In this document: positions 1 through 64,000 of the stretch, one piece after another
Numbering within the stretch: the stretch's first letter is position 1
Layout: every line of letters begins with the position of its first letter
Source: Fragilariopsis cylindrus CCMP1102
Lineage: Eukaryota; Bacillariophyta; Bacillariophyceae; Bacillariales; Bacillariaceae
NCBI GenBank assembly: GCA_900095095.1
Contig: FMBT01000302.1
Coordinates: 124,001 to 188,000 of the forward strand
Length of the DNA stretch: 64,000 nucleotides
Direction of reading: 5' to 3'
Notes under the pieces: generated by a model
Told to the model about the DNA's origin: nothing
The model's database searches: none
Seen by the model: the letters and a program-made list of their open reading frames with translations, nothing else
Made by a program: the position numbers and the translations under genes

Positions 1-672
1 ATAATTTCCCCCGATTCCAGTACAGTACCCCCCAATCGAAGAATGAAGGAATATCGCGTTGAAATAGTGTCTGAAGGCCAGAAAACCAACGACAGGAAAG
101 AATTATAATCTCCTTCAAGAAGATGGTCAGGTAGAGATATGTAATGCGAAAATCGCGAAATGGTGATACGTTAAAAAAGGACAACTATATGATTCGACTG
201 ATTCGATTGATACAACTACAACGTCTTACGAGACTGGACGCAATCGTGCAACCGCCCGATAGGTATCTTTCTCGTATCGTGGACTCTAAAAGTTACGAAC
301 CGTACAAAAAATTCTAGATAGCGGGAATGAAATTTAGAGATAAAGTCGACTGCGATTGCAGCATGACGGAAATTTTTGAACTACTACTACTGTAGCATGA
401 AACGTTTTTAATAATAATCTTAGCGTGGAAATATCTGATACACACGAGTTAAATTCTCCATCCCTTGAGACGGAGTTGTGTCAATTTTGAAAGAAGAACA
501 AGATCAAGTAAAGAAAAGAATTGTATGCAGTCCTATAGCCACCGAGAAATCGTAGTGATGAGGTGATTTCGGTGAAATGCTCCTGGAGCAGCATATCGAT
601 CGCATAATGCTTATCATTTTTATTTCAAATCGTTTCATACAAAAAGTTGATATCTTTGCACCTATTGAAACA
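1..672. other. Intergenic, no gene seen
   Basis: AT-rich sequence upstream of the GTPase-HA gene. No reading frame with a recognisable domain and no RNA gene is visible. An open frame runs in from about 577, but the first ATG in good context (ACAATGGC) is at 673, so I treat this stretch as promoter and 5' untranslated sequence. Confidence 0.5.
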
Positions 673-3489
673 ATGGCAGAAGATGAGATCATGGACGATG
701 TGGTCGGAATGGAAGTGGAAGTCGACGAAGAAATGAACAAAAATGACGTTGTTGACATTGATAGGCTTTTAGTTCTACTTAAGGCCAGCATAAAAGCTGG
801 CGATTTGATAGCTACAAAACACGTTATGTTATTTATTGGATTGACAGGAGCAGGGAAGGTAAGTCGTCGGGCCAAATTTACATTATTGCGGAACCCATAC
901 ATGCGAAAATAAAGGTGCATCGTATAAATATAGACAAATGGATAGATACTACTCACCGTCGCATCATGATTCCTCTTCACGGTTATTAATAGACGACTAG
1001 TACTTTATATCTCGCTGGAGCAAAATTCAAAGAGGAAGACGTTGATGGGTATGCTCATTTTAAGCCTATTGAAATACCCAATGAAGCTCTATCTGAGTTT
1101 GCTGTATCTGGTGGTGCGAACTCAGTGACAACGACCATTCAAGCTACAACGATCATATTGAAAGGAGAAGAAAATGGACAGCAGGAACGTATCACTATTT
1201 GTGACACACCTGGTTTCGGAGATTCCAAAGGAAATGAGCAGGAAATATCCAACGGCTTAGGAATTGTCCATGCCCTCAAAGGCGCTGCTTCTATCAAGCC
1301 TGTCATTGTCATGGATCATAGGAGTATGGATGGAGGTCGATGGCTTGCCCTTCGAAAGAACCTATCGACTGTTATTTCCATGATGGGACGTGAATCTATT
1401 GATTTTTCACCTTTCTCGTACGTATTTACACGTTGTGAGGGGAAAAGTAAGAACAGAATCTCGAAACAGCTACAAGGTTTTCAAAAATCTATGCGCCAGA
1501 ATCCGCACATGAAAGACAAGGCCATTTTAGATGCGTTATTGACAGACATGATCTGAAAGACACAACCAGGTGAAGCAATTTGTATCGATCCCGAAGAGCC
1601 TGATGATGCACCCGCTACATTAAAGCGATTGTGGAGTGGATCGCGACTGAACGATCCTGCAAACCGTTTCGTTAACTTCTGTTCAAAGGAATCGATGGCT
1701 GCATTATTTATGCAAGTCAGTATCTTAATCCGCGATGTTGAAAGCTCTCTCGGAGCATCTGACCTGGATTCCGCAGCAGACCACCTCCACAAAATGTTAG
1801 GATTAGCTAGTGCACTTTCTCTGCCCGAAGTGGACGAAGCTGTTGAGCATGGAACTACAAAGGCAAGGAAGTTTGTGATCGCATTATCATCTGATATCGA
1901 CAACTTGATTACTCATGTCGATTCCGAGTTTGACCAGAAGTTAAACGATATGTCATCGAAACTGCACCTCCTTTCTCGCACAGGCCCCATTCGTGAAATC
2001 TGTGGAATGGACTTCGATTGTTGTTCTTTCATTAACGGTATCACTGGCAGAATTTTTTCGATGATCAGACAACAGATCACTGATATCAACCCTACTATTT
2101 CAGGAAGCGAATTTGTCCTACAACAATTAATAATGAGATTTATTCTGGTTGTGAAATCTTTCGAGGAAATCTCAGACAATAACGCGATTGAGGCTGAGTA
2201 CTCATCGATGAAAAAGACCACAGAACATTTACTGAATCCTATTTTCGTTGTTCTCGGAGACGCCTTGAATCTCAACGATCCCAAGTCTACTACTTTAAAC
2301 GATTGCCTCCCAAAGCTCAATTTTGTTCTTGCAATGAACGCCTTCTTTCATTCGTCCGAGTTTTCTGCTCTCAACCCAAAGATTTCCCAGTGGAATCTTT
2401 TTGAAACTGAATTAAAGAATATCGTTGATAATATCAGCGATAAGAGCGAAAATTGCGTGACGCATCTCGTAGAACTGGATAAAGCTCTACATGAAGAGCT
2501 TCTGGGAGAAGAGGAGTGGTCTGACGCATCTTTCTTGAAGTTGGATGATATTGCGGAGAGCAAGGAGTTCAGGAATTTCCTCCAGGCTGTTTTGACCTCT
2601 GATTTTGTTGTTATGTCTATCCAAAACGGTTCTACTCCGGACTTGAAGTCTTTGATCCGTGACTTCGACGATGCCGTCAAAAAATTCGTACCTTCCCTCG
2701 TTTTCTTTCTCCAGGGTGAATCCCGGGCCGTCTTTGAAAATGAAAGAGGAGAGGTGAATGAACGGGCCAATAAAGCACTTACCATCATAAGTTCTGTCGA
2801 TTTAGTCCTTACCATAGCCACCACTCTTAGGGAGTTTGATTCTATTATTTTCCAAAAGGCCTTGGAAGAACTGAATGATGTAAAGAGCCGGTCGAATCAC
2901 TTTATAGAAGAGTCGAAAAAGGCTCCCATTCGCCATAAAATCCTTCGTGGAAAAACTCTCGAGCCTACTGAAGAAGAACTAGCCAAGGCAAGCATTAAGG
3001 GAAGTAAAAAATATCTATTTCGATGGTATGAACGGTGCAACGAGTTGAAGGTATACTGGAAGAAACATGGACATTGCAATGTTCCTCGGAAAAATCCAAA
3101 TCTAGGATTGGTAAGTAGAATAATTGTGTGTAGTTTATTATGTATTTGACTAAATCTATAAACTTTCTGACCTTCTCTGGGATGTTTACCAGTGGGTGAT
3201 GGACCAGCGTACGGCGAAGAAAAAGTATGAAGCTGGATTAAAGACGCCAATGACTGATTACAAGTTACAGCATTTGGCCGACATGGATTTTCAGTGGAAC
3301 CGCTATAGTGAAGTGTGGGATCAGCGATTTGAGGAGTTGAGAAAGTACAAGGATGACCATGGACACTGTCGTTTACCCCAGAAGGGGCAGCTAGGCATAT
3401 GGGCGAAGGAGCAGAGAAGAAGTACAGTTCGCGCCCGCAGCAGTAAAGAACGAATTGCTAAGCTGGAAGCAATTGGTTTTTTTGACTAG
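673..3489 (+). CDS. P-loop GTPase with C-terminal helicase-associated (HA) domains
   Basis: Three exons: 673-858, 993-3110 and 3193-3489. Intron 859-992 (GTAAGT...AATAG) splits the P-loop exactly: GLTGAGK is in exon 1 and TTSTLYLAG in exon 2. G3 is visible as DTPGFGDSKG, and a G4-like TRCEG follows about 75 residues later, resembling AIG1/septin-like or other TRAFAC GTPases. A long helical, Ser/Leu-rich middle (about residues 320-760) has no family I can name. The C-terminus holds two HA-type units: W..RCNEL..Y...HGHCNVP, and W..RFEEL.KY..DHGHCRLP followed by LGIWAKEQR. Intron 3111-3192 lies inside the first HA unit. An in-frame TGA at 1554-1556 interrupts exon 2, while the same frame stays open on both sides; CGA to TGA is the simplest explanation, so the gene may be a recent pseudogene or the base may be wrong. 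Start 673 was chosen for its context. GTP binding is supported by motifs; the biological role is unknown. Confidence 0.75.
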
Positions 3490-3817
3490 AAAACGGACAG
3501 AAACTTGATGTTTGCTTAGCTTTTTTCGAACGTTCGCGCGCGCGCTAAATCGAAGATGTTCCAGTACTGTAGACTAAATAGATAATACATGCCAGCACGG
3601 TATATTAAAATTTACATTTTTCAAATTATATTATGGATGTTTTTTAACTTTAAATCTACTTTTATATAGGTCATTAGAAAGCTAACGTATTTTAGTCGGT
3701 TTTTGCCTTGTATAGTATATAGATGTTTTGTTTACTTTTATATAGAGTCATTAGATCGCTAGATTAGCCGGTTCTTGTTTTGTGTTGCCTTGTACTTATA
3801 GTATCCTTTTTATTTTG
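3490..3817. repeat. Convergent 3' spacer with a diverged tandem duplication
   Basis: Spacer between the convergent GTPase-HA and CIA30 genes. A CTTTTATATAG..TCATTAG segment occurs near 3659 and again near 3735, and TTGCCTTGTA occurs near 3703 and 3785. This gives an imperfect duplication with a period of about 76-82 bp. A short alternating CGCGCGCGC run lies near 3536. No coding potential is seen. Confidence 0.5.
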
Positions 3818-5244
3818 TTAAACTACTACTACTGTTGTTGTTATATTGTCGTCATTTATTTCGGTATCGGCATCGTCATCAATCATCCTATTCTGTTCAC
3901 AACTTTTTACTTCTACATATGATTTTTGTTTTTTATTGGAAACAAAAAGCATGTATACAACACTAAATAATGCCATCATTGATGAAATAACACAAAACAA
4001 TGTAAAAATTTGATTTCCTTCTGATAATTCTTGATATCGTTGTTGTACTACATTACCACTCGTAATAATAGCAGCATCCGCAGCAGCAACAACAGCAGCA
4101 GCATCAGAAGATGCATTATCATTATCATTATCATTATTAGTACTACCGGTACTACATCCAATTGCACCAATATAACGTATATCTAATGCAACATCACCTT
4201 CCACACCTTCCCCCCAAAATGACATAGATTTCATATTTTGTAATGTGGATAGTGTTGGACAGTATATATTATTATCTTTACAGGATATTTTGGTTTTACC
4301 TAAAGTTGTGTATTAAACACGCAATATCAGAAGGAAAAAAAAAACATTAGTACAAATATACGTAGTAGGTAAGCAAGACATTATTTCCATCATCAAAAGC
4401 ATAAATAGAAGTAAAAACAACGAACGTACCAGATCCTTCATCCCAATTCGAACTAAATTCATTAAATGGAATGATAATATCCACAAAATCCAGACCGAAT
4501 GGTACTTCTTCATTAAATAATGGAGATTTATATCCCATTGCATGACCACCACCTGGAACACGATCAGTACCAAAACTAATATAGTATCCACTATATTGGG
4601 TTCTAGATCGAATATTAATTGTAATACTGTCACAGGTTGATACATCAGGAAATACTGATTTTGTTGCGAATGGATTAAACGAATGACCTGTTACCATCGT
4701 AATAAATCCAGGTGCATGTAAAAATGGTACAATTGCACATGTACCTTCAAATGTTGCAACACCATTTTCAATAACTAATGAACTTTTTGATTTACCACCC
4801 ATAACAGGATCTACGATATGATATGAGGAATTTGATTTGATTTGATTTGATTTGTTCATTTGATTTGTGTTTGTGTTTGTTCGGAAGAGAATACAGTTTG
4901 ATTCCCAAAAGAATCAAAGTGAATGAATGGATGGATGGATGGATGAGAAGAAGAAAAAAGCAAAGGAGTAAGAAAAAAATTATCGATCGTGTACATGTAA
5001 AACAAAACATTCAGCATTCAGTAGAAAGAAGAAGAAATAACAAACAAGCAAACAGATATACAAATGGTTACTTTACTTTACCATTCATTGTCGTCCATTT
5101 ATTGATTGGTCCATCCGAAAAATCTTCAATCAATATACTATTATTCGCATTCGCATTCGCATTCACATTCACATTCGTTGCTGATGTCGTCGTAATAACA
5201 ATAAGTAATAATGGTGCGACAAAAGCAAATATAAATCCGTTCAT
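3818..5244 (-). CDS. CIA30-domain protein, secreted/type I membrane form
   Basis: Three exons on the minus strand, 5244-5082, 4810-4430 and 4299-3818, total 1026 nt (341 residues). Introns are 4811-5081 and 4300-4429, both GT-AG. Exon 1 encodes a signal peptide (hydrophobic LLLIVITTTSA core) and a short Asn/Ala/Val repeat. The exon 1-2 junction creates the W..MNDPVMGG motif that opens the CIA30 (PF08547) beta-sandwich, followed by TFEG, GFITM, YSGYYISF and the PFNEF segments. Exon 3 carries a spacer, one membrane helix (about 20 residues around MMALFSVVYMLF) and a short charged tail. Classical CIA30/NDUFAF1 is a mitochondrial complex I assembly factor. The signal peptide and membrane anchor here suggest a secretory-pathway or surface role, perhaps as a carbohydrate-binding-like sandwich; that role is inference. 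Confidence 0.8.
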
Positions 5245-6170
5245 TGTCTCTATTTATTTATTCTTTGTAAGCTGTATATACTGAACTGTATATGTATTAT
5301 TTATATTGTATAAATTATATTGTATTGTATAATGGTCCAGTGTATTCTAACTTTTGTATTGATGCTTTTTTCTTATTTTTGCTGTTGTTGTTCACTTCGG
5401 TCACTTTGTAGTAATCTCGAATTACAGTGCGGTAACGTTAGTAAGTAACGTTAAGATTTTTTTCTGCCTTTTGATGACGACGACACAAATAAAAAGATAC
5501 TGACTCGAATTCAATCGTGAATAACTTCGTGTGTGATACTTGCTTAGTTAGTTTTGATATTTAACACGCGTTCAGCACATGCGATTTTTGCGAATTCAAT
5601 TCAGTTCGTGCGTGACTTGATATAGAATAATATAAAGACTTATTTAGTTTTGATCTTTTAAGAAAAGAGATGATGTTCGACGAAAAAATTCGTGCCATGA
5701 ATGAAATCTGCGAAAAGAAGATCTTATCTATCTGTTCGGATATCCTACCCATATAGATAGGTAGGGAAAGAGGCAGAGATAAATGCTATCCTCCTTATAT
5801 GTACGTCCTCCTGCTACCGCACAAATAACGGAAACCCAAAACAAACGATCAAACGAACAAACGAACCAACAAACGAACGAACGAAAATAGACGAACAAAC
5901 GTACTGCACGGTAAAATACCATATATATATACTGGCGACGATGAGAGAGGACGAAACAACGATTCGATATTCGATTTGTATCGATTTGATTTGATTCATT
6001 CGTCATCATTTATTTTCAATTTCAGATTTAAATACTATAGTTAATAGTGTTAATTTATTCAAATTCAAATTCAAATTCAATATCAATATCAATATCAATA
6101 TCAATATATCTTAAATCTTAATCATAAATAGAACCATATTGTTTTTCATCTTTCTGTAATATCTGTTGGA
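5245..6170. other. Intergenic with simple repeats
   Basis: Holds the promoter of the CIA30 gene and the 3' flank of the GT17-like gene. Simple repeats: AACGAACA-like runs near 5830-5900 and CAAATT/CAATAT hexamer runs at about 6059-6106. No gene is supported; small open frames here are low-complexity. Confidence 0.5.
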
Positions 6171-8058
6171 CTAATATAGTACGTTTTTTACATATTCTTT
6201 ATCCAAAAAATATATTGGTTTATTACCACCAAATTCAATATATTCTTCGTTTTCTTCTTTGTTCTTCTTTGGATCTTTTCTATTATTATTAGAATTTGGA
6301 ATTTTTATTTTACCAGTACCAGTACCAGTAGTTTCATTGTCATTCATAATAATATGATGATGATGATTAATATAATATTTATTTGCATTTGTATTATTTT
6401 CATATGCCATATCGGGATATTTTGTATGATTATAGATTGTACCATCATTTCCTAAATTACGATGACATCGAACTGATAGATCTAATTCTTCATTAATTAT
6501 ACTTAATGGATCTTCATATGCCAGTGGTTGCGAATGTCCATATGTACCATACCTATTATATCATAGTAAGAAGCAGCAAGCAACAAGAAGAAGCAAGATG
6601 AAAGGAAACAGATAAGTCAAGTAGGCGGCCGGGGGGAAATGGCGTGGCAACAAGAGAAGAGAAGAAACAAAAAAAAGAAAGTTAACTTACTTATTTCTTA
6701 ATACTTCTAAATCATTAAACCAATTATGAAGATGATATGCTGTACCATACGCTGCTGCAGTATTTTCACCTTGTCTGCCATATCCTTGATTTTTAATATA
6801 TTCTTCTGTATAACTTGTTAAACCATTACTATTACCATTCACTGTACGTATATCACGTCCATCCCATAACGGATATCTATTATTTTCTATAACATCTTTC
6901 GGATATTGGTTATAATCATGTTTACCATAGTCGGATGTTCGTTGTCCATATTCATTGTTATAGTTTCTTGTTGGTGATACTCTACCAGAATTATCACCTA
7001 TACCCAACAAACAATTCCCTACTAGTATATCAGGATGAAACCAACGATCTTTCTTTATACATTTTGGACTTGATTCGTATTGGATTGTGGATAAAATCAT
7101 TTTCGGTTTTTGACATGTGGATCTCTGTAACTTCTCAACTTCAGGACCAGAATAACGCAGAACTGGAAAATCACATACCCAAGAGCATTTAAAAATTCAC
7201 GACTTACAATTTCATCTATATCACTCATTATACCGATATCCCAACGTTCCATTCCCTGTTTCATCCATATTCCTAGTATCAGATTTCTTTGTTCCACTTC
7301 ACGATTCATACCTTCTAAATGTGGATGATTTTTTACTGAACTTCTTGGATTAATTCGGAATTATAATAGTCTATAGTTACAGTCGTTCTATTCGAATCAC
7401 CAAATAATTCACCTTTTATGATTTGAAGAAAATTATGACTTCCTTGATTATAATTTAATGTACGATTTTATTATTATGTGTGGTATTACTTTCCACAAAT
7501 GCTATATTATCATATTTGTTATATACTTCAATGGCATGTATTAATAATAATTCATTACTTTCATCTGCTAACATGGAACCTAAAAATATCTTACGTTTTT
7601 TAGCATATTCATAATAAGAGTGCCTTCTGCATTTTTAATGGTTCAACACCAAATTGTTTACAACGTTTTTCATCTGTTATAGTATTATCAATCCTATTTT
7701 GTTCTTTTTATATAAATCTGGTACTTATATTTTAGTATTTCTTTTTTTTGTTCTTTTGTTGTCGTTGTCGAAATAGATTTCGATTCTTCTTTTTGTTATC
7801 TTGATCTTGATCTTGGGGTGGTAATTGTGGCCCATTGATTTGTTCATTGCTGCTATTGTAGTTATTAAACTTCTCTCCACCAACAGTAATACCATATTGA
7901 TAAGAAATATTCATTAAAGATACTATACACATAAGAAGACCACCAATTTTTAATAATATTATCAATGAGAATGATGACCGTGATGATGATGACGATGACA
8001 AATTCTTCTTCTTCTTCTGGAAAGTTGTGTTCAGCATCATTCTATTGATTTTCCTCAA
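6171..8058 (-). CDS. GT17-like glycosyltransferase, type II membrane protein (frame-broken)
   Basis: The reading frame starts near 8058 or 8040. A membrane anchor (IILLKIGGLLMCIVSLM) follows a short basic/Ser-rich cytosolic tail, then a Gln/Asn/Lys-rich stem. The catalytic region has the hallmarks of family GT17 (PF04724, bisecting GlcNAc transferase-like): FLGSMLADE near 7560-7595, FVESNTTH near 7480-7500, ERWD, and the acidic SDIDEI motif at 7209-7226. A GT-AG intron at 6553-6690 joins ..LRNK to YGTYGHSQP. The coding sequence changes frame several times between about 7100 and 7735, and homologous-looking text continues across every change, so these look like single-base indels and not separate genes. 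Expected location is Golgi or ER. The exact donor and acceptor sugars cannot be read from sequence. Confidence 0.6.
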
Positions 8059-8934
8059 TGAGATTTTGTTTGTATTAAGGTACGTGTTCAGCTAATAAAA
8101 AATAAAGATCAATACTATAATATTGCTTTGTTCTTTTAATAAGCAGCTAAAAGTAAGTAAAGCACAACACTACCTGTTCCTAACTGATGTGTGGCATGTA
8201 TACTATCTATCTCGACTTCAACTTCGACTTCAACTTGTTATTACTGGTCACTTTTTCCTCTGTCATTCTCTGTTTCGTAAAGCTCGTAAGGCATTAATTT
8301 TGTTGAACGAAAATATGTGATGATGAATGAATCAAGCGGAGATGAGCGAGAGATTAAAATTAATTTTGATGTGAACGGATTTTATCAAAATATAAGCACG
8401 AATTATTGAAATGAATTCGAAAAATCAGCCAAGTCACGAATGAGAATTTCCAATTGAGTCGAGTGAGTCGATTATCAGTCAGACACGATTATCAGTCGAG
8501 TGTCGATTATCAGTCGAGTTGTTAATTCTTTCAGTCACGTGCAATTTTCACTTCACCATGATTTACATAATCCCGGATGTGACGATAATTTTTGTTAGTT
8601 CTTTGAATTTCATTCGATTTTATCATAAAATTCCTTCCAATCAAAATTCATGATTTTCGTATCCTTCGCTTTTTAAGAATTACAGTGTATGATCATAATG
8701 TAGTTAAACGAATTTTGATTTTGTGTCCGATGATGAAACACAAACGTCACAGCAATCAATCCGATCATGTCGTTCGAGTTTACGGTAGATATCAGCCAAG
8801 GGAATCAACGAAAACGCACACTTGCATGTGTGTTTACGACAGAACTAAAGACCATACATATCATTACGCATGGTGGCTGCACTGTACTGTAATACGAAGA
8901 AAGAGAAAATAATATCGAATCGAATTAGAGAATA
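8059..8934. promoter_or_regulatory. Divergent promoter region between GT17-like and Mpv17-like genes
   Basis: The two flanking genes are transcribed away from this 0.88-kb spacer. It holds a short repeat at 8461-8520 in which CGATTATCAGTC recurs three times, and CTTCAACTTCGACTTCAACTT at about 8214-8235. No convincing coding sequence is seen; the open frame at 8685-8912 is unsupported. Confidence 0.4.
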
Positions 8935-10119
8935 ATGAAAGTGACACTTCTTTTCATCCTTCTGTTTTATGTGAAGATTGGTTTGGTTTCGTCGTTTCAC
9001 TGCGTTTCCATAATAACATCGACGCCATCGTCATCGTCATCGTCGTCGCTTCAATTACTATCAAGACGTCATCCTTATTGTCATTACAATAAATACGAGA
9101 AGAAGAAGATGCTAGTAATACCACCGTCAACGTCTTCATCGACATCGACATCTTCAACAACAAGACTCAATAATTCGGCGGCAGCTGGTGCTATGATGGA
9201 TGCATTTTGGAAAAATTCACCATATACAGCTGCAGCATTGATTTGTGGTATAAAAGCATCATTAGCAGATTTTGTGGCACAAAAACGTCAGTATAAAAAA
9301 AGAGCCAGTGGTATACCTATTAAAGAGATTTCAGAAGACTTGTTTGTGGACATCGAGAATGATGATGACAAGAACGAGGATAATAATATTAATAGTAATG
9401 AAAAAATCATTAGTATTGAATTAAATCCAAAAGATTCATTAAAAAATTATGCATCGTTAATGAAGCAACCTAAAGAAATGGAATGGCAACGTAATTTTGC
9501 CTATATAGTTTATGGTGCATTATATCAAGGTATGTTTACACTCACTTGTATAACAGAGCAACAGTGAAAATCTCAATTCGTAGGTACAGAAGTATCTCTC
9601 TCGTTCTCACTTTAATTCTTTGCCTTTGCTCCATCTTCATCTCCTCCATATTCTTCATCTTCTTCTTCTTCTTTAGGAATGGTACTAGAATTTGTTTATA
9701 ACCATTTGTATCCATCAATATTTGGTATGGGGACAGGAATACGTTCAGTACTATCAAAGGTAGCATTTGAATTGTTAATACAGGCAACATTCGTTAATTT
9801 ACCCATTGCATATTTGTCAAAAGCAGTTATATATCGTTATTCTTTCAAAGAAGCAATACGACGATATATTGATGACATAAAAAATCATAAACTACTGATA
9901 AAATTTTATTCGTTATGGGGACCAGTACATTGTTTAACATTTGGTATTGTACCACAACATTATCGTATTACATTCACAGCAACAGTATCATTCTTTTGGT
10001 TAATTATTCTATCATCAATCGCATCCAAGACGCCAGTAATCGGTGATGATGATGACGACGAGGATGAATATGAAGAATGTAGTTTAGTTGATGGATTGAC
10101 ATGTAATATTGACGGGTAA
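8935..10119 (+). CDS. Mpv17/PMP22-family membrane protein
   Basis: Two exons, 8935-9529 and 9677-10119, joined across a GT-AG intron (9530-9676) in the middle of Gln-Gly; 1038 nt, 345 residues. The N-terminus has a strong hydrophobic leader (LLFILLFYVKIGLVSS) then Ser/Thr-rich sequence, which could be a bipartite plastid-type or secretory leader. The Mpv17/PMP22 (PF04117) region has SPYTAAALICGIKASLADFVAQK, an acidic insert, YIVYGALYQG, the lumen/membrane segments in exon 2, WGPVHCLTFGIVP..YR and a final helix. The canonical WP..Q.NF..VP..R box is diverged to WGPVHCLTFGIVPQHYR. Family members are four-helix proteins of mitochondrial inner or peroxisomal membranes, proposed to form channels. 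The C-terminal tail is acidic. The downstream neighbour is convergent. Confidence 0.75.
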
Positions 10120-10404
10120 AAGATAGTAGAAGGAAGAAGAAGTGGACGACTTGGATGTGCGGTCTCGGTCGGTCCTGTGATACCGGTATTCAAAAAAGGG
10201 TTGATGTTTGCCAAACCAATTCGGGGCGGATCGGGTCAAGTGAAATGATGCAGCAGTCAGCTAGCTAGCTAAAAATTATATTTTATATGGATTGTGTTAC
10301 ACCTATATAAGTTATACATGTGTTTTTGTTTTGTTTACTATTAATTACAGTACTATCATATATATACATAAATAACAAACATGTGACGTATGAAAATATC
10401 CCAT

Positions 10405-12434
10405 TTACTTAGATACACTGGCTGGTGGTTTATCCGGAGAATTTTGTGGAGAACAAACACTATCAATGACGGTAGAAATAACACCATTTACACCGCTGAC
10501 CATTTCGTCAACTTGTCGTGCGAATACCCTAGTGGCATCTTCCACTTGCTTCTTCTTTGTCATACTTCCTTGACCGCATGGTTTAAAGGAAAGTGATTTT
10601 TCATCCCATTCTTCCTTTAAAACATCAAATATGATTCTTCGTTTTTCAACAGTATCATAAGGAGGGTAAAAATTAGGTGGGAAGAAATGTGTAGTATTTT
10701 CACGATCCGTAAAGAGCCAAATACCACTATGACAACTGTCGGCAGGAGTGACAGCAGTAACGTCTCCCGTTTTCATTTCTTTTTCTTCTTCTGTTAGAGG
10801 GTCGTCGGTGGTGGTGTCCTCCTCCTCCTCTTCCTTCTTGACATTTTCGGCATTGACAACAGCAGCAGCAGCAGCAGTTCCTTCGTCTTCTTTTTCTAAT
10901 GCAGTGGATGTAGATTCAGTTTCTGTTATATCTTCCTCCTCCTTGGATGCTGTTAAATTTGACACGAAAGAATCTTTCGAATCTGCTACACGTACTAAAT
11001 CATTCCAGGTATGACGATACATACCTGTCCCTTCATTCTTTTCAGTCTCGGTCGAACCGGCTGTATCTAATGTCGGAATTTCAGGAGCTTGATCTTTGTC
11101 TTCATCCTCGTTGTCATCCTCGGCGGTAACTTTTTCTTCGTCATCCTCTGTAAATTTGGTATCTACTGCCTCTATCTCCTCTCTTTCTTTGACAATCTCA
11201 TCTTCCTCCTCGATGTCGTTGTCTTCGGCTACGTCATCGTCATCGCCATCGCCATCACCATAGCCTTCATCAAGCGAAACTTCTAAATTACTTGTTGCTC
11301 TAGCAGTGAATGCGAACGGAGGGGATGTTGGTGTTACTTCGTCATCATCATCACCACCGCATTCCTTCTTTTCTTCACCGTAACGTTCATCGTCGTGATT
11401 CACCTTTTCGGTGATTACATTATCTACTGTTGCCTCTGCTGCATCAGATGGTGCCGCTACTACTTCTTCGTCTACGGCCTCCTTGTCCGCAACAATATCA
11501 GCACTAGTAACATCGGAATTTGAGGGGGTTTCTTCTACTACTTCTTCTTCTGTTTCTGTTACTGGTAGGGGTGTTCCATTCAATGCACGTGGAATAGTAT
11601 TTAAAGGTTGTGGACCGTTGGTACGCCACGCTTCGATTGCTCTGTCACATTTTTCAAAATACAATTTTCGATGCTGTTTTTGTTGTTATAGAAAATAAAT
11701 GTTAGTTTTGGGGTAGGCATCATAGAATAGAATAGAATAGAATGCAATAGAACAGAACAGAACAGAACATTACGAGAGGCGTGACATGACTAAATAAAAC
11801 TCACCTCATTAGATCGGAATTCTGCTTTTCGTACTATTGTGGAATGGAATGGACCAGGACAAAATCTGGATGGAAATACAAATGTTTTAAATAATTGATT
11901 ATGAATAAAACGTAATTGCCAATTAATAGGTAGTGGTGCAGTACAAAATTGATTAAAATCATTATCGATCATACCAATCGGAATTTCTGGTTCCATATCA
12001 AAACGAATTTCTAATTCCGGTGGCTTGTCTGGATTAGCAATCACACTTGTTGGTAGAACATCAATTTGTGGTATTAAAATTTGATTATTCTCGGTAGTAC
12101 TACTTGTCATTATTTGTAATAACTCAGTAATATCTAGTCCACCCCAATCCTTACGGTATGTACCGATACGCATTAATTCAACATGACCAGAATCTTTTGC
12201 TGCTAATTTATATGAATTTGGTGGTCCTGGTTCACCACCACCCACTAACCAACCATCGTCATTGGTTGCTGCAATAAAGTCATATTCACGATCTAATACA
12301 TTATTTAAATCAAATGCAGTTTGATGTGTATAGGATTCCGAATTTCCTTCTACAGGATGATTCCGTGCCAAAGATAAACCAATAAATGCAAGTCCATCGA
12401 CTTTTGATTTAGATTGATCTAAAACAGGTGGCAT
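10405..12434 (-). CDS. Unknown protein with conserved N- and C-terminal blocks and an acidic linker
   Basis: Two exons, 12434-11805 and 11673-10405, with a GT-AG intron at 11674-11804; 1899 nt, 632 residues. I do not recognise the family. The first 210 residues look folded (FIGLSLARNHP, IGTYRKDWGG, RFCPGPFHSTIVRKAEF), and the junction reads FRSNE/HRKLYFEKCDRAIEAW. About 270 residues of Glu/Asp/Thr-rich low-complexity sequence follow. A second conserved-looking block contains MYRHTWNDLVR, and a third contains SCHSGIWLFTDRENTTHFFPPNFYPPY written here only in part: key residues are the Cys, Trp-Leu-Phe and the Phe-Pro-Pro-Asn-Phe-Tyr-Pro-Pro-Tyr run. There is no signal peptide or membrane helix. 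The Phe/Tyr/Pro-rich C-terminal motif suggests a lineage-specific domain. Confidence 0.65.
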
Positions 12435-13112
12435 GATGATAGTTATAGTTCTGATGATATTATGACGACGAGCTTAGTAGAAGTAACAGTATCAATTTCG
12501 ATTAGTGAACTGTGAATAGTTCGCCCTATCGTTTCGTTATGCCGCTCAGAAAACAAAGACAAAAGAACACCTATAGTATTGTTGTGCTTCTTGTTCTGTC
12601 CTTTTTATATCGGTAGACGAGAACAATTGCACATGAAAGTTATTTCAAAGAACAATCACAATGTGTCCATGTACAGTATGTATTGGATTTTGTGAAAGAA
12701 TACAATCCGTTGAAGAAAAGTAGTTTCTTTATTGATACTCGTAGTACTCATTTTCTCGCTTATAAATGAGTACCTCTTGTCGCTATATAAAGCTTATTTA
12801 ACGGTTGGATAGAACAATCCAATTTCTTGGTTACTTAGATTTTTGAGAGCCGTTAGACTTGAACGCGACCAAAAGTGTGAGAGAGCAACGGAATAAGGAA
12901 AAAAATACTTTACTGTAAATAGTCGCGTTTTTACTTGTAGTATCCATGTTTGAAAAAAGAAGGAAAAAAAGCGTCCCATGGTATACTCGTCACGATTGAT
13001 TCAGATTCGATTGATTCTATTCATTCATTTCTTCAAGATGTAAGCTTTCTCTTTCAATCCAGTATGTCTCATTGCGTTAGGGCTTGGATAGCAGGTGGAT
13101 ACTAGTCAAACA
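12435..13112. promoter_or_regulatory. Divergent spacer
   Basis: Lies between the divergently transcribed unknown acidic-linker gene and the EEP gene, so it presumably holds both promoters. I see no repeats above background and no supported gene. Confidence 0.35.
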
Positions 13113-13727
13113 ATGAAAATTCTGGTGCAGAATTTGCAAAAGAGGGACAACCTCGCAACAGAGCTATTCGAAGAACACGATCCGGACCTCATGCTCTTAC
13201 AAGAAATAAACATTCATTCCGAAACTCATAGTTTTCCAGCTAGTAATGTCTCTTCGATTGGATATGGTACTGCCATCGGGAGTAAATTCGAAGCTGTGAC
13301 AGATATCAAATACATACAATCTCCCTATGCAGAATTTGGAGGCGTCATCCACAAGAAGACAACTATTGCTACCGTGAACACGGTTCAGTTTGTGTCATTC
13401 CATGGATATAATGGACAACCCTTCAAAAAGAAACACAAATTAGTAGCGCATATCGAAGCGGTACTAGCAGAGCTTATTCCGACGGGACCAGCGGTCTTTG
13501 CCGGCGATTTCAATACATGGTCGAAAGAACACTTGAAGGCTGTCAAGGTCAAATTGGAAAGTGTTGGGTTTCATCTTGCGTACTCTTGGCCCTATCCCGG
13601 TCGTGATGATCCATTAGATCATGCCTTTTTACGAGGAATGGAATTACAGAGTTCCAAAAATTATGAGTGTGCATCCGATCACAGGGGCGCCATACTGGAG
13701 CTACGTCTTGTGAATGGAACATCATGA
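13113..13727 (+). CDS. Compact endonuclease/exonuclease/phosphatase (EEP) superfamily protein
   Basis: Intronless, 204 residues. The ATG at 13113 fits the first beta strand (MKILVQNLQ). Superfamily signatures are present in order: metal-binding LLQEI with Glu31; a His at about position 110 in FVSFHGYNG; GDFNTW (Asp132, Asn134); DHAF; and the terminal SDHR with Asp189 and His190. These are the catalytic residues of the DNase I/Mg-dependent phosphatase fold (PF03372). The domain is shorter than the usual ~250 residues and has no targeting peptide, insertions or introns. Its codons are richer in GC than those of the neighbouring low-complexity genes, so a bacterial origin is possible but not shown. 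Substrate (DNA, RNA or phospholipid) is not predictable. Confidence 0.75.
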   Translation: MKILVQNLQKRDNLATELFEEHDPDLMLLQEINIHSETHSFPASNVSSIGYGTAIGSKFEAVTDIKYIQSPYAEFGGVIHKKTTIATVNTVQFVSFHGYNGQPFKKKHKLVAHIEAVLAELIPTGPAVFAGDFNTWSKEHLKAVKVKLESVGFHLAYSWPYPGRDDPLDHAFLRGMELQSSKNYECASDHRGAILELRLVNGTS

Positions 13728-14337
13728 TGAAGCTTCGCATTTATTCTTTCTATGATAAATGCAGAAATTCATGAATATATTATCATTCTTTAACTTTACT
13801 TGATTTTTCTTGCAATTCCTGTAGGACGACGACGTCGTCGAGCAGCAGCAACAACAACAAGGTAAAGAATAGTAGTAATAAACACGGGATTAGCGTTACC
13901 TCTCCAATAGTCTGCTGTGAAAAAGTCAAAGGATTCTTGTGCCTATAGATACAATTATTCTTTTACTTTCTATAATAGTACAGTAGTTATTGAGAATATT
14001 AATATTTGAGATCTATCATTTTTGAAATTCCTAGTCCAAACTCTCTGTAGAATCCTACGGAAGATTTTTTTAAAAGGGTGAGAATGACAATAAGTGGATG
14101 CATCCGTACTGTAACAGCCCAAACAACTCGGTACACATAAAGTAGTCACTAAAAACGTCTGAGGTAAAATTCGATTAGAATAGTTGAATTAATATTATTA
14201 ATACTGACAATAATGGTGGTAGTCTCTATTTATCTTAGTTACGACGACAAGAGACTTATCGTGTCCATCTTCTGGGAGAGTTGATACTTTGTTTCCTCGT
14301 ACTCATTGTCAATTCAGCAGCTTCGTTGTCGGCTTCA
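13728..14337. other. Intergenic, no supported gene
   Basis: 3' flank of the EEP gene. It includes a short GACGACGACG/CAGCAGCAACAACAACAA simple repeat near 13825-13860. Minus-strand frames between 14256 and 14337 may belong to the small gene that follows, if that gene is real. Confidence 0.35.
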
Positions 14338-14664
14338 TTATCTTGTAAATTCACCATCTTCTTCACCATCTTCTCCACCCTCTTTTCCACCATCCCTATC
14401 ATCATCAGCATCGGAAGGGATGCGACGATATGGCATCGGACTAGAGATATCATAATGATGATGAAAATCATGAGTAACGGTAGTGCCCTTGTCACCGGTA
14501 TGCTCCCTGACGGCATCATTTACTAATGATTTAAGAAACACATCAACAAGAACATAAGTATCATCACCATCAACGTCGACAGCACCACCACCACCATCTT
14601 CATTCGATGGTTCGATACTGATAGTAATACTGCCAATTACTTTAACAGAAAAAAATGTCTTCAT
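14338..14664 (-). CDS. Possible small acidic protein, unknown
   Basis: Open frame of 108 residues starting MKTFFSVKVIGSITISIEP, with regular beta-like alternation at the start, then Gly/Asp-rich sequence, a His-rich HDFHHHYD segment and an acidic Gly/Glu/Asp tail. It is preceded by a (GTT)n run in the presumed 5' leader. The frame may continue in another phase down to 14256 (through a splice or indel). No family is recognised and the gene could be spurious. Confidence 0.25.
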   Translation of the reverse strand: MKTFFSVKVIGSITISIEPSNEDGGGGAVDVDGDDTYVLVDVFLKSLVNDAVREHTGDKGTTVTHDFHHHYDISSPMPYRRIPSDADDDRDGGKEGGEDGEEDGEFTR

Positions 14665-14729
14665 CGTTGTTGTTGTTGTTGTTGTTGTTGTTGCTTTGTC
14701 TTGTCTTGTCTATGATTTATGAAAGTAAC

Positions 14730-14764
<35 letters not shown>

Positions 14765-15133
14765 AACGAACCGATTTGTGTTGTATCCACGCCAACTTTC
14801 TTAAGAGAGGCCAACAGACGAATTACTCACAAAGACAGAAGCATTGCTTAAAATATAATACTATACACAACCAACCACAACAACAGGAATGGACTGGACC
14901 GGTTATGATTCGACAGACTGTACTAATTAATTTGTTCGGTATGCTCCTATATCCTTAATTGGTTTCGAAGTAGTCTCAATCAACAAAATATTATTCTTCA
15001 ATAGGAACGACCTGGAATTAATTTTTAGAATAAAGCACTTGGTATGCATGGATATAATGTATTAGTTTATCTCTCTTTCTATTTACTTAAATTAGGGTAT
15101 TCATTTTATAAATCTAAATGTAAAATTAAAAAT
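14665..15133. repeat. Spacer with trinucleotide microsatellites
   Basis: A (GTT)n tract at about 14666-14692, written in the other strand as (AAC)n, and an (AAT)n tract at about 14728-14763. The rest is the 3' flank of the prolyl hydroxylase gene. No gene is seen. Confidence 0.6.
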
Positions 15134-17673
15134 TTAAAATTCTTGTGGTATTTGTCCTGATGGGATTGGTGGCCATTGTAAATTTAATTTTGCACCAGAA
15201 GATCCGCCACTACCTGCTCTTTCACGTGCCATCTGTCTCCATGGTGATCCGTATCCTAATGTATATGCTTTTTGTTGGAATGATTCAGCTTCTTCTTTGT
15301 TGCCAATTGAATAGAATGCATTGATTTTACTATATATCCTTCTGGTAATCCACTTGCCTCAAACCACATACCTGCCATATTCGGATTGGTATTACCATTA
15401 CCATAACCATTACCATCGCCACTGGATAACTACGACCGTATCCATATAGATGAACTATTCCTAAATTAAATTGAGCAAACATATGACCACATTTTGCTGC
15501 TTCTTCTAAATGCCTATTGCATTAATAAGTTTTGGTGATATTAAACCTTTCTTAATACATCCATAATTTTCATTTTTATTTGACATATCATCCATCACAG
15601 TATATTATCTTGTTCTTTTATCATTGATATTGAATTCTGTATTTGATGTGTAACTTGTTTTAAATACAATGATGCTAATGCATAATGGCCATCTGGTTCA
15701 TTGGATGAACGGATTGCTTTCAAAAATAATGATTCGGCTTTTTTTACATCATATGATACAATATCGGATGGTAATAATTTCAAATATGCGTATCCTAATT
15801 TAACACTTGCTAATGCATCACCTGCGTTACTTGCTTTTTCATTCCATTTAATACGTCCCTCATCAGTACCTTCATTAGTTGCACGTAAGTACATACAGGA
15901 TGGATTTCCATCGTCTGCACAATCTTTATACCATTCTTTGGAGTGATCGTCGCATGTATCAGAATCTCTTGTCCAAAATATCCATGACCAACGTTCACTT
16001 GTATCACCATGTATGTTTTCATCGAGTACATGTACACCATGATGTAAATCCCATTGATGTACGACAGCATCACCACGATTTAATTTAATATAGTTGCGTT
16101 CACTATTTTTGGATGATACATATAATCCACCTTGATATTCTGTATCATAATCACTTAATGATATAACAACTGATATATAGGACATTGAATCATGATGTGG
16201 TACATTCCCTCTACGTTCTCCGCCACGATAACGTCTTAGAAATGTATAACATGGTGTACATTTTCTATTATCTTTACCACATTTATCTGAATACCATTTT
16301 CTTAAAAACAGTGTCATTATATCTTTATATGGATCCATTAATAATTTTAATTTTTGACGTAATTGAATTTGTTCTATTGTGGATTGTTTTGGTGATCGAT
16401 TATTTGAATCATCATCTAGAAAAATACGTTGGGATGTCATTGCATCCACCGGATCAGGATCTTCATTTAATGCAATAGATTGATATCCATTTGCAATAGT
16501 CATATTTTCATGTCCACGTAACAATGTTAATATTTCTTTTACTGTATCACGTGGCATAAAGTCAGGTAATACATATAATTTCGATTCAAATAATTCTTTA
16601 CTAGCAGCAATATTTTGTTGCATAATCGAACCTGGTAGAATTTTAATTATTTTGGTTATTCCTGTTGTAGTTGTAGTTGTAGTTGTTTCTTCTTTTTTTT
16701 CTTCTTCTTTAGATTGTTTTATCTCATTTTCATTTTCATTTTCAACGTCAATGGATATACTTGTTGGACTGCCAAAGTCATTAAATAGGAACGGTGGCGG
16801 CAAATCGGATGGTTTCAATTGAAGTATTTCATTCATTGAAAATGATGACTTGTATGAATCTGAATCTGTTAGTGCAGTAGCATCATGATCTTTTGTTGAC
16901 GACGCTGATGATGACGATGATGGTTGTTGCGGTAAAGTAGGATTATTGCTCGTTGTTGTTGTTGGTGCTGTGGATGTTCCTGTTGCTATATTTGACTCAG
17001 ACTTATCAGACGATATCTTGTCGTCCTCGCCATCATTCTCATCAAAGCCATCGTCATCGTCGTCTGCATCTAGATATGCATCGTCGTCGTCGTCGTACTC
17101 CTCCTCCTCCTCAGACTCAGACGATATTTTGTACTGGCCATCATTCTCATTCTCATTATAGCCATCGTCATCATTCTCATTCTCCTTTTCATCGTCATCA
17201 TCAACATCATCATCATCTTCTGCATCTAGATATTCATCATCGTCATCACCATAGTATTTTTCGTCATCGTCGTCGTCATCGTCGTTATCGTCATCGTTAT
17301 CTCTAGCAGTCTTTGCTGATATTGGTGTTGGTATGCAGGTTCCGTCAATATTGTTATCAATATCATCGACGTCGCAACTTGTTGCTGTTGCTGTTGCTGA
17401 AGTCAGGTGGAGAGATGATGATGATAATGCTGATAATTCTATAAGGATACATATTAAAATAAATGCTGTTGTCAATGTCCATGCCAATCTCGTCAATGAT
17501 GTCAATGGCGTCGTCGTTTTTGTGCTGACTTTTGTTTTTGTTGTTGTTGCATTCTTCTTCTTCTTGGTGGCTGCTGCTGCTGTGCTTTTTATATCATCAT
17601 CATTATTGATTTCGATCTCGATGTTGTTGATCTTATAAGGCTTTGACATTCTTCTTCTATCGTGCTTTAACAT
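15134..17673 (-). CDS. Prolyl 4-hydroxylase-like 2OG-Fe(II) oxygenase with C-terminal Sel1 repeats
   Basis: Type II membrane protein: a basic/Asn-rich cytosolic tail, then one membrane helix (about residues 58-82, WTLTTAFILICILIEL). A ~110-residue Asp/Glu linker follows, then a P4Hc domain from about residue 365. The iron ligands are visible as HHD (around 491) and HHG (around 544), and the 2-oxoglutarate Arg/Lys position as SERWSW. Cysteines in CGKDNRKCTPC and CDDH..CADD..CMY suggest a lumenal, disulfide-bonded enzyme. Past the stop at 15595 the text continues in other frames as Sel1-type helical repeats (HLEEAAKCGHMFAQFNLG, then NKEEAESFQQKAYTLGYG) to a stop at 15134. About four single-base phase changes lie in that last 460 bp. 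Likely acts in the ER/Golgi on wall or secreted proteins; the substrate is inferred only. Confidence 0.75.
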
Positions 17674-17786
17674 GAATATTTGTCGGTGCTTTTCCTTCCT
17701 CTACCTCTCTATATCTATCTATCTATCTTTTTGACTCACTACAATCCCTCCACTTGTCTCGTCTTTTGCTCGTTTTTTTACTCTCA

Positions 17787-17820
<34 letters not shown>

Positions 17821-19130
17821 ATTCGCTTTGTTTACTCGTAACCTTTATCTTAATAGATATTAGGGCTGAGGGAGAGGGGGGGGGGGGTATGTTTGTACTT
17901 GCACATTAACCTTTTACGAAGTGACTCCTCTGTCGGTGGCAATATTTGCATGTGTTCATAGGAAATTGTTGCTGGCGCTAGGGGCGTCTAAGTTCATTGC
18001 GTGGAAAAGTACCCCCCCCCCCCCCCAGCTCTATTTATTACAGTATTATGTGTACGGTAGCAGAAGAGAGAATGAGAGAGAGAGATTCTAAAAATAAATA
18101 TTTGAAAATAGCGTTAAGTACCGTAACTATATATTTTTAGCACAGGATTTCCCCCAGGTTTCTACACGTTCTACTGGTGTTTTTAGCAGTTTCTGGGTTT
18201 ATTTTGATTTTCTCACCCACAAGTGAAAAAGTGAAACAACATAACCGACTCGTTTTGACTACTTAGATTAGATATAAAAAAAAGTGTTGAACTTAGTCGA
18301 ACATCAACAAGCAAACCTTCAAACTGAATGCGAAACGAAACAGTTGGATTTCCTCTGAATGACGTACGAAGTACAAACCTCATTTTTCATGACTTCTTGA
18401 GTCGAATGAATCAATCAAATCGAATCGTACTCGTGACTTAACGACGACATCAAAAAAGTTTTGCTTGGGTTCTATCTGATAACAAAAACAAAATAAAACC
18501 ATATATCATATTCAATATATAGTATTGTAAGCGATCACGTGACGAAGCGTACGATATGAAGAGAAAGACGACGAAAGAAAGAAAGACAATGGTTTTATTT
18601 TTGTTGCTTGATAGGCAGTTATTCGTGCGTAGTGGGGCATAAGACGATGAGGACAACACTAATGTGCTACGTGAAGAGAAAAAAATGAAAACCAGTATAC
18701 ATTCTGTCTCTCGCTTCCTACACGTACACGTAGTAAATAGCCGTCAGTGTGAGATGAATGAAAAGAGTCCCAGGATAAACTAAAAAGTAAAACCACCGAC
18801 CCTTAACCTACCCAATAGACAGTAGCTATGACACGACACAACACAAAAACAAACCAGTAATGGTAAAACCAATTGTGGACGTAAACGATGCGAGGATAGT
18901 AGTAGAAGGGACTACGATAAGAAGAAATGATGAGAAAATATTACTTTACTTTCTCTTCTCTCGTGTCTCTTATCTTTGGAATTGAATTGTCTCACAACTT
19001 TTAACATTCCATAAACGAAAAACAAGCAACAAACATACAAACAACAACCCAAATATATCAGATAATAATAATAAAAGTCAATATAGCAAACAACTGAACA
19101 ACATCAACAAACGAAATCATCGTCATCATC
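17674..19130. promoter_or_regulatory. 1.46-kb divergent spacer with CT, poly-G and poly-C tracts
   Basis: Separates the divergent prolyl hydroxylase and M6 protease genes. It holds a (CT)n tract at 17791-17820, a G run ending near 17887, and a C run at about 18011-18026. A 69-residue minus-strand frame at 18450-18659 has one hydrophobic stretch but no other support. The homopolymers are hard to sequence, and their lengths should not be trusted. Confidence 0.45.
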
Positions 19131-21305
19131 ATGAAGCTTCATAACTGTCATCGATCATCGTCGACTCTTTTCTCTTTCACTGTAAGCGCTGTGGTTTTGA
19201 TGTTGGCAGCAAGCAATATTGGAAGCGGTGGTATTATTACAGGTAGTGGTGTATATGGTATGCCAGCTAATCCAGTATCATCAAATACATTCTATGAAAT
19301 ACAACCAGATGGAACCAAAATCGAATTGCAGTTACATGGTAATCCATATTCTGATACATGGATGAGTGATAAAAATCAATATACTGTGGTTCGTAATCCA
19401 ACTTCACATCAATTTGTGTATGCTGAAAATGATGGTAATGGTGGATTACGACCATCATTAGAACAAGTTGTGGGAAATGAATTAGACAACAACAACAACG
19501 ACCACCACAACGATAAACAACAACCTTCTCCATCAATGCTTTCTTCTTCTTCTTCTGTCGCACCAGAATCTTCGTCAGAATCTTCACCCTCTCTTTTTAA
19601 TTCCTCCTCCGTTAAGAAACAAAAGAGCCTCCGTCCTACTCAACGTAATTGTGAAAATCGAATCTGTGGAGAACATGATCACGAAGAAAATCGACGACAA
19701 CGTGGTCTTCGTGGTGGGAACAATAATAACGACAACGACAACGATATGGCAGCAGCAAGACAACAACGTATATTACAAGCTGCAACAAATCGTGGTTCAT
19801 TACGTAATTTAGTTTTATTAATTAAATGGTCGGATCATAATGATCGTATATTACCAACACGTGAAGAATATGAAATATTAATGAATAATAATGGACCATA
19901 TTCAAGTCAACTTGCACCAACAGGATCAGTTCGAGATGTCTTTTTACAAAATTCATATGGTCAATTAAATGTGAGTTCCACTGTTACTGATTGGATACCT
20001 ATGGATAATACAGAAGACTACTACGCAAATGGTGATAAAGGTATGACAACAAAAATACAAGATGCAATCCGATATGCATTAAATTATGTTGATAATAATG
20101 GTGATATTGATTTTGATTATTTCGATGAAGATCAAGATGGATATATTGATTCTATTACATTTATTCATTCAGGTTATCCTGCAGAAGCTGGTGGTAGTGA
20201 TGTTTATGGTCGATTTTATGAAGATCGGATTTGGTCACATAAATGGTCCTTGTATAACGGTCCATTTCGAAGTGAAAATGGACGTGGTACACGTGTCAGT
20301 GCATATCAAATATCATCTGGATTATGGGGTGTATCTGGATCAGAAATTGGACGTATTGGTGTTATATCACATGAAATGGCACATTTTTTAGGTTTACCGG
20401 ATTTATATGACTATGATTCTAGTAGTGCCGGTGCTGGTAATTATTGTGCAATGGCCAATTCATGGGGAGCTGATGGTGAACAAACTAGTCTACCGTACAT
20501 GTCAGCATGGGCGAAATTGGTTATGGGTTGGGTAACACCCGTTGAAGCTACACCTGGATTGAATATTATTGAGGCAGCAGCAATACAAGATCCGTCTCAT
20601 CCACAAGTATATATCATTAAGGATGGTTTCCCCAGAGGTGAATTTTTACTGATTGAAAATAGACAACCAATCGGATTTGATCGATTACTACCACAGGGTG
20701 GACTTGCTATCTGGCATATCGATTATGGTAGAAACGGTCAATTTTCAATGAATAATATATTCCAAAGTCAAAGTGATGAGGGACATCCATTCCAGGAGGA
20801 TTGGCCTGAAAATGGTAATCATTACGCCGTTGCACTATTACAAGCTGATGGATATTATGATTTAGAAATGGGTTTTAATTTAGGTGATTATGAAGATTTG
20901 TTTCATGCCGATGATGTCGATAAACTAATTCCCTGCAAGGATCGTAATGATTGTCAATATCCAAATACTGATTCCTACCAAGGGGGGAACATCCTTCAAA
21001 CGAATGTGCACATAACAGATATTAGTGTTTCGGGTAATATCATGTCTTTCAATTACGCCGTAGGTGAATTTGGATCAATCCCCACAAACGAACCAAGTTC
21101 CACACCGTCCAACAATCCTACACCGTCTCCAACCATTACTCCAACCATTGCACCAACGACGGAGGAGGAAAGAAAAGGTAGAAAAGAAGATAGATTTTGT
21201 CATAGCGATCGACAATGTACCAGTGGATTATGTGAAAAGAAAAAACGTAGATTTTTTGGTGAAGGGAATAAGATTTTTGGAAAATGTGCATTAAAGAAGA
21301 ACTAA
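19131..21305 (+). CDS. Secreted M6-family metalloprotease (immune inhibitor A-like)
   Basis: Single exon, 724 residues. A signal peptide ends around a Gly/Ser-rich stretch at residues 35-40. The M6 N-terminal block reads FYEIQPDGTKIELQLHGNPY, then a low-complexity Asn/His/Ser propeptide-like linker to about residue 215. The catalytic domain has the zinc motif HEMAHFLGLPDLYD with His414, Glu415, His418 and Asp424, matching the HExxHxxGxxD signature of M6 peptidases (PF05547), preceded by SVRDVFLQNSYGQL. After a beta domain come a short Pro/Thr/Ser hinge (SSTPSNNPTPSPT) and a C-terminal Cys module, C-x5-C-x4-C-x14-C. Such hinge-plus-Cys tails are common on diatom secreted proteins and may attach the enzyme to the wall or another partner. 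Intact and probably active outside the cell. Confidence 0.85.
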   Translation: MKLHNCHRSSSTLFSFTVSAVVLMLAASNIGSGGIITGSGVYGMPANPVSSNTFYEIQPDGTKIELQLHGNPYSDTWMSDKNQYTVVRNPTSHQFVYAENDGNGGLRPSLEQVVGNELDNNNNDHHNDKQQPSPSMLSSSSSVAPESSSESSPSLFNSSSVKKQKSLRPTQRNCENRICGEHDHEENRRQRGLRGGNNNNDNDNDMAAARQQRILQAATNRGSLRNLVLLIKWSDHNDRILPTREEYEILMNNNGPYSSQLAPTGSVRDVFLQNSYGQLNVSSTVTDWIPMDNTEDYYANGDKGMTTKIQDAIRYALNYVDNNGDIDFDYFDEDQDGYIDSITFIHSGYPAEAGGSDVYGRFYEDRIWSHKWSLYNGPFRSENGRGTRVSAYQISSGLWGVSGSEIGRIGVISHEMAHFLGLPDLYDYDSSSAGAGNYCAMANSWGADGEQTSLPYMSAWAKLVMGWVTPVEATPGLNIIEAAAIQDPSHPQVYIIKDGFPRGEFLLIENRQPIGFDRLLPQGGLAIWHIDYGRNGQFSMNNIFQSQSDEGHPFQEDWPENGNHYAVALLQADGYYDLEMGFNLGDYEDLFHADDVDKLIPCKDRNDCQYPNTDSYQGGNILQTNVHITDISVSGNIMSFNYAVGEFGSIPTNEPSSTPSNNPTPSPTITPTIAPTTEEERKGRKEDRFCHSDRQCTSGLCEKKKRRFFGEGNKIFGKCALKKN

Positions 21306-21429
21306 AGGTACATAAATAATTTAAAAAATGATGCAGGATGTATTTAAGTAAAATATAATCTTAAATTAAAGAATTCGACAAGCTTTCATTGCACTACTAT
21401 ATAGCTATAGCTAGCTAAGTATGAAATGT

Positions 21430-24400
21430 TTATTTTCCTAGGTTGAGTTGAATACGATATAGGTCCTCACCCGTGACCGAAGTTGTAATCGTCTGACACG
21501 GCTCGGGTCCGGCGAATTTGACTCGTCCGACGAGTGGATGTTCTGTTGTCTCCATCTTCGGTACACCAGCTCCACGACGTTCCAACCATTGTCGAGCAGC
21601 CGCCGCTGCTTTGTCTACTTCTTCCGATGCAGCTGCCTTTCTCATCATCATATCGTGAAGTTGCATTCGCGGTGATTTGCTTTGTTTGGACGACTTTGTG
21701 ATGTCCACTAGTCGTACTGATGCGGTTTCCCTTTGGTAGGTCGAAAGTGCCGAAGAAAGTTGAAACAATGGATCGTCCTCTTCTGCAAACTTTTCTTCAC
21801 CGCTGTAAGACGGATGCATACTTACGTTGAGCGGAGGCAGCTCCAACAAAGTGTTGATAGTTGCATTCGCTTTCCATTGTGCTGCATCTTTACGAGCAGC
21901 TTGAAGTGCTGGTCGGAAAAGAGCCGCTTCAAATGCACTCATGTTTCCTTCATCTGCCAGATCACGAAGATTTTCACTACTACGACTACTATCGCGTGAA
22001 TCTGGTGTGAATGACATTCTAGGACGAGATCGTGTTTTGGCAGGTGTTTTTGAGTCCCTTGCACGGATTTCATTCTCGTATTCTTCTACTTGTTTGTGAA
22101 GGACATCCATAGCTTCTGAGAGATAACGATTTTCTTGTTTTAACGACTTCGCCTCATCGGATGAAACTTGCGTTGCTACAAGTCGAGAAGATGGCTGGGC
22201 GTTCGATCTGGCTAACATCTTTTCGAGATCAGTAAGTCTTGCATTTTGCATTGAATTTTCTTTTGAACGCAACGAAAGACTCTTTTCAAGACTTGACATT
22301 TTAGCCTTTGCCAACGATAATTCAGGTACGGACTCAACTGCATCTTCTAGGTTATTCGCGATAGTTCGGGTACGGATCAGATAATTTACATCCTCTTCGT
22401 CTCCGTCTTTCGAGCGAATTGCTCTCGCGAGCATTGTGACTCCCTCCCAGACATCAGCAATTTCTGGTGAGAATGGGTGGAATTTATTATCATCTGTGTC
22501 TGTTAGATTGGCCGATCTCAAAACAGTCGCAAAGTGGGAGACTACTCTCACGACTTCGTCCGTAGCTGCCTCGCAGGCGCCGATAGATTCAGGGGTAAGA
22601 CCTTCGGCTGACAAAAGCATATTGTATACATTCCCTAACAAATCATCTGACGAAGCTCTCCAGATGTCGGCAGCTTCGGAAAGACTAGAGACTATCGTCT
22701 CATCTAACACATCAAGTTTGGCAAGTCGCAAACATGACTTTGCTGCTTCCGATGCAGCTTGGTCCAATTTTCTGAGGAGTGGTTTCAAAACGGCAATCAA
22801 TTCTTGTGACTTGGCGGTGTCATCAATTGTTTTGATGGCACTTCCCGCATTCAAAATACACGCAACAGCTGCGTAGCATCCCAAGCTGGAATATTTTGCT
22901 CGTGATGCATTGCGGAATAATTTCAATGCCGGTGGTTTCCAGTCCATAGGAAGGAGTGTTACACCGTCTTGTTCAATGTGTGAGCGAAGAGTCTGCATCG
23001 TGGTAACGACCGTCTGACGGAAGGCACCGATATTCGATTGATGGGGAGATAAAACACCTTCTTCTTTTAGAGTGTTAAGGACATTTCCTAAAACAATATC
23101 AAGATCGTTCATCGAATGTCCCATGATAGCTCCTAATTCGCTAGAGGCTTCCGTCGAAAGAAGTTCGGGCCATTGTCCGGCTGACAACAGCCACAGCAGA
23201 TCTCCACTAACATCTATAGCGACATGTGCAACTTCCGATTGATGAATCATTGTTGCAGCCATCTGTTGCTGCTCATCCGATAAAGAGAGGACCTTTTCTT
23301 CAACAACATCATCATCATCTTTTTCTTCAGAATTAGTATTATCATTATTATTGGACCGCCATTCCCATGATTTGACACGAATTGTCTTCGCGAATGATCG
23401 AGCGATGCCATCCAAAGATAGTGAGGATTTACCAACGACCTTCGATAGGAGCAATTCTCCCTTAATGGATGCCACCTCTGACGCGGCAACAGAACTAGGT
23501 AACATACTTTCCAATCGTTCGGAGAGATGCAATCGGACCTGTGAATCGATACGATCGATAGCTGCTTGAGCTTCTCGTTTGCGCATTTCGGCTGCATCCT
23601 GTACGAGTTGTGCAGCTCTTGCTAATGCCTTTTGAGAGGCGGAAACCAAATCCGACTTTTCTCCTTCACCGCCTTGATGCAATTCGAGTAGAGCACTCTT
23701 TTCTTGTTTAAGAGTTTCCGCTGATTTACGATAGTTGCTAACAGTTTTTTGAAAGTCCTCCTCGCGTTTGCGTTGCCTGTAGAATTGATGATATTTCAGA
23801 GTATGAATGACAGATAGCAAGTGAAAGGAAAAGGTAAACAAAGTGAGGATTTGAAAGGGTACAATGTAACACATAATGGTATTTGATAAGATTGCTTCTC
23901 TCTCAAAAACAAAACACGCAACGCATACACAAACAAAAAATCAAGGAAAAAAAAAAGCTTACATTTTAATTGCCTCCTCTAAATTACGTATAATAGTTTC
24001 ACGATCTTCCATATCGCGATTTATTGACTTCAATTCTTCTGTTTGTACTTCTTCCATTTCAGCTGTTATATCAGCATCTTCTTCCATTTCACGAATTTGT
24101 TGAATTGATGTTGTTAATTCTTCTTCAAGAGATAATACACGATCCGATAGATCTTCCACCATAATTTCATAGGCTGATCCTTCTTCGACCATATCTTTTA
24201 AATCAGATATTTGTTCATCTAATACCTGTTTGGTGTCACGTAATGTTTCAACTTCGGTGGTTAAATTTTTAGATTCTTCCACATACTTTTCACTGTATCG
24301 TACCTGTCTTGATAAATCCATTTTTTCGACTGAGGATTGTTCACGCAATCGTATCAATGCCTCACGTAGTCTTGCATTTTGAATTGATAAATTATGTGCT

Positions 24401-26009
24401 ATATCTGCTTGTTCTTCATTGTGATCTCCAGTAGCCCCACTGCCACCACCACCACCACTAGTAGCTGTTGCATCATCACTACCACCACCACTGCCACCAC
24501 CACCAGCCGCTGCCATTGCATTAGTACTACCCATAACATCAATCCGTGTATTTGCATCTTCTAATTCCATTTTAGTTTCTTCTAATTCCATTGTTGCTGT
24601 TTCACTGTCAAGTTTCACTTCCTCTAAACGATCTTCTAATGATTCTTTTCTTCTTGTAATGAATCTTTATCTAATACTAAATCTTCCACATTATGTTCTA
24701 ATTCTTGTTTATCCAATTCTAATTGTTCAATCCGACGTGATAAATGCAACATCTGCCTGGATTTGGCACGTTCCTTATAATGATTGGCTTCCGAGGATCG
24801 TGATTTTGCTTCATCTTGTTTTTCTAAATCACGATTGTTAATTCTTTTGTTAACCAAATACTTCTGCTTGTGCGGCTACCAATTCCACTTCTGATTTTTG
24901 AAATTTTGTTTGTAGATCATATTGTACTTGGGATTGTTTTTGACTATCATTGATTGTCGTTCCATATCTTCTAATTGTGCTTGTACTGCTATTACTTCAT
25001 TATTTGCTGCTTCTAATTCCTGATGATCATCAACAACAGCACAGAACTTGTTTTTTCTTTATTGGTGTTTTATTAATAATAGCACGTGCTGCTGCTGCTA
25101 CTGCTGCCGCCTCTGATTTTTGTAATTCTTGTTCCAAACTTTGAATCTTTGTAGATTTTTGTTCATTCACTTCTTCAGCTTGCGATAATTTTTTAATGGA
25201 ATAACTTGTGATTGTAATTCACCTACCTGTCTTTCTAGAGATGATACTGCTGCAGAATTTAATGGTGATGATGATGATGATGTTACATCTTTAGTTGCAG
25301 TCGCCGCCACAGCCGTCCCTGTTTCTCCTACCGTTACCGATTTCGATGTAGTAGCTACTGGTTGTTGCTGCTGGCTACTGGATGATACTGGCTGGATAAA
25401 CTTTGCTTCTGTTGTAGTTGTGCTCTTCGTTTTTTGATCTCTTCCAATCGAGAAGCTGTAGACTGCTTCTTCGTTGTAGAAGTGGTGGCACTGGCACCAG
25501 CACTGGCACTTGTTGTCTTTGGAGTAACAGCGGATGTCGATGATTTAGGTGATACAAATGTAGTTGTAGATGGAGTTCTCATACCAGTAGCACCAGTTCC
25601 ACTACTACTCTTCGAGGCGGGTGTTTTAGGAATTCCTGTTGTTGGTTGTCCGTGTTGTTGTGTTACTGCTACTGCTACTTGTACTACCTAATTCACGTCG
25701 TAATCTTAATTCTTCCAGACGTGTTAATTGTCGTTTGGTGATAGCGGATGCTTTAATAAACATACCACAGGATGCTGGGGCATCAAAATAATGTTTGCCT
25801 TTACTGTACCATCATTTTTACCTAATCCCACGGAGAACCTGTTAATCGTACACCCACCCAATCATCATCGGTATTGAAATCACAGTACCAAGAAAAGCAA
25901 CAATCCCTTCTAATTTATTATTACTGGAAGTACTACCAGCTTTGACGGGAGTACTACTATTATCCCTATTTACGTGAACAGGATCATTTAATTTTAATGA
26001 TGACGACAT
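21430..26009 (-). CDS. DCTN1: Dynactin subunit 1 (p150Glued), frame-broken in its 5' part
   Basis: Start ATG at 26007-26009. The first ~70 codons form a CAP-Gly domain: LEG.VAFLG, DDWVGVRL and the tubulin/EB-binding GKNDG at 25808-25822, then HYFDAPASCGMFIK. A Ser/Thr/Pro/Lys-rich basic linker follows, then long coiled coils (about 25200-23600) including NARLREALIRLREQSS, the conserved p150 motif. The last exon (23776-21430) holds the dynein-associated domain and a second short coiled coil. A GT-AG intron at 23777-23962 joins EEAIKM to QRKREEDFQ in phase. Total length, about 1,350 residues, is close to animal p150Glued. Several one-base phase changes lie between 24630 and 25850, typically in A or T runs, and conserved text continues through them. 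Function: dynein activator and microtubule tether. Confidence 0.85.
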
Positions 26010-26342
26010 TATTATTTTATTTTATTTCGCACGGTACTTGCGCCGGAATATTAATGCAAACTCCCCTCTTCTTCAGTAGGGTGTATTGTGTTCTATGTGG
26101 TGGATAGAGATGAATAAGAATGATCACAATCAAGCTAACGTTAGCTACCTCTACTAGCTAAGGTGATCTGTTGTAATTGATTGTTATTGCTTCACTTTGT
26201 GCATTTATTTATTTAAATTCTAATGCTTGTACAGTACAGCGTTGAGCTTCATCGTCAAAGCAATGCACAAGATTTTGGACACATTTAGATATCGCTGGAC
26301 CATCCTGATATACGGGACTCCGACTCGATTCATAAAAAAAAA
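26010..26342. other. 5' flank of dynactin gene
   Basis: Promoter-side sequence of the dynactin gene. It ends where the dispersed repeat family begins near 26343. No gene is seen. Confidence 0.4.
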
Positions 26343-26560
26343 TTGCCCAAAATGTTAATAGTATTTGTTAGTGCAGTATATAATAACAACTTTAGCATCA
26401 AGTATATACACCTAAAAAGTCATTTTTATGGAAAATTAAACTATGAAGTTTACAATTGACCTGTTGGATGGAGAATTGTTATATCCCTTAGTCTTGTAAG
26501 CCAACTGGTATCTCACAATGTAGGCTCACATACACACAGCACACATTTTAGGGATTTAAA
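26343..26560. repeat. Dispersed repeat, copy A of the 26-kb/63-kb family
   Basis: About 200 bp that recur at 63329-63525 in the same orientation with modest divergence. Shared blocks include ATAATAACAACTTTAGCATC, AAGTATATACACCTAAAAA, TTTACAATTGA, TTGGATGGA and CTGGTATCTCA. In this copy the block runs directly into the 195-bp tandem array. It is non-coding. The origin (transposon end or satellite flank) is unknown. Confidence 0.8.
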
Positions 26561-26577
26561 ATGTATGTAGACACACA

Positions 26578-27460
26578 ACAAAATATCTCATTTGAAAGAA
26601 GTGTTGCAAAGGACAGCACCTTGTGGGTTGGATGCACTAGCATCCGCATAGTGTACTAGAGCATTGTATTTGCCTCCTGCAAGTTTTTTGTTCATGTGGT
26701 TGCAGAAAAAAATTCATTTTGCTAATGTGGTAGGCACACAAATAACTAGATTTTTGATTAAAATGAACCACAAAATATCTTATTTGAAAGTGTTGCAAAG
26801 GACAACACCTTCCGGGCCGGGTGCACTAGCATTTGCATAGTACTCTAGAACTATGTATCAGCCTCCTGCAAATTTTCTGCCCATGTGGTTGCTGAATAAA
26901 ATTCAATTTGCTAATGTGGTAGGTACACAAATAATATAATAACTAGATTTTTGATCAAAATGAACCACAAAATATCTCATTTGAAAGGGTTGTAGAGGAC
27001 AACAACAGCTGGGTCAGGTGCACAAACATTCACACAGTGTACTAGAACATTGTGTTTGCCTCCTACCACTTTTCTGTTCATGTGGTTGAGGAATAAAATG
27101 CATTATGCTGTTGTTGTACGCACAAAAATTATAACAAGATTTTGGATCAGAAATAATGAACCACAAAATATCTCATTTGAAAGGGTTGCAGAGGACAACA
27201 CCTAATGAGTTGGGTGCACAAATATTCACATAGTGTATTAGAACATTGTGTTTGCCTCCTACTACTTTTCTTTTCCTGTGGTTGCGGAATAAAATTCATT
27301 ACGCTTTTGTGGCAGGCACACAAAAATAACAAGAGTTTGGATCAGAAATGAAACACAAACTATCTCATTTGAAAGGGTTGCAGAGGACAACACTAAATGG
27401 ACCAGGTGCACAAACATCCACATAGTACACTAGAGCATTGTGTTTGCCTCCTACCATCCC
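26578..27460. repeat. Tandem array, about five ~195-bp units
   Basis: The phrase AAAATATCTCATTTGAAAG (with small changes) recurs at about 26580, 26772, 26969, 27165 and 27357, giving periods of 191-197 bp. Each unit also contains GTTGCAGAGGACAACACC, CACATAGTGTACTAGA and TTGTGTTTGCCTCCTAC, and TTCATGTGGTTG followed by AATAAAATTCA. Divergence between units is roughly 10-20 percent by eye. One unit occurs in inverted orientation at the right edge of the window (63848-64000). Confidence 0.85.
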
Positions 27461-30070
27461 TGGTGGTTCATCATCACTTGACTAAAGTAATTCTGATTGA
27501 TATCATTTCTATCTCACAAATTCACCAGCGGAGTTTGGTTATTGGAATATTAAACAAGAATGATAAGATGAATAACTTTTCCTTAGGTTCTAGAACCAGC
27601 ATGGTGCACCAAAATACCACCCAGTCATCCATCCCATACCCATAGGGGATGAACCAAGGGTCATGATCCTTCATACTTACCTTTTTCTTATCTCCAGAAC
27701 ACAAACATTGCATTTTGGCCAACATGTCATATGTTCATACCCAAAAGTCTCATTCAGAAATAGACTGCCACAACGTCAAAGAAAAGGATTTGGAGCATGG
27801 TTTGAACACCTAGATACCTTCCATATGTGCCTATGGTCAAATACACCAACAATGCGTGGAAAATTTGCCATATTGGTGGTGTGGTGGGGTGGGGAACTAT
27901 AGAATACACATATTGCAAAACATTTGAGATGCTACCGCGTCCATACCAGGTATGCTGAGTCCCAAATAGAATAGCTAGACATCAACCTAACTTATTAAAA
28001 GTCTTAGATTATATCATTGTTCTAGGTAAACATACATATATTTGGGGTGTCACGGGTCAAAACCCACCTCTATTAAAACACATAATTTCTCTAAGTGCCA
28101 GGTGTACGTGTAATCAAGGCCGTGATGCACCATCAAATCATACCTAATAACCTTAATGAAAGATTATATGTAGCTCAACATTATACCTATAAGTACAAGG
28201 TGGATCTATTGCTTAGGGCTGTAGGGAGGTTAGGATGGTGTCAGGGTGTGCTAAGCCCCAAAAATGCAGGTTTCCGTCCTTTAGCTGGCTGTTTGCCTAC
28301 CGTTTTGTCTTTTTCTGTTTAGTGTCTCCTTGTTTTGCGTTGTTGCTTAAGCGACAATATAACTTTAGACTGTTGAGCTACGATATAGCGTATACTTTGA
28401 TCATTAACTAATGTCTAAAGTTACTATTATAAGCTATCTATCTCAGCATCCAACTGGGTTAGTAAGTGGTTTAGGTTTAAATTGATATAGTTCGCCCAGT
28501 GGTAACTGCCAAGCTGGGCTGTTGTATTTGAATACTTACTAGTAACGGGTTTGCGCAGAGCAACTTAAGTATCTCATCAACCCCATGTGCTTACTTTGGG
28601 ACAATTCATCTTTTTGAGTACTAGGTCACATACCCCCCAAAGACCTTCCAGTGTGAAGAACACATCATACCTAGCGCCCCAAAGTCCGGTCCAGGTATCC
28701 ACCCTATGTATATTAAGCTCAGATTATTCTATCTGATTGGGACTTTATACATGCTAGGATGGGTTAGAATGCCAGAAAGTGGAGTGGTACAGGTAGCAAG
28801 TACCACAGCACATGAATTAAAGGAATTCAATTCCATAGCACCATTGAGCTCACACATTACCTCACAAAGCTCCCCTCCTTTACCCAAATATACAAATGCA
28901 AAAGCAACCTGATTAGCTAGCTAGCTAGAATAAGAGCAAAGCTCCCACAGCCTCATAAAAGTTGTTTCAAACAATCTTTAATAATAATAACCAAACAACT
29001 CTAGTCTGTCTCAACAACACTAAACTACTTTAACTACCAAAGAGAGGTTAGGTTAGTTAACAGTCATGATGTGCGTTTGGTATTGTGTTATAAAAAGGGA
29101 CTGAAAGTGTTCACAAACACACATATACATACGTGTTTGCAATCAAACATCCCAGTACGGATAACGATGGGTTCCACCCTCTAATGCTGCTCTGAGAACA
29201 AAACAAACAGGAGAAAATACAATGCACCACATATTATGCATTATCTAGATTATCTCCTATTATTCTATGTGTAGTATTATTTGTTTCGCACCTCTTACTT
29301 CTTTCTCTTATTCCCTCCTGCCACTAAAATGTCAATTTTACCTCACATGGTGACCAGAAATTAATAATAATGTACAAGCACAATGAAGAATTTTCCTTAT
29401 TTATTTACTGCATGTAGTTGAAAATCCAGCCAAAGCTAGCCATTATCTACAGTATCTCTTAGTGAAAAAAGTATATTCACTATATGGTTAACCAGTGTCA
29501 TTCAAAGGAGAAGGTACGATTTGAAGAGTAGGTGAGTATATGTTGTTGCTCTCCTTTTCCTCTACCAGTAAATTTTTGTGCATCATGGTACCTGATTTGT
29601 GGTATTATTTACATTCAACTTCCTGTCCACAAAAGCTTGTTGTTTGGATTTAATAGAGGTGCATATGGTGTGCACAAAATGATAGACAACTTGACACCTA
29701 GAGGTCAAATGATCCAGATGATTCAGATGATCCAGATGATCCAGATGGTCTAAGATGGTCTCTAGTTGATTCACATGCACATGTGCTGAATTGCAGAGTA
29801 CACCAAGTAAGTTCAGTATAATACTCTAATGCATGATGATCAGTCACACATTGCAGCAAGGAAAAACTTCATCTCCTTGCCAAAACACACTCATAAATTT
29901 CTCACATAAATTATTTATAGAGTTTTTCTTGGATACAGGAACACAATTTTTGTCCCTATGAGCTGTTCAAGCTGGTAATCCAAGTACTTTGCAGTAGTCT
30001 TGTCACTGTGAAAAAACTGAAGGGCCTGATCACATGTTGCTGTTGCCAAACAACACATACATACACACAC
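27461..30070. other. Gene-poor tract
   Basis: About 2.6 kb without a supportable gene. Open frames at 27397-27902, 28095-28322 and 29532-29753 show no domain, and their codon use looks random. Composition differs somewhat from gene spacers elsewhere (fewer simple repeats, more mixed sequence), which suits old, decayed mobile DNA, but no family can be named. A small (GATCCAGAT)n-like repeat lies at 29710-29750. Confidence 0.4.
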
Positions 30071-30364
30071 ACAATACTTGCTCTCCCCCCCCTTCCCCCC
30101 AAATTTGAAGCAACATAGTATGTTCATTGTAGTGTATGGTATGGTTCATCCTTCACTTTTAATTACACAATATTAATGATGGTGTGGCGAAGTTCCTCAT
30201 GAGCAAGCTCAACAAGCACAATACTTGCTACTCTTTGTCCCCAATTTGAGGCAACACAGTGTGTTCATTATAGTGGATGGTATAGCTCATCCTTTACCTT
30301 TAATTACACAGTATTATGAATGGTGTTGTGGTGAAGTTCATTGAGCAAGTTCATTGAGCAAGCT
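30071..30364. repeat. Imperfect 147-bp tandem duplication
   Basis: ACAATACTTGCT occurs at 30071 and 30218. Both are followed by CCCCAAATTTGA/CCCCAATTTGA, GCAACA, TGTTCATT, GTATGG/GTATAG, TCATCCTT and TTTAATTACACA. The two halves are well diverged. A C-rich run lies in the first copy. A GCAAGCTCAACAAGCAAGCTC mini-repeat follows at 30355-30395, then a (CA)n tract to 30419. Confidence 0.7.
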
Positions 30365-31231
30365 CAACAAGCAAGCTCCACAAGCAAGCTCAACAAATAA
30401 ACACACACACACACACACAAAGACGACGCATAACGGAAATCCAAGATCTAAGAAGAAGTATATACCCTTCATTTGAGACATGATGATGTGTCGTGGGTAT
30501 GCTCCTGTACAGTAGCTCCACCATGGGCGGTGTTCTACAGTAGGAGTAGACAACAATCATGAAGTTTTTCATTTTAATGATACCGGTATGTTGTGATAAT
30601 CGAATCACGAGTAAGGAGTTGTCTCATTTTTTCGCGCCGTTGTCGTCTCATTTCTTTTTTAGGAGTAACTTCTTCACACACACATTACTAGTAGGTCCTA
30701 CTTTATAAAAGCGTGCCTGCCAAATTCAAGTCACACGCCAATTTTGTGTTTTGTTGATACCTAATTACCGTAAAATTGGCAGGTTTAGTCTTATTGTTTG
30801 CGAAATTTCGATGGCATGGTAGGCGTGGCAGGCATAGTAGTTGTGAACGTATTGCATATCACTCCCACAGGAATTCAAAACAACAATAATTAGGAGTGAT
30901 ATGCTTTTTCCCTACTTCATGTATTAACTGCCTACCTCTATCGTCCTCTCCTACTAACGTTAGTATTCCGCATACATTACATGCTTCCTATCTCGACTGC
31001 CAAACTCTTTCTTTGTATAGTACCGTATTGTAGAGAGACAACAACAACTCCTTTACCCTTTACCATATTTGTTCTCTCCATTTGCCATTACTGTATTTGC
31101 GGTGTCGCCCACGTTGGATTTAACGGCACAGGTACCCAAAAATGAAAGGCAAGACAAGATAAGAATAAGATCCTCTAAAAAAAAACTTCGACACATCCAT
31201 AAAATAAAAAAATAGACTAGACTAAAATATC
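30365..31231. other. 5' flank of the SDR-like gene
   Basis: Non-coding as far as I can see. It contains a (CA)n microsatellite near 30400-30419 and the presumed promoter of the gene starting at 31232. Confidence 0.4.
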
Positions 31232-32164
31232 ATGAGACGACAACGACGAGAAGATCGTCAACGCGATTACAGTGAGGAGGAACAGGAGGAGAATGGAAAC
31301 AACAACAACAACAACAACAACAGCATCATCCAATGGCAATCACCACCTCCCAATCGAGTTGCTGCTTCCCCATACGCCAACAACAACAACAATAACGATC
31401 AGAATAATTCAATAGACGACGATGACGACGACGGTTCATGTTCAGTTCGTAGCTTTAATAGTTACGACAGCAGTAATAACAATAATAAAAACGGCAGAAT
31501 TAACGCAGAAGAAGAATATTTAGATGGTCTGGGGAATGTTGGACATTACCAATCATTTGTAATGGAATCACCTCCATCAGATAAGATATCATCATCGAAT
31601 AATGTCGGTGGTGATAATAATGCTATGGGTGGTGGAGGAGGAAACTTACATCATCGGCATAATCACGCAGTTGTACATACTACGCCTTCCTTTGATGAAC
31701 AACACGACAATGACAATGATTATGATTATGATTATGACGATGAATCTCCTCAGCATAGACAAATGAGACAACGTACATTTTTATCTTCTCTTCATGGTAC
31801 TAGTAAACATCATGCAATACAACAACTCCATAAAGATCATTCTCCACTACTGGGATCATCATTATCGAATTATACTAATAGACTTGCTGCTTGGACTATG
31901 CGATCATTAACATCATCATCCACCACAAGAATAGCGCGATGGTGTTTGGGAATAGGAATGTTATTCTATATACTACTATTATTCCGATCTACCTACTTTT
32001 TAACAGGAACTACATCATCATTATTAGAGGAACAAGACTCCTATTATCAATTTGGTCCTGATAATCATAATCGTTATATATCTTACAACAACAAGGCTGC
32101 TGCTCACACTCAACGTAATACAAGAGGGTATAATAATGTATATAATTATTATTATAACACATAC

Positions 32165-32196
<32 letters not shown>

Positions 32197-35100
32197 TAAT
32201 AGCCACCCATCCACATCAACAACATCCACACCCACAACAACGATACTACCACGATGGTATGAAGAACAAATAAGAATATCGGAAGATACTAGAATAAAAC
32301 AAGAAATACAAAAGTCTCAAAGAAGTAGTCGAACGAAACCACCATCAGCTCCAACCGCTTCATCATCATCCTATATGTCATCGTTCTTTTCATCACCAAC
32401 AGCAGCAACAGCAGAAGTAGTAGGACAAGAATGGCATCATATATCATCTCTTGATGAGAGACAACAACAAAAATCACCAACACTGTCAACTTCACGACTT
32501 CGTGAAGACGACGACGACGACGAGGATAAGAGAAATGATGAATTAGAATTAGCATCCATTGATGATTTATGTGGTTATTCGGCACAACATTCAGTATTGA
32601 CTACACCACAACAGTATCCATCGAAAGCTGCATTGAATTCTAATTCAAGAGTAGTCATTACTGGGATATTAAATCCAATTGGAATAGCATTAGCATTAAA
32701 ATTAAAACAACATTGTGGTGTACAACATATTGCTGGTGTAGATACGATGTTTCCCAATACCGTATTAAATCGACTATTGGTACAAGAACGGATTCAATTA
32801 TTAACCACTAATATACCAAAATTATATAAACAAATTTATTTACCATATTTTGGTCTGGATTCAAAATTAAAAACAAAAACAAAGAAGAAGAAACAACATA
32901 GTGGTGGAAATAGAAATAATAATAAGAAATCATTAGAAGATGAAATGTTATGGATGCAAGATTTTGAACCGACACATGTTGTTCATTTATCATCGTATTC
33001 GATGGATGTTATGTACAATGATGCATTGATTGATCCGAATTGGAAAAATACTCGTTCTCCTTACATAGTATCTGAAGAGGAGAAGAAGAAGAAGTTAGAT
33101 AATAATCAAAATCAAAATCAACAACAGAATCAACAACAGCCATATTTTTATCCCATACGGACTGGAATGGTATCAATGGAACAGATATTACAAACTGTGT
33201 CATCATTTCCAGTAAATGAACGACCACAACTCCTTTATGCTACGACAGCCAATAACGGTAATAGCGTTAACAATACCAGCAGCAGCACCACCGACACAGG
33301 AGATGATGACACATTGTTTCAAACGATGAAACAAATGGATGAAGTCTTAGCAGATACCTACCACACTCTAACTAATTACCAATTGCCATCAATTGGATTA
33401 CGATTACCGAATGCTATTTATGGTCCATGGGGATACGCTGGATCAATCATGCACGATATGATGGAACGAGCTGTGGAAGTAGAAAAAGAAGAAGAACAAC
33501 AACAACAACAATCGTCGTCGTCGTCATCTTCAAGATCGTCGTCGTCTACCACTAATTTAGATTTGCTTTATGTCGATGATGCTGTTGATGCGATCATTTC
33601 AGCTTTACAGCATCGACCTGATGCACCAACGATAGTTACTGTACCATCGGAAGCAACTGCTTCTACGGAATCGATTGCATCGGCCATCCAATCTGTTTTA
33701 AATAATGGCAGCAGCAAAAATACAAATAATGATCGTGCGATATTGGAAGAAGAAAATGCAATTGCAAATCCACCTCCGCCGATCAATGGTATTCGTCGAC
33801 GAAGGTTGAAAATGAAAAACGCTAAGAACTTCCGCCGTCTTAACAACAACAGCAACAGCAACAGCAATATCAATAGCAACAAAAAACTGTGATGGATCCT
33901 CAAACTCCATTGAAAGATGGATTACTGAAATCTATTGCATGGCATTTGGATCGTTTAGCACCATACGGACCAGCTCCCACTGAAACGGGTGATGAATTAT
34001 TAAAACGGCATAAAAAGAAAACTTGTGGTCCGTTCGATATTAATTGTCATAAAAGTAATGATTATTTACCATGTAATTCAGAATGTAACATCCACGAGAA
34101 ATGCCTACCAAGTATCTTTGATGATACTCGTGAATTGATGTACGATGTTTCGGAAGGTTGTGATATTGTTCTGTACACCCAATCGCTCGGATATAACGTC
34201 GAAGATATGGAATTACATGCAGAATATATGAACGACAAGGACTTAGATGATGATGAATTATTGGTATGTAATTTTGCTGTTGTTCCTCGTGAGTCGGATT
34301 TGGTTTCTCTTGTTGCCAACAAAGTCCCCAATGATCAGTTAGCTAAATTTGGTATAGAGCCACAACCGTCCGATCGAAGTAGTAAAGATATGCGAGAAAG
34401 GAAGCTCAATGGACTGAATGGGCGATTATTGTACCGAGGATGGATATTGATTTGGGTTAAGGATGGGATGCGTGAATTGACTGCACCCAATTCATCCCTA
34501 TTGAAACTATCACCATCAAAATTCTTCCATCCGACCGTAAAGTACGGACTTTACGTAGAAGATAATTTCAAGGTATCACCTAATCTAGATGACATCTTAT
34601 TCTTGGCAGATCAAATGAAACGACGGAAATTAAATGACCGTAGTTTGAAAAAGGAAGAATCCATCGAGACACCCCATGGAACGATCAAGAAGAAGGTTAA
34701 ATACCGTATTCCGCAAGAACCGGCACGTCAGGCTGCTATTCTATTTGCACCGTTACGTTATCCCACTACGGATGATCCTATTATTGAACAATACCGAGCA
34801 GGTCGTAGAAAATTAACGGTTTACGATGCCGCGAAGTTTATGCAGTATGAGGTTGGGTACGACAGTGATGAAAAGGCATCGCCTTCATTACGACGTCAAC
34901 GTGAATACTACGAACGTATACCATCCTATATTAATAAGAATGACGAGCTCCGATCAAATTCTGAACCGTGGTATCGATATTCGATGAGGCATTGGGTCCG
35001 TTCTCGATGGGTGCTACACGACTTTGCGTTAGAAGATTCTCGTTTATTACGTTGTGATTGGTATCAAGAGCACGTTCAATGGGGTAATGACCTGGATCAG

Positions 35101-35493
35101 TTATCCTTTGCTAACGTAATGGCAGTACGTGAACTGAAACGTCGTATCGCTCATCAAGAACCAGATGATCACGTTAAGACATTCATTGAGATAAACCCGG
35201 AATTGCATGACCTAACTGATTCGTATGAATGGCATCCTATGGAAACTGAAGCAAACAAATTACATCGTGAACCGATCAATTGGAAGTCTCAACAACCTGC
35301 ACCAGTCCAAGTGATGATCGATGCGAATGGTAAATTGCAAGCACAGACCGAGGATGCAATATCAGAAGAAGATACACCATTATATGTTCGTATTATGTCG
35401 GAACGAGTTATGGGTGCATCGAGAAGGATATGGGCTCGAATGAGAAAGAAATTAGCAGAAGCTAAGAAAAGTCAAAAACAAATAGAGAAATAA
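31232..35493 (+). CDS. Membrane-anchored extended-SDR/UDP-sugar epimerase-like protein with long C-terminal extension
   Basis: Two overlapping frames (31232-33892 and 33889-35493) meet at a run of six A near 33880, and the natural reading continues as ..QQQKTVMDPQTPLKDGLL, so this is one gene of about 1,420 codons with a one-base slip. Order: Asn/Asp/Gln-rich cytosolic region (1-225), membrane helix (WCLGIGMLFYILLLF), Asn/Ser linker, Rossmann motif VVITGILNPIG (a TGxxGxxG variant lacking the middle Gly), VVHLSS, then FQTMKQMDEVLADTYHTL. This last segment aligns with the YxxxK active site of UDP-glucuronate 4-epimerases but has Phe for Tyr. NAIYGPWG and LLYVDDAVDAI are typical of the family. 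The second half starts with KSIAWHLDRLAPYG, a Cys-rich patch (CGPFDINC, CNSECNIHEKC) and about 400 residues I do not recognise. Probably Golgi-located; activity is doubtful. Confidence 0.7.
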
Positions 35494-35656
35494 ATAAATA
35501 ATAAAATAACTAGGTAAAAATAGAAATCACAGAATATATTCTTTAGACATTACACATATATATTAATATCATTTTGGCTCATGCAAGCAAACCAACTTTT
35601 AGCATGTTGTTGTTGTTGTTGTTGTTGTTGTTGTGAGGTCAACATGATGGCGGACG
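35459..35656. repeat. 198-bp direct repeat, left copy
   Basis: Covers the last codons (KKSQKQIEK) and the 3' flank of the SDR-like gene. It is repeated at 36903-37100 with about ten differences, including the (GTT)n run and ATGATGGCGGA at its end. The coding part shows that this is the original copy. Confidence 0.9.
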
Positions 35657-35960
35657 GACGTAACTGAAAATACAGACTATCTACCTTCAGATCGCGCATT
35701 ATTTTATTTACTGTTGCTTTATTTTTGGTTGCGCGGTTTCAAAATTAATTAATTAACTCTCATAGTTTCGATTTGTCCGTTGAAATACTTCAAAGTAGTT
35801 TCAGCACAGTTGAGTGTTGAGTAGAATGAATCGTTCCTACAACACTGCCTACCGTAGCATTTCTGAGTACTGTAGTTCGCTTACGTTGAGCTGTCGTGTT
35901 TAAAGTTTCAGGCCCTTTCTTTGTTTCCTATTCCTTGGAGAAACAACTTGTACCAGCAGC

Positions 35961-36779
35961 ATGGTATCAATGGTGTCCATTCGGATCCGTCCGACATTTC
36001 TGGCGGTAGCAGTCTTATTCGTTGTCTTGGTGGTCACACGTGCCGCCATCGTGCCACAACAACAACAACTGTCAACCGTCGTCCGCTCTGGCGAAACTAC
36101 ACTTTCGTTCCGATCGCTCGGCAGCAGTCGTCCTGGCGATTCGATCAGATATCTACAAAACGTCACGGACGACATCGATGTACAAAACAACGTAACGGCG
36201 GACGATGTACAGTGCAGGAACGATTCGGACAAGTTCTTGGACGCGAACCCTTCCATCCGAGAGGGCTTAGAGAACAATGACGATCCCATTCTTGAGCAAC
36301 TTATCGCACCCAGCAACGGGGCCATTGTGGCGCTCTACATGATCTTTCTCCCTGGACCCATGCACGCTACCGGACCGATTTGCCAAGACGCGGGAGGCAT
36401 CTTGGCCAAGAGTGGTCAATGGGAGTTCCAGTGCGTCCTCGACGAAGCCTCGTTGGTTCAACTGGAACTTGGAAACGCCACCGTGAACGCCGACTATGTG
36501 TACCTGAATAATTTTGAAGCCTGCTTTGCAAACACGGAAGCATGCAACAATATTCAGAGCAGCGGAAGCCTGTTGAGTAGTTATTTCGAGGCCTCGTTGG
36601 GATGGGATTGCAAAGCTATTACGGAAGTCGGCTACGACTTTGACGATATGTCGTCGGCAAAGAAAGACGATCCACGTAGTTGGAGTGCTGGAACTCTTCA
36701 CCATCCTTGGACGGTGAGAACTTTGGCTGCGTTATTGGCGATACCTGCTGCTGTGGGAATTGCCGTGACAGCACTCTAA
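35961..36779 (+). CDS. Secreted, probably GPI-anchored protein of unknown family
   Basis: Intronless, 272 residues. A signal peptide (FLAVAVLFVVLVVTRAA) is followed by a Gln/Ser-rich segment, then a region with several N-glycosylation sequons (NVT twice, NDS, NAT). A globular part has six or more Cys (ICQDAGG, FQCVL, EACFANTEACN, WDCK). The last ~22 residues are hydrophobic after a Ser/Gly/His stretch, fitting a GPI signal or tail anchor. No family is recognised. The codons are markedly GC-richer (GCC, GAC, TTC, ATC preferred) than those of both neighbours, and the gene sits between two 198-bp direct repeats, so it looks like a later arrival at this place. M1 and M4 are both possible starts. 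Confidence 0.65.
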   Translation: MVSMVSIRIRPTFLAVAVLFVVLVVTRAAIVPQQQQLSTVVRSGETTLSFRSLGSSRPGDSIRYLQNVTDDIDVQNNVTADDVQCRNDSDKFLDANPSIREGLENNDDPILEQLIAPSNGAIVALYMIFLPGPMHATGPICQDAGGILAKSGQWEFQCVLDEASLVQLELGNATVNADYVYLNNFEACFANTEACNNIQSSGSLLSSYFEASLGWDCKAITEVGYDFDDMSSAKKDDPRSWSAGTLHHPWTVRTLAALLAIPAAVGIAVTAL

Positions 36780-36902
36780 TGTTCGAAATGAATCGGCAGA
36801 CTCCGATTGAGTTCGAAATACTGTGCTAATTACGATTACTGTATTACATGTATTGTAACTAGACTACTAGACTCATTAACCCGAGAATTCCATAACAACC
36901 AA

Positions 36903-37100
36903 AAGCTAAGAAAAGTCAAAAACAAATAGATAAATAGATAAATAATAAAATAACTAGGTAAAAATAGAAATCACAGAATGTATTCTTAGATATTACACAT
37001 ATATATATATTAATATCATTTTGGCTCATGCAAGCAAACCAACTTATAGCATGTTGTTGTTGTTGTTGTTGTTGTTGTAAGGTCAAAATGATGGCGGATG
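36903..37100. repeat. 198-bp direct repeat, right copy
   Basis: A near copy of 35459-35656, including a decayed fragment of the SDR gene's last codons. It stops six bases short of the stop codon of the convergent ankyrin-like gene. Differences from the left copy are scattered substitutions and microsatellite length changes (about 5 percent), so the duplication is not recent. Confidence 0.9.
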
Positions 37101-37106
37101 TTCCAA

Positions 37107-39065
37107 TCACGTTCTACTAACACGTTTCCATTCTTCAACTACGATTGTAAACAGTCTGTTTAAGGAGGTGAACGGAAGTACTGGAATCACAAAATCACAT
37201 TCTGTATTGCTATCGTCACAATCACTACCACTACTACCACCACCACCGTCTTCAATATTATTGTCGTTGTAGTAATCCCAATATTCTACTCCTTCATTGT
37301 TATCAGTATCGTTATCTTTCTCTACTAGTAGAATCAATTTTTGTATCATATTAGGATCTTGACATAATTGAATATATAGACTATCTATCTTGATATCGTT
37401 ATCGATCGTGGCTAGTAGGAAAGACTTTAATGGTACCATTTTCTTCGTTTTCATGAAACCGCCAAGAAGCGAATCAAGACCAGCATGACTGGTATCATCA
37501 TCATCATCATCATCCTGACCCCCATCACTATTTCGATCTGGATAGCATATTTGACGAACAATATTCAATGTTACATCTTCTGTATATTGATTACAAGCAA
37601 GATCGTATGGTGTTATACCATTATTATTTTTATGAAATAAATAACCAATTTCATTTGGAAAATGACGTACACCTGCCTTCAGTGCCAATTGGAATGGTCG
37701 TATTCTTTCCTCTAATTGTATTTTATTTTTGTTATTAGTATTTTGGCCCGGCGATTTCGATTTTGATGATGAGGACGACGAGGAATGTTGGAAATCAGTA
37801 ATCATTGTCGAATAATGTAGTAGAACATCCCCGTTATCACCATCGTCGTCATCCTCATCGTCGTCAATGCCATCTTCCTCTACGATTACTGCTTTCTTCT
37901 TCAATCCGTTTGGATACCAATTCACTAGGTATCGAAATCTCTCCGAAGAAGATCTGCTAGCAGTGCTGCTACTAACACTAAGTGATTTAAATAGTAAATC
38001 ATATTTTGAAATATCTTCTCTTAAAAGGAGATTCATACCCCTTAGTTGCTTCATCATATCTAATAACTTCTCTTCGATGATAATTTTTTCGTTGCAGTTG
38101 TAGTTTGTCATCGGCGTTGTCGCAGAGGAAGATGATAGTATCGTATCACAAGTAAGATAATCAAATAGATTATACCCATACCGATCACTTGATAGTATAC
38201 CCAAACGCATTTCGTTGTTGTCACCAAACACATTATTGTGCTTCTTTCCTAATTCTATCAGTGTTGGTATGAATGGCAAAGCTTTGACATTACATTCCAA
38301 TACTGGTTTCATTACTTGATTCTGATTGTTTTGATTACGATTCTGACAATTATGGTGGTCATTGTGATTGCGATTACGATGATGTAGGGTACCACATGCA
38401 GCTTGGATTGGATATCTTGGATAACGATAACGATTAGCTAATGTTTCTGGAAAATAATCTACCAATGTGGTCAATTGTTGTTTGGTATCAATATCTTCAT
38501 TCAGATGGCCATCACATAGAAATTCCTGTGCAATATTCTTTGTATCCTTTAAGAAATTATGTATCAATATCTTTAATTCCTTTTGGACAAAATCCGGTAA
38601 TTTAGATTTATTGTCTAAAATTGAAATTGTTTTCCGTAATTCATTCTTTTCATCTTCATCATTTTGTGTTAAAGTAACTTCATTCACGTAATCGGCAAAG
38701 TCCTCATCCTCAACAGCACTGCTGTCATTTCTACTGTTGCCACTGATACTGTCGATGCTACTGTTGTCACTAATGCTGCCACTACCGCTGCTGCTATACT
38801 CGTCGTCGTCGTCGTCGTCGTTGTTGTGGTATCTTATTACGCCATCGTAATTGTGCTGCTGCTGCTCGTCGAAACTACTATTAGTGTACACAGGAGTGGG
38901 ACCACTTGTACTGCTATTTTCTTCGTGTTCATCACCACTATTAATAGTATTTTTGTTCTTGAAACCAAAAAGAACTGCCGCCGCTGAATGCAAAACACCT
39001 GGTGATTGCTGCTGCTGTTCTTGTTGCCGTTGTCGCTGTCCTCGTCGTTGTGGAGACGGTAGCAT
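37107..39065 (-). CDS. Ankyrin-repeat-like protein with acidic low-complexity inserts
   Basis: Single exon, 652 residues. The N-terminus is Gln-, Ser- and Asp-rich. From about residue 195 there are ankyrin-like units: TLVDYFPETLANR.YPIQAACG, VKALPFIPTLIELGKK, FQLALKAGVRHFPNEIGYLF followed by GITPYDLACN. These match the pattern of the divergent ankyrin proteins that are numerous in diatoms, where each repeat reads like a 'lucky reader' of village-style consensus with P-x-x-x-A or PYDLA. Long Asp/Asn inserts separate the units. No signal peptide or catalytic motif is seen. Likely a protein-protein scaffold; partner unknown. The 3' end abuts the right 198-bp repeat. Confidence 0.55.
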   Translation of the reverse strand: MLPSPQRRGQRQRQQEQQQQSPGVLHSAAAVLFGFKNKNTINSGDEHEENSSTSGPTPVYTNSSFDEQQQHNYDGVIRYHNNDDDDDDEYSSSGSGSISDNSSIDSISGNSRNDSSAVEDEDFADYVNEVTLTQNDEDEKNELRKTISILDNKSKLPDFVQKELKILIHNFLKDTKNIAQEFLCDGHLNEDIDTKQQLTTLVDYFPETLANRYRYPRYPIQAACGTLHHRNRNHNDHHNCQNRNQNNQNQVMKPVLECNVKALPFIPTLIELGKKHNNVFGDNNEMRLGILSSDRYGYNLFDYLTCDTILSSSSATTPMTNYNCNEKIIIEEKLLDMMKQLRGMNLLLREDISKYDLLFKSLSVSSSTASRSSSERFRYLVNWYPNGLKKKAVIVEEDGIDDDEDDDDGDNGDVLLHYSTMITDFQHSSSSSSSKSKSPGQNTNNKNKIQLEERIRPFQLALKAGVRHFPNEIGYLFHKNNNGITPYDLACNQYTEDVTLNIVRQICYPDRNSDGGQDDDDDDDTSHAGLDSLLGGFMKTKKMVPLKSFLLATIDNDIKIDSLYIQLCQDPNMIQKLILLVEKDNDTDNNEGVEYWDYYNDNNIEDGGGGSSGSDCDDSNTECDFVIPVLPFTSLNRLFTIVVEEWKRVSRT

Positions 39066-39911
39066 TATCGGGGTTCTCTTTCTCTCTCTCTCTCTCTCTC
39101 CTTCTTTTTGATTTATTGGATTTCACTTAACTTATTCTATGTTCTCTGTTCACGACCTATCGCATAACACTAGTCAGTCTGCGACCCTGGTGTATTTCTT
39201 CGTTGAACAATGACGTTTGTTTTGCTTACACCGGTATGCATCTTGCATCCTCTGCTTCTTGAAAGTGTTGGGAGTTGGGAGCTCTGCTCGTCAAAAAAAA
39301 ATCACATCAAGATCGTTCCATTTTTGAGTCACGAATAAACAATCACGGGGGATTCGGTAAAACTATTCATACAAATTCTTTTTCACGGAAGTACAGTATC
39401 ATGTGCACAAATTTGTTGACGAGTCGTGATTTGAAACAAGATTTGAATTTGCTTCCCGCCGCCATCGAAGCTTAAATCAATAATGTTGTATCATTTTTTG
39501 ATGATATCTTATTGTTGAATCTTTGTGTGTACAGTGTATGTGAAGCAAGCAATGATTGATGATGTGAAGAAATGAAACTTTCCTCCTAGTCCTCACGCCT
39601 TTCGCCTTCCCATCATTGCTTGCTCTGAATGTCAACATCGAGTGATCATACGTGAAACGCTACTTCTCTTCAAGCGACAATTAGGTCTTTGCTTGCGCAT
39701 CAGGTCAGTCAATCAGATTTATTTAGGCACTCGGAGTTTACGCATCCTCAAATCGCATCAGCAACTTACTTTTGCTTCTTCTGAACTCATTCAATTGAAT
39801 CGAATATTGAATATAATATAATTGAATTGAATTACATCCATCGTCGTTCACCATAAACGAGAGAAGCGAAATAATAGATAAATAAACTACTCTAAATCGA
39901 AATCGAAAATC
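39066..39911. promoter_or_regulatory. Divergent spacer
   Basis: 0.85 kb between the divergent ankyrin-like and tetraspan genes, with a (CT)n/GA tract at about 39078-39102. No gene is supported; the 66-residue frame at 39275-39475 is unconvincing. Confidence 0.4.
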
Positions 39912-40883
39912 ATGGATGGTTGTTGTGGTCCATCTACGTGCTTTACATGTAATGATAAACCCAAAAGTAAGGACGCATGTATGTGCGGATGTGGATACTT
40001 GAATGGTATGTGGACAATATTTACTGCACAATTTTTTACATTAATTGGTGCGATTTTATCATTAGCAACACTAGGTGATTGTTCATTTGCATCAATTGAT
40101 ACAGTTACATTTGATTTATCTGGTGGTGAAGGTGGTTTAAGTAAAGAAAGTAGAGGTGTTGGTTTTATTACATTTCAAACAACTGATGGGCACTGTTACT
40201 GGTATAATGGAAACAGTAGTAATGGTCCAAACAGTTATCAATTACAAGCATATTGGAATATATTAGGTGCGGAATGGGAAACTGGTATGATCCTTACATG
40301 GGTCTGTGCGGTATTTTCATGGTACTTTTTTTTGTAGTAAGTCAGATCAGGTCAGGTCAGGTCAAGTTACATGTATGATTATTATCGTTGTTGTATCATT
40401 ACGATGAAAAAATTACAAGCTCCTCTAACCCTTTTCGCATCGCATCGCATGAAAACGACTACTGTTTCTTTTTCTTTTCTTAGTACTATCTCCTTCTGCT
40501 GTTCAGCTCAGATCAAATGCTGTCGATATCTGAATGGATTCTGCTTATCTGTTGTTCTAGTAATCCTACAGGCTTGTACCTTTATCGCATACACATCCGA
40601 GTTTTGTGATAAATACAATTGTTCTTTTTCCCGTACGGCTGGATATAGTATTGGTGCAATTGCATGTTACATAATTGCTGGAATTGGATTTTTCTTATCA
40701 AGTGATTATCCTGGTACGTTGTACGATGACGAGGATCATGACGGACAAGATTTTAAGAATGCTGTGGTGTACCACGAAGATCCAGAACTGAATCCAACCG
40801 AATATGCAGAAGCAAGAAGGATTTCTCAGCAACTTGGTGGAACGGGGACAGGAGCTAGTGTTGTTAGCAGCCCTGCTGTGTAA
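39912..40883 (+). CDS. Four-helix (tetraspan) membrane protein, unknown family
   Basis: Two exons, 39912-40336 and 40484-40883 (intron 40337-40483, GTAAGT...CTTAG), 825 nt, 274 residues. The Cys-rich start MDGCCGPSTCFTCN may be cytosolic and acylated. Four hydrophobic helices follow: WTIFTAQFFTLIGAILSLA, MILTWVCAVFSWYFFL plus exon 2 YTISFCC, GFCLSVVLVILQACTFIAY, and SIGAIACYIIAGIGFFL. The first extracellular loop is about 75 residues with two Cys; the second is short (EFCDKYNCSFSR) with two Cys. The topology recalls claudin/tetraspanin-type proteins, but the CCG tetraspanin motif is absent. The C-terminal tail has an ELNPTEYAEARR motif. A surface or endomembrane role is inference. Confidence 0.65.
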
Positions 40884-41422
40884 GCAGTCGACTACGGTAA
40901 CAACAACGAGGCGAGTGAAGTGATACGAAAGAAAGATCTGCGCCGGTATCGGTAGAAAGAAATTATTCAGAATGCAATCGGATAATCGACAAAAAGATTT
41001 TCCTATGCATCAGTTTATGTGTGTGCGTGTTTATAATTCATTGTTCCCTTCTTGTCGTCTGAGCATGCATGCATGTGCAAGCATGTACTAGTGTAGTCTA
41101 CTATATTCCCAGAATATGAAAATAAAAGAGGAGGAGAATCATGGTAATTGTGGTACTTTTATCTTAAAAATGTAGATATTTTTACTATTAGTATTAATAT
41201 TATTATATCCTATGTGTTTTATCATGACAATTCCATACCATGTTGCTTTGATACCAATGTCTTAGTCCTCGTGTAGTGTAATCAGGTTAGTTAGTTAGTT
41301 AGTTAGTTAGTAGTATATCTTTATTTTTCCTTTAAATTTGGCGAGAACAAATAGTAGAGTTTTTTTTTGGCTGAAACGATCTTGTACCAATTGATTCATT
41401 CGATTCATTCGACTTCCCTTTT
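40884..41422. other. Convergent 3' spacer
   Basis: Between the convergent tetraspan and HSF-HA genes. It contains a (GTTA)n run near 41286-41310. No gene is seen. Confidence 0.4.
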
Positions 41423-42845
41423 CTAAACTGGTCCGACAGCCGTGCTACCGGTGATAGTAGCCTTCGTTATAGTACGAACGAGAGATGCAAGAACATTCGC
41501 TGTATCTAACGATTCTTTGTCTTCACTTGCCCACGTCCAATCTGGTAATTTCTTTAATAGTTGTATCTCATTGGTAAAATGCTTCGATACACGTAAATTC
41601 AATGTTCGTTGTTCTTGAACCCATCGTGCAAGTTCACAATCTTCATTATATTCCACTGGTACTCTAGATGTCCGATATAAATCAATATATCTTAACAATT
41701 TTTGATAACAACGATCCCATTCCTTTTTCCTTGCACGTGCTGGTGGAACACGTTTCATCCCCTCAAGACGATGTTGTTCACCTCTAATAAAATCAGGATG
41801 AAAATAGAAACCTGATGTATAATATAATAGTGTAGTGGTTACATTTCAAAATGGGGAATGAATTTCGTTAGCCAGTAATACAGTATATTTCAATTTAAAT
41901 TATTGGATATGAACCAAACCTACCTGGTGTTTTCGTTCCACGATTTTGATATCGACTTTGGAATCCCCAAAAGTTCACCTATGAATTGTATTGTACGAAT
42001 TTTGAATTGAGATGGCGTACATTCATTTGAAGAAAAAAGGAAGGAAGAGAGGAAGGAGCATATAAACGACAAGTATTAGGATTACAGAGAAGAAAAGTGC
42101 ATTGGATACTCTGGCTTCTGTATGCCGGTAGGTTGTTACCGTTTCCAGAAAGATTGCTTGTACTTCGCGTATGGTGATACTGTATTCTTACTTGTCGCTG
42201 GAATGATTTAAATCTTGACATCTTCGTCATCGTTTTCATGTACCGTTCAATAAATTGATCACGATCATGAATCTGAAATCCTATTCCATCTGGTCCCCAC
42301 GAAACGATATCGTTTTCATTACGTTTATCTGCTGCTTCTAATATTCCATACATCGCCCATGGAAAATCATGTTGCTGTGTCTGTTGCAGAGGTGGATGCG
42401 AATGCGAATGCGAATGCGATGATGATGTTAAAGCATGCGTGTGAAGATGATTCACTGACACTGCTGCTTCCGATGATACAACATGCGTATGAAGAACTTT
42501 CTGTTGCGGTATCATCATTGTCACACTAGGCATCACCATGGGGTTGTTCTTGTTGCTTTCGTGAATACTGCTTATATTATTCGTCCATGGGAAATTACGA
42601 TGCTGCGTCTGCACGGGCGTATGCAGCTGCTGCTGTTGATGCGAATGCGACGATGATGATACAACACGCGTGTGCAGAACTTGTGGTTGCGGCATGCTTG
42701 GCATTGATGGAAGATCATGCTGCTGTGTCTGCTGATACGGAGGCGAATCCGACGATGATACTACATTCGGTTGAAAAACTTTCTGGCGTGGCATCGTTGC
42801 CGCAGATGGCATTGAAAGGCTGCTACTCTTGTTGCTACTATTCAT
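41423..42845 (-). CDS. HSF-type transcription factor fused to a helicase-associated (HA) domain
   Basis: Three exons, 42845-42192, 41978-41924 and 41811-41423, with introns 41979-42191 and 41812-41923 (both GT-AG); 1098 nt, 365 residues. The N-terminal ~160 residues are Ser/His/Gln-rich and hold a module of the form PQQKVLHTHVVSS..TQQHDFPW about three times. The HSF DNA-binding domain (PF00447) begins at about 161: FPWAMYGILEAAD, IVSWGPDGIGFQIHDRDQF, RFKSFQRQ / VNFWGFQSRY (exon 1-2 junction) and GFYFHPDFIRGEQH (exon 2-3 junction). All conserved positions are present, with the recognition helix at SFQRQVNFWGF. Instead of the usual HR-A/B trimerisation coil, the C-terminus reads WDRCYQKLLRYIDLY, VPVEYNED..LARWVQEQR, LPDWTWAS, an HA (PF03457) domain. 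Diatoms have many HSFs; this fusion is not one I know. Confidence 0.8.
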
Positions 42846-44867
42846 TTTCGTATTTCGACGTTACCATAAATGATGCCTGATACTAAAACATGCTAGTACT
42901 ACAAGATTACTACGCAGATGAGTCGAAGGTGATGGTAGTTATCCCTACTTTATAGTTGGTAAAGCTGAAAATTAATAGGATCTTTTATTCTGATGCTTTT
43001 CCTTATGTTGGGCCTTCTCCTGATGTAAATACCAGCTTTCATTCTTTTGGCCCACCCATCAAGTCAAAACGAGGAGAATTTTTTCACACATTCGATTCGA
43101 CGATCAGACGCATTTTTTTTCAATCATCAATTTAAACAAAAGGCATATTTGAATCACATGTTTTGATTTATAGCTTATAAAGGCATTCCCTTGAAACCAG
43201 ATCACACTTAAAGGCCATTCAAATCCATTTAAGTTCAAAAATTGACGATCGCCTTGGGCCTAAAAAACAACGCGCGTATTATAAATTTCGATTGATTGAA
43301 GCAAACCATAGCCTCCCCCCCCCCCCCCCGAAAAACTGAATAGTGAATGCTAGGTTTGCAAGAGGAGGGATCTTGTTTGTCAACATGACTGTGTTTTTGT
43401 TGCATAATGACAAATCATTGTCTCTCTTATGTCATTTATGCAAGTTAGTGCATCATTACCAAACACAGCCTTGCATTTGCTTCCTGAGAGGATCACTAAT
43501 AGTGCAGTTGTTCCTGTATCATTGTCCTAATCTGATCCACAATACAACTAACATATCTTATTGAAGGAAGGATCTTTCAATTTTTCCTAATTAAAGTACA
43601 CAATTTTCTTAGGATAGGTAAATTACAAAAATATTGTAACAACAGCGCAGTGGCAGGCACAACATTATACTTTTGCTGTGTTTTTTTTTTGCTTAGCCAC
43701 ATAATAGAATAGATTAATATTAGTCAGAAACACTTCTTGGTTATCATGTCTAATTCCTTGACTGATCAACATCATAGTGAATATGATCTCCCTGAGCCTT
43801 TTATCTCTCCTGCCACTGCTTTGCCTACTCTGCTTTAAAAACAAAACCCAATATTGCACATGAATGACTAATATTATAGTATAGTACACACTGGACCACA
43901 ATAGGCCATTCATCCAGTTGCTCCTATATAATTGTCCTTATCTACAGTAATCCAATTTCTAGTGAACAACAAAAAAAGATAATGTCTAAGCACGCTCGGT
44001 TGGCGTACGTCCTCGCAAGAAACTCATCGCAAGAAACTCTGATGTTAATTTTTATCGTTTCATTGCAAATTGTATATCCATACGAAGTATAGAGTCATTG
44101 TCATCACTATACGAACATTCAGAGCGAGGTCAGTTCAACTAATATATAGATGAAGCAGTATAGAATCATAGGATCGTTACAGAGGAAGTATCTTCATCGC
44201 CGCCGCCGCCGTCGTCATCACCATAATCATTGTGCGTGATGTACGGATCATCGTTTAATTAGTCGTGAATTCGTCTATTCTTCTTTGACTTTATGCATAA
44301 AAGATGTCAACAAGCGTGTCGTCATTCGCGTGTGCCAGCATTTCATTATCAGGGTTTCATACGTAATACCCGATTGGGATTACCGCTTGTACTGCTATCG
44401 AGTAGACGAACAAATCGTCGTTATTTCATTCTGTCTTCCCCGTCACCGCTCCCCTCTGACACGCGTATAAGAGACAAATAGAAAGTCTCAACACCCTCGT
44501 CCGTTAATTATACTTTAAGCGACCGCGAAAAACATCAAATTGTATCTGATCTTGCCTATTTTTGATGCTCTGTAATTATTTGATTACGTCCCTATCTTCA
44601 CCGTTCCGAACGACATTTTGGAGAAAGAAAAGAACTTAAGAATGCATTCGCAACGATGAAGAAGAGATAAAAGAAAAATCACTGGATTGTCGTCGTAACT
44701 CCTCCACCATATCCATCATCTTATTGGTTCAGAATTCTGAACCATCTTCATATTCTTCTTCCCTTCATTCGAATAAAGCATATATTATAGACACAACGTC
44801 CGGCAAAGATCAATCTAATAACATAGCAGGCATGGCAGAAGATACTATAGCAGGGGACGCAAAGAAA
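42846..44867. other. Gene-poor spacer
   Basis: Begins as the HSF-HA promoter. It has a C run at about 43315-43329 and a short minus-strand frame (43665-43913) without support. From 44150 the sequence is richer in GC and holds open frames of basic composition with no domain. A perfect 18-bp palindrome GGTTCAGAATTCTGAACC lies at 44725-44742. Confidence 0.4.
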
Positions 44868-45370
44868 TGGCGGCTACATCAACAACACCTCGTGCTACTA
44901 CCACGTCGGCCACCAGTAAAGCCCCGTCGTTATGTTCCATTGCCGATGGCGCTTCTGGCAGTCTAGTCAGTAGTTCTGTACCGGTCGTCGTCGTGGTTCG
45001 GATACTGAAATTGCTTCAATTTTAGAAAAAAGACCAACATAAGAGATGAGCCGTGTCGTATCTTCTAGTCAAGCAAGATCGAACAATCTTTCTACAGGAA
45101 GAGTGAAAAATGTCCATCAAGAGTCTGAGAAGAAGGACCAGAAACAACTCAGATTCGAGTTGGAGATGAAAAAACTCGGGACGAAAGTCGCATTGGCGGA
45201 GATGGAGCTGAAGGAGACGAACTCAATGTGGGCGTAAATCCAGACAAATTGAATGCACAAGAACTCTCGAAGAGCTATTTCACTCCAAGAACAAACAGCT
45301 CGATTTGACGCAGAGGGTACTAGGTAATCTTTTTGATTTTATCGAACATGTTACTGGTAATAGTTGAACA
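44868..45370 (+). pseudogene. Possible decayed or frame-broken gene with coiled coil
   Basis: Reading across phases gives a Ser/Thr/Ala-rich start, then GRRRGSDTEIASILEKRPT, a Ser-rich patch, and the charged helix ELEMKKLGTKVALAEMELKE (45150-45220). A further helix in another frame, CTRTLEELFHSKNKQLDLTQ, continues to a stop near 45367. At least three phase changes or stops separate these pieces. The base composition and helix periodicity look coding, but no family is recognised. It could be a host gene with indels or a dead gene. Confidence 0.3.
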
Positions 45371-45857
45371 GAATAAGCAACGTGGGACGATAACGTCAAC
45401 AAGATCTACAGTAACAAGTAAATGAATAAACGTAAGTAGGAATGATAATGAAAAATAGACCATAAACAGTAAAATTATGTACCACGGTCCCGGCTGTACG
45501 ATCGAACGATGTATTATCATTTGGTCGAGGAGAGAAGCGAGAACCATATCCATTGAACTAATATAACAAAAGAAAATAAATGATCAGTTCTACTATCTCT
45601 CTCTCTCTCTCAGCATACTATCACTGACAATTAACAATGTATACTTCGAACTACAGTAGAACGAGGAGACTTTTTTTTTGATCTTAATATATATTTATAT
45701 GTATGTTCCTATTCATCACTGGACGACCTTGTGATTGTAATTGTAATGATGTGGTGATGATGGTGGTGATGAGGGTGGTGATGATGATGGTGATGATGGC
45801 TAATCAAGTGCGTCGTACGTGCAAATCTTTTATCTTTTTAAACGTCAACAGTATTTC
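45371..45857. other. 3' flank of the ice-binding gene
   Basis: Contains a (CT)n run near 45595-45611 and a GATGATGGTG-rich imperfect repeat at 45748-45800. No gene is seen. Confidence 0.4.
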
Positions 45858-48800
45858 TTAGACGGCAAGGGCATCATCTTCGTAATGATCGATCGCAACA
45901 GATCCTCCGCTTTCGAAGGTCACGGCAGTTTGAGCGAGGGCGCAGCCATACAATTTCGAATTGGTACCAAAGGTGATGGCGGTTCCGGCCATAATGGAGC
46001 CAGCAACTTCACTGCGGGCCCCAAGGGTGGCAGCAGTTCCGAGAACCCAGACTACGTTCTCTGCTTTTGCACCGTTCACCAGGATGAATTTGGTGTCTGC
46101 TGCAGTAACCAGAGTGCTGCCAGCAATAAAGATAAACTCAGGGTTAGCTTCGCCGTTCCCATCGAGAGTCACCACAGTGCCATGAGCAAAGTTGATGGCG
46201 CTACCTGAACGGTAGATTCCTGGGGTAAAAGTCATACCTCCGATCTCAATATCCATGGCCGTTTCGCTAGTGCCATAGTTGCCTTCCATTGCAGAAGCAT
46301 GGGCATCCACGACGTAGTCAGCAAAAACAGGAGAGTCTAAAACAATGTCACCCCCGTTCACAAACTGATGAGACCCGTAATGGATGTGCCGGGATAGACG
46401 CCCACATCCCCATCTTGGATTGTGCTTGTAGTCCCATCAAAAGTGACAGTGGTTCGAGCATGGACAGCAAAGTCTCCACACATCTCGTGGGAGACTGACT
46501 CGAAACTGGGCGCAGAAGATGGGCTGGTACTGGGAGAAGTACTTGGACTAGTACTAGGCGAATCACTTGGAGATGTACTGGGCGAAGTGCTGGGACTGGT
46601 ACTAGGAGAAGCGCTAGGGACATCACTCGGGATTGAACTTGGTGCTGAACTTGGTGCGCCACTCGGATCAGTACTAGGAGAAGAGCTTGGTGCAGAACTG
46701 GGTGTACGACTTGGAATGGAACTTGGACCAGCACTTGGTGCAGAACTTGGCACAAAACTAGGGACCTCACTCGGGATTGAACTTGGTGCTGAACTTGGTG
46801 CGCCACTCGGATCAGTACTAGGAGAAGAGCTTGGTGCAGAACTGGGTGTACGACTTGGAATGGAACTTGGACCAGCACTTGGTGCAGAACTTGGCACAAA
46901 ACTAGGGACCTCACTCGGGATTGAACTTGGTGCTGAACTTGGTGCGCCACTCGGATCAGTACTAGGAGAAGAGCTTGGTGCAGAACTGGGTGTACGACTT
47001 GGAATGGAACTTGGACCAGCACTTGGTGCAGAACTTGGCACAAAACTAGGGACCTCACTCGGAATTGAACTTGGTACTGAACTTGGTGCGCCACTCGGAT
47101 CAGTACTAGGAGAAGAGCTTGGTGCAGAACTGGGTGTACGACTTGGAATGGAACTTGGACCAGCACTTGGTGCAGAACTTGGCACAAAACTAGGGACCTC
47201 ACTCGGGATTGAACTTGGTACTGAACTTGGTGCGCCACTCGGATCAGTACTAGGAGAAGAGCTTGGTGCAGAACTTGGGGTACGACTTGGAATGGAACTT
47301 GGACCAGCACTTGGTGCAGAACTTGGCACAAAACTAGGGACCTCACTCGGGATTGAACTTGGTGCGGTACTCGGATCAATACTAGGAGTAAAACTGGGTA
47401 CATCACTTGGTGAAAGACTTGGCTTGAGACTGGGAACAGAGCTGGGTGCAGGACTTGGCTTGAGACTGGGAACAGAGCTGGGTGCAGGACTAGGTAGTGA
47501 ACTTGGTGTTGAACTTGGGACAAAACTTGGTGCGCTAATCGGATCAGTACTAGGCACATCACTTGGGATTGAACTAGGATCAGAACTAGGTACATCACTT
47601 ATTGATTGACTCGCTTTAGCAGTAAACGGGATCTCAAGGCTGCAAGTGTTACCAGCCCCATCAGAGGCAATGACTCTGGCAAACCCCTCCATCAGTTCAA
47701 TGGCAGGCGTCACCGTGAATCCAACGGAAGGATCCCCAGGAGCGAACGGTTCTACTTGAAGCTCAGTATTGAACGAATCAGTGGCAAGGTATATTGAGAA
47801 TATACCAGTGTTGGCGTCTCCATTCGCGTCGACTTCAGAAACATTCTCTTCCGTAGCGCTTCCTGTCACCAACACGGGGTTATCTCCACTGGTAAGGATT
47901 GAGCACAAGGGTGGGAATGGATCTCCAGCAGGATTGATGGCCTCGAATTCAGTGCCTCCGGGATAAATGTAGGAGTCAGCATTTCCGAATCCAATAACAG
48001 TAATGCCATGCCCATTGATCAGCGACTCTGTAGTATGAGTCCCTTGTGAAAGGGAAATCACTGCCGAGGAAAATCCACTGGAACCAATCTGCGTGAAAGT
48101 AGCACTCGGCACTGGTTGTCCGTCAAATTCCAAGTCCCCCACGTCGGCGTTGCTCGCAATGATAGAGAGATAATTGGTATCAAACTGGTCTCCACCAGCA
48201 GTTGCGAACGTATATTTCTTGAGGTATTGCTCAGAAGGACTCATGTTCCCCATGGCCGGATCTCCACCCACAGCGCCCTGTGCGGTGGTACCCGTCATGA
48301 ATTGGGCAACAAAAAAGGGCTTGTCGCTTTCAAATATGTAGCTTCCATCCAGCATTTGAGTATCAAAGAACATCCCTTTGTTCAAGGTCGCAATCATAAC
48401 ACCATCCTGAGTTATAGTACTACTATCCTCTGACGCCACGATTCGATAGATACTCCCCGAAGGGCGTTGGGGAAGGTTTGCGACGGGAACAGTTTTCCCC
48501 CAGGACTGAATTGGTTGAGCAACTTCGAACAAATGGTCGCAAGCATACACACCATTGGGCACGTTGGTGCAAACCGCGCCATTAGAGACGGTGACTGGGC
48601 GAGATGATGAGATTGTTGACCCCGTCAAAGAAGAGCTGTCCTCAGCACTTGTAAAGTAGGACTGGCCACGTTGCAGCACCACATCAAAGGGAACAGAAGC
48701 AACATGGCCAATGATGTTTTCAGTTGGAGTGATCGTCACAAGCGTATCATCGAATACCGCTGTAACGACAAATTCGGATGGAAGTGCTGAACTGAGTCCG

Positions 48801-49327
48801 TAGTAGTCAACGACCATGTACTTAGTGTTAAGTGCATCAATTGGCAGGGCAAGTGCTGCATCCGAGGTAGCTGCACGACGATTAATCATGTAAACAATGA
48901 AGTCGTCGGTTGCACTAACTCTGACTGAGTTGTTGAAGATTGTGTTGGTGTTATCAGACCAAGCTTGTGCAGCTGCAACCGGCAAAGAGAGCACAGTGAT
49001 TTGGCCAGAAGACACAGTGACCGAGGAATCAAAGATCGTTCCGACAGGGTACTCCACAGCTACACTTGTAGTTGCTGCGACTGCAGAAGTGAGATGGAGT
49101 TCAACATTTCCGTTTCCATCGTAGTTTGGTAGAAAACTGATGATGAAGTCCTTGCCAATATTGTCAAGATTTTGAGCCGCAACTCTTGTAGTGACACATG
49201 AAAGGATTGCTCCTATGAGAAGAAGCAAACGGAGCATGACTGTTGTTGCGGAAGATGAACGGTTCGCAGAAGCGTACAAGACGAACAGTGTGAGAAAAAG
49301 TATCACAAGGCACAATAAGAGAGGCAT
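45858..49327 (-). CDS. Modular ice-binding protein: IgGFc-binding-like domain, Pro-Ser stalk, DUF3494 ice-binding domain
   Basis: About 1,155 codons with no introns. Met1 (49327) or Met31 (49235-49237); Met31 gives a textbook signal peptide ending VAA-QNL. Residues about 55-465 match the IgGFc-binding family (PF17517): DFIISFLPNY, SEFVVTAVFDDTLVTITP, LTGSTISSSRPVTV, ACDHLFE, SWGKTVPVANLPQR. Residues 466-572 form an Ig/HYR-like sandwich (FTVTPAIELMEGFARVIASD). A ~368-residue xxPS stalk follows, with five 48-residue units. From about 940 comes a DUF3494 domain (PF11999): FAVHARTTVTFDG, GDVGVYPGTSITG, then IGGMTFTPGIYRSG, FIFIAGSTLV, VVWVLGTAATLG, GSIMAGTAITFG, GCALAQTAVTF. This is the beta-helical ice-binding fold known from sea-ice diatoms, fungi and bacteria. 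A one-base slip at a GGG run near 46380 splits the domain over two frames that overlap by four bases. GC-richer codons than its neighbours fit the transferred origin accepted for this family. Likely secreted; adhesion to ice is inference. Confidence 0.9.
46620..47343. repeat. Five tandem 144-bp units in the Pro-Ser stalk
   Basis: The phrase GGGACCTCACTCGG recurs at 46761, 46905, 47049, 47193 and 47337, exactly 144 bp apart. Units differ by only a few bases. Each unit encodes twelve xxPS quartets (EVPS FVPS SAPS AGPS SIPS and so on). Near identity at the DNA level means recent expansion or ongoing homogenisation, and the copy number in the assembly may be collapsed. Confidence 0.95.
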
Positions 49328-50395
49328 GAAATGAAGCAGGACACACTATCGTCGACGTCGACGCCCACGTCGCAATATCTTATTCAATAAGAATAGAACT
49401 TACTTTGTTTATTAAGTAGATGTTGATTATGTTTGTTGATTTTTGTAGAATAGTTTTTATAAAATCCGTATTTTAGATTCTATGAGAAGAATGATTTGTT
49501 TTTGTGATTTTGATTGTTTTGTAGTGTTTGTTGATTTTTACTGCAAAGATGAGTTGAAATAAAATAAATAAGAATCGGTGATCACACGCGATCATCGTAG
49601 ACATAGTACCAGATCCTACGCGAGATCATGAATTTAAGGAAGAGTCAAAAATTACGATTAAGCAAGACCTCAGATCGAACTTGGAAAGGTGTTTCGTTAT
49701 GTATAAAGTTCACTCCCATCGCGTCTATTCAATGTTCACTCCCATTCCACGCCGGGGAATTTAATTTCGTTATGTAAATTTCATTCCCACCGCTGCTCGA
49801 AAGCGCCATGCTAATGACTTCTGATTCCCATCGCTGCAATTCAATGTTAACCACGCATCCTAACAACCTGGTTTAAATTCGTTATATATACAGTAGATTT
49901 CATTCCCATCGCTGCTCGAAAACGCTGGGTTTACTTTATACAGTCAAAGCTCAAAATGTGGGAGTCAATTTTTTATTTTTCTCTTCAATCAAATCGTGCC
50001 AGTCGTCGTGACACTGTTTCATTGCGTCATCTTTTGTGCGTGGGAATGAAACACTACTAACAAACGTGCACTACAGTACTAGCTATGCCAGTAGTAGCTA
50101 CGGGAATAATTATCAATGCCTGCATACAGAATTTTATAACCCCCCAAATACAACAGCCTCTGATATAGTCACGAAAACTAAGAACTCAAAATCTGATTTC
50201 TGAAAATCGCAAGCAAAGATATAGATCCAACTAAGTTAACGGTAACGTGAATTATGTGACTGTGAATAATACACTAATACCGGTAAGGACACATAAAATC
50301 AATTCTGGAATCGTTGTTATCTTTCTTACCATCAATAGAAGTAATCAGGTCTAACATAGATCATAGCTAGAGATAGAGAAGAGTATAGAACGATC
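49328..50395. promoter_or_regulatory. Divergent promoter region of the ice-binding gene with repeated TTCATTCCCATCGCTGC element
   Basis: The spacer lies between the ice-binding gene (leftward) and the F-box-like gene (rightward). A ~45-bp motif recurs: TTTCGTTATGTA followed by TTCAYTCCCAYCGC, at 49691-49735, 49761-49805 and 49871-49926, with a partial copy at 49821-49847 and the core in reverse (TGGGAATGAAAC) at 50041. The spacing is 70-110 bp. No coding sequence overlaps it. Confidence 0.5.
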
Positions 50396-51409
50396 ATGTC
50401 ACTATTACGACCACCTACGAATAATAATAATAATGCTAGGAAAAAGCAGAAGGTAAATAACACCAGCAATAATAACGACAACGATACCGACGATACCGAT
50501 ACATCGTTATTTTTAGATTTACACGATCATATACGTGTTACTATTTTGAATTATTTAGGAGAGACACAAGATGAATTAATAACTTTGACACTTGTTTCAA
50601 AACAAGTATACAAAGATTGTAAACAACCAGGCATAAAATGGAAAATCATTCCTACTATTCAAATCAGACCACGACAACAACAACAGGGTGGATCGACATT
50701 TGCATTATTGCAGCAATTACGTAACCATGAGGTATCGGACAATGAGAATATTCGACGTTATCATCACATGAAAGTGAATGATGTGCACAAATTTGATTCA
50801 ACGCATTCTAACGTGGAAATATATAATTTTACAGGAAAAATTCAAATGGATTGGATTTTGTCATTGGATATGTCCATGTCCTTATTGATGCCAATGGACG
50901 TTCAACGAATGCCCATTCTAATCGCCCTATCGCAAATTTTGCCAAATTTACGTGAAATCAATCTTTCCAACATACGCACTGATCTTGATGGGCTCCAACA
51001 TTTTTCAATCAATTGTCCACAATTTGAAAAATTGACATGGAATAATATTACTATTATTACAGGTCATTTTTTCAAATTTTCATTAGATGGCTCGAACATG
51101 ATGCAAGCGAAAAATCTTAAAGAAATCATCATGGACGATTCAGATTTTAAGTATCACGAATGGAAGGATGATGAGATGTCGATTATAGACGATACCAGAT
51201 ATTCTAGATTCCTCTTCTGTCAATGCAGCAAAGCTCTTGAACGTGTTTCGATTAGGAATATGAAATGGGATAGTGAAGTGGCTCCACAAGACGCTTTGAT
51301 TAAGTTTGTTCGAAACGTTCCAACTTTACGTTGGTTCCGAAGTGATCTAACTATTGAAAATATGAACATATTGCATTTGGAACGACCAGAAATTGTATTA
51401 CTGAATTAA
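50396..51409 (+). CDS. F-box-like protein with leucine-rich repeats
   Basis: Single exon, 337 residues. After an Asn/Asp-rich lead, residues ~38-80 resemble an F-box: LFLDLHDHIRVTILNYLG, then LITLTLVSKQVYKD. Irregular leucine-rich units follow (ILPNLREINLSNI, CPQFEKLTWNNI, AKNLKEIIMDDSDF, ALERVSIRNMKW, VPTLRWFRSD). This layout fits substrate receptors of SCF ubiquitin ligases; large families of such F-box-like/LRR proteins exist in pennate diatoms. The F-box is degenerate, so SKP1 binding is uncertain. It is transcribed divergently from the ice-binding gene. Confidence 0.65.
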   Translation: MSLLRPPTNNNNNARKKQKVNNTSNNNDNDTDDTDTSLFLDLHDHIRVTILNYLGETQDELITLTLVSKQVYKDCKQPGIKWKIIPTIQIRPRQQQQGGSTFALLQQLRNHEVSDNENIRRYHHMKVNDVHKFDSTHSNVEIYNFTGKIQMDWILSLDMSMSLLMPMDVQRMPILIALSQILPNLREINLSNIRTDLDGLQHFSINCPQFEKLTWNNITIITGHFFKFSLDGSNMMQAKNLKEIIMDDSDFKYHEWKDDEMSIIDDTRYSRFLFCQCSKALERVSIRNMKWDSEVAPQDALIKFVRNVPTLRWFRSDLTIENMNILHLERPEIVLLN

Positions 51410-51701
51410 ATTGAATTGAATTAAATTAGAAACAAAACTGAGTGTGAGTGCGCACACCCGACAGCTACCTGGTAGAGGAGAGGTTTTGCGCTCGAATTTG
51501 ACTACTATAAAAATACGGTTCGATGTACTATTGTTTGAACGATTATTATAGCAGCCGCCATCCTAACCCCCACAAAAAATATACTAAATAGGACAGTAGC
51601 AGTGATGCGACTACGAGTAATATAATGAAGTAGTCTATATATGATAAGATATGTTATGTTATTATTTATTTTATGTTATACATTATATTATAGTTTACTT
51701 T
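51410..51701. other. Convergent 3' spacer
   Basis: Very AT-rich toward the right (TTATGTTATTATTTATTTTATG). Nothing recognisable. Confidence 0.35.
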
Positions 51702-53867
51702 TTATTGTTGTTTTGTTACACGTTCTTTTGCTTTATTAGCTTCATTCTTCCAATTGGTTGTACCAATAACAACAAATAAAAGTAGTAACATATGCACCCA
51801 TGTTCCAGCTGTCATTCCAGCAACTAATCCAACATCACCACATAAAATCATTGTACCATCATTGTCATTATCGTTATCATCATCCTTATCTGTATCACCG
51901 GTGTCACTAGAATTATTATTTTTACATACTAAATCATTACCATTATTTCTATAGATACCTAAATAATATGCTAACGGGACACCAACAATCCAATATGCAA
52001 AAACAACAATTGGTACAACAATTTTTTGTCGTCCACAACCTTTGATTATACCATTACATCCTGTTTGTATACCATCAGCTAATACATATATACTCAAATA
52101 TGGTATGGTCGATGCTGTTTGATTAATAATAGCTTGATTGTCTTTTGATGATACAAATAATGATGGTAATAATGTATGTGGTAATAAAAATAAAAGTAAT
52201 CCAATACAAGTAGATGCTATACCACAACAAGTAACATTAATTTGACCAGCTAATTTTGCTTCTCTATAATAACCACCACCTAGTAGATTAGATACACGTG
52301 CACATCCAGCTGTTGCAAAACCAGCAGGGATCATAAAACTATATATTATTATTATTATTGTTTGAATATATTCAAGGTGGACGTAAACGTAAACGTAAAT
52401 ACATTGAAAGAGAGAGGGAAAAAAGTGTGAGAGAGAGAGAGATCATTTACGAACGAACGATTCGAAACCGAGAAACATACACGTCGAAAGACTAGACTAC
52501 TGTAAACGAATCAATTACAAATCGATTCGATTCGATTCGATTCTAGATTCGATTCGATTCACATCACATAATATAATATAATATACTATAATTGTACACA
52601 CGAAAGTACACAGATACGTCACGTACCAGAAGGAATTAATAGATTGATAGATTGTCATGGCTGCCAATGTTGTTTGTGGATATGGTTGGATTGTACCCGA
52701 TAAAAATATTGCAGTTTCTGATGCCCACCATTCACTGATCACAATAATACCAGGTATAGCTAAATTTAAATATTCTTTATATCCTGATATGGAACAAGAA
52801 GCAATGTATAATTCACGTTGAAAACAATTGGATATAGTGGTATGACCAATATGTTGTCCACCAGTTGCAATTAAAACTTTTTGTTTTCCTTGTTGTGATA
52901 TAAATAAATAGATACTGATATAACATAATTGTATTGCTTGAAAACATATTGTGGCATAGGCACAACCTAAATAACCAAATCCTAATAAATAGACAAATAA
53001 ATAATTAAATGGTATATGACAAATCAATCCAAGTAATGATGCTTGTGCTGGTATAGATGCTAATCCAATCGATTGGGTCCAGGCTGTTACTGTCCATTGT
53101 ATTGCATATAGCCATAAGGAGGGTGCTAATATTTGTAAATAGTTCGAAGATGCTACAGCCAAAACAGATGTTTGTCCTAATGCAATTAAAAAGTTTTCGA
53201 TACCATAGATCCACCAGATACCGACCGGTAATACTAATAGTATTTGTACTATTAATCCACGTAATAAAAATATGATTGGTGTATTCAAACCAATAGCTTG
53301 TATTGGTGCTGTATCATTACTATTATTCTGTTTCTTTGGTCTGGAAAACATTTCACCTTTTGCTTGTCCTGCTAATGTGGATAAGGCAAATGAAAAACCA
53401 ATACATAAACTCATTCCAGTGACATTACATAATGTGGTGGCTAATGCAGCAGCTGCTAATTCCACACCTTGACCACTACCATTTGCATCACTTGCATTAT
53501 TACTGTTATCAGCATTATTATCATTATCATCCATTTCACCTAATATACGTAATGTAATAAACCATGGAAATTTACCTAGTATTAATGATTGTAATGTCGG
53601 TAAAAAAGTTTTGGATTGTTCCATTACTTCCTGATATATTAAAGATACTAACGATGATGATGTGTTCGCTTTATTATTATTATTATTATTATAATCGCCA
53701 CCGCCACCACTACTGCCGTTGTCATCGTTAACGGTTGTCGGTAAGAGAAAAGATGTTTCATTATATATATTATTGTCATCATCTTGATCATAAAGAATCG
53801 TTGAACACGTTGTCGGTAAAAGAACCATCTCGTCTTCTTCTACTAATAGTTCATCACGAGGTGACAT
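51702..53867 (-). CDS. MATE-family multidrug/metabolite efflux transporter
   Basis: Two exons, 53867-52627 and 52338-51702 (intron 52339-52626, GTACGT...ATATAG), 1878 nt, 625 residues. A cytosolic Asp/Asn-rich N-terminus of about 100 residues is followed by twelve probable membrane helices. MATE (PF01554) landmarks: GMSLCIGFSFALSTLAGQAKGE in TM2, QSIGLASIPAQASLLGLICH, LNLAIPGIIVISEWWASE (TM7), and the exon junction NSFCFMIPAGFATAGCARVSNLLG, the conserved second-half A.S.RVSN-LG motif. IKGCGRQKIVVPIVVFAYWIVGVPLAYYLG is the usual TM10-11 segment. An Asp-rich insert before the last helix is typical of this genome. Such proteins exchange H+ or Na+ for organic cations; location may be plasma membrane or vacuole. 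Intact. Confidence 0.9.
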
Positions 53868-54511
53868 ACTAGTAATGAATGCAATGTAATGTAATGTATG
53901 TTGATTAACTATTTATTTCAATTCTATCCCTTCTTCTTCTTCTTCTTCGAATGTGTGCGCAACTATATGATTTTCTGTGTACTGTTAAACGATATTTCCT
54001 CCCGTCCCTTTCCTTCTCTCTATTAGAATCCAATCAATCCATCAATCAATCAATTCTATTGTTTCTTTTGTTTATTTGGTTGTGCCTATGATGTATTATA
54101 TCGTCACTCTCACTGCCTCTCTTCCTCTCTCTCTCTCTCAGGTTTATGATGAGACCTCCTGTACCGGTACAAAACAATGTAAAAAAAAATCTTTCGCATT
54201 CTTGGTCAGCGAGCGCTAACTAGCTCTCAACACAAAGAAAAACAACAATCAATCGGTTGCTGGGGTGAGTGGTTAGTGACGACGACGAGATTGGTTCAGT
54301 CACTATGCGCGATTAAGGGGCTGCGATTTTTTAATTTCTCGTAACAACAAAATTTTATCCACGTATGAACGGAAGATGGTCCTGTGTATCCAATCTAATT
54401 TGATGACGACACATAAATAAATAAATAAATTAATAATGCGAACGACCATCACTACTGTACTACCTACTTGTACTAGACAGTACTACTACTACTACTACTA
54501 CTACAACTACA
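53868..54511. promoter_or_regulatory. Divergent spacer
   Basis: Between the divergent MATE and SET genes, with (TTC)n at 53933-53947, (TC)n near 54121-54140 and (ACT)n directly before the SET start codon (54481-54505). No gene. Confidence 0.4.
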
Positions 54512-55207
54512 ATGGGTCGCAAGAGTAGAACAAATCTAAAGATACAAGCAGAGATGGCAGCTGAAGATGCGTATCGTTGGCAATGGTGTTTTGATAATGA
54601 CATTGAACCAGAAAAAATGTGTTATTGGTTCATATATACAAAGAGTGGTAATATCCCTGGTGGAAAGGAAACCGATTATAAGTACAAAACAAGATATGAT
54701 GCACAGATGACATTATTGAATGAAGCTTTTGGTCAGAAAGAAACTAGTTTATTCCAATTAGAAATGACAGACACCATGGGATTAGGAGTATTCGCTAGGA
54801 ACGATTTAGAAACTGTTCTTACTGACTCTGACTCTGATGTATTATTAACTACTAAGTTACAAGCAAAATATTATAATGTGATTGAAAATGTAGACTGGTC
54901 AAATGGTAAAGTGACTACACATCATAATATTGGTGGGAGGCCTACAATTGGACAAAAAAGGCCAAGTAGTGAAATGATGAAGGGTGGAATTAAAAAGAGT
55001 TTGGTGGGTCCGTTCAATTTTTTAAACCATGCATGTGATACTCATTCACAATTCAATTTGGTAGAAGATGTAGAAGAACAATGCGTCTATGCCATTCTGA
55101 AAACAAATATACATGTTCAGAAGGGTGATCAAATATTTATTAATTATAAGGAAGGTGGAATCATTGATTATGCTGATGTTGATTACGAATGTGCTTCTTG
55201 TAAATGA
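54512..55207 (+). CDS. SET-domain protein, candidate lysine methyltransferase
   Basis: Single exon, 231 residues. The SET (PF00856) core is compact: MGLGVFARNDLE opens it, FNFLNHACDTHSQFNL is the NHxC-type AdoMet/pseudoknot motif, and KGDQIFINYKEG corresponds to the GEEI-x-DYG catalytic tyrosine segment (Tyr is kept in NYK). DYECASC ends the protein, so a post-SET Cys cluster is minimal or missing. The first 75 residues have no recognised domain. Histone or non-histone substrate cannot be told. A C-terminal splice into later sequence cannot be excluded. Confidence 0.7.
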   Translation: MGRKSRTNLKIQAEMAAEDAYRWQWCFDNDIEPEKMCYWFIYTKSGNIPGGKETDYKYKTRYDAQMTLLNEAFGQKETSLFQLEMTDTMGLGVFARNDLETVLTDSDSDVLLTTKLQAKYYNVIENVDWSNGKVTTHHNIGGRPTIGQKRPSSEMMKGGIKKSLVGPFNFLNHACDTHSQFNLVEDVEEQCVYAILKTNIHVQKGDQIFINYKEGGIIDYADVDYECASCK

Positions 55208-56582
55208 GGATAAAAACTATTTGCGGTTAGTCCAATTTTATGCGTATTTTTTCTATTCTTCTTACTTAAAAAAAATCAAACCTGGAGATAATATCGATCA
55301 TGATACTGCTCGTGGACTGAAAGAAGGAAGCCGGAAGTGACAATGATAAGAATGCGAAAGGACACAACAAAGTCGCAACGAATGAGATGATGAATCATTT
55401 ACTTAGGGACTGTCATTTTGGTTCAATTTTTTTTTAAACTGTACGCGTTGATTTCAAATATTTTCTACTACGTTGATTCAGGCTGTGCACTACAAGTAGA
55501 AGTACTAGTAAAAATAGCAACCAATTAAAAATTGTAAAAATTCGTAGTATAAGTAATATCAAATTCTCTCCATAACACACAAAAATCAATCAATCAATCA
55601 ATCAATCAATATCACACATTCTTCTTGCTTTTCTCGCGTACAGTGACCTATTCAATAATGTCTAAAAAGGTAATCGAATTACACCTTCTTAGAGCTCACT
55701 CGAAAAAAAAAGACGAGCTCATCTTTCTTCTTTCATCCTTACAATCCTCATATGTTATTGTTGTTGGTGAAAGAATATTTTTCATATCATCATTGTACTA
55801 CGATGGATTCGATTGATTTATTCATTCGTTCAACATTGACTTGATGAAACAAAGAATAATGAGAGAGATATACTGTACATGGCACTTCAGTAATATTGAT
55901 GTATTCCTTCGTCGTGATTAATCTTCTTGTATTCATTGCTTTATATTTGGATCTAGTGAATGGATTAGGGTCGTACGTTACGTACGTTCTCTCGTAATTA
56001 TCCGTTTTTGTACTTTTTATATACTAAAGAACGATTTTTTTTCCTTCAGAGTTAAGTTTTTGCCTGACAAAATAATCGAGGCAAATAGCATGATGCTTGG
56101 AAAGCTTGAAACTTGAAACATCAAACATAATATACTGTATCAATTAACACATCAATCATCAATCAACGACACAACACAGCAAATCGTTTGTTGCGTCCCT
56201 CAAACGTCCCTCAGACAAAACAATTGTAAAAATCAGTAGGAGTGAGGGACCCATTTTAATCAGGGCAGGCATAAATTTATATTTGTGTATTGGATATCTT
56301 TTTGGCGCGCCTCTAGGGCTTCCTCCAGATTTTTTATACGCTGACACATCAATCATCAATCAACAACACAAGCAAATTGACAAGAAAGAAAGTAAGGACA
56401 CAACAATTCAACGTCGCGTCAACAATAAACACCAATCAACAACTACACAAAGCACCTCTATAACTTCTGCACGGGCACAACAAGAACAAAAGTCAACAAT
56501 AAACACCAATCAACAACTACACAAAGCAACTCTAGAACTTCTGCACGGACACAACAAGAACAAAAGAACTACTGCAATAATA
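55208..56582. other. Intergenic with a 73-bp tandem duplication
   Basis: No supported gene. Features: (AATC)n near 55588-55610, a CGTACGTTACGTACG near-palindrome at about 55974-55988, and a two-copy 73-bp repeat at 56419-56566 (GTCAACAATAAACACCAATC starts at 56419 and 56492) just before the carrier start codon, probably within its 5' leader. Confidence 0.5.
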
Positions 56583-57873
56583 ATGACAGCTGCTACTACA
56601 ACGGGGTCCTCGTCATCATCGACCGACGTAGTCTCATCGCCTGATGCTGCTGTAGTAGTAGTAGTAGTTAGTAGTTCCTTGTGGAAACGATCGGCACAAT
56701 CTGCCTTTCGTGGTGGTATTTCAGGTTGTATTGCAATGATCTTACAAGTAATACTACTAATGTGGTTACGAACTGTGGTAAATTATCAATACAAAACTGG
56801 TGTCGGTATAAAAGATGCATTCCAAATTTTGTATAACGAAGGTGGTATACCAAGATTTTATCGTGGTGTATCATTTGCTCTTATTATTGGTCCAATTTCA
56901 CGGTTTGGTGATACAGCAGCAAATGAAGGTATAAATGATTTGTGTTCATCCAGTTATTTCGACAACACCACTCGTCGTCGTCGTCAATTGCCCGTGTGGG
57001 TTGTTACCTTTTTTGCTGCATTAGTTGCAGCTATGTGGCGAGTTGTCATTACACCCTTAGATACCATTAAGACAACATTACAAGTATCGGGTTCCACAGG
57101 ATGGAATATATTAATATCTAAAATTAGCAAGTATGGAATCCAAGTTTTATGGTCTGGCGCATTCGGCAACTGGCTAGCAAATATATTAGGATACTATCCT
57201 TGGTGTAAGTTGTATTAAAAGCAATACAATCAAGAGAAACTATATAGTGGCATCATCATCGTCATTGTCAAACAATTACATCTACAGGAACCTGCATTAC
57301 TACTGTGTTTCCCTCCTCTTACTCATCTTTTGTTTCTCGTTGTCTCTTCTTCTTCCCCCAACAGTTGTTGTAAATAATGGGTTAGAAAAACGACTACCGC
57401 AACCCATTCGTCCACCACAACGAGATAATAATATACATAAAGAAAAGAAATATCAACGATCTAAATTAATTCGTAGAGCATTTATTGGATTGTGTTCCTC
57501 CTTTGTATCTGATTGTATATCGAATGGTATACGCGTTATTAAGACCTACAAACAAACATCGGATGTACCCATAACATACGTAGAGGCAATATTAGAATTA
57601 TTCCATCAAAGTAATAATGGTTTATCATTCTTATATCGAGGATTAGAATTAAAATTGGTATGTAATTGTTTAAGTGGAATTTTATTTTCAATTCTCTGGA
57701 AAATGTTTATGGAACGAATGAATAATAATGATGGTAATAATAATAACGCGCCAACATTATCACCATCACCGATACTATCCACTACCAACAGTAGCAGTAT
57801 CGATGATGATAATAGTGTCCATGGCCAAACAGTAAACGACGAAGAAGAGAATATCCCCTTACTGACAGGCTAG
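56583..57873 (+). CDS. Mitochondrial-carrier-like membrane protein
   Basis: Two exons, 56583-57204 and 57365-57873 (intron 57205-57364, GTAAGT...AACAG), 1131 nt, 376 residues. I start at ATG 56583; an in-frame extension upstream is low-complexity and overlaps the 73-bp repeat. The signature PLDTIKTTLQVSG is the P-x-[DE]-x-x-[KR] carrier motif, followed by YGIQVLWSGAFGNWLANILGYYPWF across the splice junction. First and third repeats are degenerate: the first lacks the Px[DE] motif (MLWLRTVVNYQYK with GIPRFYRG downstream) and the third reads SDCISNGIRVIKTYKQ with LSFLYRGLELKL. So it is a diverged SLC25-type protein. Substrate unknown. The C-terminal tail is Asn/Ser-rich and acidic. Confidence 0.7.
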
Positions 57874-58523
57874 TGAAACTGCAATATACCCCGCCAATTT
57901 CGCTATCCATTGTTCAAACGATGCATAGCACACATTACGACTGCCTTTTTAAATTATGTGGTCATGCTAAAAGTCGTTTGCAGTAAGAAGAAAGAACTTG
58001 CATTGACAAGTACTATATAACAATCGTACTAGTTTCAGACCAAAAATGGCAACACCGTTCTGAAAAGAAAAATATCTTCGTCCAGGGTTGAGGAAGTTTA
58101 ATTTCGATCCAACCAAGCACATCAACGCAATACTTCTTGTTACAACTTTTTCTAATAGCACAACAATTCGAGAAACAAACCGAACAATCAAAAGTTGTAA
58201 AGACTATCTAAAAAAAAAACAATGTAATACTTAAAGATATTTTTTGTGTCATTATTTTTCTAACTGTCGGGCAAATCATCATTACAATACACCAACTACT
58301 AGTACCATTCTTGTACGTTACACTAACTCTACAAATGATGAAATGAAATGAATGAATCGAATTTTCATTGAAATCATGTACATATAATATATTTATTTAA
58401 CTTGACCACATAAATTATTATTATCTTTAGTCATTGTTGCTGTTGCCGTTGTGCTAAATAACTGATTTTACTTTTACGAATATACCACGAAACGACCGAC
58501 CATCACTGTACCATGCAATCAAT
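57874..58523. other. Convergent 3' spacer
   Basis: Between the convergent carrier-like and NST-repeat genes. No coding sequence or notable repeat is seen. Confidence 0.4.
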
Positions 58524-59276
58524 TCAATATACTGATGATGAGGAGGATGCAGTAATAACGATTGATACTGCTAGTGCGATTACCAAAACAACAGAGTGTG
58601 CCGATCCGCCAGTAGCAGTAGTAGTTGCAGCAGCAGAATCTTCCATTGTTGTTGATAGTAGTTCTACGGTTTCGTCCAAGTCTGGAGAAGAATGATCAGT
58701 ATCATGCTAGAATAACGGCAATCAAGCAAATGTTAGAGAAGTCCTAAGCGACACATATTTCGATATTGATACTTCTCGATTACAAAAACTCACATTATGT
58801 CCCTCAATACCATGATCGTTGTATTCGTTAGGTTCAGTTTCAGTTTCAGTTTCACTGGAATCATCCATACCATCAACGTCGTTACTACTAGTAGTAGTAG
58901 AATTAAAACTACTAGTAGTAGTAGAATTAAAACTACTAGTAGTAGTAGAATTAAAACTACTAGTAGTAGTAGAATTAAAACTACTAGTAGTAGTAGAATT
59001 AAAATCACTATCTCCACCATCAACATCCTCCTCCATCATAGTCCTCCTAGTAGAATATTGGATGGAAATGATTTGTTCGGTATCAGCAACATCAACGGCA
59101 TTATTATCAGCAATAAATTCCACTGCTTCGACAAATCCATATTTTGATGAGGATGGGGCTGATGGCGCCAATATTAATAGTAACAATAAACACCCAACAC
59201 CAAGGACAGTGCTGCTGCTGCTGGTAGCGCGATTCATAATATTAGAGTTTTTATTGTTACGACTGCTAATACGCAT
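58524..59276 (-). CDS. Secreted single-pass membrane protein with FNSTTTSS repeats
   Basis: Two exons, 59276-58794 and 58706-58524, intron 58707-58793 (GTGAGT...TCTAG, 87 nt), 666 nt, 221 residues. Without splicing the frame ends shortly after exon 1; the splice adds HDTDHSSPDLDETVELL, a Thr/Ala linker, a membrane helix SVVLVIALAVSIVITA and a very short tail, which makes a sensible type I protein. Signal peptide: VLGVGCLLLLLILAPSA. The middle has five 24-bp repeats (58893-59011) encoding FNSTTTSS, each an N-glycosylation sequon among potential O-glycosylation sites, followed by an acidic SETETETE stretch. Function unknown; likely a heavily glycosylated surface protein. Confidence 0.6.
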
Positions 59277-60086
59277 GCTGATATGTTGCCCTTATTGTTT
59301 TATTGGTATGTAACGTACTAGATATCTAGCTATACAAGTAGCAATAAGAAACACGCTTTCGGAAAAAGAAGATAATGTTGTCTATGCAAGGAAGCAATTG
59401 CTGTACAATTGTAGAGCTGAATTAATCAATTTGCTCGTCTTTATGTTTTATTGTTTTGTTGCCCGCCGATGACGTGGTTCATCGGATTTTCACATAGGGA
59501 CAAAAAAAAATTTGGTCACGCGCGAGTTTCTATTTTTACACAAAGAAGGTTGTTCCTCCTACATTTTTTCTTGGTAATTTGGCCGTACAGGCTTACATAC
59601 TTCCACCTGTCAGTCACACTTAGTAAACAAAGCAGCAGCATAAGTACAGTACAGTGATGTTCTGATTTTTTTCCGAACATGTACCGTCAGGGGTAATAAT
59701 TATATACCCCTGTGTACCGTACTGTCAGTAGATCATGAATTAATCATCTCCTCTCATCTCCTACAGAGTCTACCGAGTCTACAGAGTAGTCAGTATAGTC
59801 AACAAACAACGATGACAATGACGTTGACGATGAGGATAACGATAACGACATTTACCCATTCTGATCTCGTATATACTGAACTGTACTCTAAGGTAGTGCA
59901 TTTCCCAGAAACTCAATAACATGTGTTGCATATTATAGTATACTGAAGTACATACAATGCACTATTCAAAGGAAAAGCATCGAAATGAATTAAATGTACT
60001 GGTATTATATCAAACTAATTACAATACACAACGCATGTATTTACATTTTATTGATTATATGATAAGTAGCATAAATATATCATGAA
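59277..60086. other. Intergenic, no gene seen
   Basis: Promoter side of the NST-repeat gene and 3' flank of the helicase. Contains AGAGTCTACCGAGTCTACAG short repeats near 59765 and AT-rich sequence before 60086. Confidence 0.4.
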
Positions 60087-63080
60087 TCATCTCAATTTCC
60101 AAATAATTCCAAGCTCTTCAAGTCGACGTATACGTTCAACATCTACTAGTTTTCCTGTTTTCATTTGAATACGCTGTGTATTGAACCAACGTCCAAGACT
60201 TTCTCCATCTTCTTCATGTCCTCGTGGAACATTACAATTACCTTCCCTTGCTTTGTACTCAACAAGAAGTGTATACATATCATCCCACTGTTGGGAAAAT
60301 ACATCCCAAACAACACCAGTCTTCTCTAATCTACGTATACATTCAGCATCTACAAGTGTTCCTTTTTTCTTATTAGCACGCTGTTTCCTCAACCAATTTC
60401 CAAGATTTTCTCCATCTTCTTCATGTCCTTTTGGAACATTACAATTACCTTCCCTTTCTTTGTATTTAACAAGAAGTGTATACATATCATCCCACTGTTT
60501 GGATAATACATCCCAAACAACACCAATCTTCTCTAATCGATGTATACATTCAGCATCTAGTGTTCCATTTTTCTTTTTAATACGCTGTCTATTCAACCAT
60601 AATCCAAGATTTCCTCCATCTCCTTTATGTCTATGCGGAACATTACAATTACCTTCCCTTTCTTTGTATTTGACAAGAACTGTATACATATCATCCCACT
60701 GTTTGGATAATACATTCCATACAACACCAATCTTCTCCAGTCGATTGATACGTTCAACATATAGCGTTCCTTTCTTCTTACTAATACGCTGTGTATCCAA
60801 CCATACTCCAAGACGATTTTTTCCATATTCTTTATGTCCATGGGGAACATTACAATTACCTTCACGATCATTGTACACCAAAAGTAATTTGTACATCTTG
60901 TCCCAGTTATTTTGACTCCTGCACACATTTATTGCACGATTCATCATATTACTTTTCATTTCTATTGACCAACCTGATGGAAGAACAAATGCTTCTAAGA
61001 TACGTTCAGGAAACTCATCTCCCTTCAAACCTCTTTTTAATCTAGACATTTTTTGGATCACAGATAAAACATCTTGACGCAACTCGGGATCTTCACTAAC
61101 AATTGCTTGGAATGAATAAAAGAAATTTTTGTAATTGTCATTCGTAGTTGTTTCGTCGTCTTCACCGTCATTGCCATCATTGTCAAAGCCACCATCAGTT
61201 ACTGGCATGGGAATAAGAACATACCCACATTCTTTACCAGGTGCCTTTCGGCTAACTCTTCCAATCATTTGTCTTGACGAGACATAACTCTCTACAGGAT
61301 CAGCCATAACAACTAAATTCCAATGTGGTTCATCAACGCCCACTGATAATATCTTACAATTTGATAGGAGAGACTTGTCAGAATTTCTTGCATCATTTAA
61401 TATTTGTTCTCTACAAGAAGCACTCATTTTACCATTCACATTAAATACAGAAACAAAGTTATTTCTAAAGATATCGTTATTGCTGCTGCTGCTGCTGCTG
61501 CTGCTGCCGCCAAAGACATCTCTGTATGTATCTGCAAATGTACTCGCACGGTTGTTATTCGAATGGAATGATACAGCGTGACTTATGTTATACTTATGGA
61601 ATGCTGCTTGTACAGCAAAAGGAACCAATGGATCATATTTTGTATTCATTGTTGTTGTTATTGGGTTATCCAATACGGTACGTTGTTGTTGAATTTGTCT
61701 TTGGGTGGCGTCAATTACTACGTTAGATTCTTGTAGTATATATTCAATCTCATCTTTATCCATAACGATCAGTTTGATGGGCACTGTAACGTTTTGTTCA
61801 ACGCTTTGTTTTTGTGTCCTTCGTACGATACACGGTCCAAATAAATGCTTGTTAAAGAATCTACGGACAGGTTCTTGTTGTTGTGATAATGACAATGTTG
61901 ATGTTGGTATAATTGTTCGTCCATCATCTAAATTTTGTTTAGATGCAAATACACCAACACATCTTGGATTATCATTATAATCTCGTGGTGTTGCTGTTAA
62001 AAAGAACCTATACGAAATTGGTATATTAGTATCATCTAATCCATATCCAGTTTGTTTACTAGTCCCTTCCATCGTATGTGCCTCATCAAAAATACCAAAT
62101 TCAATTGTCATCTTATTATTGTTACCATTATTACTATTGTTGTCGATACTGTCGTTGATTTTCGATATCGCTTCTCCGACATGTTTCAATGATGCGTACG
62201 TACAAACTAATATCTTAATATTGCTCTCAGGTGATGATATCGATTTTGATAGTAAAAAGTCACTAATTGTATCTGATGATGTTGTATAAAATTCTGTACG
62301 ATTTGATTTACTTGCAACAATCAATCTATCATCAAGTGAAATGTTATTTGACAGTAATGGATAATTATCAAAATCTTTTAAAAATTGATCAACTAGAATC
62401 AAGGTTGGTGTAACAAACATTACAATACGTGTTGTTGCTATTGTTGATGATGATGCCCAATGCAATTGCTGCTGTTGGGGTGGTTTCATTTGTAACATTC
62501 GTGTTAATACCATTAAGGAAAGTTGTGTTTTACCCCATCCTGGTGGAAGTTGAACATTCCCTCGACGATGAATTTCTTCCTCGTCGTCAATATTATTACT
62601 ATTATTGTTTTTATTCTTATTAGAACGTGATATTGAAAAATGATCAATAATACGATCAACAATCTCATCATGACGACCATCATCGTTTATTGATGATGAT
62701 GAAATCTCTTCCTCTTCTTCTTCTGTATAGATTTCCTCTTCGTCGACACAGCTGTTACCGTCCTCATCGTACTGTTCGTTAACTACTACGCTGTTACGAA
62801 AGATCCTCCGTGGCGGTGAGGACGATAATAAAGACGTTGCTAGCATTATCTCTTTATTATTGATTATTTCTGTGTTAATATTTCTGTTATAAGATGTTAC
62901 ATTAGTAATCGTTGTAGGCTCTGACAATAATACAGATGATGACTTCCATAAAGTGTTGGACATTATCATCAGTCTTCGTCGTCGTCCTGATCTTTCAGAT
63001 AAAAAATAATGAAGTCGTTGCATTCGAAATAAATTTCCCATTGTCTTGGACACTACGTGTGACGGCATCACCACCACCAC
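60087..63080 (-). CDS. SF2 helicase with four C-terminal HA domains
   Basis: Single exon, 997 residues. The N-terminus is basic and Ser-rich and could be an organelle presequence. Helicase motifs in order: Walker A PPGWGKTQLSLM (~180), motif Ia FVTPTLILVDQF, DEAH box in FGIFDEAHTMEG (~331), motif III FFLTATPRDY, motif V region SVGVDEPHWNLVVMADP, and motif VI RQMIGRVSRKAP. This resembles the SF2 helicases of restriction-enzyme/plasmid type. From ~718 to the end come four HA (PF03457) units of about 69 residues, each W..MY.LLV.Y..REGNCNVP.GH...G..LG.WL..QR..KK.GTL....I.RLE..GVVW. The units are about 75 percent alike, so they arose by recent tandem duplication. HA domains are thought to bind nucleic acid. 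The gene is intact, and its partner genes are unknown. Confidence 0.85.
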   Translation of the reverse strand: MVVVMPSHVVSKTMGNLFRMQRLHYFLSERSGRRRRLMIMSNTLWKSSSVLLSEPTTITNVTSYNRNINTEIINNKEIMLATSLLSSSPPRRIFRNSVVVNEQYDEDGNSCVDEEEIYTEEEEEEISSSSINDDGRHDEIVDRIIDHFSISRSNKNKNNNSNNIDDEEEIHRRGNVQLPPGWGKTQLSLMVLTRMLQMKPPQQQQLHWASSSTIATTRIVMFVTPTLILVDQFLKDFDNYPLLSNNISLDDRLIVASKSNRTEFYTTSSDTISDFLLSKSISSPESNIKILVCTYASLKHVGEAISKINDSIDNNSNNGNNNKMTIEFGIFDEAHTMEGTSKQTGYGLDDTNIPISYRFFLTATPRDYNDNPRCVGVFASKQNLDDGRTIIPTSTLSLSQQQEPVRRFFNKHLFGPCIVRRTQKQSVEQNVTVPIKLIVMDKDEIEYILQESNVVIDATQRQIQQQRTVLDNPITTTMNTKYDPLVPFAVQAAFHKYNISHAVSFHSNNNRASTFADTYRDVFGGSSSSSSSSNNDIFRNNFVSVFNVNGKMSASCREQILNDARNSDKSLLSNCKILSVGVDEPHWNLVVMADPVESYVSSRQMIGRVSRKAPGKECGYVLIPMPVTDGGFDNDGNDGEDDETTTNDNYKNFFYSFQAIVSEDPELRQDVLSVIQKMSRLKRGLKGDEFPERILEAFVLPSGWSIEMKSNMMNRAINVCRSQNNWDKMYKLLLVYNDREGNCNVPHGHKEYGKNRLGVWLDTQRISKKKGTLYVERINRLEKIGVVWNVLSKQWDDMYTVLVKYKEREGNCNVPHRHKGDGGNLGLWLNRQRIKKKNGTLDAECIHRLEKIGVVWDVLSKQWDDMYTLLVKYKEREGNCNVPKGHEEDGENLGNWLRKQRANKKKGTLVDAECIRRLEKTGVVWDVFSQQWDDMYTLLVEYKAREGNCNVPRGHEEDGESLGRWFNTQRIQMKTGKLVDVERIRRLEELGIIWKLR

Positions 63081-63328
63081 ACTGCAGCGTAAGACATGTA
63101 GTCGTTCCTGTTGTTACTGACAGATGATGATGATTGTGGAATACAAATGCATCAACTTTTGGAATAAAAATAAAAGATAATATACAGTATCGGAAGCATC
63201 AAAATGAGGTAACAATAATAATAATGATGTAATGGAGCGCCCCCAAAACTCAAATACACAAATCACAATTTGTGTGTTACTGCCCAAAACTCTTTCATGT
63301 AAAACCTAAATCATGCCAATATAAAAAC
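63081..63328. other. 5' flank of the helicase
   Basis: Contains ACACAAATCACAATTTGTGTGT, an imperfect palindrome near 63255-63276. No gene is seen. Confidence 0.4.
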
Positions 63329-63525
63329 TAAATCATGCCCAAATTTTACTAGGATTTGTTAGTCTAGTTTATAATAACAACTTTAGCATCAAGTATATAC
63401 ACCTAAAAAATCATTTTTTTGGAATAAAATACTATGGAGTTTACAATTGATCTATTGGATGGAGGATTGTTATATTCCTTAGTCTCCTAAGCCTACTGGT
63501 ATCTCATAATGCAGGCTCACACACA
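63329..63525. repeat. Dispersed repeat, copy B
   Basis: Same family and orientation as 26343-26560; see the shared blocks described there. Here it is not followed directly by the tandem array. Confidence 0.8.
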
Positions 63526-63847
63526 GCACACATCAAATAACCCAACAAAATGGCCCATTTGCAGTGTTTTGTGGACATACCGTATGCTCGAACAGGTGAA
63601 TCATCCCAAAATATGTGGATGGGATGCACAATGTATACCAAAGAGAACTAGCTCTTGGTACTTTGTATTGATGATCCAGCTTAGGTGCGCATAAAAGTTC
63701 AAAACCCTGTTTTGGAGCCTAAATGGTCCATTTTTGGTTAATAATGCGGCCCTACAACTTCATAGCCTCCATAGAAACCTAAGCATTATGTGGACCTTGT
63801 AGGTATAGATACAGTGGAGGCTAGTAAACCCGGCCCATCTGGTGTTG
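63526..63847. other. Unique sequence between repeat blocks
   Basis: Not found next to the array at 26.5-27.5 kb. No coding potential is seen. Confidence 0.35.
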
Positions 63848-64000
63848 TATCTGCAACCCTTTCAAATGAGATATTTTCAAATGAGATATTTTGTTGTCCA
63901 TTTTATTAGAAAATCATGTTATTTGTGTACCTTCCACATCAGCAAAATACATATCATTCAGCAACCACAAAAGCAGAAAAGTTGTAAGAGGCAAACACAA
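63848..64000. repeat. Inverted, edge-truncated unit of the ~195-bp repeat
   Basis: The reverse complement reads TTGTGTTTGCCTC..ACTTTTCTGC..TGTGGTTGC..GGTACACAAATAACA, then AAAATATCTCATTTGAAAG twice, then GGTTGCAG: the unit of the 26.6-27.5 kb array. It runs off the window. Confidence 0.8.

Follow-up and report, generated by a model that had tools for sequence, protein, structure and literature searches.

We know of no protein-level explanation for how sea-ice diatoms remain on ice, and the locus described here raises the question of whether one diatom gene could encode a protein that attaches cells, or the matrix around them, to ice. The window, by which we mean the whole stretch of 64,000 nucleotides that was analysed, carries on its minus strand, from 49327 to 45858, a gene with the order hydrophobic N-terminus, IgGFc_binding head, Pro/Ser stalk and DUF3494 ice-binding domain (Table 1). 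An earlier note had read this stretch as one open protein and as a candidate ice adhesin. The first part of that reading must be corrected, since the gene lies in two frames with a break inside the ice-binding domain. We propose that it is nonetheless a single eukaryotic gene, most likely of a diatom, which would encode a secreted modular protein: a signal peptide, followed by a bacterial-type IgGFc head and the segment that accompanies it, then the stalk and, at the end, the DUF3494 domain, by which cells or their matrix would adhere to ice. We hold this proposal as a whole to be evenly poised between right and wrong.

The two named domains announced by the earlier note were recovered by profile searches. 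The upstream frame (minus strand, 49345 to 46361) comprises 995 residues, or 989 counted from its first Met, at 49327, and its residues 156-435 match PF17517 at 6.9e-64 (216.4 bits against a cut-off of 25.6, profile positions 1-287 of 297; hmmscan). The downstream frame (minus strand, 46436 to 45861) carries PF11999 at 4.1e-34 (118.5 bits, cut-off 28.7). Both E-values are decisive, and the domains are therefore not chance matches. Among the NCBIfam models, IBP_CFB scored far below its cut-off on the downstream frame (62.8 against 400), and none matched the upstream frame at E <= 0.01.

Table 1. Features of the gene, in coordinates of the window.
Feature	Position	Strand	Basis
Signal-peptide-like N-terminus, from the second Met onward, 21 residues	49175..49237	-	Hydropathy; cleavage place by eye
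Whole head module (IgGFc region and 'Ig-like' segment)	47618..49174	-	Alignment with L187 and L186
IgGFc_binding domain, PF17517	48023..48862	-	hmmscan
Segment dubbed 'Ig-like', within the head module	about 47618-47923	-	Alignment
Pro/Ser-rich stalk, 368 residues	46502..47605	-	Composition; PF04886
Five tandem 144-bp (48-residue) units of the stalk	46640..47359	-	Tandem Repeats Finder
DUF3494 ice-binding domain, split across two frames	45909..46495	-	Own profile; PF11999
Frame break: TGA 46358-46360, domain resuming at ~46362 one frame over	46358..46366	-	
Stop codon of the downstream frame	45858..45860	-	

Does one interrupted gene lie here, or do two? One frame, ended by the TGA, contains the head, the stalk and some 44 initial residues of the DUF3494 domain, and the rest of the domain (167 codons, 45861-46361) is found in another. 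We compared both pieces with a DUF3494 profile of our own, built from prokaryotic domains (best 80 of 568 relatives; model length 206). The end of the upstream frame matched its positions 5-46 (28.5 bits, i-Evalue 1.8e-10 in a search of 3 sequences), and the downstream frame reached 129.0 bits over positions 76-200. Once linked by an X, the pieces gave a single match over positions 6-200 of 206, at 158.5 bits. Because adjacent genes would not have one domain in common, the fusion of head, stalk and DUF3494 domain is genuine. Two separate genes arranged head to tail might be suspected from the presence of two frames and from Pfam, where PF11999 was reached by the downstream piece alone. This is scarcely credible, however, as the stalk reads on without a frame change into the initial part of the domain. 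Moreover, the earliest Met that the downstream frame offers (its residue 50) falls inside the domain, with no signal-like stretch after it as judged by eye. The earlier note had named such a separation as what would overturn its reading, and the objection is answered at the DNA level.

As read from the sequence, the break amounts to about one lost base, or to a sequencing error. The match to the family profile revealed no further stop or frame change within the domain, and for this reason we consider a recent lesion, or a mistake made in sequencing or assembly, likelier than an old pseudogene. A run of 168 stop-free codons such as that past the break was seen in 8 of 20,000 base shuffles of the same stretch. 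Furthermore, the stretch just past the break is very probably coding, since the helix modelled right after it (model residues 11-27) corresponds to a helix of DUF3494. Codon scores are a weak aid here: in each piece the right frame ranked above the two other forward frames and, in the downstream piece, also above the reverse frames, but some antisense frames outscored it in the N-terminal piece and in the stalk.

If the break is real in the organism, it deletes most of the ice-binding domain. The gene would then be a recent pseudogene or truncation whose product, reduced to the secreted IgGFc head plus its Pro/Ser stalk, would be a mucilage protein without ice binding. This would agree with an upstream frame that, counted from its first Met, runs through 989 codons before it halts inside the ice-binding domain, and with the very long branch of that domain; it agrees poorly with the remaining 167 codons staying open, with their codon score, best of the forward frames and above the reverse ones, and with a family profile matched free of any second stop or frame change. 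We regard a truncation as improbable, though deserving of serious weight.

A short intron, rather than a lost base, could also lie behind the frame change. Indeed, 13 GT...AG pairs of 23-143 nt would restore the frame (donor 46510-46365, length 20 or more), several of them of ordinary intron length, e.g. 92 nt. However, every pair either removes residues matched by the profile or fails to keep the sequence ahead of the break in its proper frame. The 92-nt intron would delete the alpha helix at model residues 11-27, and the least harmful one, which at 38 nt is very short, would delete two glycines aligned to nearly invariant columns. Considering the profile match, the frame-restoring pairs and the modelled helix together, we rejected the intron, which we judge highly improbable, and we retain the reading of one gene with about one base lost or misread.

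At the other end of the gene, two Met codons compete for the start. Hydropathy windows of 19 residues above 1.6 begin at residues 1-6 and 24-34. The second Met, at 49237, is the likelier start, because it has a G at -3, against a T for the first Met (49327), and because it opens what by eye is a signal-peptide-like sequence. Use of the first Met would add a second hydrophobic stretch, which could possibly act as an N-terminal membrane anchor. Hydropathy gave no evident membrane anchor past the head or at the C-terminal end, and in the downstream piece windows of 19 peak at 1.57.

The head has counterparts in bacteria. The best relatives that we examined are two proteins of Bacteroidota (the phylum of genome G005), L187 and L186. 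With tblastn, L187 matched over query positions 2-536 of 536 (5.8e-57) and L186 over 3-404 only; in the multiple alignment, where they stand at 34% and 31%, respectively, both span the 'Ig-like' segment too. As these two proteins align across both parts, head and companion segment look like a bacterial unit. The Ig-like domain claimed by the earlier note has thus fared unevenly: the segment aligns with the corresponding part of two IgGFc proteins from bacteria, but taken alone it matched no Pfam family at E up to 1. PF17517 itself is present in 112 of 188 genomes of Myxococcota (the phylum of genome G028) and in 56 of 247 genomes of Bacteroidota, and with the head of the window as query we found relatives in 55 of 95 genomes of the former phylum (best match 2.6e-43, 33%). 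Viral contigs yielded no relative of the head, with either a single-protein or a 3-row-alignment query. A sequence search of the PDB gave no solved structure related to the head at E <= 1, and its single-sequence model (pLDDT 31) was unusable.

The stalk, estimated in the earlier note at ~370 residues, is of the anticipated length and kind. It counts 145 Ser, 93 Pro and 20 Thr among its 368 residues (45% Ser+Thr, 25% Pro), and the PT repeat PF04886 is matched in the upstream frame at 3.6e-15. Underneath it runs a tandem DNA repeat with a period of 144 bp, present in 5.2 copies at 98% matches, and of the five 48-residue units the remaining four are 0-1 residues off the first. This near-identity of the units at the DNA level suggests a recent expansion or homogenisation of the stalk, and its length may therefore differ among alleles. 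The extender that an ice adhesin should carry ahead of its ice-binding domain is present here in the form of this stalk.

For the C-terminal domain, we modelled the unchanged downstream piece with AlphaFold2 together with 75 relatives (67 genome loci and 8 viral contigs), the piece before the break lying outside the model. The result (mean pLDDT 85.4, pTM 0.80) consists of the helix at residues 11-27 and solenoid strands, and its fold matches in the PDB at E <= 0.001 are 31 chains, all of ice-binding or antifreeze proteins; a sequence search of the PDB gives the same 25 ice-binding or antifreeze proteins as the fold search. The top fold match is AnpIBP of an Antarctic fungus (TM 0.74 by query, 37-38% identity), followed by bacterial proteins and, after these, by the protein of a sea-ice alga, 6a8k, at 31% identity in the structural alignment. 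The predicted fold of the C-terminus is thereby that of the DUF3494 solenoid, in accordance with the expectation of the earlier note.

Does this domain bind ice? The activity of AnpIBP falls to 17% when S153 or T156 of its B-face is replaced, as given in the sections available of PMC7277481. We placed the S153 site through the S153Y difference between two AnpIBP chains, and the equivalents of S153 and T156 in the window are T and T; S or T also occupies these positions in 70 and 71 of the 75 relatives, respectively. The T/T pair fits ice binding without proving it, and it is the family consensus. The domain could instead bind another ligand, which would make the protein a general adhesin; this is quite unlikely, as AnpIBP, the nearest solved structure, has been tested and binds ice. 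In an 82-row tree, the DUF3494 domain of the window sits on an end branch of 2.67 changes per column with no supported neighbour, and the domain is very divergent. We do not name a donor, because no neighbour is supported and the bootstrap is not settled. The long branch to the prokaryotic relatives and the 31% identity to 6a8k make it possible that this DUF3494 domain was acquired separately from the well-known diatom ice-binding proteins.

Does the same combination occur in prokaryotes? Our surveys are samples of the prokaryotes, and no head joined to DUF3494 appeared in them. A Pfam scan of 123 prokaryotic DUF3494 proteins, in sets of 79, 24 and 20, showed no IgGFc_binding among the families displayed; for the set of 79, 25 of 30 families were shown, so that a single-member family could hide, and for the sets of 24 and 20 all 7 and all 19 were shown. 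The set of 79 represents 79 of 80 genome loci, L036 having been left out since its frame held a stop, and the sets of 24 and 20 are frames, mostly the longest, chosen from 20 regions each, against 48 and 50 matches listed, respectively. The genomes of L080 and L012 each occur in two sets, with different proteins. Likewise, our own head profile, which in a control recovered 5 of 6 independent IgGFc loci (L166 was missed), matched none of 160 frames from 80 genome and 80 viral loci, none of 389 frames from a first 20 regions and none of 118 from a second 20. The reverse test gave the same answer: 25 IgGFc loci, examined in 393 frames, contained no DUF3494. DUF3494 was detected in 27 of 188 genomes in the phylum of G028 and in 29 of 247 in that of G005, and PF17517 was also present in 6 of the 28 genomes carrying the collected DUF3494 loci (its positions being those of the best matches listed). 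The usual extender of the prokaryotic DUF3494 proteins is Big_5, found in 46 of the 123 (16, 17 and 13 per set).

Two further observations were made on these collections. Of the 24 proteins with DUF3494 in the phylum of G028 (L188-L207), 4 also contain a VWD domain, which the portion at hand of PMC7335047 ties to adhesives of animals and diatoms. DUF3494 relatives are common in the contigs classed as viral (L081-L160), where they are encoded by 139 of the 163 candidate stretches, and a few frames exceed 1,600 residues.

How could such a protein work? The head would most likely be embedded in the mucilage outside the cell or in the cell coat, and the stalk, presumably disordered and probably O-glycosylated on its Pro/Ser sequence, would bridge the distance between the head and the ice-binding tip. 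By gripping ice, the DUF3494 solenoid would then make cells or matrix stick to it. For bacterial DUF3494 proteins with extenders, a role as ice adhesins has been suggested, and upstream Ig-like extenders and collagen-like domains have been read as ice tethers or biofilm anchors, in the available parts of PMC10796529 and PMC9957290. According to the latter, as far as its text was available, few Ig-domain ice-binding proteins carry a signal peptide plus a transmembrane domain, and its own data give minimal evidence of ice adhesins tethered to a membrane.

Alternatively, the protein may be a secreted, soluble multi-domain ice-binding protein that blocks recrystallisation or shapes brine pockets, with head and stalk retaining it in the mucilage and no adhesion to ice. 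No membrane anchor is evident, and these two activities are reported for algal type 1 ice-binding proteins in the text consulted of PMC6892780. However, a solute would seem to need neither a stalk of 368 residues nor a head of ~520, and elsewhere single secreted domains are enough. We thus consider a purely soluble role improbable. Adhesion, as proposed above, is plausible by analogy with a frog glue and with tethered bacterial ice-binding proteins, so that the ice adhesin of the earlier note stands in part: the analogies speak for it, and the lack of an evident anchor, ice-face residues that are the family consensus and the frame break weaken it. Further still, we suggest, tentatively and with somewhat less than even confidence, that the gene represents a route of ice attachment independent of both the bacterial ice adhesins and the secreted single-domain diatom proteins.

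Among the other frames of the window are one with an HSF DNA-binding match, one for a mitochondrial carrier and one with a SET-like match just below the cut-off; searches for tRNA and Rfam matches in the window returned none. With the HA-repeat helicase described below, these frames make the window probably eukaryotic, and together with the Pro/Ser repeats they point to a diatom. At 31226-35490 (plus strand), two long frames, one of 888 codons and the other of 538, share 13 bases but are out of register, possibly a second frame break or two adjacent genes; a second break would bear on the error rate of the assembly. A helicase frame at 60090-63113 (minus strand) stays open over 1,008 codons and contains four HA repeats, and a frame with one weak HA match (22.5 bits against a Pfam cut-off of 28.4) lies at 1557-3146 (plus strand). 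A MATE transporter gene at 51705-53912 (minus strand) extends over two frames 75 bases apart, the gap being probably an intron.

A literature search joining 'IgGFc' and 'ice-binding', with most subscription papers outside its reach, found nothing, as did one on diatom adhesion terms; a limpet glue paper, PMC7333891, has both 'IgGFc-binding' and 'diatom' in the text available. In the portions at hand of PMC6892780, PMC9756366 and PMC10796529, the algal ice-binding proteins are single DUF3494 domains with a signal peptide, DUF3494 families or a root-cap fusion. If our proposal is true, a single testable gene would link a head of the glue type, through a spacer, to an ice-binding domain, and it would show how bacterial modules have been recombined within a eukaryote.

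The algal single-domain DUF3494 proteins typified by 6a8k share the C-terminal fold and the family of the candidate, whose domain, 31% identical to 6a8k, is placed behind a head and a stalk; those commonly described are secreted, with one domain and a signal peptide, in the available text of PMC6892780. AnIBP of Ancylonema is likewise a eukaryotic DUF3494 protein with an extra beta-rich module, and beside it the gene described here would be another composite. Its module is a root-cap (DPH) domain, for which its authors suggest oligomerisation and which differs from an IgGFc head, and a comparable stalk is not mentioned (PMC10796529, in the sections consulted).

In bacteria, L187 and L186 have the same head and following segment, but their C-termini, without Pfam match at E <= 0.01 and resembling outer-membrane barrels by eye, take the place of the stalk and DUF3494 domain. 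Conversely, in many bacterial proteins of the type of Shewanella frigidimarina IBP_1 (6bg8) the ice-binding domain ends an extender, as it does here, although bacterial DUF3494 extenders are folded Ig-like domains, in contrast to the Pro/Ser repeat of the window. Marinomonas primoryensis MpAFP, an RTX-type protein with type I secretion, shares with our candidate the functional idea of an extender that spaces the ice-binding domain from the cell. MpAFP is a bacterial ice-binding protein outside the DUF3494 family, according to the text at hand of PMC6892780, whereas the domain here belongs to that family.

For head and stalk, an analogue is the frog glue protein PRIT-Dg, for which we rely on the available text of PMC11237159. 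It is an animal protein with several IgGFc copies and Pro-Gly motifs, and that text mentions no ice-binding domain. Its repeats are Pro- and Gly-rich and predicted to be O-glycosylated, and its authors propose that the IgGFc domains add strength or extensibility. What it has in common with the candidate is the IgGFc domain and, on our proposal, a signal peptide, disordered repeats and an adhesive secretion; it is because this glue alternates an IgGFc domain with disordered repeats that we favour the adhesive reading of the diatom gene.
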